Source of the DNA: Micromonospora chersina
GTDB lineage: Bacteria; Actinomycetota; Actinomycetes; Mycobacteriales; Micromonosporaceae
Direction: 5' to 3'
Assembly: GCF_900091475.1 (NCBI RefSeq)
Contig: NZ_FMIB01000002.1
Span: forward strand, 6,386,001-6,450,000
DNA: 64,000 bases
In this document: one piece after another, positions 1-64,000 of the stretch
How the letters are laid out: each line of letters starts with the position of its first letter
Position numbering within the stretch: the first letter of the stretch is position 1
Made by a program: the position numbers and the translations under genes
Notes under the pieces: generated by a model
The model's database searches: none
The model's input: the letters and a program-made list of their open reading frames with translations, nothing else
Told to the model about the DNA's origin: nothing

Positions 1-3000
1 TGCCCGCGTGGCTGAACGACCCGACCATGTACCACAACCGGGGCGACTCCACCTTCGCCGGTGAGAACAGCGAGTACGGCGACTTCTTCGGCCTCGACGA
101 CCTGTGGACCGAGCGTCCCGAGGTGGTCCGCGGCATGACCGACATCTACGCGCAGTGGATCGGCAAGGCCGGCGTCGACGGCTTCCGCCTCGACACGGTC
201 AAGCACGCCAACCTGGACTTCTGGCCGCAGTTCACCCGCGGCATCGACGCCGCCGCGGCCAAGGCCGGCAAGCCGGACTTCTTCATGTTCGGCGAGGTCT
301 ACAGCGCCGACCAGGAGATCGAGTCGACCTACGTGCGGCAGGGCGGCCTGCCGGCCACCCTCGACTTCTCCTTCCAGGAGGCCGCGCGGAGCTACACCGC
401 CGCCGACGGCTCGGCCAAGGCGCTCGCGGACCTGTACGCCAAGGACGACCTCTACGCCGCGCGGGACACCGACGCCAACCGGCTGACCACCTTCCTCGGC
501 AACCACGACATGGGCCGGATCGGCTCCTTCATCGCGGCCGCCGGCGGGGACGACGCCAGCCAGCTCCGCCGCGACCAGCTCGCCCACCAGCTCATGTTCC
601 TCACCCGTGGCCAGCCGGTCGTCTACTCCGGTGACGAGCAGGGTTTCACCGGGCCCGGCGGGGACAAGGACGCCCGGCAGGACATGTTCGCCAGCAGGAC
701 GGCGGACTACCTCGACGACGACCTCATCGGCACCACCCGCACCCACGCCAGCGACCAGTACGACACCACCCACCCGCTCTACCGGACCATCGCCGAGCTG
801 GGCGAGCTGCGGCAGGCCCACCCCGCGCTGCGGGACGGCATCCAGGTCACCCGGTACGCGGCCGACGGTCCCGGGGTGTTCGCCTTCTCCCGCGTCCTGC
901 CGAAGGACCGCACCGAGTACGTCGTCGCGGTGAACAACGCCGCGACCGCGCAGACTGTCACCGTGGACACGTGGTCGGCGGGCGCCACCTTCACCGGTGT
1001 GTACGGCGGCGCGGCCACCGCGAGCGCCGGCGCCGACGGCAAGCTGGGCGTGACCGTGCCGGCCATGTCGGCCGTCGTGCTCAAGGCCGACCAGGCGATC
1101 CCGCAGGCCGGCGCGGCACCGACGATCACTCTCACCGAGCCGGGCGACGCCCCGGTCGCCACCAAGGCCGCCGTCACCGCCCAGGTCACCGGCGACCCCC
1201 TCGCGACCGTCACCTTCGCCGCCCGGGTCCCCGGCGGCAAGTGGACGCTGCTGGGCAGCGCACACCGGGCGCCGTACACCGTCCACCACGACCTGACCGG
1301 CCTGGCCGGCGGGACGACTGTCGAGTACAAGGCGGTGGTCCGCGACGGCAAGGGCCGCGTGGCCGCCGCCCGCACCACAGGCGTGGTCGGCACCCCGGCG
1401 CAGAGCGCGTCGCGGGACTGGGCGGTCGTGCACTACCAGCGACCCGCCGGCGGGTACGACGACTGGGGCCTCTACACCTGGGGCGACATCGACCCGGCCT
1501 ACCAGACGGAGTGGCCCAAGGGGCAGCCGTTCGCGGGTGAGGACTCCTACGGCCGGTTCGCCTGGGTCAAGCTGAAGCCGGGCGCCAAGTCGGTCGGGTT
1601 CCTCGTGGTCGACAAGGACGGGAACAAGGACGCCGCGAACGACCGCACCATCGATGTGACGCAGACCGGCGAGGTCTGGGTCAAGCAGGGCGACGGCACC
1701 CTCTACCCGACCCGGCAGGCCGCCACCGGCGAGCCCGACCCGCCGGTCGACCAGAGCACCGCGGTCATCCACTGGCGCAAGGCGGACGGGAACTACGACG
1801 GCTGGGGCCTGCACCTCTGGGACGGCGCCGCCAACCCGACCGACTGGGGCAACCCGCTGAAGCCGGAGAAGATCGACGCGTACGGCGCGGTGTTCCGGGT
1901 GCCCCTGGTCGCCGGCGCCACCGGGCTGAACTACATCGTGCACAAGGGCGACGAGAAGGACCAGCCCGACGACCAGCGGCTGGACTTCGCCACCGCCGGG
2001 CACGAGATCTGGCTGCTGGCCGGGGTCAAGGGCCGCCTGCTGCCGCCGACCTCGTCCGGCGTCGCGAAGGACCTCGACATCACCAAGCAGAACGCGCAGT
2101 GGATCGACCGGTCCACCGTGGCCTGGCAGACCGGGCCGACCGACGGCAAGAGGTACGCCCTCGTGGCCGCCCCCGCCGGCGGGATCGGCATCGCCGACGG
2201 AGAGCTGACCGGGACGTACACCACGCTCCCGCTGCGGGCGGGGCGCAACGGGCTGACCGAGGCCCAGCGCCAGGCGTACCCCCAGCTCTGGGCCTACCGG
2301 GCGTTCACGCTGGACCGCGCCGACCTGGCCAAGGTGCCCGCGGCGCTGCGCGGCCAGCTCGTGGTGACCGAGCGGGACGCCGAGGGCCACCTGCTCGGCG
2401 CCACCGGGGTGCAGATCCCCGGCGTCCTCGACGACGTCTACCGGGCCGCGACCGCGGCGAAGCTCGGCCCGACGTTCGCCGGCAAGGTGCCCACCCTGGC
2501 CGTCTGGGCGCCCACCGCCCGGAAGGTCTCGCTCCAGCTCTTCGACTCGCCGTCGGCCGAGCCGACGACCGTGTCGATGAGCCGCAACGACACCACCGGC
2601 GTCTGGTCGGTGCGCGGCACGAAGGGCTGGACCGGCAAGTACTACCGCTACCAGGTCGAGGCGTGGCAGCCGGCCGCGCAGAAGGTGGTCACCGCCGCGG
2701 TGACCGACCCGTACTCGCTGGCGCTCGCGCCGGACTCGACGCACAGCCAGATCGTCGACCTGGCCGACCCGGCGCTGGCCCCGGCCGGCTGGGCGAACCT
2801 GCGCAAGCCGAAGGCCGTGCCGTCGGCGAAGGCGCAGATCCAGGAGGTGTCGGTGCGCGACTTCTCCATCGCCGACACCACCGTGCCGGCCGACCGGCGG
2901 GGCACCTACCTCGCCTTCACCGACCCGAACACGGCCGGGATGACGCACCTGAAGGCGCTCGGCGACGCCGGGGTCAACTACCTGCACCTGCTGCCCGCGT

Positions 3001-4700
3001 TCGACTTCGCCACCATCCCCGAGAAGCGGGCCGACCAGGCGCAGCCGGCCTGCGACCTGGCCGCGCTGCCCCCGGACTCCGACGAGCAGCAGAAGTGCGT
3101 CGCCGCGGTGGCCGGCAAGGACGGCTACAACTGGGGGTACGACCCGCTGCACTACACGGTGCCGGAGGGCGGCTACGCCGTCGACCCGGCCGGGGCGAAG
3201 CGCACCACCGAGTTCCGGCAGATGGTCGCCGGGATCAACCAGGCCGGCCTGCGCGTGGTGATGGACGTCGTCTACAACCACACCTCAGCAGCCGGCACCG
3301 ACCCGAAGTCGGTTCTCGACCAGGTGGTGCCCGGCTACTACCAGCGGCTGCTGCCCGACGGCACCGTGGCCAACTCGACCTGCTGCGCCAACACCGCCCC
3401 GGAGCACGCCATGATGGGCAAGCTCGTGGTGGACTCGCTGGTCACCTGGGCGAAGGCGTACAAGGTGGACGGGTTCCGCTTCGACCTCATGGGTCACCAC
3501 CCGAAGGCGAACATCCTGGCCGTCCGCGCCGCGCTGGACGAGCTGACCGTGGCCCGCGACGGCGTGGACGGGAAGAAGATCCTGCTCTACGGCGAGGGCT
3601 GGAACTTCGGCGAGGTCGCCAACGACGCCCGGTTCGTGCAGGCCACCCAGGCCAACATGGCCGGCACCGGCATCGGCACCTTTAACGACCGGCTCCGCGA
3701 CGCGGTCCGGGGTGGCGGGCCCTTCGACGGCAACCCGCGCATCCAGGGCTTCGCGTCGGGCCTCTACACCGACCCGAACGGCGACGACGTCAACGGCTCG
3801 GCCGCCGAGCAGAAGGCCCGGCTGCTGCACCAGCAGGACCTCATCAAGGTGGGGCTCACCGGCAACCTGCGCGGCTACCGGTTCACCGACTCGTCCGGCC
3901 GGCCGGTCACCGGCGCGCAGGTGGACTACAACGGCTCGCCGGCCGGCTACACCGCGGCGCCCGGCGAGGCGGTCACCTACGTGGACGCGCACGACAACGA
4001 GATCCTGTACGACGCGCTGGCGTACAAGCTGCCGCAGGGCACCTCGGCGCAGGACCGGGCGCGGATGCAGGTGCTCGCGCTCAGCACCGTGGTGATGGGG
4101 CAGGGGACCGGGTTCGTGACGGCCGGCTCGGAGCGCCTGCGCTCGAAGTCGCTGGACCGCAACTCGTTCAACTCCGGTGACTGGTTCAACCAGATCCGCT
4201 GGGACTGCGCCCAGGGCAACGGCTTCGGCGCCGGCCTCCCCCCGGAGCAGGACAACAAGGACAAGTGGCCGTACGCCAAGCCGCTGCTGGCCGACCCGAA
4301 GCTGGTGCCGGACTGCGCGGCGATCGACCTGGCCGACGCCCGGTACGCGGAGCTGCTCACCATCCGGCGCTCCTCGCCGGTCTTCGGGCTGACCACCGCC
4401 GACCAGGTGCAGAAGCGGGTTGCCTTCCCGCTCTCCGGCGACCGGGAAACCCCGGGCGTGATCACCATGACCCTGGACGCCCGCGGGCTCGACGGGAAGT
4501 GGAAGTCGGTGACCGTGGTCTTCAACGGCACCCCGGAGACCGCGAAGCAGACCGTCACCGGCCTGCGCGGGGCGAACGTGGCGCTGCACCCGGTGCTGCG
4601 GAACTCCGCCGACCCGGTGCTCCGGACGGCGTCCTTCGACCGGGCCGGCGGCACGTTCACCGTGCCGGCCCGCAGCGTGGCGGTCTTCGTCCAGAGCTGA
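1..4700 (+). CDS. Pullulanase-type alpha-1,6-glucosidase with N-terminal alpha-amylase domain (5' truncated)
   Basis: Secreted starch/pullulan debranching enzyme whose beginning lies left of the window; the frame is open from base 3 (reads PAWLNDPTMYHNRG before the first ATG at 27). Order seen: remainder of a GH13 amylase domain with the nucleophile motif DGFRLD (about 174-191), acid/base FGEVY (about 288) and NHD (501-509); an Ig-like spacer (about 1120-1390); two PUD/CBM41-like starch-binding domains starting VVHYQRPAGGYDDWGLY (about 1425) and VIHWRKADGNYDGWGLH (about 1765); a pullulanase N-domain and CBM48 (about 2060-2740); then a GH13_14 pullulanase domain with YNWGYDP (about 3127), VVMDVVYNHT, DGFRFDLMGHH (about 3469), YGEGWNFGE (about 3589) and DAHDNE (about 3984). 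Both catalytic domains keep their acidic residues, so both should be active. The family is known in actinobacteria at about 1800-1900 residues, so roughly 250-350 residues plus the signal peptide are missing here. Confidence 0.95.
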   Translation, partial: PAWLNDPTMYHNRGDSTFAGENSEYGDFFGLDDLWTERPEVVRGMTDIYAQWIGKAGVDGFRLDTVKHANLDFWPQFTRGIDAAAAKAGKPDFFMFGEVYSADQEIESTYVRQGGLPATLDFSFQEAARSYTAADGSAKALADLYAKDDLYAARDTDANRLTTFLGNHDMGRIGSFIAAAGGDDASQLRRDQLAHQLMFLTRGQPVVYSGDEQGFTGPGGDKDARQDMFASRTADYLDDDLIGTTRTHASDQYDTTHPLYRTIAELGELRQAHPALRDGIQVTRYAADGPGVFAFSRVLPKDRTEYVVAVNNAATAQTVTVDTWSAGATFTGVYGGAATASAGADGKLGVTVPAMSAVVLKADQAIPQAGAAPTITLTEPGDAPVATKAAVTAQVTGDPLATVTFAARVPGGKWTLLGSAHRAPYTVHHDLTGLAGGTTVEYKAVVRDGKGRVAAARTTGVVGTPAQSASRDWAVVHYQRPAGGYDDWGLYTWGDIDPAYQTEWPKGQPFAGEDSYGRFAWVKLKPGAKSVGFLVVDKDGNKDAANDRTIDVTQTGEVWVKQGDGTLYPTRQAATGEPDPPVDQSTAVIHWRKADGNYDGWGLHLWDGAANPTDWGNPLKPEKIDAYGAVFRVPLVAGATGLNYIVHKGDEKDQPDDQRLDFATAGHEIWLLAGVKGRLLPPTSSGVAKDLDITKQNAQWIDRSTVAWQTGPTDGKRYALVAAPAGGIGIADGELTGTYTTLPLRAGRNGLTEAQRQAYPQLWAYRAFTLDRADLAKVPAALRGQLVVTERDAEGHLLGATGVQIPGVLDDVYRAATAAKLGPTFAGKVPTLAVWAPTARKVSLQLFDSPSAEPTTVSMSRNDTTGVWSVRGTKGWTGKYYRYQVEAWQPAAQKVVTAAVTDPYSLALAPDSTHSQIVDLADPALAPAGWANLRKPKAVPSAKAQIQEVSVRDFSIADTTVPADRRGTYLAFTDPNTAGMTHLKALGDAGVNYLHLLPAFDFATIPEKRADQAQPACDLAALPPDSDEQQKCVAAVAGKDGYNWGYDPLHYTVPEGGYAVDPAGAKRTTEFRQMVAGINQAGLRVVMDVVYNHTSAAGTDPKSVLDQVVPGYYQRLLPDGTVANSTCCANTAPEHAMMGKLVVDSLVTWAKAYKVDGFRFDLMGHHPKANILAVRAALDELTVARDGVDGKKILLYGEGWNFGEVANDARFVQATQANMAGTGIGTFNDRLRDAVRGGGPFDGNPRIQGFASGLYTDPNGDDVNGSAAEQKARLLHQQDLIKVGLTGNLRGYRFTDSSGRPVTGAQVDYNGSPAGYTAAPGEAVTYVDAHDNEILYDALAYKLPQGTSAQDRARMQVLALSTVVMGQGTGFVTAGSERLRSKSLDRNSFNSGDWFNQIRWDCAQGNGFGAGLPPEQDNKDKWPYAKPLLADPKLVPDCAAIDLADARYAELLTIRRSSPVFGLTTADQVQKRVAFPLSGDRETPGVITMTLDARGLDGKWKSVTVVFNGTPETAKQTVTGLRGANVALHPVLRNSADPVLRTASFDRAGGTFTVPARSVAVFVQS

Positions 4701-4710
4701 CACCGAACGC

Positions 4711-4749
4711 GGTCCGGCCCCCTGCCACGAAGTGGCAGGGGGCCGGACC
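4711..4749. terminator. Strong hairpin terminator between convergent genes
   Basis: Perfect 18-bp inverted repeat (arms 4711-4728 and 4732-4749) around a GAA loop, 10 nt after the pullulanase stop. It lies between that gene and the convergent beta-helix gene and can serve both strands. The downstream T-run is short (CTTTG), as usual in high-GC actinomycetes. Confidence 0.85.
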
Positions 4750-4779
4750 CTTTGCGTCGAGCCGTACGTCGACCGTTGC

Positions 4780-6750
4780 TCAGTTGAAGCAGTCTTCGAC
4801 GGTGTTGGCGCAGTTGGTGGGGTCGTTGTTGGTGATGGTGGACTTGTCGTCGAGCTTGACCTTGCCCTCGTTGTTGAGGACGCCGCCGGCGACGCGGTGG
4901 AGCTTGGCGGTGTCGGTGGCGGTGTTCTTGGTGACGTGGGTGTTGGTCAGGGTGACCTTGCCCTTGTTGTTGAAGATGCCGCCGCCGTTGAGGGCGGTGT
5001 TCTTCTTGATCTCGGTGTCGCGCAGGGTGAGGGTGGCGTTGTCGTCCTTGTCCCTGCCGTTGTGCTCGGTGAAGCCGTCCTCGACCTTGACGAGCCATTC
5101 GCCGTTGAAGATGCCGCCGCCGAAGCGGTTGGCGGTGTTCTCGACGATGGTGCTGTCGGAGATGGTGGCGCTGGCGTCTTCCTTGTCGTTGGGGTAGCCC
5201 CAGTGCTTGCCGCCGGTGTTGACGATGCCGCCGCCGTTGCCGTCGGCGTGGTTGCGGGCGACGAGGACGTGGTCGAGCTTCAGTTCGGTGTTCTCGGCGT
5301 AGATGCCGCCGCCGTTCTCGCAGGCGTTGTTGCCGGTGATGGCGGTGAAGGTGATGGTGACGAAGCCGCCGGAGCTGAACAGGCCGCCGCCGTTCTTGCC
5401 GGCGTTGTTGTCCGACAGGGTGCTGCGCACGCCGTCCTTGCCGTGGTCCGAGCCGGTGATCTCGACGGTGCCGGCTTCCTTGTCGTGCTTGTTCTTGTCG
5501 TAGTTGTTCTTGTCGTAGCTGTTCTGCTCGCTGTTCTGGCCGTACTCGTCGTGCTTGGTGTTGTCGCCGTTGCCGTTGGCGATGCCGCCGCCGTTGCCGC
5601 CGGCGGTGTTGTTGTCGACGTGGGAGTCCTTGACCTTGAGGACGCCGCGGTTGAAGATGCCGCCGCCGTCCTCGCGGGCGTGGTTGTCGGTGACCTTGCT
5701 GTCTTCGAGGTGGACGCGGCCGAAGTTGGCGATGGCGCCGCCGTTCTTCTCGGCGTTGTTGTCGGTCAGCTTCACCTTGAACAGGTTCGCGCTGCCGCCA
5801 CGCTCGACCAGGATGGCGCCACCGTCGCCCTCGCCCTCCTTCTTGTCCTTGTCCTTGTCCTTGTCCCACGACCCCGGACCCTGCGGGCCCGAGTCCTGGC
5901 CGACCGGCGCGGCCTGCGCGACCGGCGCGGCCTGCACCGCCGGGGCGGCCTGGACCGCGGTGGCGGTCTGGGCACCCGCGCCGGCCGGCGCCGCCGGCGC
6001 GGTCTGGGCGGCGGGAGCGGCGCCCGGTGCGCCGTTGCTCGGGGCGCCGTTGCTCGGTGCGCCCATGACCGGGCCGCCACCGGGGCCCCCGGGGCCGCCA
6101 GGGCCGCCGGGTCCGCCGCCGCCGTACTTGAACTCGGTGGCGTTGCCGCCCTTGACGGTCAGGTCCTTCAGGGTCAGCTCACCGCCGTCGGCGACGCGGA
6201 AGATCCGGAACGTGTCCTCGGAGTCCCGCTTGATCGTCGAGCCGTTGCCCTTGATCGTGATGTCCTGCTTGATCTCCGGCAGGGCCGAACCGTGCTTGCG
6301 GTCCTTCACGTTCAGCTCGTACGTGCAGTTCTCGGCCAGCTTCAGCGTGCCGCCGTGATCCCGGTTCGCCAGATCGACCGCCTCGACCAGCTCCTCGTCG
6401 TCACACGGCACCTCCCGGACCGTCCCGTGATCGGCGCCGTTCGGGTCCCACTCACCCCGGTCCCGGCCCTCGTCACCCTTGTCCTTGCCCTTGTCCTTGC
6501 CGTCCCGGCCGTGCTCGTCGTCCCGAGCCTCCGAGCCCTCGGCGTCGTCACTGGTGAGCTGGGCGGTCGACCACTTCACGTCGGCGAGCCGGTGAGGGCC
6601 CGTGACCCCGGTGGTCGCGTAGGCCACGCCCGCGAGGCTGACCGCTCCCGTCAGGCCCACGACCCCGGTGGCGAGCCACAGCCGGCGACGCCGGAGGGGG
6701 GAAACCTTCTCACGGGAAGCGTCATCGTTATTGCGAAGGTAGTTGGACAT
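4780..6750 (-). CDS. Secreted right-handed parallel beta-helix repeat protein, copy A
   Basis: Predicted exported beta-helix protein of 656 residues; substrate or ligand unknown. The start is the ATG at 6750 (MSNYLRNN), because copy B begins with the same MSN and upstream spacing is conserved; an in-frame ATG 11 codons earlier is ignored. A basic N-terminus (RRRRLW) precedes one hydrophobic segment (about residues 32-52), acting as signal peptide or anchor. Next come an Asp/Lys-rich stretch, a VPCDDEELVEAVDLAN module ending in ENCTYELN (typical of actinobacterial beta-helix proteins), a collagen-like GPGGPGGPGG hinge and an Ala/Pro/Gln-rich linker absent from copy B. About ten rungs follow, each marked by GGGI/GGAI/GGGL followed by Asn-rich turns, and the protein ends CANTVEDCFN. 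It is nearly identical to copy B over three blocks. Pectate-lyase-like catalysis cannot be shown: no catalytic signature is recognisable. Adhesin, polysaccharide-binding or structural roles are equally possible. Confidence 0.85.
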   Translation of the reverse strand: MSNYLRNNDDASREKVSPLRRRRLWLATGVVGLTGAVSLAGVAYATTGVTGPHRLADVKWSTAQLTSDDAEGSEARDDEHGRDGKDKGKDKGDEGRDRGEWDPNGADHGTVREVPCDDEELVEAVDLANRDHGGTLKLAENCTYELNVKDRKHGSALPEIKQDITIKGNGSTIKRDSEDTFRIFRVADGGELTLKDLTVKGGNATEFKYGGGGPGGPGGPGGPGGGPVMGAPSNGAPSNGAPGAAPAAQTAPAAPAGAGAQTATAVQAAPAVQAAPVAQAAPVGQDSGPQGPGSWDKDKDKDKKEGEGDGGAILVERGGSANLFKVKLTDNNAEKNGGAIANFGRVHLEDSKVTDNHAREDGGGIFNRGVLKVKDSHVDNNTAGGNGGGIANGNGDNTKHDEYGQNSEQNSYDKNNYDKNKHDKEAGTVEITGSDHGKDGVRSTLSDNNAGKNGGGLFSSGGFVTITFTAITGNNACENGGGIYAENTELKLDHVLVARNHADGNGGGIVNTGGKHWGYPNDKEDASATISDSTIVENTANRFGGGIFNGEWLVKVEDGFTEHNGRDKDDNATLTLRDTEIKKNTALNGGGIFNNKGKVTLTNTHVTKNTATDTAKLHRVAGGVLNNEGKVKLDDKSTITNNDPTNCANTVEDCFN

Positions 6751-6812
6751 CGGAGCTCTCTGCCCTCTCCTTGTACCCGACAAGGTCGCTTCGCCACAGC
6801 GAGGCGGCCTTC

Positions 6813-6855
6813 GCTACAAATCGGTTGTAGCTGCTGAAGACCAACGTATGAGAAG
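6813..6855 (-). promoter_or_regulatory. Conserved bipartite upstream element of beta-helix copy A
   Basis: Read on the minus strand: CTTCTCATACG (6855-6845), 13 nt, then the perfect inverted repeat GCTACAACCGATTTGTAGC (6831-6813, 7-bp arms, 5-nt centre), then 62 nt to the ATG. Copy B has the same two elements at exactly the same spacings although the intervening bases differ, so selection on these sites is likely. It could be an operator or a core promoter: TCTCAT and CTACAA lie 17 nt apart. Confidence 0.65.
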
Positions 6856-7046
6856 CTTCTTCACCTCGTGCCCATATACGAAAAAAACCCGCATAAGGGG
6901 TGGGCCAGTGCGGCGGGGCCCAGAGGGAACCGCAGGTGCGGGAGGGCGGGACCGCGACGAACCACCCCGGCGGGGGACGTGGGGGGCAGGGGAGCCCCTC
7001 CCCGCCGTGGCGCGACGGAAAGGGACTCCCCGGGTTATGTGGTGGT

Positions 7047-8846
7047 TCAGTTGAAGCAGTCTTCGACGGTGTTGGCGCAGTTGGTGGGGTCGTTGTTGGT
7101 GATGGTGGACTTGTCGTCGAGCTTGACCTTGCCCTCGTTGTCGAGGACGCCGCCGGCGACGCGGTGGAGCTTGGCGGTGTCGGTGGCGGTGTTCTTGGTG
7201 ACGTGGGTGTTGGTCAGGGTGACCTTGCCCTTGTTGTTGAAGATGCCGCCGCCGTTGAGGGCGGTGTTCTTCTTGATCTCGGTGTCGCGCAGGGTGAGGG
7301 TGGCGTTGTCGTCCTTGTCCCTGCCGTTGTGCTCGGTGAAGCCGTCCTCGACCTTGACGAGCCATTCGCCGTTGAAGATGCCGCCGCCGAAGCGGTTGGC
7401 GGTGTTCTCGACGATGGTGCTGTCGGAGATGGTGGCGCTGGCGTCTTCCTTGTCGTTGGGGTAGCCCCAGTGCTTGCCGCCGGTGTTGACGATGCCGCCG
7501 CCGTTGCCGTCGGCGTGGTTGCGGGCGACGAGGACGTGGTCGAGCTTCAGTTCGGTGTTCTCGGCGTAGATGCCGCCGCCGTTCTCGCAGGCGTTGTTGC
7601 CGGTGATGGCGGTGAAGGTGATGGTGACGAAGCCGCCGGAGCTGAACAGGCCGCCGCCGTTCTTGCCGGCGTTGTTGTCCGACACGGTGCTGCGCACGCC
7701 GTCCTTGCCGTGGTCCGAGCCGACGATTTCGACGGTGCCCTCGTCGTCCTGCTTGTTCTTGTCGTAGGGGTTCTCGAGGGTCTTCGGGCCGTACGGGTCG
7801 TGCTTGGTCTTGTCGCCGTTGCCGTTGGCGATGCCACCGCCGTTGCCGCCGGCGGTGTTGTTGTCGACGTGGGAGTCCTTGACCTTGAGGACGCCGCGGT
7901 TGAAGATGCCGCCGCCGTCCTCGCGGGCGTGGTTGTCGGTGACCTTGCTGTCTTCGAGGTGGACGCGGCCGAAGTTGGCGATGGCGCCGCCGTTCTTCTC
8001 GGCGTTGTTGTCGGTCAGCTTCACCTTGAACAGGTTCGCGCTGCCGCCACGCTCGACCAGGATGGCGCCACCGTCGCCCTCGCCCTCCTTCTTGTCCCTG
8101 TCCTTGTCCTTGTCCCTGTCCCACGACCCCGGACCGGAGTCCTGCGCGACCAGCCCCGACGGGGCGGCCGTGGTGGTCGGCGAGCCCATGACCGGGCCGC
8201 CACCGGGGCCCCCGGGGCCGCCAGGGCCGCCGGGTCCGCCGCCGCCGTACTTGAACTCGGTGGCGTTGCCGCCCTTGACCGTGAGGTCCTTCAGGGTCAG
8301 CTCACCGCCGTCGGCGACGCGGAAGATCCGGAACGTGTCCTCGGAGTCCCGCTTGATCGTCGAGCCGTTGCCCTTGATCGTGATGTCCTGCTTGATCTCC
8401 GGCAGGGCCGAACCGTGCTTGCGGTCCTTCACGTTCAGCTCGTACGTGCAGTTCTCGGCCAGCTTCAGCGTGCCGCCGTGATCCCGGTTCGCCAGATCGA
8501 CCGCCTCGACCAGCTCCTCGTCGTCACACGGCACCTCCCGGACCGTCCCGTGATCGGCGCCGTCCGGGTCCCACTCACCACGGTCCCGGCCCTCCTCACC
8601 CTTGTCCTTGTGCTCCTCGCCGGCCTTCTTGCCGGAGTCGCCGGCGTTCTGGGACGCCGCGTGGTTCTCCGCGACCCGCTGCGGTTCGCCGGACTTGTCG
8701 TCGCGAGCGGCGAGGCCACCGAGGGCCGCCAGGCCGACGACGCCGGTCAGCCCGGCCACGCCGGTGGCGACCCAGAGTGCCCGCCTCCTGCTCGTCGGCG
8801 GGGGCGTCGGCGCCCCGCCGTCGGAAGTCGTTACGTCGTTGGACAT
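7047..8846 (-). CDS. Secreted right-handed parallel beta-helix repeat protein, copy B
   Basis: 599-residue paralogue of copy A. The start is the ATG at 8846 (MSNDVTTSDGG), preceded on the minus strand by a GGCGGAAGG ribosome site. The N-terminal cytoplasmic stretch (TPPPTSRRRALW) and hydrophobic segment (about 32-50) differ from copy A; the CDDEELVEAVDLAN module, GPGG hinge, rung array and CFN end are the same. The Ala/Pro linker of A is replaced by a short TTTAAPSG segment, and the mid-protein charged insert is shorter. About ten GGGI-type rungs predict one continuous beta-solenoid. The same upstream element precedes both genes, suggesting co-regulation from separate promoters. No enzymatic motif is visible; exported surface or matrix protein is the safest description. 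Confidence 0.85.
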   Translation of the reverse strand: MSNDVTTSDGGAPTPPPTSRRRALWVATGVAGLTGVVGLAALGGLAARDDKSGEPQRVAENHAASQNAGDSGKKAGEEHKDKGEEGRDRGEWDPDGADHGTVREVPCDDEELVEAVDLANRDHGGTLKLAENCTYELNVKDRKHGSALPEIKQDITIKGNGSTIKRDSEDTFRIFRVADGGELTLKDLTVKGGNATEFKYGGGGPGGPGGPGGPGGGPVMGSPTTTAAPSGLVAQDSGPGSWDRDKDKDRDKKEGEGDGGAILVERGGSANLFKVKLTDNNAEKNGGAIANFGRVHLEDSKVTDNHAREDGGGIFNRGVLKVKDSHVDNNTAGGNGGGIANGNGDKTKHDPYGPKTLENPYDKNKQDDEGTVEIVGSDHGKDGVRSTVSDNNAGKNGGGLFSSGGFVTITFTAITGNNACENGGGIYAENTELKLDHVLVARNHADGNGGGIVNTGGKHWGYPNDKEDASATISDSTIVENTANRFGGGIFNGEWLVKVEDGFTEHNGRDKDDNATLTLRDTEIKKNTALNGGGIFNNKGKVTLTNTHVTKNTATDTAKLHRVAGGVLDNEGKVKLDDKSTITNNDPTNCANTVEDCFN

Positions 8847-8908
8847 CAGAGCCTTCCGCCCTTTCGGTTCTTCCCAAAGGGGTCGCACCGGTCTCAGCCG
8901 CGCGACCA

Positions 8909-8951
8909 GCTACAAATCGGTTGCAGCCTCTGATCGCCACCGTATGAGAAG
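8909..8951 (-). promoter_or_regulatory. Conserved bipartite upstream element of beta-helix copy B
   Basis: Minus strand: CTTCTCATACG (8951-8941), 13 nt, GCTGCAACCGATTTGTAGC (8927-8909, one mismatch in the 7-bp arms), 62 nt to the ATG at 8846. The layout is identical to copy A. The rest of 8847-9061 holds no gene that I can support. Confidence 0.65.
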
Positions 8952-9061
8952 GATCCTCGCGACGCGGACGGATCCGAAGAAATCGCGCATTTGGCTCACA
9001 CGTGGCCGGGCGGTGCAGCGGGGCGGAGCCACACCAGGGGCACCGTGAGCAGCGCAAACGA

Positions 9062-9126
9062 CGACGGGCCCGGCGTCGGCGTCGTTACCGCGAGAAACCT
9101 CGCAGACGCCGACGGCGGGCCCGTCG
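9062..9126 (-). terminator. Long inverted repeat downstream of the aminopeptidase gene
   Basis: Arms 9062-9083 and 9105-9126 pair almost completely (CGACGGGCCC and GCGTCGGCGTC with their complements), with a small internal GCGAG/CTCGC hairpin in the loop. It sits just past the stop of the minus-strand peptidase gene and probably ends its transcript. There is no T-run. Confidence 0.6.
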
Positions 9127-9144
9127 GGGGTCGTGCCGGTCGGA

Positions 9145-10620
9145 TCAGCCGGGCAGGCGGGGGCCGGCCTCGCGCTGCTCGGCCAGCCAGGTCTCCACCT
9201 CGTCCGAGCGGCGCGGCAGCCCGGCCGAGAGGTTCACCGAACCGTCGGCGGTGACCAGGATGTCGTCCTCGATCCGCACGCCGATGCCGCGCAGCTCCTC
9301 GGGGACCAGCTCGTCCTCCGGCTGGAAGTAGAGCCCCGGCTCGACGGTGAGCACGTAGCCCTCGCCGAGCGGCCCGTCCCGGTAGGTCTCCTTGCGGGCG
9401 TTGGCGCAGTCGTGCACGTCGATGCCGAGCATGTGGCTGGTGCCGTGCAGCGTCCAGCGCCGGTAGACCGTCGACGCCGGGTCCATGGCCTCGTCGACGC
9501 TCACCGGCAGCAGGCCCAGGTCCTTCAGCGCCTCGGCGAGCACCCGCATGGCGGTCAGGTGCACGTCGCGGAACGCCACGCCCGGCTTGATCACGTCGAT
9601 GCCGGCCTGCTGGGCGGCGTAGACGGCGTCGTAGACCTGGCGCTGGAGCGGGGTGAACCGGCCGTCGACCGGGAGCACCCGGGTGACATCGGCCGTGTAC
9701 AGGTTGCGGTTCTCCACGCCCATGTCCATGAGCAGCAGCTCGCCCGGGCGGGTGGCCCCGTGGTTGTGCACCCAGTGCAGGATCGTGGCGTGCTCGCCGG
9801 CGCCCACGATCGAGCCGTAGCCGACGTCGTTGCCGTCGTGCCGGGCGCGCAGCGCGAAGATCCCCTCCAGCAGCCGCTCGGAGACCGCCCGGTCGGCCGG
9901 GAGCGCCCGGGCCACGTCCTCGAAGCCGCGGACGGTGGCGTCGCACGCCTCCTGGAGCTGGGCGATCTCCCACTCGTCCTTGACCAGCTTCAGTTCCGAG
10001 ATGGCGATGGCCAGCTCCCGGTCCCGGCCCGGCTGGCCCTCGTCCCGCGCACCGTCGTACGGCCGCACCGCGGCGTCCACCCGGGCGTCGAAACCGCGCA
10101 GCACCCGGGTGCGCCCCGGCGCCAGGTCGGCCAGCGCCGCGTCCAGTTCGGTCAGGTCGGCGGTGGGCAGGCCCAGCTCGGTCGACTTCTCCTTCAGCGT
10201 CGGCCGCCGGCCCACCCACAGCTCGCCGTGGCGGCTGCGGAAGAACTCGTCGGTCGCCCGGGACGAGCGGGGCCGCATGAACAGCGTGGCCTCGCCGCCC
10301 GGCCGGAGCACGAGCACGCTGTCCGGCTCCAGGTCGCCCGTCAGGTACGCGAAGTCGCTGCCCGGCCGGAACCGGTGGTCGGTGTCGTTGGCGCGGACCT
10401 TCTCGGTGCCGGTCGGGATGACAAGCGTCTCTCCCGGGAACGCCTCGGCCAGCGCGGCCCGCCGCTTGGCGTGGTTGGGCACCTCCGGTCGGGGACCGAC
10501 CGGCAGCTCCGTGTCCCGCCAGCCCTGCCGCATGAAGGACAGGAACGCCTCCGGGAAGTCCGGGTCGTGTGATTCCGTGCCGTCCGCCGGCTTTCCCTGC
10601 TGCGTCCGCTCCTCGGCCAT
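9145..10620 (-). CDS. pepP: Xaa-Pro aminopeptidase (aminopeptidase P, M24B)
   Basis: Cytoplasmic metallopeptidase removing the N-terminal residue before proline. 491 residues, normal for actinobacterial aminopeptidase P: an N-terminal creatinase-like domain (about 50-190) followed by the pita-bread M24 fold. The five metal ligands are visible: Asp in LLMDMGVENRN (about 298), Asp in YTADVTRVLP (about 310), His in GTSHMLGIDVHD (about 396), Glu in VLTVEPGLYF (about 427) and Glu in GVRIEDDILVT (about 448). The ATG at 10620 is fixed by a perfect AAGGAGG 7 nt upstream. It is divergent from asnB across 110 bp, with no evident functional link. Confidence 0.95.
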   Translation of the reverse strand: MAEERTQQGKPADGTESHDPDFPEAFLSFMRQGWRDTELPVGPRPEVPNHAKRRAALAEAFPGETLVIPTGTEKVRANDTDHRFRPGSDFAYLTGDLEPDSVLVLRPGGEATLFMRPRSSRATDEFFRSRHGELWVGRRPTLKEKSTELGLPTADLTELDAALADLAPGRTRVLRGFDARVDAAVRPYDGARDEGQPGRDRELAIAISELKLVKDEWEIAQLQEACDATVRGFEDVARALPADRAVSERLLEGIFALRARHDGNDVGYGSIVGAGEHATILHWVHNHGATRPGELLLMDMGVENRNLYTADVTRVLPVDGRFTPLQRQVYDAVYAAQQAGIDVIKPGVAFRDVHLTAMRVLAEALKDLGLLPVSVDEAMDPASTVYRRWTLHGTSHMLGIDVHDCANARKETYRDGPLGEGYVLTVEPGLYFQPEDELVPEELRGIGVRIEDDILVTADGSVNLSAGLPRRSDEVETWLAEQREAGPRLPG

Positions 10621-10730
10621 GTCCGCCTCCTTGCGCCTCGTCGCTGGTCCAGACGGTACCGCGCGCGCGGGAGCGGGGAGTGCCTGCGGTGCCGCGACGG
10701 TGGCTTCCGGCGCGTGGAAAGATGGCCCCC

Positions 10731-12692
10731 ATGTGCGGACTCCTGGCCTTTTTCAGCGCGCGCGGTGACGCCGCCGCTCACCGCGACCACATCGCCGGAG
10801 CACTGGAGTGCCTGCACCACCGCGGCCCGGACGAGACCGGGGTCGAGGTGGTCGGCGACGCCTCCGGCCGGTACGCGGACGGAGTGTTCGCCCACAAGCG
10901 GCTGGCGATCATCGACGTGGCGCTCAGCCACGAGCCGCTGCCCTACGCGAACGGCCGCTACCTGCTCACCTTCAACGGCGAGATCTACAACTACATCGAG
11001 CTGCGGGACGAGCTGATCCGCGACTACGGCGCCCAGTTCGCCACCAACGGCGACGGCGAGGTGATCGTCGCCGGCTACCACTACTGGGGTGAGCAGGTGC
11101 TCACCAAGCTGCGCGGCATGTTCGCCTTCGTGATCTGGGACCGGCAGGAGCGGCGGGCCTTCGGCGCCCGGGACTACTTCGGCATCAAGCCGCTGCACTA
11201 CCTGGAGACGCAGGACGGGCTCTACCTCGCCTCGGAGAAGAAGGCGCTGCTGCCCTTCGCGCACTCGGCGTACCAGGGCGACGCGGGCATCGACACCGCC
11301 AACCTGAGCCACTACCTGACCCTCCAGTACGTGCCGGAGCCGGGCACCCTGCACCGGGGGATCAGCCGGATCGGGTCGGGGGAGTACCTGACCTGGACGC
11401 CGGGCGGCCGGATCGAGGTGCGCCGCTGGTACCGGCCGGTGTTCCGCCCGGCCCCGGTCTCGGACGAGCAGAAGCTCTACCACGAGATCCGGGAGACGCT
11501 GCGGGAAAGCGTCCGGATGCACATGCGCTCGGACGTGCCGGTCGGCTCGTTCCTCTCCAGCGGCATCGACTCGACCGCGGTGGTGGCTCTGGCCCGGGAG
11601 TTCAACCCGAACATCCTGACCTTCACGGTCGGCTACGACGTGCCGGGCTACTCCGAGATCGACGTGGCCCAGGACTCGGCCCGCCACCTCGACGTGACCA
11701 CCATCCCGACGAAGATCGGGCCGCAGGACATGATCGAGGCGCTGCCGAAGATCGTCTGGCACCTGGACGACCCGGTGGCCGACCCGGCGCTGGTGCCGCT
11801 CTACTTCGTGGCGAAGAAGGCCGCCGAGCACGTCACAGTGGTGCTCTCCGGCGAGGGCGCCGACGAGTTCTTCGGCGGCTACACGATCTACCGGGAGCCG
11901 CTGTCGCTCAACGCGGTCAACAGCCTGCCGGGCGGGGTGCAGAAGGGCCTGCGTGCGGTCTCCAAGGCCATCCCGCAGGGCGTCAAGGGCAAGAGCTTCC
12001 TGGAGCGGGGCACCACCCCGATCGAGGAGCGCTACTACGGCAACGCCCGGATGTTCACCGAGGAGGAGAAGCAGCACCTGCTGCGCCGCTACGACCCCTC
12101 GGTCCGCTACACCGATGTCACCGCGCCGATCTACGCCGAGGCCACCGAGCTGGACGACGTCACAAAGATGCAGTACGTCGACCTCTACACCTGGCTGCGC
12201 GGCGACATCCTGGTGAAGGCCGACCGGATCTCGATGGCGCACTCGCTGGAGGTCCGGGTGCCCTTCCTGGACCGCGAGGTGTTCAACGTGGCGGCCGGGA
12301 TCCCGGTCGACCTGAAGCTGCCGCCCCGCTCCGAGGCCACCAAGTACGCCATGCGCCAGGCGCTGCAGGGCGTGGTGCCGCCGGCCATCGTCAACCGCAA
12401 GAAGCTGGGCTTCCCGACCCCGACCCGGGTCTGGCTGCGGGGCGAGATGTACGAGTGGGCCCGGCACGTGCTGGCCACCTCCGGCGCCGGCGACCTCATC
12501 GACCTGTCGTACGCCATGCGGCTGCTCGACGAGCACAAGCGGGAGGAGGCGGACCACTCCCGCAAGGTCTGGACCGTCCTGATCTTCTGCATCTGGCACG
12601 CCATCTTCGTGGCGAAGACCCTCGACCCGGGCATCCAGCGCAACCAGTCCGCCCTGCTCACCAAGCCGGTGGTCGGCAGCATGGTCCGCTGA
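10731..12692 (+). CDS. asnB: Asparagine synthetase (glutamine-hydrolysing)
   Basis: Makes asparagine from aspartate, ATP and glutamine. The ATG at 10731 is chosen because it places the catalytic nucleophile Cys2 (MCGLLAFF) at the mature N-terminus of the Ntn-type glutaminase domain (about 1-215); earlier in-frame codons would bury it. The synthetase domain follows, with the pyrophosphatase loop FLSSGIDSTAVVALA (about 275) and VVLSGEGADEFFGGY (about 380). 653 residues is the usual actinobacterial length (640-655). Lasso-peptide or other natural-product amidotransferase roles use the same fold, but no precursor, protease or pathway genes lie nearby, so primary metabolism is favoured. Confidence 0.92.
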   Translation: MCGLLAFFSARGDAAAHRDHIAGALECLHHRGPDETGVEVVGDASGRYADGVFAHKRLAIIDVALSHEPLPYANGRYLLTFNGEIYNYIELRDELIRDYGAQFATNGDGEVIVAGYHYWGEQVLTKLRGMFAFVIWDRQERRAFGARDYFGIKPLHYLETQDGLYLASEKKALLPFAHSAYQGDAGIDTANLSHYLTLQYVPEPGTLHRGISRIGSGEYLTWTPGGRIEVRRWYRPVFRPAPVSDEQKLYHEIRETLRESVRMHMRSDVPVGSFLSSGIDSTAVVALAREFNPNILTFTVGYDVPGYSEIDVAQDSARHLDVTTIPTKIGPQDMIEALPKIVWHLDDPVADPALVPLYFVAKKAAEHVTVVLSGEGADEFFGGYTIYREPLSLNAVNSLPGGVQKGLRAVSKAIPQGVKGKSFLERGTTPIEERYYGNARMFTEEEKQHLLRRYDPSVRYTDVTAPIYAEATELDDVTKMQYVDLYTWLRGDILVKADRISMAHSLEVRVPFLDREVFNVAAGIPVDLKLPPRSEATKYAMRQALQGVVPPAIVNRKKLGFPTPTRVWLRGEMYEWARHVLATSGAGDLIDLSYAMRLLDEHKREEADHSRKVWTVLIFCIWHAIFVAKTLDPGIQRNQSALLTKPVVGSMVR

Positions 12693-12704
12693 CACGGTCG
12701 TGAT

Positions 12705-12737
12705 GAAGGGCCCCCGGGGTACGCCCGGGGGGCCCTT
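12705..12737. terminator. Hairpin terminator after asnB
   Basis: GAAGGGCCCCC...GGGGGGCCCTTC, about 14 paired bases with a 1-nt bulge and a TACG loop, between asnB and the convergent LPMO gene. Likely bidirectional. Confidence 0.75.
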
Positions 12738-12749
12738 CTCAGTGCGATG

Positions 12750-13865
12750 TCACCGGCCGGTGCAGGTGACCGTGGGCAGGGTGTTGGTGCCGGAGAAGTT
12801 CGCCGTGAAGCCGAACGTGGTGGTGCCCTCCGGTGGCACGCTCCCGTTGTAGGGGGCGTTGGTGACCGTCACGGCCGCCCCGCTGGTGCTCACCGAGCCG
12901 TTCCAGAGCTGGGTGATGGTCTGGCCGCTGGGCCAGGTCCAGTTCGCCGTCCAGCCGCTGTAGGTGCGGCTGCTGTGGTTCATGATCATGACCTCGCCCT
13001 GGAAGCCGCCCTGCCAGGCGCTGACCACCTTGTACACCGCCATGCAGGCCCCGCCCGGCATGGTCGGGGTCGGCGTCGGGCTCGGCGAGGTCGGGGTGGG
13101 CGTCGGGCTGGTCGGGCCCGGCGTCGGCGTGGTGGGGTTCGGCGTCGGGGTGCCGCCGTTGCCGATCCCGGTCACCTCGCCGTTGCCGCCGTCGAAGGTC
13201 ACGTCGGAGCAGCCGAAGAAGTTCTCCTGGCTGTCCGAGCGGACCCAGCGGGAGTAGATGATGTGCCGGCCGCTCTTGTTGGCCGGCAGGGTGCCGGTGA
13301 AGTAGTAGTGCCCGTCGTTCGTGCCGGGCGAGCCGATCGCCGGCGGGTTGGTCACCTGGAGGAACGGCTGCTCCTCCAGGTCGCTCCAGGCCAGCGGCCG
13401 GGTCGGGCTCCAGCTGTCCTTGGTCACGTAGAAGTAGAAGGTGCCCGGGTGGTGGGCCCAGTTGCTGTAGCGGAACTCCATCGACCGCCCGGCCGTCAGG
13501 TGGGTGACCGGCCAGTCGGTGCGGGCCAGGTCGTAGCCGCTGAAGTTCGTGTTGCCGCCGCTGCACAGCTTGCCGTCGGGGATGAACCCGACGGTCCGGC
13601 CGCCGGCGTCCGAGCGCAGCACGCTGAACCAGTTGTAGAGCGAGTTGGCCCCGCTCTGGGCGACCGCCACCGCGCAGGCGGGGTTGTTCGGCCGGATCTC
13701 CCCGGTCGCGGTGAGGCCGTCCTTCCAGCACAGGTAGGTCCGGGCGCCCGGCGTCATCGCCGCGCCGTGCGCGGCGGCCGGGTCGGGACCGGTGACCAGG
13801 GCGAACGCGCCCAGGGCCAGGGTGGCGGCCGCGGTGAGCAGCGCGGCCGTACGGGATCGGTGCAC
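12750..13865 (-). CDS. Chitin/cellulose-active lytic polysaccharide monooxygenase, AA10-CBM2
   Basis: Secreted copper enzyme that oxidatively cleaves crystalline chitin or cellulose. The GTG at 13865 is preceded by AGGAGA; the longer upstream frame has no ribosome site. 371 residues: signal peptide 1-32 ending PAAA, then His33 as mature residue 1 (HGAAMTPGARTYLC), the first ligand of the copper histidine brace; the second is in SNWAHHPGTFYFY. AA10 domain to about 210, a Pro/Thr-rich linker (PTPTPTSPSPTPTPT), then a CBM2 carbohydrate-binding module (about 270-371) with ACMAVYKVVSAWQGGFQGE and paired cysteines. The catalytic N-terminus is intact. Substrate cannot be fixed from sequence; the ngc/nag genes in the window make chitin attractive. 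Confidence 0.93.
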   Translation of the reverse strand: MHRSRTAALLTAAATLALGAFALVTGPDPAAAHGAAMTPGARTYLCWKDGLTATGEIRPNNPACAVAVAQSGANSLYNWFSVLRSDAGGRTVGFIPDGKLCSGGNTNFSGYDLARTDWPVTHLTAGRSMEFRYSNWAHHPGTFYFYVTKDSWSPTRPLAWSDLEEQPFLQVTNPPAIGSPGTNDGHYYFTGTLPANKSGRHIIYSRWVRSDSQENFFGCSDVTFDGGNGEVTGIGNGGTPTPNPTTPTPGPTSPTPTPTSPSPTPTPTMPGGACMAVYKVVSAWQGGFQGEVMIMNHSSRTYSGWTANWTWPSGQTITQLWNGSVSTSGAAVTVTNAPYNGSVPPEGTTTFGFTANFSGTNTLPTVTCTGR

Positions 13866-14198
13866 GGGATCTCCTGACTCGCGGGCGCGACCCGCACGGG
13901 CCGCCCCGCTGCGACGAGCGGATGCGACGATCGCGGTGCCACGCCCGGCGGCCGGAGTGCGGCCGGGGCCGTCGGGAGACGCGCACCGCCTGCGGTCCGT
14001 GCCACGGACCGGTGAGTGCCCTCGCGTCGGCTCGACCCGGCGGCCGGTGGCGCAGCAGCCCCCGCGCCCTCCCGGCACGCGCAATCCCATCACGTCCGGG
14101 CATCCCGCGCAATAGCCGCCCGTCGATGCGGGCGGTCTCGTCGCGCCGGGACCCGCCATGCGCCAGGATCAGGGGTACGACGGACGGAGGGAGCCAGG
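13866..14198. promoter_or_regulatory. Divergent control region with a 19-bp palindrome
   Basis: 333 bp between the LPMO and the sugar kinase. It contains CGGTCCGTG-C-CACGGACCG (13993-14011, perfect 9-bp arms), a candidate operator. It does not match the DasR consensus as I know it. Nothing else stands out and there is no supported gene. Confidence 0.5.
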
Positions 14199-15131
14199 AT
14201 GGGGTACGCGGTGGTGCTCGGCGAGGCGCTTGTCGACCTGCTCGACGCCGAGCACGACGGGGAACCCGTCTACCGGCAGGCGATCGGCGGCGGGCCGCTC
14301 AACGTGGCCGTGGCGGTGGCCCGGCTCGGCGGGGACGTCCAGTTCGTCGGGTCGCTCGGCGACGACGCACTCGCCGCGCGGATCCGCGCCTTCCTGGGCG
14401 CCGCCGGCGTGGGGCTGGCCGGGGCGGTCACTGTGCCGGCGCCGACCGCGCTGGCCGTGGCCACCTTCGCCGGCCCCGAACCGGACTTCCGCTTCTACGG
14501 CGAACCCCGCTCGTACGCCCTGCTCACCGCCGACGACCTCGACGTGGCAGTGGTCGAGGGCGCGCAGGTGCTCTACTGCGGCTCGATCGTGCTGCTCGAC
14601 CCGCCGGTGCTGGCCGCCGCCCGCCGGGCCTGGTCGATCGCCGGGGCGCTGCGGGTGTTCGACCCCAACGTGCGGCCCAGCCTGCTCACCGGCCCCGGCG
14701 CGCTGGACGACCTGCGCGGGGTGGTCGCCGAGTTCGCCGCGAGCGCCCACCTGGTCAAGCTCAGCGCCGCCGACGCGCGCCTGCTCTACCCGCACGAGCC
14801 GGTCGAGGGCGTCGCCGCGTACCTGCGGGAACTGGGCGCGGCCACCGTGGTGGTCACCCTCGGCGCGGACGGCGCGCTGGTCGCCGCCGCCGACGACGTG
14901 GTACGCGTCCCCGCGCCGAAGGTCGACGCGGTGGACGCCACGGGCGCGGGCGACTCGGTGATGGGCGCCCTGATCGCCGACCTGCTGCACGCGGGCGAGC
15001 CGACGGATCCGACCGGCTGGCGGGACCGGGTCGCCTTCGCCCTGAGGGTGGCCGGCCTGGTCTGCGAGTCACCCGGCGGGGCCACCGCCATGCCCACCCG
15101 GGAGGCGGTGGCCGAGCGCTTCCGTGCCTGA
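14199..15131 (+). CDS. PfkB-family carbohydrate kinase (fructokinase-like)
   Basis: ATP-dependent sugar kinase of the ribokinase/PfkB fold, 310 residues. Signatures: the N-terminal GEALVDLL and GGGPLNVAVAVARLG glycine-rich sugar-binding segment, and the C-terminal DATGAGDSVMGALIADLL with the catalytic Asp and anion hole. The ATG at 14199 follows GGAGGGAG. The annotation most often attached to this pattern is fructokinase, but the sugar is not determinable here. It stands alone, divergent from the LPMO gene and followed by a strong hairpin. Confidence 0.88.
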   Translation: MGYAVVLGEALVDLLDAEHDGEPVYRQAIGGGPLNVAVAVARLGGDVQFVGSLGDDALAARIRAFLGAAGVGLAGAVTVPAPTALAVATFAGPEPDFRFYGEPRSYALLTADDLDVAVVEGAQVLYCGSIVLLDPPVLAAARRAWSIAGALRVFDPNVRPSLLTGPGALDDLRGVVAEFAASAHLVKLSAADARLLYPHEPVEGVAAYLRELGAATVVVTLGADGALVAAADDVVRVPAPKVDAVDATGAGDSVMGALIADLLHAGEPTDPTGWRDRVAFALRVAGLVCESPGGATAMPTREAVAERFRA

Positions 15132-15180
15132 AAGGAAGGGCCCCTTCTTAACGCATTCGGTAGAGGAGGGGACCCTTCCT
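15132..15180. terminator. Terminator-like dispersed repeat
   Basis: Immediately after the kinase stop: AGGAAGGGCCCCTTCTT (about 15133-15149), a linker, then AGGAGGGGACCCTTCCT (15164-15180), which pair with few mismatches. From memory this A/G-C/T-rich motif recurs between convergent genes in Micromonospora; that is recollection, not something tested here. Confidence 0.6.
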
Positions 15181-15218
15181 GACGCCGGCGCCGGCACGTC
15201 GGCCGGCCGCGGCGCGGG

Positions 15219-16439
15219 TCAGCGCGGGCGGGCGAGGGTGAGCACGGCGGTGAGGGAGAGGGCGGCGGCGGCCGCCAGCACGACGGCCATCGGCACGGCG
15301 CTGCCCTCCCCGCCTAGGCCGACCAGTGGTGCGGCCAGCGCGCCGACCACCGACTGGACGCCGCCCATGAGCGCGGCGGCCGTGCCGGCGTGCCGGGCGT
15401 GCGCGTCCAGCGCCAGGGCCGTGCTGTTCGGCGTCACCATGCCGAGCGAGCCGACGAAGGCGAACAGCGTCACCGCCACCACGGCGAGGCTGCCGGCCAG
15501 CGCTCCGGTGAGCACACCGGCGGCGGCCACCACGGCCACCACGACGGCGGTGACGAGCAGCCGGCGCGGGCTGAACCGGTCGAGCAGGCGGGCGTTCGCC
15601 TGCCCGGTGGCCACCAGGGCGAGCGCGTTGAGCCCGAAGACCAGGCTGAACGCCGCCGCGGAGACGCCGAACACGTCCTGGAACACGAACGACGACCCGG
15701 AGATGTACGCGAACAGCCCGGCGAACGCGAAGCCCTGGGTCAGCGCGTACCCGAGGTAGACGCGGTCGGCGGCCAGCGACCGCATGGTCCGGGCGGTGGC
15801 GGCCAGGCCGCCGGTGCTGCGGCGCTCGGCCGGCAGCGTCTCCGGCAGGCGCCGGGCGACCGCGACGGACAGCAGCAGCCCGATGGCGGCCAGGGTGAGG
15901 AAGACCGCCCGCCAGTCCCCGAAGCGCAGCACCAGGCTGCCCACGCTCGGCGCGGCCACCGGCGCGACCCCGAAGACCAGGGTGAGGCGGGAGAAGTACT
16001 TCGCGGCCCCGCGGCCGGAGTAGAGGTCGCGGACCACGGCCCGGGCGACGACCACCCCCATGCCGCCGGCCAGGCCCTGGGCGAACCGCGCGGCGGCCAG
16101 CACCGGCGCGCTCGGCGCCGCCGCGCAGGCGAGCGCCAGGACGGCGTACGCCACGACGCCGATCAGCACCGGGCGGCGCCGCCCCCACCGGTCGCTGAGC
16201 GGGCCGGTGACGAACTGGCCGATGGCGAGGCCGATCAGGCAGGTGGTGAGGGAGAGCTGGATGCCGGCCTGGTCGGCGCCGAGGTCGCGGGTCATCGCGG
16301 GGAACGCCGGGAGGTACATGTCCAGCGAGAGCGGGCCGATCGCGGTGAGCGTGCCGAGCAGCACCAGCAGCGTCGCGCCACCCGCGGCGGCGGGCGGGTG
16401 GACGGTCGGACGCGCGGCGGTCCGCACGGTCTGGCTCAC
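15219..16439 (-). CDS. MFS drug exporter, Bcr/CflA family
   Basis: Proton-driven exporter of 406 residues with about 12 hydrophobic segments. The Bcr/CflA-type start (LLGTLTAIGPLSLDMYLPAFPAM) and motif A GPLSDRWGRRRPVLIG are clear. The start is the GTG at 16439 behind AGGGGGA. It is divergent from a MarR regulator across 81 bp with a candidate operator, the usual arrangement for substrate-induced efflux. Substrate unknown. Confidence 0.9.
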   Translation of the reverse strand: MSQTVRTAARPTVHPPAAAGGATLLVLLGTLTAIGPLSLDMYLPAFPAMTRDLGADQAGIQLSLTTCLIGLAIGQFVTGPLSDRWGRRRPVLIGVVAYAVLALACAAAPSAPVLAAARFAQGLAGGMGVVVARAVVRDLYSGRGAAKYFSRLTLVFGVAPVAAPSVGSLVLRFGDWRAVFLTLAAIGLLLSVAVARRLPETLPAERRSTGGLAATARTMRSLAADRVYLGYALTQGFAFAGLFAYISGSSFVFQDVFGVSAAAFSLVFGLNALALVATGQANARLLDRFSPRRLLVTAVVVAVVAAAGVLTGALAGSLAVVAVTLFAFVGSLGMVTPNSTALALDAHARHAGTAAALMGGVQSVVGALAAPLVGLGGEGSAVPMAVVLAAAAALSLTAVLTLARPR

Positions 16440-16476
16440 GAGGTTCCCCCTGGGATCGGTGATCGACGGGTAACCT

Positions 16477-16496
16477 TAGCTCTGTACCCAGAACTA
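16477..16496. promoter_or_regulatory. Candidate MarR operator
   Basis: TAGCTCTG-TACC-CAGAACTA: an 8-bp inverted repeat with one mismatch in the middle of the MFS/MarR divergent intergenic region, the position expected for a MarR dimer controlling both directions. Confidence 0.55.
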
Positions 16497-16520
16497 TTGC
16501 GATGTGAAGCAGGTGACTCC

Positions 16521-16967
16521 GTGCCGAGTGAGGATCCGATCGCGCGGTTCGGCGCCGTCGTGGGGGAGCTGCACCGGCTGGTGCGCCGCAAGGTCGTCGT
16601 CCGGGCCAACCGGGACTCGCTGCCCGAGGCGCAGGTGGAACTGCTGCACCTCGTCCGCGCCGAGCCCGGGATCAGCGGCAAGGAGGTCGCACGCCGGCTG
16701 GGCACGGCGCCGAACACGGTCAGCACCCTGGTCCGCGAGCTCACCGACGCCGGGCTGCTGGCGCGCGACCGCGACCCGGACGATCGCCGGGTGGCGCGGC
16801 TCACCCTCACCGAGGCCGCCCGGACCCGGATGGCCGACCACGCGGCCCACCGCAGTGCCCTGCTCACCGAGGCGCTGGCCACCCTCGACCCGCCGGCCCG
16901 CGACGCGATCCTCGCCGCCGCCCCGCACCTCGACGCCCTGCTCGACGCCCTGCGCGCCCGCCCCTGA
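16521..16967 (+). CDS. MarR-family transcriptional regulator
   Basis: 148-residue winged-helix regulator: GISGKEVARRLGTAPNTVSTLVRELTDAGLLARDRDPDDRR carries the recognition helix and wing (GKEVARRLGTAPNTVSTLVR within it). The GTG at 16521 (VPSEDPIARFG) is chosen because reading further upstream gives no regulator-like sequence and runs into the divergent promoter. Probable local repressor of the adjacent MFS exporter; inferred from position only. Confidence 0.88.
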   Translation: MPSEDPIARFGAVVGELHRLVRRKVVVRANRDSLPEAQVELLHLVRAEPGISGKEVARRLGTAPNTVSTLVRELTDAGLLARDRDPDDRRVARLTLTEAARTRMADHAAHRSALLTEALATLDPPARDAILAAAPHLDALLDALRARP

Positions 16968-16978
16968 CCCCGCCGCGG

Positions 16979-17809
16979 TCAGGCGGCGCCGTCGAGTTCG
17001 GCGTAGCCGCGGCGGGCCGCGATGAGGCCCGGGCGGGCGCCGAACGGCGACTCGGCGGCCACCCGCTCGGGCGGCGCGCTGCCGGTGTGGCCCGCCCGGA
17101 TGAGCCAGGCCTGCTGGGCGAGCTGGGCGTGCTGGGCCCGGACGAACTCCACGTCGACAGGCGCGCCGTGCCCCGGCACCACCACCGTGGCCGGCGTGGT
17201 CAGCCGCAGCAGCGCGGCCACCGCGTCCGGCCACTGCACCGGGTACGACTCCTCGAAGGCCGGCGGCCCGCTCTGCTCCACGAGGTCGCCGGCGACCAGC
17301 ACGTCCGCGTCCGGCACGTGCACCACCAGGTCGGCGTCGGTGTGCCCGTGCCCGGGATGGTGCAGCACCACCCGCCGCCCGCCGATGTCCAGGACCGCCT
17401 CGCCCCGCACCGGGTGGGTCGGGGCCAGCAGCTCGGTCCGGGCCAGCTCGGCGGCCAGGTCCGGCTGCTCCGCGCGCATCTCCTCGGCCGCGGCCCGGCG
17501 CAGCTCGTCCGGGTGGTCTCGGAGCACCGCCGTGGCCTGGGCGTGCGCGTACACCGGTCGGGGCGGGTCGGCGGCCAGCGTGGCGTTGCCGAAGCAGTGG
17601 TCGAAGTGGTGGTGGGTGTTGACGATCGTCCACGGGTGCGGGGTGACCGCCCGGGCGGCCTCGGCCAGCTCCCGGGCCTGCCCGGCGGTGGAGAGGGTGT
17701 CCACCAGCAGCGCCTCACCGTCGCCCACCACCAGCGTCACGTTGACGTGCAGCAGCGGGTCGCGCAGCACGTGCACGCGATCGGCGACCTCGACGAACCG
17801 GGCGGTCAT
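16979..17809 (-). CDS. MBL-fold metallohydrolase
   Basis: 276-residue metallo-beta-lactamase-fold hydrolase. The dinuclear metal motif THHHFDH (His66, His68, Asp70, His71) is complete. HHPGHGHTDADL (about 152), AGDLVEQ (Asp about 177) and VVPGHG (about 217) supply the remaining ligands. The pattern resembles thioester or lactone hydrolases rather than beta-lactamases. Its ATG overlaps the stop of the upstream thioesterase by 4 nt (ATGA), so the two are translationally coupled and may act on related thioester or acyl substrates. Substrate unknown. Confidence 0.88.
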   Translation of the reverse strand: MTARFVEVADRVHVLRDPLLHVNVTLVVGDGEALLVDTLSTAGQARELAEAARAVTPHPWTIVNTHHHFDHCFGNATLAADPPRPVYAHAQATAVLRDHPDELRRAAAEEMRAEQPDLAAELARTELLAPTHPVRGEAVLDIGGRRVVLHHPGHGHTDADLVVHVPDADVLVAGDLVEQSGPPAFEESYPVQWPDAVAALLRLTTPATVVVPGHGAPVDVEFVRAQHAQLAQQAWLIRAGHTGSAPPERVAAESPFGARPGLIAARRGYAELDGAA

Positions 17810-18210
17810 GACGCCCGCACGGCGCGCTCGACGAAGCGCTGCCGGTCGACAAGCGCCCGCTCGACCCGACCGGTGGCCACTACCTCGTTCCCGTCGGTCA
17901 CGATCACCTCGAAGGTCAGCCGCCGGCCGTCGACCTTGACCAGCTCGGCCCGGGCCGCCACGGTCCGCCCGACCGGCGTCGCCGCGCGGTGCTCCAGCTC
18001 GACCCGGGTGCCGACGGTCGTCGACCCGGACGGCAGCCGGGTCGCGGTGGCCGCCACGGTCGCCGCCTCGGCCAGCGCGAGCACCCGGGGCGTGCCGAGC
18101 ACGGGCACGTCGCCCGAGCCCACCGCCTGCGCGGTGTCCGTGTCGGTGACGGTCAGCTCGACCCGGGCGGTCAGGCCCGGGGCGAGGGGCGGCTCCGGCT
18201 GCTCCTGCAT
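17806..18210 (-). CDS. FlK-like hotdog thioesterase
   Basis: 134-residue single-hotdog protein. The segment GTPRVLALAEAAT and ELEHRAATPVG places Thr40, Glu48 and His74 at the same mutual spacing (8 and 26) as the Thr42-Glu50-His76 triad of the fluoroacetyl-CoA thioesterase FlK. I infer acyl-CoA thioesterase activity; fluoroacetate specificity is not implied, since FlK relatives are widespread. A TAGGCT box at 18222-18217 lies 6 nt before the ATG, suggesting a leaderless transcript. First gene of a two-gene unit with the MBL hydrolase. Confidence 0.75.
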   Translation of the reverse strand: MQEQPEPPLAPGLTARVELTVTDTDTAQAVGSGDVPVLGTPRVLALAEAATVAATATRLPSGSTTVGTRVELEHRAATPVGRTVAARAELVKVDGRRLTFEVIVTDGNEVVATGRVERALVDRQRFVERAVRAS

Positions 18211-18355
18211 GGGCCGAGCCTAGTGCAGCCGTCCCGGGCCCGGGCGGCGTCCGCACCGCCACCCGGCCCTCCCCGGGCCCGGACCGGGGGCGACCTGCCC
18301 CGGCGGCGGCGGTCGGCGTCGGCGGCCCGGTCGCCCGCCGTTAACCTTGTCCGCG

Positions 18356-19471
18356 ATGGCCGTGCTGACTGACCCCCCGCCCCCCGCCCCCGCCGGACCG
18401 ACCGCGTCCCCCGACGGCGGGCGCCGTCGCGTGGTGGCGATGGCGATCTGGGGGATCGCCTTCGTGGCCGCCTGGCTGGCCATCGGCCTGCCGACCGACC
18501 CGGCGTACGCGTTCCTCTGGATCTGGGCGGGCACCGTCGCCTGGCACTCGTCCCGCCCGTGGCGCAGCCACCTGCGCTTCGCCCGGGACTGGATCCCGGT
18601 GGTGCTGCTGCTGGCCGCGTACAACCTGTCCCGGGGGTTCGCCGACAACGGCGCCACGCCGCACGCCATGGAGCTGATCGTCGCCGACCGGTTCCTGACC
18701 GGCTGGGCCACCGGCGGCGAGGTGCCCACGATCTGGCTCCAGGAGCACCTCTACCGGCCCGACCAGGTGCACTGGTGGGACGTGGCGGTCAGCTGGATCT
18801 ACTTCTCGCACTTCGTGGCGACCCTCGCCGCCGCCGCGGTGCTCTGGCTGCGCGACCGCGCGCGCTGGGGCGCGTACATGCGGCGGTGGGGCTTCCTCTG
18901 CGCGGCCGGGCTGGCCACCTACTTCCTCTACCCGGCCGCCCCGCCGTGGTGGGCGGCCCAGAACGGGCTGCTCACCGACGTCGCGCGGATCTCCACCCGG
19001 GGGTGGAAGGAGATCGGCATGCACGGCGCGGGCAACCTGCTCAACGCCGGGCAGATCGCCTCCAACCCGGTCGCCGCCATGCCGTCGCTGCACACCGCGT
19101 TCGCCCTGTTCGTGGTCCTGTTCTTCCTGGGGGGCACCCGGAAGCGCTGGTGGCCGCTGCTGCTCGCGTACCCCCTCGCCATGACCTTCACGCTGATCTA
19201 CAGCGGCGAGCACTACCTGATCGACGTGCTCGTCGGCTGGGCGTATGTCGGGCTGACCTTCCTGGTGGTGGGGCTGGCCGAGCGCTGGTGGGCGGCCCGC
19301 CGCGCCGCGCTCGCCCAGGCCGGGGAGACGCCCGCCGCCGAGCCGGTCCGGGCGGCCGATCCCGCGCCCGCCGGCCCGGCCACGCCGGCCGGCGACCCGG
19401 CCGCTCCCGCGCCCGCTGGTCCCCCGGCCGCTCCCGCCGCCGACCCGGCCACGGTGCCGGTCGAGCGCTGA
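18356..19471 (+). CDS. PAP2-superfamily membrane phosphatase/phosphotransferase
   Basis: 371-residue polytopic membrane protein with about six hydrophobic segments between residues 20 and 310. Phosphatase motif 2 is PSLHTAFAL and motif 3 is YSGEHYLIDVLVGW, the pattern of the PAP2_3 (inositol-phosphotransferase Aur1/Ipt1-like) group. Likely acts on a lipid phosphate at the membrane. The C-terminal 60 residues are an Ala/Pro-rich tail. The ATG at 18356 lies 8 nt after a TAACCT box (18342-18347), suggesting a leaderless message; the in-frame TTG at 18347 is less likely. Confidence 0.85.
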   Translation: MAVLTDPPPPAPAGPTASPDGGRRRVVAMAIWGIAFVAAWLAIGLPTDPAYAFLWIWAGTVAWHSSRPWRSHLRFARDWIPVVLLLAAYNLSRGFADNGATPHAMELIVADRFLTGWATGGEVPTIWLQEHLYRPDQVHWWDVAVSWIYFSHFVATLAAAAVLWLRDRARWGAYMRRWGFLCAAGLATYFLYPAAPPWWAAQNGLLTDVARISTRGWKEIGMHGAGNLLNAGQIASNPVAAMPSLHTAFALFVVLFFLGGTRKRWWPLLLAYPLAMTFTLIYSGEHYLIDVLVGWAYVGLTFLVVGLAERWWAARRAALAQAGETPAAEPVRAADPAPAGPATPAGDPAAPAPAGPPAAPAADPATVPVER

Positions 19472-19525
19472 CCGTCCGGTCGCTCGGTCCGGTCGAGCGT
19501 CGACCCTCCGCTCGCCCGGCCCGGG

Positions 19526-21265
19526 TCAGCCCGGGCGGCGCCGGTCCGTCCGGCGGGCGGCGTGCGACCGCGCGGTCAGCTCCGCCGCCAGCTCCCACGC
19601 CTCGGCCAGGTCGCGGTCCGGCGCGGCCGCGCCCGACCCACCGGCGGTATCCGCGTGCACGGTGGCCAGCCGCAGCCGCCGCTGCGCCGGCCCCTGGGTC
19701 ACCCGCACGCTCTGGATCCGGGCGTACGGCACCAGCGTCATCCGGCGGGTCAACAGCCCGGACCGGGTGATGAAGACCTGCTCGTCGAGGCCGGCGCCGA
19801 CCCTCGCCCGGCTCAGCGGGCGCAGCCAGCGGGCCCGTCGCGGCGGCAGCGTGTCGGGCAGCGCCGCCAGTCGTACGCCGGGGAGCACCTCCGCGACGAC
19901 CAGTTCGGCGGTGGGCGCGTCGCCGACCGGCAGCAGCCGGTCCGGGCGGTTCCGGTCGTCCGGCTCGGCGGCGGAGTAGCCGGCCACCTCCAGCCGCAGC
20001 CGCAGCCAGCCCTTCATCCGCCAGAGCAGCGGCCAGGTCACCCCGACGGTCTGCACCCGGTGCAGCGGCACGGTCTGCACCCGGGTCTCCAGCAGCCCGT
20101 TGCGCACCCGCAGCGCGTCGCCGTCCCGGTCCAGCCGGAAGCCCCAGTCGTCGAGCACCCGGCGGACCGGTTGCAGCACCACGCCGGCCATCGCGGTCAG
20201 CGTGCTGGCCACCGCGATGAACGACCAGGACCCCTCGGAGACGAACTGCGCCACCACGAACGCCAGGCCGAACGGGAGCAGGAACGCCTGCGGGGTGAGC
20301 AGCTGGCTGACCAGCAGGTCCTGGTTGCGTACGACGTGCAGCCGGCGCCCGGCCGGAGCCGGCGCGGGCGGTGCCCCGGCGGCGGGCGGGGCGGCCTCGG
20401 GTACGTGGCCGGTCACGGGGGCGCGGCCGGCCACGGCGAGCAGCCGCTGCCGCAGCGCGGTGGCCTCGGCCACGCTCAGGTACGCCAGCGGCGCCTCGGT
20501 CTTGCCCCCGCCGACCACCTCCAGCCGCAGCTCGGCCAGCCCGGTGAGCTGTGCGAGCAGCGGCCGGACCACCTCGACGGCCTGCAACCGCTCCAGCGGA
20601 ATCGCCCGGGTACGCCGCCAGAGCAGCCCCTCGTGCACCCGCAGCTCGCGGCCCACCACGTGATAGCCGGTGTTCCACCAGCTCACCACCGAGAGGACGG
20701 TGGCGCCGAGGACGAACACCGCCACCAGCACGGCGAACCAGCCGAAGCCGACCCGGGACAGCGTCGACCAGGAGAGGCCGGCGATCACCACGACCAGGGA
20801 CTTCGCGCCGTGCAGCGCCGGGCTCAGCGGGTGCAGCCGCTGCCGCGGCTCCTCCCCGGCCGGCCCGCCCGGCCCCGGCGGTCCCCACGGACCGGCTCCG
20901 GCCGGTGCGGGATGACCCGACCCGGACCAGGGCGGCACGGGGTGGCCGTAACCAGGCGGAGGCGCGGGTTGGCCGTACCCGGGAGGGGGCGTGGGGTGGC
21001 CGTACCCGGGCCAGGGCCCGCCGGGGGCGGCGTGGCCGGGCGGGTGGGCGTGGCCGGGCTGCGGTGGCCACGGGTGGCCGTTCCGTGCCGGCTCGGCGCC
21101 GGCGGGCGGCGGCCCGGCGGGCGGCGGCCCGGCGGGCGGCGGCCCGGCGGGCGGCGGTACGGCGGGCGGTGGTGGGGCGGGCGGCGGCGGGCCGGCGGGA
21201 GGGCCGTCGGTGGGTGGGTGCGGCGGCGGCGCGGCGGGCTCCGGCTCGGCCGGGCCGGAGCTCAC
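19526..21265 (-). CDS. Bacterial PH-domain membrane protein, YdbT-like
   Basis: 579-residue protein with an N-terminal Pro/Gly/Ala-rich region (about 1-150, including tandem GPPPA units) followed by hydrophobic pairs and three bPH_2 (YdbS/YdbT) domains: near YHVVGRELRVHEGLLWRRTRAIPLE, near LRVRNGLLETRVQTVPLHRVQTV and near VFITRSGLLTRRMTLVPYARIQSV (each named by its first 20 or fewer conserved positions). The GTG at 21265 overlaps the stop of the upstream YdbS-like gene by 4 nt (GTGA). In Bacillus subtilis YdbS and YdbT work as a pair and have been linked to resistance to certain antimicrobials; the role here is not known. The N-terminal Pro-rich extension is a departure from the Bacillus form. 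Confidence 0.8.
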   Translation of the reverse strand: MSSGPAEPEPAAPPPHPPTDGPPAGPPPPAPPPPAVPPPAGPPPAGPPPAGPPPAGAEPARNGHPWPPQPGHAHPPGHAAPGGPWPGYGHPTPPPGYGQPAPPPGYGHPVPPWSGSGHPAPAGAGPWGPPGPGGPAGEEPRQRLHPLSPALHGAKSLVVVIAGLSWSTLSRVGFGWFAVLVAVFVLGATVLSVVSWWNTGYHVVGRELRVHEGLLWRRTRAIPLERLQAVEVVRPLLAQLTGLAELRLEVVGGGKTEAPLAYLSVAEATALRQRLLAVAGRAPVTGHVPEAAPPAAGAPPAPAPAGRRLHVVRNQDLLVSQLLTPQAFLLPFGLAFVVAQFVSEGSWSFIAVASTLTAMAGVVLQPVRRVLDDWGFRLDRDGDALRVRNGLLETRVQTVPLHRVQTVGVTWPLLWRMKGWLRLRLEVAGYSAAEPDDRNRPDRLLPVGDAPTAELVVAEVLPGVRLAALPDTLPPRRARWLRPLSRARVGAGLDEQVFITRSGLLTRRMTLVPYARIQSVRVTQGPAQRRLRLATVHADTAGGSGAAAPDRDLAEAWELAAELTARSHAARRTDRRRPG

Positions 21266-21789
21266 AGGCCCTCCGCCCGGTCCTCGCCCAGCGCGGTGAG
21301 CCGGTCCCGCAGCCGGGACGCCTCGGCCGGCCGCAGGCCCGGCACCCGGGCGTCGCTGGCCGCCGCGGCGGTGTGCAGCTGCACGGTGGCCAGGTCGAAG
21401 GCGCGTTCCAGCGGCCCCGCGCTCACGTCGACGAACTGCATCCGGGAGTACGGCACGATGGACAGCCGCCGCACCAGCAGCCCGTGCCGGACCAGCAGGT
21501 CGTCCGGCCGCTCGGCGTAGCCCCAGGCGCGCACGGCGCGGACGATGGTGACCGCCCGCCAGGCGGCCAGCAGCAGCGCCACGCCCATCGCCGCGCCGAA
21601 CAGCCAGTGCCCGGCGAGCGCCCAGGCCACGCCGAGCACCACCAGCGCCACGGCGAGCCCGATGCCGAGCCGGATCAGCTCCACCCAGATCAGGTCGCGG
21701 GAGATGGACTGCCACCGGACGGTGTCCGGCCAGGGCTCCAGGGGGCCGGTCGGGGCCGGCGGCCGGCCGGCGAGGTCGTCACCGTTCAC
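21262..21789 (-). CDS. Bacterial PH-domain membrane protein, YdbS-like
   Basis: 175 residues: two adjacent hydrophobic segments (about 40-80) and one bPH_2 domain (RHGLLVRRLSIVPYSRMQFV then LERAFDLATVQLHTAAAASD). GTG start at 21789, 22 nt after the small upstream gene and overlapping the next by 4 nt, so the three probably form one transcript. Short YdbS-like partner of the longer YdbT-like protein. Confidence 0.85.
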   Translation of the reverse strand: MNGDDLAGRPPAPTGPLEPWPDTVRWQSISRDLIWVELIRLGIGLAVALVVLGVAWALAGHWLFGAAMGVALLLAAWRAVTIVRAVRAWGYAERPDDLLVRHGLLVRRLSIVPYSRMQFVDVSAGPLERAFDLATVQLHTAAAASDARVPGLRPAEASRLRDRLTALGEDRAEGL

Positions 21790-21811
21790 CCGGGTGATCC
21801 GCTGCGCTCAA

Positions 21812-22042
21812 TCACCCTTGGAGCGTAGGCGATCCGGGCACCGGTACGACCTCGCGCAGGAAGCCGCGCGCGTCGAGGAAGTCGCCCAGCGACCCGCGGT
21901 GCGTGGCGCAGGCCAGCCAGGTCTTGCGCCGCTCGGGCGGGTGCAGGCGGGGATTGTTCCAGCGCAGCTCCCAGATGGCGGGAGCGCGGCATCCCCGCGC
22001 CGAACAGATCAGCGGTTCGTCGGGGGGAGCGGGAGTGGTCAC
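21812..22042 (-). CDS. Small conserved actinobacterial protein with Cys-rich zinc-ribbon-like pattern
   Basis: 76 residues. CSARGC near the start and LACATHRGSL in the middle give a C-x4-C...C-x2-H arrangement suited to metal binding; the WNNPRLHPPERRKTW core is a conserved actinobacterial signature as I remember it. Some databases label relatives acetone carboxylase, which the size does not support. GTG at 22042 lies 7 nt after a TAGACT box (22055-22050), so probably leaderless. First gene ahead of the YdbS/YdbT pair. Function unknown. Confidence 0.7.
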   Translation of the reverse strand: MTTPAPPDEPLICSARGCRAPAIWELRWNNPRLHPPERRKTWLACATHRGSLGDFLDARGFLREVVPVPGSPTLQG

Positions 22043-22282
22043 CGGGGCGAGTCTAGGGCCGCACGCCGGAAGCTTTAGCGCCGGGCGGCCACGGGGGGAG
22101 CCGCCCGGCGACGGGATGAATCGTACACGCGCCGGACCCCTGGTTGTCCACCCGTGTTCAGGGTTTTCCGGGCCGCGGGACGGCGCGGCGAAAATCGTCC
22201 CTCTCCCGCCCTCGGCTCACAGGGAGGCATGACAGTCTTGATACGCACCATCCCGCGACGACGACCAAGCTGTGGAGGACCG

Positions 22283-23389
22283 GTGGCCCAGCCGACCACG
22301 CCCGACGCCCCGACCCCGACCGAGGCCGTGCCGGACGCGCCGCCCCCGGCGACCACCACCCCGGCGCAGGACGCCACCCTGCTGGAGCGGGCGCTGTTCG
22401 AGATCAAGCGGGTGATCGTCGGCCAGGACCGGATGGTGGAGCGGATGTTCGTGGCCCTGCTCGCCCGGGGTCACTGCCTGCTGGAGGGGGTGCCCGGCGT
22501 CGCCAAGACGCTCGCCGTGGAGACCCTGGCCAAGGTGGTCGGCGGGTCGTTCGCCCGGGTCCAGTTCACCCCCGACCTGGTGCCGGCCGACATCATGGGC
22601 ACGCGGATCTACCGGCAGTCCAGCGAGAAGTTCGACGTCGAGCTGGGCCCGGTCTTCGTCAACTTCCTGCTGGCCGACGAGATCAACCGGGCCCCGGCGA
22701 AGGTGCAGTCGGCGCTGCTGGAGGTGATGAGCGAGCGCCAGGTGTCCATCGGCGGCGAGACCCACCGGGTGCCCGATCCGTTCCTGGTGATGGCCACCCA
22801 GAACCCGATCGAGCAGGAGGGCGTCTACCCGCTGCCGGAGGCGCAGCGGGACCGGTTCCTCATGAAGATCGTGGTGGGCTACCCGACCGACGCCGAGGAG
22901 CGCGAGATCGTCTACCGGATGGGCGTCGCGCCGCCCGAGCCGGCCCGGGTCTTCGACACCCCGGACCTCATCGCGCTCCAGCACAAGGCCGACCAGGTCT
23001 TCGTGCACAACGCGCTCGTCGACTACGCGGTCCGGCTGGTCCTCGCCACCCGGGCCCCCGCCGAGCACGGCATGCCGGACGTCGCGCAGCTCATCCAGTA
23101 CGGCGCGAGCCCGCGCGCCTCGCTCGGCCTGGTCCGGGCCAGCCGGGCGCTGGCCCTGCTGCGTGGCCGGGACTACGCCCTGCCGCAGGACGTGCAGGAC
23201 ATCGCCCCGGACATCCTGCGGCACCGGCTGGTGCTCAGCTACGACGCGCTCGCCGACGACGTGCCCGCCGACCACATCGTGCACCGGGTGATGTCGACGA
23301 TCCCGCTGCCCGCGGTCGCGCCCCGGCAGCAGGCCACGCCGCCGCCACCGGCCGTCCCGCACAACGGCTGGCCCGGGCAGCGGCCGTGA
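22283..23389 (+). CDS. MoxR-family AAA+ ATPase
   Basis: 368-residue MoxR ATPase: Walker A EGVPGVAKT, Walker B FLLADEINR, sensor-1 region MATQNPIEQEGVYPLPEAQ and the C-terminal lid domain. MoxR proteins act as chaperones that work with VWA-domain partners, which follow directly. The GTG at 22283 has a GGAGG 4 nt upstream; the ATG at 22229 has a GGGAGG only 1 nt away and was rejected. The gene ends in a GTGA overlap with DUF58. Same order as moxR1-Rv1480-Rv1481 in M. tuberculosis. Confidence 0.92.
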   Translation: MAQPTTPDAPTPTEAVPDAPPPATTTPAQDATLLERALFEIKRVIVGQDRMVERMFVALLARGHCLLEGVPGVAKTLAVETLAKVVGGSFARVQFTPDLVPADIMGTRIYRQSSEKFDVELGPVFVNFLLADEINRAPAKVQSALLEVMSERQVSIGGETHRVPDPFLVMATQNPIEQEGVYPLPEAQRDRFLMKIVVGYPTDAEEREIVYRMGVAPPEPARVFDTPDLIALQHKADQVFVHNALVDYAVRLVLATRAPAEHGMPDVAQLIQYGASPRASLGLVRASRALALLRGRDYALPQDVQDIAPDILRHRLVLSYDALADDVPADHIVHRVMSTIPLPAVAPRQQATPPPPAVPHNGWPGQRP

Positions 23390-24360
23390 CCCCACCCACC
23401 CGACTGCCGGCCAGCGGCGACCGGTCCGGCGCCGTCCTCGCCCGGTTGCAGCTCATGGTCACCCGGAAGCTGGACGGGTTGCTCCAGGGCGACTACGCGG
23501 GGCTGCTGCCGGGCCCGGGCAGCGAGGCGGGGGAGTCCCGCGAGTACCGGCCCGGCGACGACGTGCGCCGCATGGACTGGCCGGTCACGGCCCGCACCAC
23601 CATGCCGCACGTCCGGCGTACGGTGGCCGACCGGGAACTGGAGACGTGGCTGGCGGTCGACCTCTCGGCCAGCCTCGACTTCGGCACCGGGCGGTGGCTC
23701 AAGCGGGACGTGGTGGTCGCCGCCGCGGCCGCCCTGGCCCACCTGACCGTCCGGGGCGGCAACCGGATCGGCGCGGTGGTCGGCACGGGCGCGCCCGCGC
23801 CGGCCGGCCGGTGGCGGGGCGGCTCCCCGCCCGCCGGGCCGGGCTCGCTGCACCGGCTGCCCGCCCGGGCCGGGCGCAAGGAGGCGCAGGGGCTGCTGCG
23901 GGCCATCGCGGGCACCGAGGTCCGGCCCGGCCGCAGCGACCTGGGCGTCCTCGTCGACATGCTCAACCGCCCGCCGCGCCGGCGGGGCGTGGCGGTGGTG
24001 ATCTCCGACTTCCTCGCGCCGCCCCAGCAGTGGGGCCGGCCGCTCCGTAAGCTGCGGGTCCGGCACGACGTGCTGGCCGTCGAGGTCGTCGACCCGCGCG
24101 AGCTGGAACTGCCCGACGTGGGGGTGCTGCCGGTGGTCGACCCGGAGACCGGCGAGCTGCACGAGGTGCAGACCGCCGACCCGGGCCTGCGCCGCCGGTA
24201 CGCCGAGGCGGCGGCCGCCCAGCGCGCGGCGATCGCCGCCGAGCTGCGCACCGCCGGCGCGGCCCACCTGCGACTGCGTACCGACCGAGACTGGCTGCTG
24301 GACATGGTGCGTTTCGTGGCCGCGCAGCGGCACGCCCGCACCCGAGGGACGACCCGATGA
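23386..24360 (+). CDS. DUF58 domain protein (MoxR partner)
   Basis: 324 residues. The DUF58 signature SREYRPGDDVRRMDWPVTAR is clear, followed by a degenerate VWA-like fold (LAVDLSASLDF, then VAVVISDFLAP). Predicted cytoplasmic partner of MoxR. The GTG at 23386 overlaps the moxR stop, and the gene in turn overlaps the next by ATGA (24357-24360), so the three products should be made in coupled amounts. Counterpart of Rv1480. Confidence 0.9.
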   Translation: MTPPTRLPASGDRSGAVLARLQLMVTRKLDGLLQGDYAGLLPGPGSEAGESREYRPGDDVRRMDWPVTARTTMPHVRRTVADRELETWLAVDLSASLDFGTGRWLKRDVVVAAAAALAHLTVRGGNRIGAVVGTGAPAPAGRWRGGSPPAGPGSLHRLPARAGRKEAQGLLRAIAGTEVRPGRSDLGVLVDMLNRPPRRRGVAVVISDFLAPPQQWGRPLRKLRVRHDVLAVEVVDPRELELPDVGVLPVVDPETGELHEVQTADPGLRRRYAEAAAAQRAAIAAELRTAGAAHLRLRTDRDWLLDMVRFVAAQRHARTRGTTR

Positions 24361-25307
24361 TCCGTTTTCTGCAACCGTGGTGGCTGCTGGCCGTGCTGCC
24401 GGTGCTCGCCCTGGCCGCCGCGTACGTCTGGCGGCAGCTGCACCGCCGGCAGTACGCCATGCGGTTCACCAACGTGGACCTGCTGCGCACCCTGGCGCCG
24501 AAGGGGCTGGGCTGGCGGCGGCACGCGGCGGCGACCGCCTTCCTGCTGTGCCTGCTGGTGCTCGCCACCGGGCTGGCCCGGCCGGCGATCGACACCAAGG
24601 AGCCCCTGGAACGGGCGACCGTGATGCTCGCCATCGACGTGTCGCTGTCCATGCAGGCCGACGACGTGGCGCCGAACCGGCTGGAGGCCGCGCAGGAGGC
24701 GGCCAAGCAGTTCGTCGGCGAGCTGCCGGAGAGCTACAACCTCGGGCTGGTCTCGTTCGCCAAGTCGGCGAACGTGCTGGTCCCGCCGACCAAGGACCGG
24801 GGCGCCGTGACCACCGCCATCGACGGCCTGGTGCTGGCCGAGGCGACCGCCACCGGCGAGGCGGTCTTCACCTGCCTGGAGGCGATCCGTTCGGTGCCGG
24901 CGGACGGCGCGGCCGGCATCCCGCCGGCCCGGATCGTGCTGCTCTCCGACGGCTACCGCACCTCGGGCCGGTCGGTGGAGGAGGCGGCCGCGGCGGCGCA
25001 GGCGGCCAACGTGCCGGTCTCCACCATCGCGTTCGGCACCGACTCGGGGCAGGTGGACATCGGCGGCCAGCTCCAGCGGGTGCCGGTGGACCGGATGGCG
25101 CTGTCGCAGCTCGCCGAGACCACGCAGGGCTACTTCTACGAGGCGGCCTCGGTCAGCGAGCTGAAGCAGGTCTACCAGGACATGGGCAGCTCGATCGGGT
25201 TCCGGACCGAGCCGCGGGAGATCACCCAGTGGTACGCGGGCATCGCGCTGCTCCTCGCGCTCTGCGCGGGGGCGCTGAGCCTGCTCTGGTCGTCCCGCCT
25301 GATCTGA
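24357..25307 (+). CDS. VWA-domain membrane protein (BatA-like)
   Basis: 316 residues: hydrophobic segments at about 7-23 and 62-78, a von Willebrand A domain with the MIDAS motif DVSLS (about residue 91), Thr/Ser-rich metal loops (SEATATGEAVF-type region) and LLSDG, and a C-terminal transmembrane helix. Counterpart of Rv1481. With MoxR and DUF58 it forms a MoxR-VWA chaperone module at the membrane; client unknown. Confidence 0.9.
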   Translation: MIRFLQPWWLLAVLPVLALAAAYVWRQLHRRQYAMRFTNVDLLRTLAPKGLGWRRHAAATAFLLCLLVLATGLARPAIDTKEPLERATVMLAIDVSLSMQADDVAPNRLEAAQEAAKQFVGELPESYNLGLVSFAKSANVLVPPTKDRGAVTTAIDGLVLAEATATGEAVFTCLEAIRSVPADGAAGIPPARIVLLSDGYRTSGRSVEEAAAAAQAANVPVSTIAFGTDSGQVDIGGQLQRVPVDRMALSQLAETTQGYFYEAASVSELKQVYQDMGSSIGFRTEPREITQWYAGIALLLALCAGALSLLWSSRLI

Positions 25308-25338
25308 GGCGGGACGACAGGGGACGGGCCGGCGGTGG

Positions 25339-25425
25339 TCAGTGACCGCCGCCGGCCAGCACGAAGAGGACGGCCACCCAGACGGCGGCGAGGGTGAAGC
25401 CCAGCGGGGCGACGTAACGGCTCAT
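25339..25425 (-). CDS. 28-residue single-pass membrane peptide
   Basis: An ORF too short for ordinary gene finding: ATG at 25425 (minus strand), stop at 25339, encoding MSRYVAPLGFTLAAVWVAVL followed by FVLAGGGH. Nearly all of it is one transmembrane helix, with one Arg at the start and a GGGH tail. A GGAGCAG lies about 9 nt upstream. Relatives beginning MSRY with a GGGH end occur in other actinomycetes in my memory, unverified. It lies opposite in direction to the MoxR module and fabG. Function unknown. Confidence 0.6.
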   Translation of the reverse strand: MSRYVAPLGFTLAAVWVAVLFVLAGGGH

Positions 25426-26605
<1,180 letters not shown>

Positions 26606-26628
26606 GAAAGTACGGAGGAGATAGCACA

Positions 26629-27396
26629 ATGTCCGGACTCCTGGCCGGTAAGCGGCTGCTGGTCACCGGCGTCATCACCGACGCCTCGATCGCCTTCTCG
26701 GTGGCGAAGCTCGCCCAGGAGAACGGCGCGCAGGTCGTGCTCACCGGCTACGGCCGGCTCTCCCTGGTCGAGCGGATCGCCAAGCGGCTGCCCGAGCCGG
26801 CGCCGGTGATCGAGCTGGACGTCACCAGCACCGAGCACCTCGCCGGCCTGGCCGACCGGGTGCGCGAGCACGTCGACGGCCTCGACGGCGTGGTGCACTC
26901 CATCGGCTTCGCCCCGCAGAGCTGCCTCGGCGGCGGCTTCCTCGACGCGCCCTGGGAGGACGTGGCGACCGCCCTCCAGGTCTCCACGTACTCCTACAAG
27001 TCCCTGGCCATGGCGGCGCTGCCGCTGATGTCGGCGGGCGGCGCCGTGGTGGGCCTCACCTTCGACGCCACCAAGGCGTGGCCGGTCTACGACTGGATGG
27101 GCGTGGCCAAGGCCGGGCTGGAGTCCGCCTCCCGCTACCTGGCCCTGCACCTGGGCAAGCAGGGCATCCGCAGCAACCTGGTCGCCGCCGGGCCGCTGCG
27201 CACCATCGCCGCCAAGTCCATCCCCGGCTTCGACCAGTTCGAGGACGCCTGGACCGAGCGCGCCCCGCTGGGCTGGAACCTCACCGACCAGGAGCCGGCC
27301 GCCCGGGCCTGCCTGGCGCTGCTCTCCGACTGGTTCCCGGCCACCACCGGCGAGATCGTCCACGTCGACGGCGGCTACCACGCGATCGGCGCCTGA
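26629..27396 (+). CDS. fabI: Enoyl-ACP reductase (NADH), InhA/FabI type
   Basis: 255 residues. Catalyses the last reductive step of fatty acid elongation. [11 protein letters not shown] is the FabI/InhA cofactor motif, and [10 protein letters not shown] carries Ser91, equivalent to Ser94 of InhA. Tyr154 and Lys161 form Y-x2-M-x3-K, with Phe145 where InhA has Phe149. Sequence is markedly InhA-like. ATG at 26629 behind GGAGGAGA. Lies between fabG and hemH. Confidence 0.93.
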
Positions 27397-27467
27397 CACC
27401 GGGCGCGAAACCTGCTCGACCCGGGGTGGTCGCCGGACCGGCACGGCCGTCGGGGGAGAATGGAACC

Positions 27468-28499
27468 ATGGCGTACGACGCGTTGGTGCTGGTCTCCTTC
27501 GGCGGCCCCGAGCGGCCCGAGGACGTGCTGCCCTTCCTGCAGAACGTGACCCGGGGGCGGGGCGTGCCGCCGGAGCGGCTCGCCGAGGTCGCCGAGCACT
27601 ACCTGCACTTCGGCGGGGTGTCCCCGATCAACCAGCAGTGCCGTGACCTGCTCGCGGCGATCCGGGCGGACTTCGCCGCGCACGGCGTCGACCTGCCGGT
27701 CTACTGGGGCAACCGGAACTGGGACCCGATGCTCGCCGACACCGTGGCGCAGATGCGCGACGACGGCATCCAGCGCGCCCTCGCGTTCGTCACCAGCGCC
27801 TACGGCGGCTACTCGTCCTGCCGGCAGTACCAGGAGGACATCGCCTCGGCCCGGGCCGCCGTCGGCCCGGACGCCCCGCTGATCGAGAAACTGCGGCAGT
27901 TCTGGGACCATCCGGGCTTCGTCGAGCCGCACGCCGACGCGGTCCGGGCCGCGCTGGCGCAGCTCGACCCGGCCCGGCGGGACAGCACCCGGCTGGTGTT
28001 CACGGCGCACTCGGTGCCGGTGTCGGCGGCCGCCACCGCCGGCCCGCACGGCGGCCGCTACACCGCCCAGCTCGAGGAGGCCGCCCGGCTGGTGCACGCC
28101 GCCGCCGCGCCGGATCTGCCCTACGACCTGGTCTGGCAGAGCCGCTCCGGTCCGCCGCAGGTGCCGTGGCTGGAGCCGGACATCAACGACCACCTGGCCA
28201 CGCTGGCCGGCCAGGGCGTGACCGGCGTGGTGGTCAGCCCGATCGGGTTCGTCTCCGACCACCTCGAGGTGGTCTGGGACCTGGACACCGAGGCCCTCGA
28301 CACGGCCAAGCAACTGGGCCTGGACTTCGTCCGCGCCGGCACGCCCGGCACCGACCCCCGGTTCGTGGCGATGGTCCGCGAGCTGGTGCTGGAACGGCAC
28401 GCTCCGGACGGCGAGCGATACTTCCGCCGCCTCGGCGAGCTGCCCACCTGGGACACCTGCCCGGCGCTGTGCTGCGTGCCCCCGGCCCGCCGGCCCTGA
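27468..28499 (+). CDS. hemH: Ferrochelatase, [2Fe-2S] actinobacterial (coproporphyrin) type
   Basis: Inserts Fe(II) into a porphyrin; actinobacterial members act on coproporphyrin III. 343 residues. Active-site His is in VFTAHSVP and the acidic partner in [13 protein letters not shown]. Cys118 (SAYGGYSSC) and Cys331, Cys335, Cys336 (WDTCPALCC) match the four-cysteine iron-sulfur cluster known from the M. tuberculosis enzyme. The start at 27468 is preceded by GGGGGAGA. 71 nt after fabI, as in the mycobacterial inhA-hemZ arrangement. Confidence 0.94.
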
Positions 28500-28535
28500 G
28501 CCGGACCACCTCCGACAAACCCGTGGGGACGACAC

Positions 28536-29315
28536 ATGCATGACCGCAAGCCGGTGCAGAGCTGGCTCACCGACATGGACGGCGTGCTGGTGCACGAGGG
28601 CCAGCCGGTGCCCGGCGCGCCCGAGTTCGTCAAGCGGCTGCGCGCCTCCGGCAAGCCGTTCCTGGTGCTCACCAACAACTCGATCTACACGCCGCGCGAC
28701 CTCCAGGCCCGGCTGGCCCGGATGGGGCTGGACGTGCCGGAGGAGGCGATCTGGTCGTCGGCGCTGGCCACCGCCCAGTTCCTGGCCGACCAGCGGCCGG
28801 GCGGCACGGCGTACGTGATCGGCGAGGCCGGGCTCACCACGGCGCTGCACGCGGTGGGCTACGTGCTCAGCGACTTCGCCCCCGACTACGTGGTGCTGGG
28901 GGAGACCCGCACCTACAGCTTCGAGGCGATCACCAAGGCCATCCGGCTGATCAACGACGGGGCCCGCTTCATCTGCACCAACCCCGACGCGACCGGCCCG
29001 TCGGTCGAGGGCGCGCTGCCGGCCGCCGGCTCGGTGGCCGCGATGATCTCGAAGGCGACCGGGGTGGAGCCGTACTTCGTCGGCAAGCCGAACCCGATGA
29101 TGATGCGGTCGGCGTTGAACACCATCGACGCGCACTCCGAGTCCACCGCGATGATCGGCGACCGGATGGACACCGACATCCTCTGCGGCCTGGAGGCGGG
29201 GCTGGAGACCATTCTGGTGCTCACCGGCATCAGCAGCCGAGCCGAGGCCGAGCGCTACCCCTACCGGCCGTCGCGGATCGTCGACTCGGTGGCCGACCTC
29301 ATCGACGAGGTCTGA
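28536..29315 (+). CDS. HAD-IIA family sugar-phosphatase (NagD-like)
   Basis: 259 residues. Motif I LTDMDGVLVHEG with the nucleophile Asp, motif II TNNS, motif III Lys in FVGKPNP and motif IV GDRMDTDILCGLEAG identify a HAD phosphatase with a C2B cap (NagD/p-nitrophenyl phosphatase group). Likely dephosphorylates nucleotides or sugar phosphates. 36 nt after hemH, so probably read with it; no known metabolic link. Confidence 0.9.
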   Translation: MHDRKPVQSWLTDMDGVLVHEGQPVPGAPEFVKRLRASGKPFLVLTNNSIYTPRDLQARLARMGLDVPEEAIWSSALATAQFLADQRPGGTAYVIGEAGLTTALHAVGYVLSDFAPDYVVLGETRTYSFEAITKAIRLINDGARFICTNPDATGPSVEGALPAAGSVAAMISKATGVEPYFVGKPNPMMMRSALNTIDAHSESTAMIGDRMDTDILCGLEAGLETILVLTGISSRAEAERYPYRPSRIVDSVADLIDEV

Positions 29316-29325
29316 GCCCCCGGGC

Positions 29326-30120
29326 TCAGGGGCGCAGCGGGGCGTTGCAGGCGGCCACCAGGGCCTGCCGGCAGGCGGTGGTCAACGGCCGCAGCGCCGC
29401 GTCCCGCTGCTGCGCCTCGTAGGTGTTCACCGCCCCGCCCGGTGCGCTCTCTCCGGCGAGGGCGAGCACCCGGTCCAGCACGGCCGCGCGGGCGAACAGC
29501 CGGCGCGACCGCGGGTCGAAGCCGGGCGGCAGGTCGGTCCCGCCGTCCGGGCGGCGCAGCGCGGCGAGCGCGCCGGCCAGTTCGGGCCGCCACTGGGCCA
29601 CGTCGAGCCGGGTCAGCGCGGCCGTCGTCTCGGCCAGCGCCGCGGCCAGTTCGGCCTCCGCCTCGGCGGCGCCGGGCGTGGTCAGGGACGCCTTCGGCGC
29701 GTCGGCCGGCAGCGCGTGCACCCGCCAGAGCACGGTCTCCCAGGTCATCCCCGAGCCCGAGGTGTGGGTGCGCACCTCCGGGACGAACCCGAGCCCGCTG
29801 GCCACCACGGCCTCCCCGGCCAGCAGCGCCGCACCGGCGAAGGCGCCGGGGCCGGGCAGCCCGCGCGGGTCGCCCGGGGCCGGCAGCACCAGCCGGATCT
29901 CGTCCGGGGAGAGCTTGGCCAGGCTGGGCAGCGCCTCCCGCAGGGACACGTCGGTCCAGGTGCCGGGGGCGTCGGCGACCAGGTGCTCCTCGTCGCCGGC
30001 GATCTCGTCGGCGACCTCGTCGAAGGGCACCAGGCCGGCGCGCCAGGCGCGAACCCAGGCGACGAACCGGCTCGACCGGCGCGGAGCCAGCGTGGCCGCG
30101 CCCGTTGCGGGGGAGGACAT
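29326..30120 (-). CDS. Conserved hypothetical protein
   Basis: 264 residues, no transmembrane segment or signal peptide. Not recognised. Contains RLVLPAPGDPRGLPGPG and FVPEVRTHTSGSGMTWETVLWRV as its most ordered segments and an Ala/Glu-rich helical part (about 160-190). Start at the ATG at 30120 gives the segment RFVAWVRAWRAGLVPFDEVADEI near the front; no good ribosome site. Divergent from DUF3097. Confidence 0.6.
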   Translation of the reverse strand: MSSPATGAATLAPRRSSRFVAWVRAWRAGLVPFDEVADEIAGDEEHLVADAPGTWTDVSLREALPSLAKLSPDEIRLVLPAPGDPRGLPGPGAFAGAALLAGEAVVASGLGFVPEVRTHTSGSGMTWETVLWRVHALPADAPKASLTTPGAAEAEAELAAALAETTAALTRLDVAQWRPELAGALAALRRPDGGTDLPPGFDPRSRRLFARAAVLDRVLALAGESAPGGAVNTYEAQQRDAALRPLTTACRQALVAACNAPLRP

Positions 30121-30281
30121 GCCGAAAGGGTACGTGCTCGCCGCCGTCGCTGTCTCGGCTGCCGCTCCGGCGGCGTGACCTGCCCCCAACTACCCCCTTC
30201 GCCCCTTTCTGTGTCACCGGTGGAACGCCTGGTCGGCGCGTCGCCGGGCGACACGCCGGGCCGGTGGCTAGCGTGATCGAC

Positions 30282-31094
30282 ATGGCGGGGCGATACGACG
30301 GCGACGTGCTGGCGGGTGACTGGCGGCGGCGGAAGGTGATCCCCGAGGTCGACGCCGAACCCGACCTGGTGGTCGAGGACGCCGACTCCGGGTTCTGCGG
30401 CGCGGTCGTCGGCTTCGAGTCCGGCGCCGTGGTGCTGGAGGACCGGCACGGCCGGCGGCGCAACTTCCCGCTGCTGCCCGCCGCGTTCCTCCTCGACGGC
30501 TCGCCGGTGACCCTGCGCCGCCCGGTCCGCGCCCCGGCGCCCGCCGCCCGCCGGCGCACCGCCTCCGGCTCGATCGCCGTCGACAACGTGCGGGCCCAGG
30601 TCGCCAAGGCCAGCCGGATCTGGGTCGAGGGCGTGCACGACGCGGCCCTGGTCGAGCGGATCTGGGGCGACGACCTGCGGATCGAGGGCGTGGTGGTGGA
30701 GCCGCTCGACGGCATCGACGCGCTCGCCGCCGAGGTACGCGCCTTCGCCCCGGGCCCCGGCCGCCGGCTCGGCGTGCTTGTCGACCACCTGGTGCCCGGC
30801 TCCAAGGAGAGCCGGATCGTCGCGCAGGTCACCTCGCCGCACGTGCTGATCACCGGGCACCCGTACGTCGACGTGTGGCAGGCCGTGAAGCCGCGGGCGC
30901 TGGGCATCCCGGCGTGGCCCGTGGTGCCGCCGGGACGACCCTGGAAGGAGGGGGTCTGCGCGGCCCTCGGGGTGGCGGAGCCGGCGGACATGTGGCGGCA
31001 CATCCTGTCCCGGGTGGACAGCTTCGCGGACGTGGAGACGCCGTTGATCAACGCCGTGGAGCGGATGATCGACTTCGTGACGTCGCCCGAGTAG
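30282..31094 (+). CDS. DUF3097 family protein
   Basis: 270 residues, matching the actinobacterial DUF3097 family (MAGRYDGDVL start, IWVEGVHDAALVERIWGDDL core, LGVLVDHLVPGSKESRI). The core reads like a Toprim-type fold (WVEGxxDA... and LVDHLVPGSKE), which would suggest nucleic-acid or phosphoryl chemistry; that is inference. ATG at 30282 sits 7 nt after a TAGCGT box (30269-30274), so the message is probably leaderless and the in-frame GTG at 30273 is not used. Confidence 0.8.
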   Translation: MAGRYDGDVLAGDWRRRKVIPEVDAEPDLVVEDADSGFCGAVVGFESGAVVLEDRHGRRRNFPLLPAAFLLDGSPVTLRRPVRAPAPAARRRTASGSIAVDNVRAQVAKASRIWVEGVHDAALVERIWGDDLRIEGVVVEPLDGIDALAAEVRAFAPGPGRRLGVLVDHLVPGSKESRIVAQVTSPHVLITGHPYVDVWQAVKPRALGIPAWPVVPPGRPWKEGVCAALGVAEPADMWRHILSRVDSFADVETPLINAVERMIDFVTSPE

Positions 31095-31109
31095 CCGTTG
31101 CCCCTCCGG

Positions 31110-32423
31110 TCAGGGTTCCTGGTCGGGGGTTCGCGTGAAGACGAAGGTGGCGATGTCGAGGGCCACCGCTCGCCCCGCCTCGTCGCGGATGACCGTGAGG
31201 AGTTCGCCGTCCTGGGAGCCGGAGCGGCCGCGCCAGCGGTCCGGGGCCTCCGGGGTGAAGCGGAGCAGCGGCCGACCGACCTGGCCGCCCACCAGGTCGC
31301 CGGCCGGGTCGACCCGGAACTCGTACTCGCCGCCCATCCACCACCAGCGGCCGGTCAGCTCGGCCAGGTCGGCGGGCGGCGCCTCGGCGGGGCGCCACGG
31401 GGCGGGCGCGGCCGGCTCGGCGTCCAGCACCAGGGTGAGGATGTCGCGGGCGAGGCCGACGACGTGGTGGCCGGCACGCAGGCCGTACGAGTTGGCGAAG
31501 TCGACCACCGCGGTGCGGGTGGGCCGGTGCACGGCCAGGCCGGCGACGTAGCCGGGCATCGAGCCGCCGTGGCCCACGTACACCCGCTCGCCGACCCGGT
31601 AGAGCTCCACGCCGAGGCCGTGCCCGCCCGTCCAGGCGTCCAGGTCGCTGATCACCACGGGCGCGCACATCTCGGTGAGCGTGGCCGGGGCGAGCAGGTC
31701 CGGGGCCGGGTCGGCCAGGAAGGCCGCCCAGCGGGCCAGGTCCTCGACGGTCGACCAGAGCTGCCCGGCCGGCGCCATCGCCCCGGTGTCGGTGCGCGGC
31801 TCCTCCCGCAGGGTGTCGTGCCAGGGGTGCACCACGTAGCCGGGGGCGTACGGCTCGGTCGGGTGGTAGGTGGTGCGGCGCATGCCGAGCGGTTCGAGGA
31901 GCCGCTCGCGGAGCAGGTCGGCCCAGGGCGTGCCGGTGATCCGCTCCAGCACCCCGCCGAGCAGCCCGTACGCCAGGTTCGAGTAGTGGTAGACGTGGTG
32001 CGGCGGGTGGGCGATCTTCGCGGGGGTGAGCCCGGCGAGCAGGGTCGCCAGGTCGGCGCCCGCGGACCGTTCCCACCACTGCCCGTCCGGCTCCCGTTGC
32101 AGGCCGCTGGCGTGCCCGAGGAGCTGGCGCAGGGTGAGCGCGCCGACCGGGGTGCCGGGCAGGTGCTTGTCCAGCGGGTCGTCGAGGGCCAGCCGGCCGG
32201 CGTCGCGCTGCTGCATGACCAGCACGGCCGTCATGGTCTTGCTGATCGAGCCGATGCGGTACTGGAGGTCCGCGTCGGGCCGGGGCTGCTCGCCGGCCAG
32301 GGCGACGTGCGCCAGGCCGCCGTCGCGGACCACCCCGAGGGCGAGCGAGGGGCCGCGCCCCTCCGCCTGGGCCCGGGCGACCAGCAGGTCGACCTGTCGG
32401 GCGGTCTCGGGCAACAGGGCCAT
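31110..32423 (-). CDS. Serine hydrolase, class C beta-lactamase/PBP-like fold
   Basis: 437 residues, no signal peptide, so cytoplasmic. Ser59-x-x-Lys62 (SISK), Tyr-Ser-Asn about residue 155 (YHYSNLAYG) and HGG in YVGHGGSMPG are the three catalytic elements. A C-terminal lipocalin-like domain (about 330-437) follows, as in many esterases of this fold. Perfect GAGGAGG ribosome site before the ATG at 32423. Substrate unknown; antibiotic resistance not implied. Confidence 0.88.
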   Translation of the reverse strand: MALLPETARQVDLLVARAQAEGRGPSLALGVVRDGGLAHVALAGEQPRPDADLQYRIGSISKTMTAVLVMQQRDAGRLALDDPLDKHLPGTPVGALTLRQLLGHASGLQREPDGQWWERSAGADLATLLAGLTPAKIAHPPHHVYHYSNLAYGLLGGVLERITGTPWADLLRERLLEPLGMRRTTYHPTEPYAPGYVVHPWHDTLREEPRTDTGAMAPAGQLWSTVEDLARWAAFLADPAPDLLAPATLTEMCAPVVISDLDAWTGGHGLGVELYRVGERVYVGHGGSMPGYVAGLAVHRPTRTAVVDFANSYGLRAGHHVVGLARDILTLVLDAEPAAPAPWRPAEAPPADLAELTGRWWWMGGEYEFRVDPAGDLVGGQVGRPLLRFTPEAPDRWRGRSGSQDGELLTVIRDEAGRAVALDIATFVFTRTPDQEP

Positions 32424-32513
32424 GGCGTCCTCCTCGGCGGTCGTCGGCGCGCTGCCGAGCTTAGGTGATCATGCGGGTCCCTGTGGCGTGCGTCGGCGTG
32501 TCACGATCTAAGG

Positions 32514-32987
32514 GTGGACGCCGTGTTCTGGATCGTGCTGGGTGTGCTGCTGGCGGTCGCCGAGATCTTCACGACGACGCTCTTCCTGATCATGTTCGCC
32601 GCCGGGGCGTTCGCGGCCGCCGGCGCCGCCGCGCTGGGCGCGCCGGTCGCGCTCCAGGCACTGGTCTTCGCGGTGGTGTCCGCGCTGTCGGTGGCAGTGG
32701 TCCGGCCGGTGATCAAGCGGCACGCCATGCCGGCGCTGGAGAGCGGCGACCAGCCGTTCGGGGTCGAGGCGATCGAGGGGTCCAGCGCCATGGTGCTGGA
32801 GCCCGTCGACGCCGAGCGAGGCCTCGTCAAGATCGACGGTGAGCTGTGGACGGCCCGGTCGTACGACGCGACGCGCAGCTACGCGGTGGGCGAGCGGGTG
32901 CAGGTGATAAAGGTCCGGGGCGCGACCGCCCTGGTCTGGCAGGACGAGATTTCCACCCCGGGCGGGCTGCCCGAAGGGAAAAGGTGA
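32514..32987 (+). CDS. NfeD-like membrane protein
   Basis: 157 residues: two or three hydrophobic segments in the first 65 residues, then an OB-fold domain (about 85-150) with VKIDGELWTARSYD. Small NfeD proteins are normally encoded beside SPFH/stomatin partners and anchor them in the membrane; the partner starts 4 nt downstream. GTG start at 32514 without a spaced ribosome site; a weak CACGAT box lies 6 nt upstream. Confidence 0.9.
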   Translation: MDAVFWIVLGVLLAVAEIFTTTLFLIMFAAGAFAAAGAAALGAPVALQALVFAVVSALSVAVVRPVIKRHAMPALESGDQPFGVEAIEGSSAMVLEPVDAERGLVKIDGELWTARSYDATRSYAVGERVQVIKVRGATALVWQDEISTPGGLPEGKR

Positions 32988-32991
32988 AGAG

Positions 32992-34098
32992 ATGGAGTTT
33001 GCAGCGATCCTGTTGATCGCCGTCGCCGTGATCGTCGTGGTGACGCTGGTGAAGGCGGTGCGGATCGTGCCGCAGCAGCGCCAGGACGTGGTGGAGCGGC
33101 TGGGCAAGTACAAGCGGACCCTGAACCCGGGGCTGAACCTGCTGGTGCCGTACATCGACGCGGTGCGCACCAAGGTCGACATGCGGGAGCAGGTGGTCAG
33201 CTTCCCGCCGCAGCCGGTGATCACCTCGGACAACCTCGTCGTCTCGATCGACACGGTGCTCTACTTCAAGGTCGTCGACTCGGTCCGCGCCACCTACGAG
33301 ATCTCCAACTTCCTGCAGGCCATCGAGCAGCTCACCGTCACCACGCTGCGCAACGTGATCGGCTCGCTGGACCTGGAGCGGGCGCTCACCAGCCGCGAGG
33401 AGATCAACCGGCACCTCTCCGGGGTGCTGGACGAGACCACCGGCCGGTGGGGCATCAAGGTGACCCGGGTCGAGATCAAGGCGATCGAGCCGCCGCCGAG
33501 CATCCGCGACTCGATGGAGAAGCAGATGCGCGCCGAGCGGGACCGGCGGGCCGCCATCCTCAACGCCGAGGGCCACAAGCAGTCGCAGATCCTCACGGCC
33601 GAGGGCGAGAAGCAGGCCGCCGTGCTGCGCGCCGACGGTGACCGGCAGGCCCGGATCCTTCAGGCCGAGGGCCAGGCCAAGGCGATCCGCACCGTCTTCG
33701 ACGCGATCCACCAGGCCAACCCGAGCCAGAAGGTGCTCGCCTACCAGTACCTGCAGGCCCTGCCGCAGATCGCCAACGGCACCGCCAACAAGGTCTGGAT
33801 CGTCCCGACCGAGCTGACCAAGGCCCTGGAGGGCATGGGCGGCGCGCTCGGTGGCCTGGCCAACATGGTCGGCGACGTGCCGTCGCCGGAGGCCACCCAG
33901 AGCGCCGGCGAGGTCGAGCGGGAGGCCGCCGAGGCCGCGCAGGCCGCCGCCACCGCGGCCCAGGAGATCCACGACGAGGTACGCGTGGCTGAGGCGCAGG
34001 CCACCGGCGGCAACGCCCCGCAGGGGCTGCCGGCGCCCGAGCCGGTCTCCCCGCAGAGCCTGCTCAACGACCCGTCGGACCAGCGCGAACGGGGCTGA
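32992..34098 (+). CDS. SPFH/stomatin (QmcA-like) membrane protein
   Basis: 368 residues: N-terminal membrane segment (about 4-22), SPFH/band 7 domain (VRIVPQQRQDVVERLGKY, VDMREQVVSFPPQPVITSDN), a long charged coiled coil (about 180-235; MRAERDRRAAILNAEGHKQS) and an Ala/Glu-rich tail. Forms oligomeric membrane scaffolds with NfeD. ATG at 32992 has AAGGTGA inside the end of the nfeD frame. Confidence 0.93.
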   Translation: MEFAAILLIAVAVIVVVTLVKAVRIVPQQRQDVVERLGKYKRTLNPGLNLLVPYIDAVRTKVDMREQVVSFPPQPVITSDNLVVSIDTVLYFKVVDSVRATYEISNFLQAIEQLTVTTLRNVIGSLDLERALTSREEINRHLSGVLDETTGRWGIKVTRVEIKAIEPPPSIRDSMEKQMRAERDRRAAILNAEGHKQSQILTAEGEKQAAVLRADGDRQARILQAEGQAKAIRTVFDAIHQANPSQKVLAYQYLQALPQIANGTANKVWIVPTELTKALEGMGGALGGLANMVGDVPSPEATQSAGEVEREAAEAAQAAATAAQEIHDEVRVAEAQATGGNAPQGLPAPEPVSPQSLLNDPSDQRERG

Positions 34099-34133
34099 CG
34101 GGCACGCCGCCGGCAAATCCGAGAATCACTCAT

Positions 34134-34196
34134 ACGGCGCCCCGGCGCCTGCCACGATCGGTCTGAGGACGGTGGTGAGCAGGACCGGGGCGCCGT
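34134..34196. repeat. 12-bp perfect inverted repeat with 39-nt loop
   Basis: ACGGCGCCCCGG (34134-34145) pairs with CCGGGGCGCCGT (34185-34196) between the SPFH gene and the next membrane protein gene. Could be a large transcript hairpin (terminator or attenuator) or a protein site; no T-run. Confidence 0.6.
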
Positions 34197-34227
34197 CGCG
34201 CGTCCCGCACGCGGAGCGAGGTGACGC

Positions 34228-35025
34228 ATGAAGGATCCGGCCAACCGGCTGTTCTCCAGGACCCCGGTCCCCGGCGCGCACGACCCGGCGGGGCCGCTCG
34301 GCACCCGGCGTACCGGGGGCGGGTTCGGGGTGCTGCCGTTCGTGTCCGAGCCCGGGCCGGCCGCCCCCGCCACCGACGCGAGCTGGGCCTGGTCGGTCCG
34401 CCGGTTCGCCCGGGCGGCCGTCTGGCTGCTGCCCGCGTACGCGGTCCTCTACGGCCTGGTGGCCATGGCCAGCGACGGCGGGGTGGGCAACGACCCCTAC
34501 CCGGCCGACGGTCAGCCGGTCTACCTGATCGGCTGGGTGGCCGCGGTCTGGCTCGGGCTGCTCGCCCTGCTGGCGCTCACCGGCCTGCTCGCCGCCACCC
34601 GGTGCCGGCGGATCGCCCTCGTCGGCCTGCTGGCCAGCATCGGCGGGATGGTGCTCATGCTGCCGTTCGCGGGGCTGGAGGAGCAGGCGCCGGTCTTCGG
34701 CACCACGGCGCGCACCGTCGTCCTGGTCGGCGCCACCTTCTACAGCCTCGGGTGGTTCCTCACCGGCTGGTCGGTCGCCCGGTCCGGCATGTTCTCCTAC
34801 GGGGACGGGATCATGCTGATGATCGCCGCCCCGCTGCTGGGCCTGGGCGGCGCGCTCATCGGCTCGCTCCAGACCTTCGGCGCGATCTTCGTGCTGATTT
34901 CCGGCATCGGCATCGGCTACCGCTCCGGGCGCCTCGTCCCCGCGGTGATCGCCCAGGACGCCCTGGCCGCGAGCATGACGGCCACCCCCGCCCCACCCAC
35001 CACAGGCCCCCGCCCCACTGGCTGA
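34228..35025 (+). CDS. Uncharacterised six-helix membrane protein
   Basis: 265 residues. A polar N-terminus of about 50 residues, then about six hydrophobic segments (near 62-82, 100-122, 130-150, 165-182, 193-212, 215-232) and a Thr/Pro-rich end. Not recognised. ATG at 34228 behind GGAGCGAGGTGA. Flanked on both sides by long inverted repeats, so it may be a separate transcript. Confidence 0.7.
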   Translation: MKDPANRLFSRTPVPGAHDPAGPLGTRRTGGGFGVLPFVSEPGPAAPATDASWAWSVRRFARAAVWLLPAYAVLYGLVAMASDGGVGNDPYPADGQPVYLIGWVAAVWLGLLALLALTGLLAATRCRRIALVGLLASIGGMVLMLPFAGLEEQAPVFGTTARTVVLVGATFYSLGWFLTGWSVARSGMFSYGDGIMLMIAAPLLGLGGALIGSLQTFGAIFVLISGIGIGYRSGRLVPAVIAQDALAASMTATPAPPTTGPRPTG

Positions 35026-35044
35026 CCGGTTCCATCCGGTTCTG

Positions 35045-35097
35045 CCCCGCCAGAACTGAGAGGTTGCCGTGAGGTGACTGACAGTTGCCTGGCGGGG
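35045..35097. terminator. Inverted repeat between membrane protein and PBP genes
   Basis: CCCCGCCAG (35045-35053) pairs with CTGGCGGGG (35089-35097), with ACTG/CAGT extending the stem inside. Ends the upstream transcript or forms a leader hairpin ahead of the penicillin-binding protein. Confidence 0.55.
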
Positions 35098-35134
35098 TGG
35101 TCGAATCGCGGTATTCGCGGTAATCCTGGAATCC

Positions 35135-37342
35135 ATGCCGTCTCCCCGGTCGCCGCTGTCGCGGCTCCTCACCGTGCTGCTCGCCGGCGTCCTCGCCGGG
35201 CTCGTCCTCGCGGTCGCCGCGCTCCCCGGCGGCCTGCTCGGCGGGCTCGCCGCGAAGGCCAGCCTGGGCGCGTACGCGGAGCTGCCCGACGCGCTGCGCA
35301 CCCCCGCGCAGCCGCAGCGCTCCTACCTCTACGCCAACGACGGCAAGACCCTCATCACCACGTTCTACGACGTCAACCGGTCCGACGTGCCGCTCGCCGA
35401 GATCGCCCCGGTGATGCGGCAGGCGATCATCGCCGCCGAGGACCGCCGCTTCTACTCGCACGGTGGCGCCGACCTGCGCGGCATCGCCCGCGCCCTGGTC
35501 GCCAACGTCAAGGGCGGCGGCACCGAGCAGGGCGGCTCGACGCTGACCATGCAGTACGTCCGCAACGTGCTCAAGACCGACCCCACCCGCACCGCCGAGG
35601 AGCGGCAGGCCGCCACCGAGCAGACCGTCGGGCGCAAGCTCCAGGAGATCCGGTACGCGAACGCGCTGGAGAAGACGCTCAGCAAGGACGAGATCCTCAA
35701 CCGCTACCTCAACATCGCGTACTTCGGCTCCGGGGCGTACGGCGTCGCCGCGGCCAGCCAGCGCTACTTCGGCAAGGCCCCGGCTGACCTGACCCTGGGC
35801 GAGGCGGCGCTGCTCGCCGGCCTGGTCCAGTCGCCGGACGAGTACAGCCCGATCGACGGCGACAAGGACCAGGCGCTCGCCCGCCGGGGGTACGTGCTCG
35901 ACTCGATGGCCGAGACCGGCGCGATCACCACGCAGCAGGCGGCCGCGGCCAAGGCGGAGCCGCTCACCCTGCACCCGACCGCCCAGCCCAACGGCTGCAC
36001 CTCGGTCGCCCAGGGGCACGACGACTGGGGCTTCTTCTGCGACTACCTGCGCCAGTGGTGGCTCGCCCAGCCGGCCTTCGGCAACACGGTCAAGGAACGC
36101 GAGCAGGCGCTGCGGCGGGGCGGCTACAGCGTCGTCACCACGCTCGACCCGAAGATCCAGCAGACCGCCCAGAAGCAGGCCACAAGCGTCTACGGGTACG
36201 GCAACAAGCGCGCCCTGCCGATCGCCGCGGTCGAGCCCGGCACCGGCCGGGTGCTCGCCATGGCGGTCAACCGGCACTACAGCCTCGCCGACAACCCGGC
36301 CGGGCAGGCCAACCACCCGAACACCGTCAACCCGCTGATCTCCGGCGGCGCCAGCGTCGACGGCTACCAGGCCGGCTCGACGTTCAAGATGTTCACCATG
36401 CTCGCCGCGCTGGAGGCCGGCAAGACGCTGTCCACCGGCTTCGACGCACCGGCCAAGCTGCCCACCCGCTACGGCTCCGACGCCGAGGGCAACTGCGACG
36501 GCAAGTGGTGCCCCGCCAACGCCAACCCGGAGTGGATGGACGGCTACCGGATGATGTGGGACGGCTTCGGCCGCTCCGTGAACACCTACTTCGTCTGGCT
36601 GGCCGAGCAGGTCGGCGAGGACAAGGTGGTGGAGATGGCGCAGCGGCTCGGCATCACCTTCCGGGCCGACTCCGACGCCGCCTTCGCCAAGGACGACGCG
36701 GAGAACTGGGGCGCGTTCACCCTCGGCGTGGCCGCCACCACCCCGCTCGACCTGGCCAACGCGTACGCCACCGTGGCCGCCGAGGGGACGTACTGCACGC
36801 CGCTGCCGGTGGTCTCGGTGACCGCGGCCAACGGCGAGAAGGTCGACGTCGGCCAGCCCTCCTGCCGGAAGGTGCTGGACGCCGACGTGGCCCGCGCGGC
36901 CACCGACGCGGCCCGCTGCCCGGTCGGCCAGCAGTCGGCGTACGGGCAGTGCAACGGCGGCACGGCCACCTCGGTGAACCGGATCGTCGGCCGCCCGGTG
37001 GCCGGCAAGACCGGCAGCTCCGAGCAGAACGCCACCGAGACCTTCGTCGGGTTCACCCCGCAGGTGGCCGTGGCCGGCATCGCGGCCAACCCGGACGACT
37101 CGACCGACCTGGTCGGCTCGGCGGTGCAGGCCAAGGTGATCGACGCGGTCGCCCGGGTGATCAAAACGGCGGTGGACGGCAAGCCCGTGAAGGACTTCAC
37201 CGCGCCGAGCCGCGAGCTGGCCGGCGACCCGCAGCGCCCCCAGCCCCGACCCACCCCGCAGCCCGAGGAGCGGCGCCAGCAGGAGCGCGACAACCTGCCC
37301 TCGGACCTGCTCCGCTGGCTCCAGGGCCGCGGCCGCGGCTGA
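35135..37342 (+). CDS. Class A penicillin-binding protein (glycosyltransferase-transpeptidase)
   Basis: 735 residues: N-terminal membrane anchor (about 10-35), GT51 transglycosylase with AAEDRRFYSHGG (catalytic Glu about 102) and GGSTLTMQYVRN, then a transpeptidase domain with STFK (Ser about 415), SVN (about 481) and KTGSS (about 625). Polymerises and cross-links peptidoglycan outside the membrane. Ends in a Pro/Arg-rich tail. Cys residues in the transpeptidase part (NCDGKWCPAN) suggest disulfides. ATG at 35135 has no clear ribosome site. Confidence 0.93.
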   Translation: MPSPRSPLSRLLTVLLAGVLAGLVLAVAALPGGLLGGLAAKASLGAYAELPDALRTPAQPQRSYLYANDGKTLITTFYDVNRSDVPLAEIAPVMRQAIIAAEDRRFYSHGGADLRGIARALVANVKGGGTEQGGSTLTMQYVRNVLKTDPTRTAEERQAATEQTVGRKLQEIRYANALEKTLSKDEILNRYLNIAYFGSGAYGVAAASQRYFGKAPADLTLGEAALLAGLVQSPDEYSPIDGDKDQALARRGYVLDSMAETGAITTQQAAAAKAEPLTLHPTAQPNGCTSVAQGHDDWGFFCDYLRQWWLAQPAFGNTVKEREQALRRGGYSVVTTLDPKIQQTAQKQATSVYGYGNKRALPIAAVEPGTGRVLAMAVNRHYSLADNPAGQANHPNTVNPLISGGASVDGYQAGSTFKMFTMLAALEAGKTLSTGFDAPAKLPTRYGSDAEGNCDGKWCPANANPEWMDGYRMMWDGFGRSVNTYFVWLAEQVGEDKVVEMAQRLGITFRADSDAAFAKDDAENWGAFTLGVAATTPLDLANAYATVAAEGTYCTPLPVVSVTAANGEKVDVGQPSCRKVLDADVARAATDAARCPVGQQSAYGQCNGGTATSVNRIVGRPVAGKTGSSEQNATETFVGFTPQVAVAGIAANPDDSTDLVGSAVQAKVIDAVARVIKTAVDGKPVKDFTAPSRELAGDPQRPQPRPTPQPEERRQQERDNLPSDLLRWLQGRGRG

Positions 37343-37350
37343 CCCACCCC

Positions 37351-37953
37351 TCAGCGGCCGACAAGCGGTGACACCGTGCGGTCCAGCGCCGCGGCCACCT
37401 CGTCGGGGTCGGCGTCGCCGTCGAGCACCACGAACGAGCCGAACTCGGGCAGCGCCCGGTAGGCGGCGTCCAGCGCGCGCAGGTGCGCCAACTCCTCGGT
37501 GTCGATGCCCCGCGCGGCGACCCGCCGCTGTGCGACCTCCGGCGAGGTGGCCAGGAAGCAGACCACCGCCGGGCGCGGGAAGATCGCGTACCCGGCCCGG
37601 ACCGCCCGCCGGCCCCGGTCGCCGCGCGCGGCCATGATGACGTCCTGGCACCAGGTCCACCGGTCCAGCACCGCCGTGCGCCCGGTCAACCGCGCCACCA
37701 GCACGGCGCGGGCCATCGCCAGCGCACGGACCGTCGCCTCCAGCGCCGGATAGAGGGTACGGCCGAACAGCGCCGGCCCGTCCGCCCGGCCGAGCGCCCG
37801 GGCCAACCGGTTCCACAGCGGCCGCCCACCGGCGTTCTCGAAGTAGGTCGCCGGGATTCCCCGGGCCGTCAGCCGGCGGGCGAGGGCCCGGGCCTGCGTG
37901 CTCTTGCCGGAGCCGTCGACGCCGACCAGGGCGATCATCACGGAGCGTGCCAC
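37351..37953 (-). CDS. Thymidylate-kinase-like P-loop kinase
   Basis: 200 residues: Walker A GVDGSGKST (11-19), DRW in VLDRWTWCQDV where dTMP kinases have DRY, and an Arg-rich lid (QRRVAARG). Either a dTMP kinase variant or a kinase for another small substrate. GTG start at 37953 lies 8 nt after a TAGCGT box (37967-37962), so probably leaderless. Convergent with the PBP gene, 8 nt apart. Confidence 0.8.
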   Translation of the reverse strand: MARSVMIALVGVDGSGKSTQARALARRLTARGIPATYFENAGGRPLWNRLARALGRADGPALFGRTLYPALEATVRALAMARAVLVARLTGRTAVLDRWTWCQDVIMAARGDRGRRAVRAGYAIFPRPAVVCFLATSPEVAQRRVAARGIDTEELAHLRALDAAYRALPEFGSFVVLDGDADPDEVAAALDRTVSPLVGR

Positions 37954-38084
37954 GGATCCGGACGCTAGCCGCCCCGGGCAAATCTCCCGAAGAAAATGTC
38001 ACGCCGGCTGTCGGATCGGGTCGGCCGGCTCCGACCCACCGGTGAGCGCGCCCGCCGGGGGCGCCGCCGGAAGCGGAGGACATC

Positions 38085-38642
38085 ATGCGCAAGCTCGTCT
38101 ACTGGGTGCACCAGTCGGTCGACGGCTTCATCGAGGGGCCGAACGGGGAGTTCGACTGGGCGGCCATGGCGCCGGAGCTGTCCACGTACTCCTTCGAGCT
38201 GACCGACCGGGCCGACGCCTTCCTCTACGGCCGCAAGGTGTGGGGGATGATGTCCTGGTACTGGCCCCGCGCCGAGCAGATCTCCCCGGACCCGCACGAC
38301 CTGCGGTTCGCGCCGATCTGGGCCCGCACCCCGAAGATCGTCATCTCCCGCACGCTGGAGAGCGCCGAGTACGGCGCCCGGGTGATCGGCCGCGACCTCG
38401 CCGCCGAGGTCGCGGAGCTGAAGGCGCAGCCGGGCAAGGACCTGCTGCTCACCGGCGGCTCCGGCGCCGCGGCGGCCCTCACCGAGCTGGGGCTGATCGA
38501 CGAGTACCACGTGGCGGTGCACCCGATCGTGCTGGGCGGCGGCACCCCGGTCTTCCCCGGCAAGGACCGCCTCGACCTGCGGCTGACCGGGACCCGCGGC
38601 TTCGACGGCCGCTCGGTGCTGCTGCGCTACGAGCGGGCCTGA
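38085..38642 (+). CDS. Dihydrofolate reductase-family protein (RibD C-terminal-like)
   Basis: 185 residues of the RibD_C/DHFR-like reductase fold: MRKLVYWVHQSVDGFIEGPN at the start, LYGRKVWGMMSWYWP, and the nucleotide-binding LLTGGSGAAAALTELGLIDEY plus VLGGGTPVFPG. NADPH reductase of unknown substrate; stand-alone copies like this are common in actinobacteria and usually not folate enzymes. Clear GGAGGA before the ATG at 38085. Confidence 0.85.
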   Translation: MRKLVYWVHQSVDGFIEGPNGEFDWAAMAPELSTYSFELTDRADAFLYGRKVWGMMSWYWPRAEQISPDPHDLRFAPIWARTPKIVISRTLESAEYGARVIGRDLAAEVAELKAQPGKDLLLTGGSGAAAALTELGLIDEYHVAVHPIVLGGGTPVFPGKDRLDLRLTGTRGFDGRSVLLRYERA

Positions 38643-38647
38643 CCGCC

Positions 38648-40486
38648 TCAGCGCCCGCGGCGGCGGGGACGGTACGTGGCGACGACCGACGGCAACCCGC
38701 GCCGGAGGATCTCGGTCCGGTCGCTGTCCCCGCGCAGCACCGCGGCGGCCGTCTTGCGGGCCTGCTCGGCGGTGAAGTGAGGCGGCAGCATCAGCTCCGC
38801 CGGGTCGACGACCGCGTTCACCACCACCGGCCGGTCGGCGCCGAGCGCCCGCTGCCACAGGTCGGGCACCTGGTCGGGGGAGTCGACGAGCACGCCGTCG
38901 AGCCCCAGCACCTCGGCCCACCTGTGGTACGCCACGTCCGGCAGGTCCTGGCTGGCCGGGAACATGGGCGTCCCCTCGCCGGAGCGCTGCTCCCAGCTCA
39001 CGAAGGACAGGTCGCGGTTGTTGAGCACCAGCACCACGAACCGCGGGTCGGTCCACTCCCGCCAGTACTTCGCCACGGTGATCAGCTCGTTGACACCGTT
39101 CATCTGCATGGCGCCGTCGCCGATGAGCGCGACCAGCGGGCGGTCCGGGTGGGCGAACTTCGCGGCGATCGCGTACGGCATGGCCCCGCCCATGGAGAGC
39201 AGGGTGCCGGAGAGACTGGCCAGCATGCCGGGGCGGACCCGGACGTGGCGGGCGTACCAGGCGGTCGCGGTGCCGCAGTCCACGGCCAGCATCGCGTCGT
39301 CGGGCAGGGCGTCGTCGAGGGTCGCGAAGAGCAGCTGCGGGTTCACCGGGTCGGCCGGCTGCTCGGCCACGTCCCGCTGGGACTGCCGCCACTTGGCGGT
39401 GGCGTCGGCCAGGGTGGCCCGCCACGCGGTGGGCACCGGTCCGGTGCCCAACTCCCGCAGCAGCGCCCGCAGGGTCGGCGCGGCGTCGCCGGTCAGGTTC
39501 ACCTCGGTCGGGTAGCGCAGCCCCATGCGGCTGCCGTCCAGGTCGATCTGCACGGCTCGGGCCCGCCCCTGCGGCGGGTAGAACTCCGAGTACGGCATGT
39601 TGCTGCCCACGATCAGCAGCCGGTCGCACTCCTGCATGAGCTGCCAGCTCGGGCGGCTGCCCAGCAGGCCGATGGCGCCGGTCACCCACGGCTGCCGGTG
39701 GTCGACGGCGGCGAAGCCGAGCAGGGCGGTGGCCACCCCGGCGCCGAGCCGGTCGGCGACCCGGCGGACCTCGTCCTCCGCGCCCAGGGCACCCTGGCCG
39801 ACGAGCATGGCGACCTTCTCGCCGCCGCGCAGCACCTCGGCCGCCCGGCGTACCTCCTCCTCCGGTGGCACGGTCGGCATGCTGCTCGGCACCGCGCTGG
39901 TGTGGTAGTAGCCGTGGGCGTGCGGCGGCTCCGGCACCGCCGGCTCGTCCTGCACGTCGGAGGGGAGCACCAGGGCCGTGACCGTACGCCGGGCCAGCGC
40001 GGTCCGGCAGGCCCGGTCGACCAGGTGCCGCGCCTGGGACGGGTCGTCGAGCTGGGCGAGGAAGGCCGACGCCACGTCCTTGTACAGGGCGAGCAGGTCC
40101 ACCTCCTGGTAGTAGCCACCGCCCTCGGCGGGCAGCGCGGTGTGCCCGAGCAGCGCCACCACCGGCTGGTGGTCGAGCTTCGCGTCGTAGAGGCCGTTGA
40201 GCACGTGGATCGCGCCGGGACCGCTTGTCACCAGCACGCAGCCCAGCGGACCACCGCCGTACTTGACGTGGGCGCTGGCCGCGAAGCCGGCCGTCTCCTC
40301 GTGCCGGACCTGGATGAACTGCGTCCGGTCGGCGGCCCGTTGCAGCGCGGAGGTCATCCCGTTGATGCCGTCGCCGGGATAGCCGTAGTAGCGGTGCACG
40401 CCCCACTCGGCCAGCCGGGACACGATGTAGTCGGCGACCGTGGCGTTCCGGGGCAGCCGGCCGTCGCCGCTGGGGTCCGCGCTCAT
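38648..40486 (-). CDS. Thiamine pyrophosphate-dependent enzyme (pyruvate oxidase/acetolactate synthase-like)
   Basis: 612 residues with the three-domain TPP fold: N-terminal Pyr domain containing the catalytic Glu in VRHEETAGFAAS (about 62), central domain (about 210-340) and the PP domain with GDGAMQMNGVNELITVAKYW, the GDG-x(n)-N metal/TPP motif. Closest in layout to PoxB-type oxidases or decarboxylases rather than biosynthetic IlvB: no IlvN subunit is adjacent. Substrate is an alpha-keto acid by family rule. Confidence 0.85.
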   Translation of the reverse strand: MSADPSGDGRLPRNATVADYIVSRLAEWGVHRYYGYPGDGINGMTSALQRAADRTQFIQVRHEETAGFAASAHVKYGGGPLGCVLVTSGPGAIHVLNGLYDAKLDHQPVVALLGHTALPAEGGGYYQEVDLLALYKDVASAFLAQLDDPSQARHLVDRACRTALARRTVTALVLPSDVQDEPAVPEPPHAHGYYHTSAVPSSMPTVPPEEEVRRAAEVLRGGEKVAMLVGQGALGAEDEVRRVADRLGAGVATALLGFAAVDHRQPWVTGAIGLLGSRPSWQLMQECDRLLIVGSNMPYSEFYPPQGRARAVQIDLDGSRMGLRYPTEVNLTGDAAPTLRALLRELGTGPVPTAWRATLADATAKWRQSQRDVAEQPADPVNPQLLFATLDDALPDDAMLAVDCGTATAWYARHVRVRPGMLASLSGTLLSMGGAMPYAIAAKFAHPDRPLVALIGDGAMQMNGVNELITVAKYWREWTDPRFVVLVLNNRDLSFVSWEQRSGEGTPMFPASQDLPDVAYHRWAEVLGLDGVLVDSPDQVPDLWQRALGADRPVVVNAVVDPAELMLPPHFTAEQARKTAAAVLRGDSDRTEILRRGLPSVVATYRPRRRGR

Positions 40487-40598
40487 CGTGGTGGTCCCTT
40501 CGTCGCTGTCCGCTTTCCCGGGCTCCCGTTCCCGTCCCCGGGCGGCGGAAACCCGGGCCGCGCCGGACCGGCCGGACCGACCAGGCAGAATCCGTCAG

Positions 40599-41408
40599 GT
40601 GCCCGTCCACGAGATCACCGACCCCGACGACGACCGGATCGCCGACTACCGCGCGCTGACCGACGTGGAGCTGCGGACCCGCTGGGAGCCCCCGCACGGG
40701 CTGTTCATCGCCGAGGGCGAGCTGGTGCTGCGGCGGGCGCTGCGGGCCGGCTACCCCGCCCGGTCGTACCTGGTCGACGCCAAGCGGGTGGACCAGCTCG
40801 CCGACCTCGACACCGGCGACACCCCGGTCTACGCGGCCACCCCCGACGTGCTCCAGCGGGCCACCGGCTTCCACGTGCACCGGGGCGTGCTCGCCTCGTT
40901 CCGCCGCAAGCCGCTGCCGTCCGCCGCCGAGGTGCTGGCCACCGCCCGGCGGGTGGTGATCCTGGAGGACGTCAACAACCACACCAACCTGGGCGCGATC
41001 TTCCGGGCCGTGGCGGCGCTCGGGGTGGACGCCGTGCTGCTCTCGCCGACCTGCGCCGACCCGCTCTACCGGCGCAGCGTCCGGGTCAGCATGGGCGAGG
41101 TGTTCGCCATCCCGTACGCGAAGCTGGAGCCCTGGCCCGACGCGCTCGGCCAGGTCCGGGCGGCGGGCTTCACGGTGCTGGCCATGACGCCCGCGCCGGA
41201 CGCCGTGCCGATCCAGCGGCTGGACGCCGGGCAGCGCGCCCGCGCGGCCCTGCTCATGGGCGCCGAGGGCGCCGGCCTGACCCGGGCCGCCATGGACGCC
41301 AGCGACGTGCGGGTGGTGATCCCCATGCGGCGCGGGGTGGACTCGCTCAACGTGGCCGCCGCCACCGCAGTGGCGTGCTGGGAGCTGGGCCGCGACGACC
41401 CGCTGTGA
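40599..41408 (+). CDS. SpoU/TrmH-family RNA 2'-O-methyltransferase
   Basis: 269 residues. N-terminal substrate-binding region (about 15-110), then the knotted SPOUT domain: motif 1 NNHTNLGAIFRAVAALG, motif 2 LLMGAEGAGL, motif 3 IPMRRGVDSLNVAAATAV. Methylates ribose in tRNA or rRNA with SAM. The GTG at 40599 (VPVHEITDPDDDR) lies 7 nt after a CAGAAT box (40586-40591), consistent with a leaderless start. Confidence 0.9.
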   Translation: MPVHEITDPDDDRIADYRALTDVELRTRWEPPHGLFIAEGELVLRRALRAGYPARSYLVDAKRVDQLADLDTGDTPVYAATPDVLQRATGFHVHRGVLASFRRKPLPSAAEVLATARRVVILEDVNNHTNLGAIFRAVAALGVDAVLLSPTCADPLYRRSVRVSMGEVFAIPYAKLEPWPDALGQVRAAGFTVLAMTPAPDAVPIQRLDAGQRARAALLMGAEGAGLTRAAMDASDVRVVIPMRRGVDSLNVAAATAVACWELGRDDPL

Positions 41409-41436
41409 CGCCGGGGCGGCCCCTGCCGCCCCGGCG
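41409..41436. terminator. Bidirectional hairpin terminator
   Basis: CGCCGGGGCGGC-CCCT-GCCGCCCCGGCG: perfect 12-bp stem with a 4-nt loop between the convergent methyltransferase and serine hydrolase genes. Confidence 0.8.
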
Positions 41437-41444
41437 CCGCGCGG

Positions 41445-42719
41445 TCAGGCGAAGTACGTCGACCAGAGGTTGTGCGTCGGCCAGCTGCTCACCGCACGCG
41501 AGGCGGTCCAGAGCGCCGAGTCGATCGGGGCGTAGCTCAGCCCGGACTCGTCGTCGCGCTGGTTGAACACCGCCGCCCAGCTCATCCCCTGGTACGTCCG
41601 CACCAGGATGCTGTACGTCCCGGCGAAGCTGCCGGTGTGCCAGGTGTTGCGGCCGGTGCCGCCGGTGACCGGGCGGACCGCCCAGCCGAGGCCGTAGTAC
41701 CAGCCGTCGGTGTTGACCCCGGTCGGGTTGGGCACCGCGAAGACGCGACCGGTCGAGGTGCTGTTCAGCACCGGGCTGCCGCTGTCGAAGGCGGTCGCCC
41801 AGCGGACCAGGTCCACTGCCGAGGCCAGCCAGCCGCCGTTGGCGTCGTGGATGCGCATGCTGAAGGTGCCGTACGGCGCGTCCACGATCGTGCCGGAGTC
41901 GTCCAGCACGGTGGGGCCGGTGTACTGCGACCGGTAGCCGACCTCGCCGGCGTGCCGGCTGACCGTCCACCCCAGCCCCATCCGGGTGATGCCGAGCGGG
42001 GCGAGCAGCTTCTGCTTCACGTACGTCTCGTAGGGCAGGCCGCTGACCTTCTCGACGATCCGGCCGGCGAGCAGGTAGCCGTAGTTGCTGTAGGAGACCG
42101 TCGAGCCGGGCTCGTGCATGAGCGGCTGGCCGGACATGAACCGGATGATGTCCGCGTGCGTCAGCTCCATCGGCACGCCGAGCGCGTTGGCGATGATCCG
42201 GTCCTTGAAGACCGGGTCGAACGCGGTGAGGTCCTTGTCCCAGCCGCCGGTGTGCTGGAGCAGCCGCCACAGCGTGACACTGGCGAGCCGGGGGTCGGCG
42301 GTCTGCCCGGCCGGCGGGGTCAGGTCGAGGAACTTGGTGATCGGGTCACCGAGGCTGAGCTTGCCGTCCTGGGCGAGCCGCACCACCGCCGCCGCGGTCA
42401 GCGACTTGGAGAGGCTGGCCACCCGGAACAGCGAGGTGGGCTTGATGAGCATCGGTGAGTTGTTGCCGTAGCCGCGGGCCAGGACGAGCCGGCCCTGGTA
42501 GGTCACCGCCAGCTGGCCGGCGTCGATGTTCCGGGCCTGCATGAAGCTCTTCATCGTGTCGTCGAACGCGCTGAGCGCGCTCACCGTGGTGCCGGTGCTC
42601 GTCCAGGTGTCCACGGCGGCCGCTGCCGGCGCCGTCACCGCGCCCGCGCCGAGCGCCCCCGCCCCCGCGGCGGTGACCAGCTTCGCGAACGCCCGTCGGC
42701 TGACCGTCGTCCCGTCCAT
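41445..42719 (-). CDS. Tat-exported serine hydrolase (beta-lactamase/D,D-peptidase fold)
   Basis: 424 residues with a twin-arginine signal (SRRAFAKLV, hydrophobic run, then APAAAAV). Ser102-x-x-Lys105 (SLSK), YSN in VSYSNYGYL and a C-terminal HTGSF in place of HxG/KTG complete the active site. Secreted D,D-peptidase-like or esterase; not demonstrably a beta-lactamase. ATG at 42719 with AAGGGAGG just upstream. Divergent from the PucR gene. Confidence 0.88.
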   Translation of the reverse strand: MDGTTVSRRAFAKLVTAAGAGALGAGAVTAPAAAAVDTWTSTGTTVSALSAFDDTMKSFMQARNIDAGQLAVTYQGRLVLARGYGNNSPMLIKPTSLFRVASLSKSLTAAAVVRLAQDGKLSLGDPITKFLDLTPPAGQTADPRLASVTLWRLLQHTGGWDKDLTAFDPVFKDRIIANALGVPMELTHADIIRFMSGQPLMHEPGSTVSYSNYGYLLAGRIVEKVSGLPYETYVKQKLLAPLGITRMGLGWTVSRHAGEVGYRSQYTGPTVLDDSGTIVDAPYGTFSMRIHDANGGWLASAVDLVRWATAFDSGSPVLNSTSTGRVFAVPNPTGVNTDGWYYGLGWAVRPVTGGTGRNTWHTGSFAGTYSILVRTYQGMSWAAVFNQRDDESGLSYAPIDSALWTASRAVSSWPTHNLWSTYFA

Positions 42720-42830
42720 GCCTCCCTTCCGATTGATCACGATCACCGGCACGCTACTGGAGGTGATCGAGGAGCGGGGGACCGCCCGGCGCGCTCGGAA
42801 TCGGCGGTGACGCAGGGTAGCGTGTCGCCC

Positions 42831-44750
42831 GTGTTCCCTACCGTCCGTGAGGTGCTCGCCCTGGTGCCGGTGCGCCACGGCGCCCCGCGCCTGGTCGCGG
42901 GGGACGCGGGCCTGGACCGGCCGGTGCGCTGGGTACACGTGGCCGAGGTGCCCGACATCGCCACCCTGCTCGGCGGCGGCGAGCTGGTGCTCACCACCGG
43001 GATCGGGCTGCCCGCCGACGACGCCGGGCTGCGGGCGTTCATCGGCGACCTGGCCGACGTCGGGGTCTCCGGGCTCGTCGTGGAGCTGGGCCGCCGCTAC
43101 GTCAGCGGGGTGCCCCGGGTCATGGCGGCCGCCGCCGAGCGCCGCGGGCTGCCCCTTGTCGAGCTGCGCCGGGCCACCCCGTTCGTGCGGATCACCGAGG
43201 CGGTGCACGCGCTGATCGTGGACGCCCAGCTCACCGAGCTGCGCGCCACCGAGGAGATCCACCAGCGGTTCACCGAACTCTCCGTGGAGGGAGCCGAGCC
43301 GGCCGAGGTGGTCCGCCAGGCCGCCGAGCTGGCCGGCTGCCCGGTGGTGCTGGAGAACCTGTCCCGGCAGGTGCTCGCGTACGACCCGGCGGGGGAGAGC
43401 GCCGAGCTGCTGCTGGACGGCTGGGAGCAGCACTCCCGGCGGATCCGGCCCGCCGGGCGCACCGCGTACGACCCGGACAGCGGGTGGCTGGTGACCACCG
43501 TGGGGGCCCGCGGCCAGGACTGGGGGCGGCTGCTGCTGCGCTGGCCGGCCGGCGGCGAGCTGACCACCGGCGGTCCCGACCGGACACCGGCCGCCCCGGA
43601 GGACCGGCCGGTGTCCGACGACCCGGCCCCGGCGATCACGATCGCCGCCGCCGACCCGTCCGACGGGTACGACGCCGGGGCGGCCGGCGCCGGCGCCCCG
43701 ACCGACCCCGCGACCCCGCCCACCCGGCTGACCATCCTGATCGAGCGGGCCGCCTCCACCCTCGCCCTGGGCCGGCTCATCCGGCGCGACGCCGAGGGAC
43801 TGGAACGGCAGATCCACCGGACCCTGCTCACCGCCCTCATCGACCACTCCCGCCCGGTGGACGAGGTGGCACTGCGCGCCAAGGCGCTCGGCGTCACCCT
43901 GGACCGCCGGCACCTGGTCGGCGTGGTGGTCCGGCACCGGGCCGACGACCCGGCCGAGGGCGGCGGGCCGGGCCCCGACGCCGGCCCCGAGGCCGGCCCG
44001 GCCCGGCTGCGCGACCTCGCCGAGGCGGTCGGCCAGGCGCTGCGGGAGGCGAAGCTGACCGCCCTGACCAGCGCCGTCGACGACCAGGCGGTGGGTGCGC
44101 TGCTCGCGCTGCCCGACCCGGCCGCCGAGGAGAAGGCGCTCGCCGCGTTCGCCGCCGCGCTGCGCCGGGTACGCCTCGACGCCGACCCGGCCCGCCCACC
44201 GGCGCCGCGCCCGGCCCGCCCCGTCGACCCGGCCGCCCGTACCGTGGCGGTCGGCGCGCTGCGGGCCGCGGATCCGGCGTCCCGCCCCCGCCCGGCCGGG
44301 CCGGCCGTGATCGTGGCGGCCGGTTCCGGGGTGGGCAGCCTGCGGGAGGCGCGCCGCTCACTCGTCGAGGCGCGGCAGGTCGCCGAGGCGGCCCGCCGGG
44401 ACCGCCGGGACCTGCCGTACTTCCGGCTGCCGCACGTCGGGCTGGCGGGCCTGCTGCACCTGCTGCGGGACGAGCCGCGGTTGCAGACCTTCGTCGAGCG
44501 GGAGCTGGGCGGGCTGCTGGCGTACGACGCCCAGCATCCCCGGGAGCAGTTGCTCGGCACCCTCCGGGCGTACCTGGAACAGGGCCGGAACAAGTCCGCG
44601 GCGGCCGCCGCCGCCCACCTGTCGCGACCCGCCTTCTACGAACGCCTGGCGCGCATCGGCCGCATCCTCGACGTGGACCTCGACTCGGTCGAGCAGTGCC
44701 TGTCCCTCCACGTGGCCCTACTGGCCCTGGACGCCGTCCGCACCCCCTGA
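42831..44750 (+). CDS. PucR-family transcriptional regulator
   Basis: 639 residues: N-terminal PucR purine-catabolism-type domain (about 1-125, VREVLALVPVRHGAPRL, VVELGRRYVSGVP), a GGDEF-like central region interrupted by Pro/Ala-rich loops, and a C-terminal HTH_30 (LLGTLRAYLEQGRNKSAAAA, then AAHLSRPAFYERLARIGRIL). Regulates nitrogen-compound or amino acid catabolism in known cases; target not evident. GTG at 42831 is chosen over 42807 and 42822 because a TAGCGT box at 42818-42823 sits exactly 7 nt before it and those upstream codons overlap or precede that box. Confidence 0.87.
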   Translation: MFPTVREVLALVPVRHGAPRLVAGDAGLDRPVRWVHVAEVPDIATLLGGGELVLTTGIGLPADDAGLRAFIGDLADVGVSGLVVELGRRYVSGVPRVMAAAAERRGLPLVELRRATPFVRITEAVHALIVDAQLTELRATEEIHQRFTELSVEGAEPAEVVRQAAELAGCPVVLENLSRQVLAYDPAGESAELLLDGWEQHSRRIRPAGRTAYDPDSGWLVTTVGARGQDWGRLLLRWPAGGELTTGGPDRTPAAPEDRPVSDDPAPAITIAAADPSDGYDAGAAGAGAPTDPATPPTRLTILIERAASTLALGRLIRRDAEGLERQIHRTLLTALIDHSRPVDEVALRAKALGVTLDRRHLVGVVVRHRADDPAEGGGPGPDAGPEAGPARLRDLAEAVGQALREAKLTALTSAVDDQAVGALLALPDPAAEEKALAAFAAALRRVRLDADPARPPAPRPARPVDPAARTVAVGALRAADPASRPRPAGPAVIVAAGSGVGSLREARRSLVEARQVAEAARRDRRDLPYFRLPHVGLAGLLHLLRDEPRLQTFVERELGGLLAYDAQHPREQLLGTLRAYLEQGRNKSAAAAAAHLSRPAFYERLARIGRILDVDLDSVEQCLSLHVALLALDAVRTP

Positions 44751-44782
44751 CGCCCTTGCCCGCCCCCTTGAGGGTTGGTGGA

Positions 44783-46132
44783 TCAGGTCAGGGCTGTCAG
44801 GGCCTTCGCGTACTGGGTGGGGACGTACGTCGGGCCGCCGGGGGTGAAGACGTCGGAGGTGGCGGCGGCCGACCAGGCCGTCGCCGGGACCGCTTCGACC
44901 AGGGCGCGGATCACCGGGGCGTCCCGCCACTGCTCCTGCTCGGCGAGCAGGCTCAGCGCGACCACCGACTCCTCCACCTCGCCGACGCACTCGAACGGCT
45001 TGTGGCCGTCCACCCCGAGCAGCTCCCGGTAGCCGGGGATCTGGGACTCGTCGGCCAGCAGGTCGCCGCCGAAGATCGCGGTGAGCCGCTCCCGGGGCAT
45101 GAACGGGGCCATGGCCAGGAAGACGAACCGGCACTTCGGGCAGTCGCGGCACCAGCGCTCGCTCGCGTCGCGCAGCTTGAACGCGGCGTTGCAGCTGGTC
45201 ACCACGGCGTCGTAGCGGTCGGTGTCGGCGAAGAGCCGGGCGATGTGCAGCTCGGACAGCGACCGCAGCAGCGAGAAGTACGGCTCGGTGAGGCCGGCGT
45301 GCTCGGCCAGTGCCGCCCGCAGCAGCCCCTCCGCCTCGACGCCCTTGGACCACTGGTGGTTGATCTCGTGGCCCTGCCAGACCAGGTTCGGGTCGGACGC
45401 CGAGCGCTCGTTGGACATCACCACCGGACCGAGCCCGTGCAGCACGGCCGTGGCGACCGCGATCAGCGAGTTGATCGCGGTGACCGGGATGTGCCCGTTC
45501 CGCGCGCCGGCCGCGTTGAGGTCGAACAGCACCGGGTCGATCCGCCGCCGGGCGGCGAGCGGCACCAGGTCGGACGCCTCGTTGACCGAGACGATGACGT
45601 GGTTCGGGTTGACCGAGAAGGGCACCGGGTCGAAGCCGGCCCGGCGCAGCGCCTCCAGCGTGACGATGGAGTCCTTGCCGCCGCCGACGGCCGACAGCGG
45701 GCGCCGGTCGGAGTTGTCCAGCGGCGCGGCCGGCTCCACCGAGCCGGCCGGCACCTCCGGGCGCAGCTCCAGCACGTGCGGCAACTGGTTGCGGTACGCG
45801 TACTCGGCGAGGCCCTTGGTGTAGACGGCGGTCACGAGGTCGGCGGCGGCGGCGCCCAGCGGCGCCGGCAGCACCAGCCGGGGCGGCGCGGCGGCCTTGT
45901 AGTAGCTGACCCCGGCGACCACGTGCAGCAGTTCGAGGACCCGCGCCAGGGTGGCCGCGGTGTCGTCGGACACCGGCTCCGCCGGCAGGGGAAGGGTGAC
46001 CACCTCGGTGAACCGCTGCTCGCCGTCGGGGCCGGTCAGGGCGTAGTCGAACAACACCTCGCCGGTGGCGAAGTCGATCGAGTAGGACGGGAAGGTGAAG
46101 GCGTCCATCCGCCGCAGCTGCTCGTTGGGCAC
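44783..46132 (-). CDS. murL: UDP-MurNAc-L-Ala-L-Glu epimerase (MurL)
   Basis: 449 residues, matching MurL in length and architecture: an N-terminal domain (FPSYSIDFATGEVLFDYALT), then an ATP-pyrophosphatase-like loop SAVGGGKDSIVTLEALR (about 155-170), GHIPVTAINSLIAVATA, VMSNERSASDPNLVW, and a CRDCPKCRF metal-type cluster. MurL, characterised in Xanthomonas oryzae, uses ATP to epimerise the terminal L-Glu of UDP-MurNAc-L-Ala-L-Glu to D-Glu, bypassing glutamate racemase. The divergent neighbour is a MurD-type ligase, the known partner. Start is the GTG at 46132 (VPNEQLRR), 5 nt after a TAGTAT box (46143-46138), so leaderless; the ATG at 46108 is the alternative. Confidence 0.87.
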   Translation of the reverse strand: MPNEQLRRMDAFTFPSYSIDFATGEVLFDYALTGPDGEQRFTEVVTLPLPAEPVSDDTAATLARVLELLHVVAGVSYYKAAAPPRLVLPAPLGAAAADLVTAVYTKGLAEYAYRNQLPHVLELRPEVPAGSVEPAAPLDNSDRRPLSAVGGGKDSIVTLEALRRAGFDPVPFSVNPNHVIVSVNEASDLVPLAARRRIDPVLFDLNAAGARNGHIPVTAINSLIAVATAVLHGLGPVVMSNERSASDPNLVWQGHEINHQWSKGVEAEGLLRAALAEHAGLTEPYFSLLRSLSELHIARLFADTDRYDAVVTSCNAAFKLRDASERWCRDCPKCRFVFLAMAPFMPRERLTAIFGGDLLADESQIPGYRELLGVDGHKPFECVGEVEESVVALSLLAEQEQWRDAPVIRALVEAVPATAWSAAATSDVFTPGGPTYVPTQYAKALTALT

Positions 46133-46222
46133 ACGCCATACTAGGCCCTGGTTCGTCCGGCCGTGTCCGGCTGTGCCGGACCGCACCCGCCGACCCGCCG
46201 ACCCGACCCCCGAGGAGAGCCC
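46133..46222. promoter_or_regulatory. murL-murD2 divergent promoter
   Basis: 90 bp between the two starts. On the minus strand a near-consensus -10 box TAGTAT (46143-46138) places transcription at or next to the murL GTG. On the plus strand GAGGAGAG (46211-46218) is the murD2 ribosome site. A shared control region would keep the two enzymes in step. Confidence 0.6.
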
Positions 46223-47569
46223 GTGCGCCTGTCTGATCTGCGCGGACGTCATGTCGCCGTCTGGGGCGCCGGCCGGGAGGGCCGGGCCGCGGTGACCGCG
46301 ATCGCCGCGCACGGCCCGGCCGACCTGGTGGCCGTCGACGACAGCGCGAACTTCCTCACCCTGCCCTGGGAGGGCCCGCTCGCCGCGGCGGCGCCGCTGG
46401 TCACCGGGGAGGACGGCTTCGCCCGGCTGGCCGCCGCCGACGTGGTGGTCCGCTCGCCCGGGGTGCCGAACACCCACCCCTGGATGGTGGAGCTGCGCCG
46501 CCGGGCCGTCCCGGTCACCCAGGGCAGCGCGCTCTGGATGGCCGACCACGCGGACCGGACCGTCGGGGTGACCGGCAGCAAGGGCAAGAGCACCACCTCC
46601 AGCCTGATCAGCCACCTGCTCACCGCCATGGACCGGCCGAACGTCTTCGGCGGCAACATCGGGGTGCCGCTGCTCGACCTGCCCGAGGCGGAGCTGTACG
46701 TGCTGGAGCTGTCCAGCTACCAGTGCGCCGACCTGACCGACTCGCCGCGGGTGGCCGTGGTGACGGCGCTGTTTCCCGAGCACCTGGACGCGCACGGCGG
46801 CGAGCGGGAGTACTACCGGGACAAGCTCAACCTGCTAGCGCACGGTCCGCACACCGTGGTGGTCAACGGCGCCGACCCGCGGCTGGCGTTCGAACTGGGG
46901 GACCGGGCGGCGGTCCGGGCCGGGTCGACGGACACCACCCACGTGGCCACCGGCCCGGACGGCGCCCGCTGGTTCCACCTGCGGGACACGCCGCTGTTCC
47001 CGCGCGCCGTGCTGCCCCTGGTCGGGCGGCACAACGAGGGCAACCTCTGCGTCGCCCTCGCCGTGCTCGACGCGCTCGGCGTCGACGTGGTGGCGCGCAA
47101 GGACAGCCTCGCCATCGCGGTGGCCGGGTTCCAGGGCCTCGCCCACCGGCTCACCGAGATCGCCGACCCGTCCGGGCTCACCTTCGTCGATGACACGCTG
47201 GCCACCAGCCCGTACGCGGCCATGCACGCGATCGACGCGTACGAGGGGCGGCCGTTGACCGTGATCGTCGGCGGGACCGATCGGGGGCTGGACTACACCC
47301 CGCTCCGCGACCACCTGGCCGAGCGGGAGATCACCGTCATCGGCATCCCGGACAGCGGCCCCCGGATCGTGGAGGCCCTCGCCGGGCTGGCGGCGGTGCG
47401 CACCGAACTCGCCGAGGACCTGGTGGCCGCCGTGGGGCTGGCCCGCAAGCTCACCCCGGCCGGCGGCGTGGTGCTGCTCTCCCCGGCCGCGCCCAGCTAC
47501 GGCCGGTTCCGCAACTTCGAGCACCGCTCCGAGGTCTTCGCGCAGGCGGTCGCCGACACCGCCCGCTGA
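46223..47569 (+). CDS. murD2: MurD-type ligase, probable MurD2 (UDP-MurNAc-L-Ala:L-Glu ligase)
   Basis: 448 residues of the Mur ligase fold: N-terminal Rossmann domain (HVAVWGAGREGRAAV), ATP loop GVTGSKGKSTTSSL (about 115-128), ELSSYQ, FPEHLDAHGG, central N/H-x-N-x2-N region (GRHNEGNLCVALAV) and C-terminal domain with IVGGTDRGLDY. Canonical MurD adds D-Glu; the MurD2 subgroup paired with MurL adds L-Glu. Pairing with murL is the reason for the MurD2 reading; substrate stereochemistry cannot be read from the sequence. GTG at 46223 follows GAGGAGAG. Confidence 0.85.
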   Translation: MRLSDLRGRHVAVWGAGREGRAAVTAIAAHGPADLVAVDDSANFLTLPWEGPLAAAAPLVTGEDGFARLAAADVVVRSPGVPNTHPWMVELRRRAVPVTQGSALWMADHADRTVGVTGSKGKSTTSSLISHLLTAMDRPNVFGGNIGVPLLDLPEAELYVLELSSYQCADLTDSPRVAVVTALFPEHLDAHGGEREYYRDKLNLLAHGPHTVVVNGADPRLAFELGDRAAVRAGSTDTTHVATGPDGARWFHLRDTPLFPRAVLPLVGRHNEGNLCVALAVLDALGVDVVARKDSLAIAVAGFQGLAHRLTEIADPSGLTFVDDTLATSPYAAMHAIDAYEGRPLTVIVGGTDRGLDYTPLRDHLAEREITVIGIPDSGPRIVEALAGLAAVRTELAEDLVAAVGLARKLTPAGGVVLLSPAAPSYGRFRNFEHRSEVFAQAVADTAR

Positions 47570-47570
47570 C

Positions 47571-48074
47571 TCAGCCCCGCTCGGCCGCGGCCGGGTCCGG
47601 CGTCTCGACGCCGGGCAGCGGCGCGGTGTCGGCGTCGTCCGCCGGCTCGCGGGGCGCCGGCGGTCCGGCAGCCTCGGTGGCCGGCCGGCGCCGCCGGTCC
47701 GGGGTCCAGGCGAAGGCGAGCGCGCCGCCGACCAGGGCCAGGAGCATCCCCACCAGGAAGCCGCCCAGGTTCGACGTCAGCCAGGAGACCAGCCCGAGCA
47801 CCAGGGAGACCAGCGCGTAGAAGACCCGCTGCTGCGGCGTGGCGATCAGCAGCGCCCCGCAGATCACCAGGATGATCGGCACCAGGTAGGCGGCCAGCCC
47901 CTGCGGCCCGATGTGCAGCAGCACCCCGAGCGGGGCACGCAGGGTCACCAGCATCTCCGCGCCGCCGAGTGCCACCAGCACACCGGCGGTGAACGGGCGG
48001 CCCCGCCGCCACCGGCGCCAGCGCCCGCCGGACCGGCGGGCGGCCGGCGCCGCCTCGTGTTTCGGGGCGGTCAT
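47571..48074 (-). CDS. DUF6114 family membrane protein
   Basis: 167 residues: basic start, four hydrophobic segments (about 30-125: AGVLVALGGAEMLVTL, YLVPIILVICGALLIA, VFYALVSLVLGLVSWLTS, LVGMLLALVGGALAFAW) and an acidic Pro-rich tail. DUF6114 proteins are normally encoded after a DUF6230 protein, as here; the two are separated by 1 nt (TGA-G-ATG), so translation is coupled. Function unknown. Confidence 0.8.
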   Translation of the reverse strand: MTAPKHEAAPAARRSGGRWRRWRRGRPFTAGVLVALGGAEMLVTLRAPLGVLLHIGPQGLAAYLVPIILVICGALLIATPQQRVFYALVSLVLGLVSWLTSNLGGFLVGMLLALVGGALAFAWTPDRRRRPATEAAGPPAPREPADDADTAPLPGVETPDPAAAERG

Positions 48075-48075
48075 C

Positions 48076-48705
48076 TCAGCACCCGTCGGAGCTGAACGCC
48101 ATGTGCAGGTTGGGCAGGGTGAAGACGGCGGCCGTCGTGGCGTAGTTGTTCTGCCGCAGGTTGGTGATGGTCACCGTGTCGGCCTGCTGGGCGAAGACGC
48201 CCGGGTTGCCGCGGACCCCGGGCACCTGGTCGACGGTGCTGGCGTCCTGACCGACGTTGATGTTCTTGAACGAGGCGTTGCCGGCGACCTCGTCGCCGTC
48301 GACGACCAGGGTCCGGGCGGTGACCGGCTTGCCCTCGCCGCCGGCGGTGATCCGCAGGTTGATCCCGCCCAGGCTGATGCTCTGGCACAGGTTCGTCAGT
48401 TCGGCCTTGTCGATCGCCGAGACGATCACCACGACCTGCCCGCCGGTGTCGCCCTGGTTGGGGCTGTCCGGAATCATCTGGTCGAGCGTGGCGAACTGCT
48501 CGAACCCGGTGCCGGTGAGCTTGTCGGCCGTGACGGTGAACGGCATGCCCGAGATGGCGAACTGGGCGCCGAGCACGCCCTGGGCGGTCAGCACCACCAT
48601 GCCGGCCGCGCCGACCGCGACGGTGCCCAGCGTGACGGCGAACCGGCGCCAGCGCACGCCGCTGCGCGGCGGCTCGGGCTCGTGCGGTGCGATGTGCTCC
48701 GACAT
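48076..48705 (-). CDS. DUF6230 family protein
   Basis: 209 residues: basic stretch (RWRRFAVTLG), one hydrophobic segment (about 22-45), then an extracellular domain with two cysteines (LTNLCQ and SDGC at the C-terminus) likely disulfide-bonded. Relatives are sometimes labelled cholesterol esterase without support; no catalytic triad is visible. Good AAGGAG before the ATG at 48705. Confidence 0.8.
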   Translation of the reverse strand: MSEHIAPHEPEPPRSGVRWRRFAVTLGTVAVGAAGMVVLTAQGVLGAQFAISGMPFTVTADKLTGTGFEQFATLDQMIPDSPNQGDTGGQVVVIVSAIDKAELTNLCQSISLGGINLRITAGGEGKPVTARTLVVDGDEVAGNASFKNINVGQDASTVDQVPGVRGNPGVFAQQADTVTITNLRQNNYATTAAVFTLPNLHMAFSSDGC

Positions 48706-48874
48706 GGCGGCTCCTTTTCGAGATCAATTCATCGACGACGATGCGGAATGGATCTGAATTGGCTTCGCGAGATGTGCCGCGCCGTGGGCGCAGGCCGAAG
48801 TTACCGCTGGGTAAAGGTCGGGTCAACAGCGTGTAGCACCGAGTTCGGCGGCATCTGCCAAATGCGGCCAAAGT

Positions 48875-48894
48875 GAAAAACCGCTGCGGTTTTC
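48875..48894 (-). terminator. Intrinsic terminator of the TetR gene
   Basis: Minus strand GAAAACCGC-A-GCGGTTTTTCA: an 8-9-bp stem followed by T5, 15 nt after the TetR stop. One of the few terminators in the window with a proper T-run. 48706-48874 otherwise holds the DUF6230 promoter region. Confidence 0.75.
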
Positions 48895-48908
48895 GACCGC
48901 GCCGCAGT

Positions 48909-49673
48909 TCAGGTGTGGGTATTCGATGCGCAGGGCGCGGCCGTGCTGGGGCCGTCGTCGGGGCGTACCGGCCGGGTCGCCCGGGTGGCGCCGTCGGTGC
49001 CGAGGAACGGGGCCGTGGCCGCGTACGTGAGCACCGGCAGCAGCAGCGGCAGGTCCTCCGCCCGGCCCTGCGCGACCCGGCCGCGGATGGTCGCGTGGAG
49101 GCCGCCGACCACCGTGGACACCAGCGTCTCCCGGTCCACGCCGTCGGCGACCGGACCTGGGCCGGCGTCGGCGAAGAACCTGCGGAAGCTGCCCAGCAGC
49201 GCGTCCCGTTCCCGGCGCGCGTCCGGGCCGGCGGCGTCCACCTCGACCAGCGCCATCCGGGCGAACGCCGGCACGCTGGCGAGCACCTCCAGCAGGGTGC
49301 GCAGCGCGGCGCGGGCGGCGTCCGGCCAGGCCGGCCCCGCGTCCCGGTAGGCGCTCTCCATGAGCTGCGACACCACGGCGATGCCGTGCCGGTACGCGGC
49401 GAGGAACGCGTCCTCCTTGCCGGTGAAGAGGGCGTAGAAGGCCGGCCGGGTCACCCCGGCGGCGTGGCAGATGTCGCTGACGCGGGCGTTGTCGTAGCCC
49501 TTCGTGGCCACCTCCTGCACGAGGCCGTCGAAGAGGCGGTCGCGCTGCGTCGCCGCCACCACCTCTGCGGAGACCCGGCGCGGGCCGCGCTTGATGGCGC
49601 GGTCCGGGTCGCGGCCGGGGCGCGCGCCGGGCAGCGGGACCGGCGCCGGTTGCGGGCGGCGCGGTGTGGTCAA
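48909..49673 (-). CDS. TetR-family transcriptional regulator
   Basis: 254 residues with a long N-terminal extension (1-35, Pro/Arg-rich) before the TetR HTH (VSDICHAAGVTRPAFYALFT, about 65-85). C-terminal ligand domain hydrophobic, ligand unknown. The start is a TTG at 49673 with AGGGAGG 8 nt upstream; the next in-frame choices have no ribosome site. Position beside DUF6230/DUF6114 and the divergent secreted protein suggests it controls one or both. Confidence 0.82.
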   Translation of the reverse strand: MTTPRRPQPAPVPLPGARPGRDPDRAIKRGPRRVSAEVVAATQRDRLFDGLVQEVATKGYDNARVSDICHAAGVTRPAFYALFTGKEDAFLAAYRHGIAVVSQLMESAYRDAGPAWPDAARAALRTLLEVLASVPAFARMALVEVDAAGPDARRERDALLGSFRRFFADAGPGPVADGVDRETLVSTVVGGLHATIRGRVAQGRAEDLPLLLPVLTYAATAPFLGTDGATRATRPVRPDDGPSTAAPCASNTHT

Positions 49674-50741
<1,068 letters not shown>

Positions 50742-50752
50742 CCACCGTCCAC

Positions 50753-50787
50753 GGGCCGGTGCGCGGCGGTTCGCCGTGCGCCGGCCC
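50753..50787. terminator. Bidirectional hairpin terminator
   Basis: GGGCCGGTGCGCGGCG (50753-50768), GTT loop, CGCCGTGCGCCGGCCC (50772-50787): 14 pairs plus two wobble/mismatch positions, between convergent genes. Confidence 0.75.
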
Positions 50788-50800
50788 CGCCGTGCGCCGG

Positions 50801-51778
50801 TCAGCCGGCCGCCAGCAACCCGTGCAGCGCGCGCATCGAGCGGAGCGCGGAGCGGATCTCCTGGAGGTAGCGCCCCGCCGTGAGGGTGGGCTCCGGCACC
50901 CGGACCGGCGTGTCCAGCGCCGGGTCCACCCCGACCGTGTCGATCCCGCAGCCGAACGGCACGGCGAGCGTACGCAGCGCGTCGCAGTGCTGGAACGGCA
51001 CGTAGATGGGGGCGGTCACCATGAGCACCGGATCCCCCTGGCGCAGCCGGACGTGCCCGGCCCAGAACCGCTGGGTGTCGGCCGTGTGCGCCCGGCGGAG
51101 GTCCGGCTCTCCGGACGGGGCGGCGAGCACCCGGACCGGAGGCAGCCCGGCGGGCCGGTAGGTGCGCGAGGACCAGGCCCGGTGCGGGTGGTCCGCGTCC
51201 TCGCCGATCTCCTCGCTCGGCGCGTCCACCCCGAACGCCACGCGCACCCCGGCGTCCAGGGCGTCCACCTCGGTGGCGCAGCCGTGCACCCCGAGGTCGG
51301 CGAGCATCCGCGACTCGACCGGGGAGAGGGCCCGGAAGCTGCCCAGCACCGCCACCTCGCCGTCGACGCCGGCGACCGTCCGGGCCAGGTGCGCGGCGTA
51401 CGCGGTGCGCCGCAGGCAGGCGTGCGCCAGGCCGCCCAGGACCAGCAGGTGCGCGTAGCGGGGCAGGGTCGGCGGGACGGCCCGGACCAGGCCCAGCGCC
51501 GTCGCCGCGTCGAGCACCAGCCCGACCGTGGCCGGGTCGAACGCCGGCTCCCGGGCGTCGGGGCGTTCCCGCCCACCGCGGAAGTCCCAGTGCCGGGCGG
51601 AGAAGTCGTCCAGCCCGGCCAGCACCGCGCTCAGGTCGCCGGCCGGCCAGTCACCGCCGAAGTGCCCGACCAGGGTCCGCATGGGCGGCGAGTCCACCCA
51701 GGCCCGTACCCCCGCGGTCAGTTCCGCCCGGGTCGTCCCCGCCGCGCCGGCCGGCAGCGCCACCTCCGTCGTCCGCAC
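50801..51778 (-). CDS. Conserved hypothetical protein
   Basis: 325 residues, no signal or membrane segment. Not recognised with certainty. HLLVLGGLAHACLRRTAYAA, VAVLGSFRALSPVE and LMVTAPIYVPFQHCDALRTL recall the nucleotide-binding layout of the DUF218/YdcF group, but the match is loose. GTG at 51778 lies 7 nt after a TAGCAT box (51791-51786), so probably leaderless. Confidence 0.6.
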   Translation of the reverse strand: MRTTEVALPAGAAGTTRAELTAGVRAWVDSPPMRTLVGHFGGDWPAGDLSAVLAGLDDFSARHWDFRGGRERPDAREPAFDPATVGLVLDAATALGLVRAVPPTLPRYAHLLVLGGLAHACLRRTAYAAHLARTVAGVDGEVAVLGSFRALSPVESRMLADLGVHGCATEVDALDAGVRVAFGVDAPSEEIGEDADHPHRAWSSRTYRPAGLPPVRVLAAPSGEPDLRRAHTADTQRFWAGHVRLRQGDPVLMVTAPIYVPFQHCDALRTLAVPFGCGIDTVGVDPALDTPVRVPEPTLTAGRYLQEIRSALRSMRALHGLLAAG

Positions 51779-51866
51779 CCGCCGGATGCTACCGGCGGTG
51801 GGCGGGCGCCGACCGACCGTTGTGGATCGTGGCTACCCTGGGCGCACGAGTGGTCGGGGGTGGCCG

Positions 51867-52739
51867 ATGGCGGGTGAGGCGATGCGGCGACGCGCGCGGG
51901 GCCGGACCGGCTCGGCGGAGAACCTGGTGCGGCTTGTCGCCCACACCGACCCGGTGGCCCTGGTCGGCATCAGCCTCTCCATCCTGCTGTCCGTGACGCT
52001 CGACCTGACCAACGCGGCCACCGGGGTGGAGTCGCTGCTGGCCGGGCTGATGGGCGTCACCATCTCGCTGGTGCTCGACTCGCTGGCCCGGGCCGAGCGC
52101 CGGTTCCACCTGCGGACGCTGCTGGACGGGCCGCCCTGGCTGGTCCGCGCCACACCACAGGTCGCCGGCGCGCTGCGCGAGGCGGCCGAGCGGCACGCCG
52201 GCACCCGGGTCGCGGTCGAGGCGCAGCGCCGCTTCGAGGAGTTCCGCCGGCAGGCGGAGCAGCTCGCGGCGGGCCGGATCATCCGGCCCGGCGACGACGA
52301 CGAGGACCTCGTCGGGGCCACCCGGGACTGCGCGCGGGAGATGGTCGGGCTGACAAACGTGATGCCCCGGGTCAGCGGCGAGCTGAGCTGGTGGCGCGGC
52401 GACGTCGGCCGGCGTTACTGGGAGGCCAACGTGGCCGCCCTGGCCCGGGGCGTACGCATCACCCGGGTCTTCGTCTACGCCACCCTCAGCCCCGAGCTGG
52501 CCGAGCTGGTGGAGGCGCAGCGGCGGGCCGGCGTGCGGGTGGGCCTCCTGCCGATCGGCGCGGTGAGCCCGCACCTGCACGTCAACCTGGCGGTCTGGGA
52601 CGGGTCGAGCTGCTGGGAGGGAAGGATGACCGCCCACGGCGAGATCAGCGAGAACGAGTTCTCCGTCCACCCCGCCGACGTGGAGCGGCTGACCCGCGTC
52701 TTCCGGACCTGCGCCGACGCCGCCACCTTCGCGGGCTGA
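51867..52739 (+). CDS. Two-helix membrane protein with C-terminal PLD-like region, unknown function
   Basis: 290 residues: two hydrophobic segments (about 30-80: DPVALVGISLSILLSVTLDL, SLLAGLMGVTISLVLDSL), a charged helical part, then an alpha/beta region (YWEANVAALARGVRITRVFV, LVEAQRRAGVRVGLLPIG) of the kind found in phospholipase-D-fold sensor domains, without the HKD catalytic residues. First gene of a pair with the following membrane protein, 5 nt away. Confidence 0.6.
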   Translation: MAGEAMRRRARGRTGSAENLVRLVAHTDPVALVGISLSILLSVTLDLTNAATGVESLLAGLMGVTISLVLDSLARAERRFHLRTLLDGPPWLVRATPQVAGALREAAERHAGTRVAVEAQRRFEEFRRQAEQLAAGRIIRPGDDDEDLVGATRDCAREMVGLTNVMPRVSGELSWWRGDVGRRYWEANVAALARGVRITRVFVYATLSPELAELVEAQRRAGVRVGLLPIGAVSPHLHVNLAVWDGSSCWEGRMTAHGEISENEFSVHPADVERLTRVFRTCADAATFAG

Positions 52740-52744
52740 CCGCC

Positions 52745-53548
52745 GTGACCTGGAGCGCCGTGCTGCTGGTGACTGCCGTGGTCTGGGCGGTCAGCGTGCT
52801 GCGGTCGGTCCGGCTGCGGGCGTTCGTCTACAGCCTGCCGCTGCCGATGACCCTCGCCCTGGTCACCACCGGCCACCCGGTGGCGGGGGCGCAACTGCTC
52901 GGCGTGGTCGGCCTGAACCTGTTCTTCCTCACGGTGGCGGTCACCCACCGCCGGCTGCGCTGGCCGATCCTCCTCGCCGACCTGGCCGGCGTCGCGGTCT
53001 ACGTGGCGCTCAGCGCCGGGGCGCTCGCGGCGCCGGTGCCGTTCGAGGCGGCGCTGGCCGGCACCGCGGCGCTCTGGGCGCTGGCCATGGTGCTGCTGCG
53101 CCGCCGGTCCGCCGCCGCGCCGCCACCGCGGCCGGCGGACACCCGCCGGGACGGCCTGACCGCGCCGGTCAAGCTCGTGGTCATCTTCGCCGGCGCGTTG
53201 CTCACCGGGCTGCTCGGCGGGCTGCTGCGCGGCATGGTGGTCACCTTCCCGTACTCCGGGGTGCTGGTCGCCGTCGAGGCCCGCCACCAGCTTCCCGAGT
53301 TCAGCCGGCACTTCGCCCGCAACAGCCTGGCCCTGGTCGCCTTCCTCACCGGCCACCACTACCTCCAGGGCACCTCGCCGGCGTTGGCCCTGGCCGCCGG
53401 CTGGGCCGCCTTCGCGCTGGTCGCCGCCGCCCTGCACCTGCCCCGCAACGGCACGCTGCTGCGGATCGAGTGGCCGATGAGCCGTCTGGCCAGCGGAAGG
53501 GCGGGCGACAGCCGGATTTCGCTCCGGAAACCGCAACGAGATGGTTGA
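52745..53548 (+). CDS. Uncharacterised membrane protein
   Basis: 267-268 residues with about seven hydrophobic segments and a cytoplasmic loop of Pro/Arg residues near 115-135. Reads VTWSAVLLVTAVVWAVSVLR at the start; HHYLQGTSPALALAAGW near the end. Not recognised. GTG at 52745, 5 nt after the preceding stop, so co-translated with it. Possibly a transporter-like partner. Confidence 0.6.
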   Translation: MTWSAVLLVTAVVWAVSVLRSVRLRAFVYSLPLPMTLALVTTGHPVAGAQLLGVVGLNLFFLTVAVTHRRLRWPILLADLAGVAVYVALSAGALAAPVPFEAALAGTAALWALAMVLLRRRSAAAPPPRPADTRRDGLTAPVKLVVIFAGALLTGLLGGLLRGMVVTFPYSGVLVAVEARHQLPEFSRHFARNSLALVAFLTGHHYLQGTSPALALAAGWAAFALVAAALHLPRNGTLLRIEWPMSRLASGRAGDSRISLRKPQRDG

Positions 53549-53653
53549 CGTGGTGTCAGGCGGACGGGCCCGCTGCGCTACACAGTGACAGTTGTCCCTG
53601 CCTCCCCGTGGTGAGAGCGTGCGGGGGACCAACCGCCGCTGAAGGGTGCGCCG

Positions 53654-54957
53654 ATGACCTCCGACGACCTGCTGGCCCGGCACCGGGCCGTGCTCCCGTC
53701 CTGGATGCCGCTCTACTACGCCGAACCGCTGGAGCTGGTCGCCGGCTCGGGCCGCCGGGTGACCGACGCGTCCGGACGCAGCTACCTGGACTTCTTCGGC
53801 GGCGTGCTGACCAACATGATCGGCTACGACATCCCGGAGATCCGCGAGGCGGTCGAACGGCAGCTGCGCACCGGCATCGTCCACAGCTCGACGCTCTACC
53901 TCATCCGGCAGCAGGTCGAGCTGGCCGAGAAGATCGCCCGGCTCTCCGGCATCCCGGACGCCCGGGTCTTCTTCACCAACTCCGGCACCGAGGCCAACGA
54001 GGCGGCCCTGCTCGTCGCCACCAACTACCGCCGCTCGCACCAGATCCTCGCGGTGCGCAACAGCTACCACGGCCGGTCGTACGCCGCCATGGGCGTCACG
54101 GGCAACCGGGGCTGGTCGGCCAGCGCGCTCAACCCGCTCCAGGTGGCCTGGCTGCACTCCGGCGAGCGGCTGCGCGGCCTGCTGGCCCGGCTCGACGAGG
54201 GCGACCGGATCGACGCCGCCGTGGAGGACCTGCGCGAGGTGCTCGCCACCCAGACCGCCGGCGACGTGGCCTGCCTGATCGCCGAGCCGATCCAGGGCGT
54301 CGGCGGCTTCGTGCACGCCCCGGACGGGCTCTTCGCCGCCTGGAAGAAGGTGCTCGACGAGCACGGCATCCTGCTCGTCTCCGACGAGGTGCAGACCGGC
54401 TGGGGCCGCACGGGTGAGCACTTCTGGGGCTACCAGGCGCACGGGATCACCCCGGACCTGCTCACCTTCGCCAAGGGCATCGGCAACGGCTTCGCCCTGG
54501 CCGGCGTGGTCGGCCGGGCCGACGTGCTGGAGTCGGTGCCGGCGATCAGCTTCTCCACCTTCGGCGGCAACCCGGTCTCCACGGCGGCCGGCAACGCGGT
54601 CCTCGACTACCTGCTCGACCACGACCTCCAGGCGAACGCGGCGCGGGTGGGCGCGATCCTCGGCGACGGCCTGCGGGCCGCCACCGCCGACCTCGACTGC
54701 GTCGCCGAGGTCCGCGGCAAGGGCCTGATGCTCGGCGTCGAGTTCGTCCGCCCGGGCACCACCGAACCGGACCCCTCGCTCACCACCCGGGTCTTCGAGG
54801 CGTGCCGGGAGGGCGGCCTGCTGGTCGGCAAGGGCGGCCTGCTCGGCAACGTGGTGCGGATGGGGCCGCCGCTGACCCTGACCGAGGACGAGGCCCGCGA
54901 GGGCCTGGCCATCCTGGTCGAGGCCATCCGCTCGTCGGTCGCCGCGGAGGTGGCGGC

Positions 54958-54961
<4 letters not shown>
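53654..54961 (+). CDS. Class III PLP-dependent aminotransferase
   Basis: 435 residues. FTNSGTEANEAALLVA binds the cofactor phosphate, LLVSDEVQTGWGRTG holds the Asp that pairs with the pyridine nitrogen, and TFAKGIGNGF contains the Schiff-base Lys (about 279). Omega-amino acid aminotransferase group (beta-alanine, 3-aminoisobutyrate or GABA). The ATGA overlap with the semialdehyde dehydrogenase gene suggests the product is malonate or methylmalonate semialdehyde, i.e. pyrimidine or beta-alanine/valine breakdown. AAGGG 8 nt before the ATG. A GACA-GT-TGTC palindrome lies upstream (53587-53596). Confidence 0.9.
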
Positions 54962-56419
<1,458 letters not shown>

Positions 56420-56448
<29 letters not shown>

Positions 56449-57817
56449 GCAGCCGCAGCACCCCCGCCCCGGCCAGGTACGCCACCAGCGCCGGGGCGGG
56501 CAGCCCGAGCGGCTCGGGCGCGGCCTTGCGGGTGAGGCTGTTCAGCAGCAGCCCGGTGACGAGTCCGGCGTACCCGAGGACGGCCAGCGCGGTGCGCAGC
56601 CGGCGGGTGCCCTCGCGCGCCGGATGAGTGTCGGGCGGGCGGCGGGTGCGGGCCTCGATCGGGCCGAAGACGGCGACCAGCGCGGCCAGCACCACGGCGA
56701 GGGCGAGCAGCCAGGGGACCCGCCAGGCGTACCAGGCCGCCGTGCCGACCGGGGGAGTGGGCAGCACGCCGAGCGCGTCGAGCAGCCCGACCAGCAGCAC
56801 CGCGGCGGTCAGGTGCCAGAGGAAGACGGTGAGCACCACGGCGTTCACCGCGATCACCGCCTGCCACGGGCGGGGGCGCCGCAGCCAGCGCTGCGCCGGC
56901 TCGCGCAGCAGCAGGATCAGGCCGAGCTGCGCGGTGGCCGCGGCGAGCAGCGCCAGGCTCGGCGGGGCCGCGTTGTCCAGCCGCTCGCCGGGCACGTTGA
57001 GCAGCACCACCGGGTAGGGCCCGACGACGGTGAGCAGCAGCAGCGCGGCCAGCCCGCCGCCGAGCAGGACCGCCCCGGCCCGGCGGGACAGCGGCAGCCG
57101 GCGCCGGCGCAGGCCTCGGGGCCCGGCGCCGCCCGGCCGGGCCGGCCGGCCCTCGGGCTGCCCGGTGCGGGCGTCGTACCAGGCGAAGCCGAGCTGGTGT
57201 ACGGCCAGCCAGCCGAACAGGTAGTTGCCGCTCGCCAGCCCGGCCGGGCCGAGCAGCCGGCCCAGGTCACCGAGCGCGACCAGGGCGACCAGCACCACCG
57301 GCACGGCGAGCCCGAAGCGGCGGTGCAGCGCGTACATGGGTGGGGTCAGCGGCACCACCACGAGGTAGGCCACCAGGAACCAGAGCGGGATGGTGGCGAA
57401 CCAGACCACCGTGCGGACCTGGGTGGCGTCGGCGCCGCGCAGCGTGGCCACCGCGGCGCCGACCGCCAGCACCACGAGCAGCGCGGTGGTGGGCCGGGCC
57501 AGCCGCGCGCTGCGGTCGACGAGCCAGCCCGTGGGGGTGCCGCCCCGGCCGCGGCGGGCGGCCAGCGAGGCGGCGTTGGCGTAGCCGCCGACCAGGAAGA
57601 ACACCGGTATCACCTGGGCCACCCAGGTCAGCGGCCAGGCCCAGGGCAGGTCGCCGAGGGCCGAGTGGCCGGCGGGACGGCCGTTCCGGTCGTAGCCGAT
57701 GACTGTCACGCCCCAGTGGCCGAGCACGACCATGGTGATGGCGAGGGCCCGGAGCAGGTCGACGTAGCGCTCCCGGGCGGCCGGCGTGCGCTCGGCGAGC
57801 TGCCGCAGGCGGCGCAT
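56420..57817 (-). CDS. Membrane acyltransferase (acyltransferase 3 family)
   Basis: 465 residues with about ten to twelve membrane segments. RYVDLLRALAITMVVLGHWG contains the conserved His of acyltransferase 3 enzymes, and VFFLVGGYANAAS is a second family motif. Likely O-acylates a surface glycan or lipid. ATG at 57817 lies 6 nt after a TAGCCT box (57829-57824), so probably leaderless. Its last 29 nt overlap mmsA tail to tail. Confidence 0.85.
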
Positions 57818-57906
57818 GGGCTCAGGCTATGCCAGCCGGCGCCGGCCGGTACGGATAACGGTTCGGTCCTGAGGTCTTGTGGTCCGGAGCCCGCTGCCGT
57901 AGAAAT

Positions 57907-57934
57907 TCTTCAGCAACATCAACTGAACTGAAGA
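57907..57934. promoter_or_regulatory. Inverted repeat in the ngcE control region
   Basis: TCTTCAG (57907-57913) and CTGAAGA (57928-57934), 14 nt apart, about 56 nt before ngcE. Candidate operator or leader hairpin; no DasR-like site seen in 57830-57989. Confidence 0.5.
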
Positions 57935-57989
57935 CAAGCGACAGATGGCACCCCCGAGCCTCGATGTGTACCCGGACCGAGGAGATGCG

Positions 57990-59405
57990 ATGAACAGGCG
58001 TGAGATCCTCCGGCGGACCGCTGCCGCCGGTCTGCTGGCCACCCCCGCCGCCGGCCTGCTCGCCGGCTGCGCCACCTCCGGTGGTGACGACAAGGGCGAC
58101 TCCGGCGCCTACAAGGGCACCAAGAGCGAGAAGAACCCGCTCGGTGTCAAGGAGGACGCCCCGCTCGAGGTGGTGATCTTCAACGGCGGCTTCGGCGAGG
58201 AGTACGCCAAGTCCCACGAGGCCATGTACAAGGAGCAGTACCCGAAGGCGAAGATCAACCACTCCGCCACCCAGGAGATCAGCAAGACCCTCCAGCCGCG
58301 CTTCGTCGACGGCACCCCGCCGGACGTGGTGAACAACTCCGGCGCCGGGCAGATCGACTTCAACGGCCTCGTCTCGCAGAACGCCCTTGCCGACCTCGGC
58401 GACCTGCTCGCCGCGCCCAGCCTCGACATCCCCGGCAAGACGGTCAAGGACACCCTGCTCCCCGGCGCCGTCGAGGTCGGCTCGTACGACGGCAAGTTCC
58501 TCGTGATGAACTACACCTACACGGTGTACGGCATCTGGCACTCCACCAAGCTCTTCGCCGACCGGGGCTGGCAGTACGCCAAGACCTGGGACGAGCACAT
58601 CGCGCTCTGCAAGCAGATCAAGGCCGCCGGCATCGCCCCCTGGACGTACGCCGGCATCCACCCGCGCTACATGAGCTGGCCGCTGATCTCCACGGCGATC
58701 AAGCTGGGCGGCCCGTCGGTGGCGCTGGCCATCGACAACCTGGAGCCCAACGCCTGGAAGTCCGACGCCATGAAGGCCGCCGCGGACGCCTGGCACCAGA
58801 TCGTCAAGGACAAGTACATCCTGGAGGGTTCGCCCGGCCTGGACCACAAGCAGTCGCAGACCGCCTGGTGCCAGGGCAAGGCCGCCTTCATCTCCTGCGG
58901 CTCCTGGCTGGAGAGTGAGCAGAAGGACGTCACCCCGGCCGGGTTCAACATGACCGTCCAGCCGACCCCGAGCCTGGGCAGCGGCGACAAGCTGCCGTTC
59001 GAGGCGGTCCGGGGCACCGCCGGCGAGCCGTTCATGGTCCCGGCCAAGGCCAAGAACGTGGCCGGCGGGCTGGAGTACTTCCGGACCATGCTCTCCAAGA
59101 AGGGCGCCCAGGACTTCACCAAGAAGGTCGCCAGCCTCACCGTGGTGGCCGGCGCCACCGAGGGCGTCGAGCTGCCGTTCGGGCTGAACACCGTGGTCAA
59201 GGCGCTGGAGGCGTCCGGATCCAACGGCTTCAACTGGGTCTACAACAACTACTACCGCAAGCTCGAGCGCAACCTTGTCGACGCCGCCTGCGGCGAGTTC
59301 TTCAGCGGCCGGATCGGGCCGGCCGAGTTCCTCGACCAGTGCCAGAAGGGCGCCGACTCGATCGCCCAGGACAGCTCGATCAAGAAGTACAAGCGCGCCG
59401 CGTGA
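57990..59405 (+). CDS. ngcE: GlcNAc/chitobiose ABC transporter solute-binding lipoprotein
   Basis: 471 residues of the NgcE type. Tat-type lipoprotein signal: NRREILRR, hydrophobic run and lipobox LLAGC (Cys about 26), then extracellular sugar-binding lobes (VVIFNGGFGEEYAKSHEAMY; FNWVYNNYYRKLERNLVDAA). ATG at 57990 behind GAGGAGA. First gene of a three-gene importer. Specificity for GlcNAc or diacetylchitobiose is by family resemblance to Streptomyces NgcE and by the GlcNAc kinase nearby. Confidence 0.88.
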   Translation: MNRREILRRTAAAGLLATPAAGLLAGCATSGGDDKGDSGAYKGTKSEKNPLGVKEDAPLEVVIFNGGFGEEYAKSHEAMYKEQYPKAKINHSATQEISKTLQPRFVDGTPPDVVNNSGAGQIDFNGLVSQNALADLGDLLAAPSLDIPGKTVKDTLLPGAVEVGSYDGKFLVMNYTYTVYGIWHSTKLFADRGWQYAKTWDEHIALCKQIKAAGIAPWTYAGIHPRYMSWPLISTAIKLGGPSVALAIDNLEPNAWKSDAMKAAADAWHQIVKDKYILEGSPGLDHKQSQTAWCQGKAAFISCGSWLESEQKDVTPAGFNMTVQPTPSLGSGDKLPFEAVRGTAGEPFMVPAKAKNVAGGLEYFRTMLSKKGAQDFTKKVASLTVVAGATEGVELPFGLNTVVKALEASGSNGFNWVYNNYYRKLERNLVDAACGEFFSGRIGPAEFLDQCQKGADSIAQDSSIKKYKRAA

Positions 59406-59466
59406 CGTGCCCCGGTGGGGGCGGGTCCGCCCGCCCCCACCGGTCGAACCAGGGAGGGGTCGCCAG

Positions 59467-60375
59467 GTGCGACATGGCAGATACCCGCTGATCGTCAGCT
59501 TCCTGCTGCCGCCGCTGGTGCTGTACGGCGTCTTCGTGCTCTCGCCGTACCTTCAGGCCTTTCAGATCTCGACCACCGACTGGCTGGGCTACTCCGCGCA
59601 GGCCGACCCGGTCGGCATGGCGAACTTCCGCACCCTGCTGCACGACGGCTACGTCTGGAACGCGCTGGAGAACAACGCGGTCCTGCTGCTCGTGGTGCCG
59701 GTGCTGACCATCGCGCTCGGCCTGTTCTTCGCCACCATGCTCACGATGGGCGGCCGCAAGGGCCGGGCCGGCGTGACCGGCGTCCGGGGCACGGCCGTCT
59801 ACCGGCTGGTCTACTTCTTCCCGCAGGTGCTCTCGGTGGTGATCATCGCGCTGCTCTGGAAGGAGATCTACAACCCGCGAAGCGGCCTGCTCAACGGCGC
59901 GCTGCACGCGCTCGGCCTGCCCACCCCGGCCTGGCTCGGCGACCCCCGGTTCGCCTTCTGGTGCGTGCTGGCCGTGATGGTGTGGAGCAACGTCGGCTTC
60001 TACGTGGTGCTCTTCGGCGCGGCCATGCAGGCCATCCCGCGCGACATCTACGAGGCCGTGATGCTCGACGGGGCGTCCCGGGCCGTGATGCTGCGGAAGA
60101 TCACCATCCCGCTGCTCTGGGACACCGTCCAGGTCGCCTGGATCTACCTGGCCATCGCCGCGCTGGACGGGTTCATCCTGGTCCAGCTCATGACCAACGG
60201 CGGCCCGAACTTCTCCACCGACGTGATCGGCAACCGGATGTACGACACCGCGTTCGGCAGCGAGACCAAGTTCGGTTACGCCTCGGCGATGGGCGTGGTG
60301 ATGTTCTTCCTGACCCTCTCGGTGGCGGTGCTGGCGCTGCGGGCCGCCCGGCGCGATCGGATCGAGTACTCATGA
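59467..60375 (+). CDS. ngcF: Sugar ABC transporter permease (NgcF-like)
   Basis: 302 residues, six membrane helices; the EAA loop EAVMLDGASRAVMLRKITIP contacts the ATPase. GTG at 59467 with GGGAGGGG 8-10 nt upstream. Overlaps ngcG by ATGA. No ATPase gene accompanies the operon; actinomycetes supply a shared MsiK-type ATPase from elsewhere. Confidence 0.88.
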   Translation: MRHGRYPLIVSFLLPPLVLYGVFVLSPYLQAFQISTTDWLGYSAQADPVGMANFRTLLHDGYVWNALENNAVLLLVVPVLTIALGLFFATMLTMGGRKGRAGVTGVRGTAVYRLVYFFPQVLSVVIIALLWKEIYNPRSGLLNGALHALGLPTPAWLGDPRFAFWCVLAVMVWSNVGFYVVLFGAAMQAIPRDIYEAVMLDGASRAVMLRKITIPLLWDTVQVAWIYLAIAALDGFILVQLMTNGGPNFSTDVIGNRMYDTAFGSETKFGYASAMGVVMFFLTLSVAVLALRAARRDRIEYS

Positions 60376-61277
60376 CCAGTGTGGACTCCGGCACCCGGCC
60401 GGCACCGGCGACCCCCGCCGAGCCGACGACCGACCGGCCGCCGCGCCGGGAACTGGGCGTGGCGAACGTCTTCTCGCACAGCTTCCTGCTGCTCTGGGCG
60501 GCCATGACCGTGCTGCCGCTGGCCTGGATGGTGCTCAGCTCGCTGAAGAGCAACGGCGAGATCCTCGCCGACCCGTGGGGGCTGCCCGAGGCGCTGCACC
60601 TGGACAACTGGGCGCGCGCCTGGACCAAGGCGCACATCGGGCGCTACTTCCTCAACAGCGCCGTCGTGGTGGCCGGCTCGCTGACCCTCACCATGCTCCT
60701 CGGCGCCGCCGCCGCGTACGTCTTCGCGCGCTACGACTTCCGTGGCCGGCAGGTCGTCTACTACCTGTTCGTCGGCGGGATGATGTTCCCGGTCTTCCTC
60801 GCCCTCGTGCCGCTGTTCTTCGTGGTCCGCAACGCCGGCCTCTTCGGCACCTGGACCGGCCTGATCCTGGTCTACACCGCCTACTCGCTGCCGTTCACGG
60901 TCTTCTTCCTGACCGCGTTCTTCCGCACCCTGCCGACCGCGATCGCCGAGGCGGCGCTCATCGACGGGTGCGGCCACTTCCGGCTCTTCTTCCGGGTGAT
61001 GCTGCCGATGGCGCGTCCGGGACTGATCAGCGTCGGCATCTTCAACTTCCTCAGCCACTGGAACCAGTTCCTGCTGCCGCAGGTACTCATGCAGGGCGAC
61101 GAGTCGAAGTGGATGCTCGCCCAGGGCCTCAACGCCCTGGCCGTCAACCAGGGCTACGCCGGCGACTACGCGCAGCTCTTCGCCGGCCTGACCATCGCGG
61201 TCCTGCCGGTGCTGGTCGTCTACGTGACCTTCCAGCGGCAGATCCAGGCGGGTCTCACCGCGGGGCAGCTCAAGTGA
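60372..61277 (+). CDS. ngcG: Sugar ABC transporter permease (NgcG-like)
   Basis: 301 residues, Pro/Thr-rich N-terminus then six membrane helices; EAA loop EAALIDGCGHFRLFFRVMLP. Second permease of the heterodimeric channel with NgcF. ATG at 60372 overlaps the ngcF stop by 4 nt. Confidence 0.88.
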   Translation: MTSVDSGTRPAPATPAEPTTDRPPRRELGVANVFSHSFLLLWAAMTVLPLAWMVLSSLKSNGEILADPWGLPEALHLDNWARAWTKAHIGRYFLNSAVVVAGSLTLTMLLGAAAAYVFARYDFRGRQVVYYLFVGGMMFPVFLALVPLFFVVRNAGLFGTWTGLILVYTAYSLPFTVFFLTAFFRTLPTAIAEAALIDGCGHFRLFFRVMLPMARPGLISVGIFNFLSHWNQFLLPQVLMQGDESKWMLAQGLNALAVNQGYAGDYAQLFAGLTIAVLPVLVVYVTFQRQIQAGLTAGQLK

Positions 61278-61384
61278 GGTGTCGGCTGCCGGTGAGGTGT
61301 TGGTTGCCACAGGCAACGGGGCAGCGGGACCGCTGAGGGCTCCCTTATCGTGGGCCGGCACCTTCACCGATCGACAGGAATCAC

Positions 61385-61942
61385 ATGTTCTTCCTCATCT
61401 ACGACCTCCTGCTGCTGCTCGGCGGCATCGCCATGGTCGCCATCGGCATCGCCATCAAGGAGCAGGGCACCGGTGCCCGGATCCTCAACGTGGTCATCGG
61501 CCTGGCCTTCTTCGCCTACGGCTTCTACCTCATGTTCCTCTTCGAGGGCGGCTCGTACCGGATCTTCTTCTACGTCTTCGTCCTGCCGATCCTGCTGATC
61601 GTGCGCGCGGTGAAGGCCCGCAGGGAGGCCCGCGAGCAGGCGGCGGCGCACCAGTTCGCCGGCGCGCCCCAGCCCGGCCAGTACGCCCCGTCCGCGCCGG
61701 GCCAGGGTTGGCCGGCCCCGCAGGGCCAGCCCGCCCCCTACGGCCAGACCCCGCAGGCGCCCTACGGCCAGGCGCCGCAGGGCCAGTACGGCCAGGCCCC
61801 GCAGCAGCCCGGCCACCCGGCGCTGCAGCAGCCGTACGGCCAGCCGGCACCGCAGCCCCAGTACGGCCAGCCCGCCCAGCAGGGCCAGTACGGTCAGCCC
61901 CAGGGTCAGTACGGCCAGCCGCAGGGCTACCCGAACGCCTGA
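61385..61942 (+). CDS. Membrane protein with YGQ-rich tail
   Basis: 185 residues: three hydrophobic segments in the first 80 residues (FFLIYDLLLLLGGIAMVAIG; VVIGLAFFAYGFYLMFLF; IFFYVFVLPILLIV), a basic stretch, then about 100 residues of imperfect YGQ/QPYGQ/APQGQ repeats, low-complexity and probably disordered. Not recognised. AGGAA before the ATG. Confidence 0.75.
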   Translation: MFFLIYDLLLLLGGIAMVAIGIAIKEQGTGARILNVVIGLAFFAYGFYLMFLFEGGSYRIFFYVFVLPILLIVRAVKARREAREQAAAHQFAGAPQPGQYAPSAPGQGWPAPQGQPAPYGQTPQAPYGQAPQGQYGQAPQQPGHPALQQPYGQPAPQPQYGQPAQQGQYGQPQGQYGQPQGYPNA

Positions 61943-61953
61943 ACCCGGCACCC

Positions 61954-61992
61954 GAAGCGGGCCGGTCGACACACTGTCGACCGGCCCGCTTC
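61954..61992. terminator. Strong hairpin terminator
   Basis: Perfect 18-bp stem (61954-61971 with 61975-61992) and a CAC loop directly after the YGQ-repeat gene. Confidence 0.85.
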
Positions 61993-62090
61993 TGTCGTTC
62001 CACCCGGCGCCCCACCCTGCCGCGCAGCCTCGCCGCCCTGACCGTTTCTGATCACAGCCTCGCCGCCGTGCCGTGACCCCGTCCGCTGGT

Positions 62091-62150
62091 GTTGACCAAG
62101 AAGTTTGGGTCGGGATCGGGCGGAACGATGACGCAAACCTCTTGATCAAC
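62091..62150. repeat. Interspersed inverted-repeat element
   Basis: GTTGACCAAGAAGTTTG (62091-62107) and CAAACCTCTTGATCAAC (62134-62150) pair at 15 of 17 positions with a 26-nt centre. AT-richer than its surroundings. I recall GTTGATCAAGAGGTTTG-type sequences as dispersed elements in Micromonospora; not verifiable here. Confidence 0.55.
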
Positions 62151-62214
62151 GCGGGTGGCGGCGGTCGGGGGTGGCCGGGGTGGTCGGGGGTGGCTTCCGC
62201 GTGGGCGGGGTCCG

Positions 62215-63201
62215 TCAGGTTGGCGGGACCAGCAGGGCGTGGAGGGCTGCCGGGTCGGCGACCTCGGGCAGGTCGCGGGCGGCGAGCCAGGCGGCCGCGG
62301 CGGCCCCGTCGCCGGCGCTGCGCAGCGGGGCGTCCGGCCAGCGGCGGGACAGTTCGGCGCGGACCGCGGCGGCGAGGGGGGTGTCCCCGGTGAGCAGGCC
62401 GCCGCCGAGCACCACCGGGTCGGTCGCGCCGGGCGGCCGGATCCGGGAGACGCTCTCGGCGAGCAGCGCGGCCGCCTCCGCGACCAGGGCCACGCCGGCC
62501 GGCTCGCCGTCGCGGGCCGCCGCCACCACGAGCGGCGCGAGCCGGGCCAGTTCCACCGGCGGTCGGCGGGTCACCGCCTGCACCACGGCCTCGGCGGTGG
62601 CGCGGGGGCGGGCGGCCACCTCGGTGGCGCCGGTGAGGTCGGTGAGCACCCGGCGGGCCAGGTCGCCGGGCGGGTCGGCCCGGTCCAGGTCGGTGAGCAG
62701 CCGGCGGACCGCCTCGCGGCCGAGCCAGAAACCGGAGCCCGCGTCGCCGAGCAGCCAGCCGTGCCCGTCGGCGGTGCGGTCGAGGCGCAGGTCGCGTACC
62801 TGGGCGGCGATCGCACCGGTGCCGGCGATGAGCACGGTGCCGTCCGGGGCGGACGTGCCCGAGGCGTAGGCGACCAGGGCGTCGCCGTGCACCGCGTACG
62901 GGCAGCGCAGGCCCGCGTCGGCCCACGCCTGGTCGAAGGCGGCCCGGCCCTGCGGGTCGGCGAGGAGCCGGCCGGCCCCGGCCAGCCCGATGACGCCGGC
63001 GCGGACCCGGGTGGGGTCGATGTCGGCGAGGGCGGCGCGCAGCGCGGCGAGGAGTTCGGCGGCGGCCCGCTCGGCGCCGTGGCTGGTCGGGTTGCCCCCG
63101 CCGGCACGGCCGGCGCCGAGGCGTGCCCCGTCGAGGCTGAGGGCGGCGGCGCGGGTGGACGTACCCCCGACGTCGAGGCCGACCACGACGGTGTCCGACA
63201 T
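62215..63201 (-). CDS. N-acetylglucosamine kinase (BadF/BadG/BcrA/BcrD ATPase family)
   Basis: 328 residues. Phosphate-1 loop VGLDVGGTSTRAAAL (8-22), VIAGTGAIAA-type phosphate-2 region (LIAGTGAIAAQV) and GDAGSGFWLGREAV are the marks of the NagK-like branch. Phosphorylates GlcNAc (or a related amino sugar) after uptake. ATG at 63201 gives the loop at its normal distance; the 40 residues upstream in frame are not family-like. Near ngcEFG and divergent from an RpiR regulator, fitting an amino-sugar locus. Confidence 0.88.
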   Translation of the reverse strand: MSDTVVVGLDVGGTSTRAAALSLDGARLGAGRAGGGNPTSHGAERAAAELLAALRAALADIDPTRVRAGVIGLAGAGRLLADPQGRAAFDQAWADAGLRCPYAVHGDALVAYASGTSAPDGTVLIAGTGAIAAQVRDLRLDRTADGHGWLLGDAGSGFWLGREAVRRLLTDLDRADPPGDLARRVLTDLTGATEVAARPRATAEAVVQAVTRRPPVELARLAPLVVAAARDGEPAGVALVAEAAALLAESVSRIRPPGATDPVVLGGGLLTGDTPLAAAVRAELSRRWPDAPLRSAGDGAAAAAWLAARDLPEVADPAALHALLVPPT

Positions 63202-63354
63202 CCCTTCATGCTGGTCGGCCGCGTCTCCGGGCGCAAGATCCGGGCTGTGCGCCAGGTAACAGTTTGAAAACTTCGCCCACGGCCTTGACACGGAGGGGCC
63301 TTCAGTAAGAACTTTTACCACTAACAGTTAACACTCTTTTCCGAAAGGCGTCCC
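63202..63354. promoter_or_regulatory. AT-rich divergent control region of kinase and RpiR regulator
   Basis: Notably AT-rich. Contains AGTTT-GA-AAACT (63261-63272), a consensus -35 TTGACA (63285-63290) on the plus strand, GTAAGAACTTTTAC (63305-63318, GTAA/TTAC ends) and AACAGTTAAC (63324-63333) ahead of the RpiR gene. Candidate binding sites for the RpiR protein or a ROK repressor. Confidence 0.6.
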
Positions 63355-64000
63355 ATGGTTGATCACGAGGTGGACACCCCCGCGGGGACCGCGGTGGTCG
63401 ACGCCGACGCGGTCGACCGGCGGGGTGCGGTGGCCGTCTCCTCCGACGGGGTGCTGGCCAGGGTCCGGGCCGGGGCGGGGGAGCTGACGGGGGCGTTGCG
63501 CCGGGTCGCCGAGCACGTGCTCAGCGATCCGGAGGCGGCGGCCCGGGCCACAATCGTCGAGCTGGCCGAGCGTAGCGGCACCTCACCGGCGACCATCACC
63601 CGGTTCTGCCGGGCCATGGGCTTCGAGGGGTACGCCGACCTGCGGCTCGGCATCGCGGCGGAGACCGGCCGGGCGCGCTCGGCGGGCTGGACGGTCGACA
63701 TCGGCCGGGAGATCCAGCCCAGCGACCCGCTGGCCCGGGTGCTCGACCAGATCATGGCCGCCGACACCCGGGCCATGCACGACACGGCCGCGCTGCTCGA
63801 CCTCGGCGAGGTGGAGCGGGCCGCGGTGGCCATCGCCGGGGCGAGTCGGGTGAACATCTTCGGCGCCAGCGGCAGCGCCCTGGTCGGCGAGGAGATGCAG
63901 TTCAGCCTGCACCGCATCGGAGTGGCCGCCTGGGCCTGGAGCGACGTGCACGAGGGGCTGGCCAGCGCCGCGCTGCTCGGTGTCGGCGACGTCGCGCTCG
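63355..64000 (+). CDS. MurR/RpiR-family transcriptional regulator (3' truncated)
   Basis: First 215 codons of a regulator running off the window. N-terminal RpiR HTH (ALRRVAEHVLSDPEAAARAT, then TIVELAERSGTSPATITRFC, about 40-100) followed by the start of a SIS sugar-phosphate-binding domain (RVNIFGASGSALVGEEMQFS). ATG at 63355 with GAAAGG upstream. Such proteins sense phosphorylated amino sugars, for example MurNAc-6-P or GlcNAc-6-P; beside GlcNAc kinase this is the natural reading. Confidence 0.88.
   Translation, partial: MVDHEVDTPAGTAVVDADAVDRRGAVAVSSDGVLARVRAGAGELTGALRRVAEHVLSDPEAAARATIVELAERSGTSPATITRFCRAMGFEGYADLRLGIAAETGRARSAGWTVDIGREIQPSDPLARVLDQIMAADTRAMHDTAALLDLGEVERAAVAIAGASRVNIFGASGSALVGEEMQFSLHRIGVAAWAWSDVHEGLASAALLGVGDVAL

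Follow-up and report, generated by a model that had tools for sequence, protein, structure and literature searches.

Two genes for peptidoglycan synthesis, murL and murD2, lie head to head in the stretch of Micromonospora DNA analyzed here (the window, 64,000 nucleotides, C2:6386001-6450000). The features of the locus, in window coordinates, are:

46132 to 44783, minus strand: murL, an open reading frame of 449 amino acids with a GTG start at 46132 and a stop codon ending at 44783
46223 to 47569, plus strand: murD2, an open reading frame of 448 amino acids with a GTG start at 46223
46133-46222: the intergenic region shared by murL and murD2, exactly 90 bp from GTG to GTG
46212..46217, plus strand: GAGGAG, ribosome-binding site of murD2, from reading of the sequence
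46138..46143, minus strand: TAGTAT, putative -10 element of murL, 5 nt ahead of the GTG

The open reading frames and their coordinates bear out the divergent arrangement and 90-bp gap of the original prediction. An alternative ATG start of murL is present at 46108; the database MurLs of Micromonospora sp. ATCC 39149 and Salinispora tropica (P0045 and P0102) have the same start as the window MurL, MPNEQLRRMDAF. Convergent genes enclose the divergent pair (window 42807-44750 and 47571-48705): a PucR-type regulator lies 32 bp past murL on one side, and DUF6114/DUF6230 genes lie 1 bp past murD2 on the other.

The layout was followed in the best 80 of 155 relatives' loci found, which come from Micromonospora, Salinispora, Verrucosispora and one other member of the Micromonosporaceae. 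Both genes occur in 79 of these 80 loci and are divergent in all 79, which argues that their pairing is more than chance; the single locus without murD2 (L023) has a contig end 158 bases upstream of its murL match. Outside the genus, the genes for MurL and a ligase adjoin in 25 of 27 strong loci (counted by eye from coordinates), the exceptions being L153 and L171, and the adjoining pairs are mostly tandem (21 tandem, 3 convergent and 1 divergent, L149). The divergent layout is therefore typical of Micromonospora and its close relatives.

A scan of the intergenic region for paired sigma-70 hexamers found no pair. A TANNNT element lies exactly 5 nt ahead of the aligned MurL start codon in 78 of 79 loci scored by script, and in those same 78 the codon is GTG; in the 79th (L018), which the script misregistered, the aligned row carries the same element, TAGTATGGCGTGTG. 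A second script, seeking a GTG behind a TANNNT-type element, found one in all 80 loci. The murL–murD2 gap is 48-125 bp in 77 of 79 relatives and 1.7-1.9 kb in L014 and L018, and TAGTAT-N5-GTG is kept in both of the latter despite insertions of that length directly upstream. The conserved TAGTAT-N5-GTG points to a -10 element and to a leaderless murL transcript, the N5 spacing being a little short. The insertion in L014 (Micromonospora humi, 1795-3500) codes for a TnpB/OrfB_IS605 protein. An inverted repeat at window 46165-46181, GTCCGGC-ACA-GCCGGAC, resembles sequence in many of the aligned relatives and is a possible operator.

Family assignment of MurD2 and MurL

The same two enzymes are found in Xanthomonas oryzae, which has MurD2 (XOO_1320) and MurL (XOO_1319) with consecutive locus tags and no MurI (PMC8788868). 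The MurD2/MurL route is already known in Micromonospora as well. A 2021 review records the two enzymes for the genera Micromonospora, Actinoplanes, Verrucosispora and Salinispora, names Micromonospora sp. ATCC 39149 as a user of the pathway, and cites in vitro confirmation of the orthologs from S. tropica and from a Micromonospora sp. whose strain it does not name, with L-Glu ligase and unidirectional, ATP-dependent epimerase activities reported for orthologs (PMC8788868). The original prediction, that such pairs had been noted in a few actinobacteria, understated how well they are known, given four genera and in vitro work (PMC8788868). The loci fetched from ATCC 39149 (L049) and from Salinispora (S. 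tropica not among these) are divergent, as in the window. The confirmed Micromonospora sp. and S. tropica orthologs belong to the same family as the window's pair and differ from it in species only, and by analogy the window's enzymes would have the same activities.

MurD2 scores 294 bits against the murD model TIGR01087, over the cut-off of 211.95. Four residues near the glutamate distinguish E. coli MurD from X. oryzae MurD2 (D182/E197, K348/R358, A414/P433 and L416/F435, respectively), and the double substitution E197D/R358K converts the X. oryzae enzyme to a D-Glu ligase (PMC8788868). By alignment with E. coli MurD, whose literature numbering is the gene numbering minus one, the window MurD2 has E186, R354, P424 and Y426 at those four sites, and hence the Glu and Arg of X. 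oryzae MurD2 at the switch positions (PMC8788868). The codons of these two residues, identified by alignment and from PMC8788868, are:

46778..46780, plus strand: MurD2 E186 (E. coli MurD D182, X. oryzae E197), L-Glu determinant
47282..47284, plus strand: MurD2 R354 (E. coli MurD K348, X. oryzae R358), L-Glu determinant

Both residues are present in 79 of 79 Micromonosporaceae ligases, whereas 30 of 30 canonical MurDs (best-scoring loci) have Asp and Lys at the two sites, and none the Glu/Arg pair. Outside the genus, 28 MurDs were read from genomes that match MurL, and Arg occurs in 26 of them and Glu in 17. Asp and Lys are found together in two of them (L120 and L121, from G024 and G247), and these two genomes are the only ones with a MurL match in the order sample that have a MurI over cut-off. 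Nine others combine Asp with Arg (L127, L132-L135, L138-L140 and L147); none of their genomes has a MurI over cut-off, and two have weak MurI-like matches. Judged from these sequences, the Arg at the R358 position may be a more general marker of L-Glu use than the Glu.

MurL matches NCBIfam NF041275 with 409.9 bits (E 1e-122; residues 8-447 on profile positions 6-445 of 447). This is an equivalog model for Xanthomonadales MurL with a curated cut-off of 700 bits; in contrast to X. oryzae MurL, the window protein falls below that cut-off, as do the actinobacterial MurL matches of the order and phylum surveys, and none of the 249 genomes of the order reaches it. Because of its score below 700, the window MurL is assigned to MurL in the broader sense of the review rather than to NF041275. 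It is 91% identical to MurL of Micromonospora sp. ATCC 39149 and 81% identical to that of Salinispora tropica.

D-glutamate supply and the reading of the pathway

The 6.68 Mb assembly (99.99% complete) has no match to the Asp/Glu racemase family PF01177 and none to the glutamate racemase model TIGR00067 (G000), in searches that were positive in 10 of 14 control genomes. Only one MurD in the genome exceeds the cut-off, the MurD2 of the window; five other Mur-like matches are weaker, the best of these being murC. The dcw Mur genes lie at about C2:6158800-6166200 in the order mraY–ftsW–murG–murC, and murD, which in E. coli sits between mraY and ftsW, is absent from that position, which has only a short sequence containing a strong hairpin. 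The hairpin (L007 11326-11400, C2 near 6162325; -40.1 kcal/mol, z -3.5) might act as a terminator or be a scar left by the loss of murD. Neither the murI nor the canonical murD elsewhere in the genome that had been set against the original prediction was found, whether by the genome-wide racemase searches or by the search for a second murD in the dcw cluster.

Gene order and gene content here are those of the MurD2/MurL route to peptidoglycan, which the pair almost certainly represents and which is the only route found to the wall D-Glu of this soil-dwelling Micromonospora. The racemase-independent addition of L-Glu followed by its epimerization, as originally proposed, is supported by the lack of a MurI or second MurD match in the genome and by the Glu and Arg of the ligase. 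It is most improbable that the ligase represents a standard MurD for D-Glu, relocated from the dcw cluster, with D-Glu made by an unrecognised racemase or transaminase and MurL a bystander. The ligase does pass the general murD model, and the D-amino-acid aminotransferase model TIGR01121 gives two weak matches in the genome (63 and 39.6 bits), with none over its cut-off of 277.45; but there is no MurI-family match in a nearly complete genome, both published switch positions have Glu/Arg rather than Asp/Lys, murL is divergently linked in every relative's locus that has both genes, and the orthologs have published in vitro results (PMC8788868).

In an order sample of 249 genomes, MurL was matched in 63 and strongly (at least 290 bits) in 61; the other two matches are weaker, G024 scoring 93.7 bits and G005, whose match adjoins a ligase and sits at a contig end, 40.5 bits. 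MurI exceeds its cut-off in 1 of the 61 strong carriers vs 175 of the 188 other genomes, and any MurI-like match at E<=0.001 in 10 vs 184, nine of those ten being below cut-off, at E 5e-26 or weaker. A murD match at E<=1e-40 is present in 240 genomes of the order, one in each. The phylum sample of 246 genomes has MurL in 15; MurI is over cut-off in none of these, two of which have weak MurI matches, vs 213 of the 231 others. Fisher p-values for MurL against MurI are 1.6e-43 (order) and 2.9e-15 (phylum), figures that overstate the case because the genomes are related and shared phylogeny inflates them. Six Micromonosporaceae genomes (g3 and g4) have MurI and no MurL, so the MurD2/MurL route is not universal in the family, and MurL extends to more actinobacterial families than the four genera of the 2021 review represent.

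Least probable of all is a role of the pair in a specialised metabolite or in minor modification of the wall, as its position away from the dcw cluster might suggest. No other MurD over cut-off and no other source of D-Glu was found in the genome, and MurL is present in every sampled genome of the genus (34 of 34), so the essential stem peptide is the most likely purpose of the pair.

A few genomes of the order survey depart from the general pattern. In G247, a MurL homolog with an SGGKDS loop (L171, C2:224816-226066; 299 bits) has no MurD match adjoining and coexists with an over-cut-off MurI and an Asp/Lys-type MurD on another contig; it may be a MurL relative that acts on a different substrate. 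Neither MurL nor MurI was matched in G006 (97% complete, with a MurD), G033 or G131 (74 and 81% complete).

By analogy with the reactions shown in the literature for orthologs, MurD2 of the window would attach L-Glu, at the expense of ATP, to the UDP-muramoyl-amino-acid that MurC produces. MurL would then use ATP to activate the alpha-carboxylate of the added L-Glu, with release of AMP; the activated Glu would lose its alpha proton and regain one in the D configuration, and hydrolysis would free the D-Glu product for MurE. The adenylate step of MurL is a published hypothesis.

The overall pathway of the original prediction stands, but the UDP-MurNAc-L-Ala precursor that it named may be replaced here by a glycolylated, glycine-bearing one. 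Position 1 of the Micromonospora stem peptide is glycine. The wall of a Verrucosispora sp. of the same family is described as containing glycine, meso-diaminopimelate and glycolylated muramic acid (PMC5754459). Because of these features, of a single relative's wall and of stem position 1, the natural substrates of MurD2 and MurL may be UDP-MurNGlyc-Gly and UDP-MurNGlyc-Gly-L-Glu, respectively, and in this the Micromonosporaceae may differ from X. oryzae. The agreement of the whole-genome check with the published MurD2/MurL route also implies that MurI inhibitors should find no target in this antibiotic-producing genus, whereas inhibitors of MurD2 or MurL should.

Predicted fold of MurL

MurL has been described as a protein without known domains and with an unclear mechanism (PMC5808125, PMC8788868), and a Pfam search assigned no domain to the window protein. 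The structural model of MurL predicts a QueC-like enzyme with a Rossmann-like PP-loop fold. The closest overall fold is predicted to be that of the defence protein QatC, although not by sequence, and the predicted fold and motifs would be those of the QueC-type, carboxylate-activating PP-loop enzymes. The QueC-type family is known in tRNA modification and in anti-virus defence. Two motifs of MurL are pertinent:

45668..45685, minus strand: PP-loop GGGKDS, MurL residues 150-155, placed by hhalign on the SGGLDS loop of QueC
45131..45193, minus strand: putative zinc-binding cysteines C314, C328, C331 and C334, invariant in 32 MurLs

Residues G151, G152, D154 and S155 of the loop are likewise invariant among the 32 MurLs, and the loop reads GGGxDS in 31 of them and SGGKDS in L171, where the QueC-type consensus is SGGxDS. 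The spacing C314-x13-C328-xx-C331-xx-C334 aligns by hhalign with the QueC pattern SC...C..C..C, and a zinc site is predicted there; in QatC, C334, C354, C357 and C360 surround Zn (PMC13279940).

The hhalign match of MurL to QueC is weak (E 0.0017, probability 15%), a deep QatC profile gave no sensible alignment with MurL (E 0.061), and QatC is absent among the matches listed for the MurL N-terminal domain alone. The QueC family PF06508 is matched by none of the 32 MurLs at E<=1, and the window MurL does not match the QatC family NF041925, its only NCBIfam match at E<=0.01 being NF041275. MurL is therefore termed a fold relative of the QueC and QatC families rather than a member. QatC of qatABCD, QueC and Cap9 have the SGGxDS loop, in contrast to GGGKDS of MurL, and their substrates differ from that of MurL; QatC is a defence protein, whereas no defence context was seen at the murL locus.

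No mention of a QueC-like fold of MurL was found in the open-access papers searched, and what is new here is above all this prediction, with four invariant cysteines at the QueC-type zinc position. Further additions are the conservation of TAGTAT-N5-GTG at murL, the spread of MurL beyond the families of the reviewed genera, and the nine MurDs partnered with MurL that have Asp at the published Glu site. The fold model supplies candidate residues for mutation, namely the GGGKDS loop, the four-cysteine site and other invariant residues, and may bear on the role of QatC in phage defence, described as unresolved (PMC13279940). That MurL and the anti-phage QatC descend from a single QueC-derived ancestor, extended in the same way at its N and C termini, is a speculative and rather unlikely proposal. 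If it were true, no chemistry would have been known for proteins of this architecture before the MurL reaction, and QatC would be predicted to activate a peptide carboxylate, possibly with epimerization, on QatB or another peptide. Three of the 32 MurLs (alignment A1) also weakly match Pfam DUF6395 (PF19932; best E 0.0046), which on this sequence likeness is possibly a distant relative of MurL.
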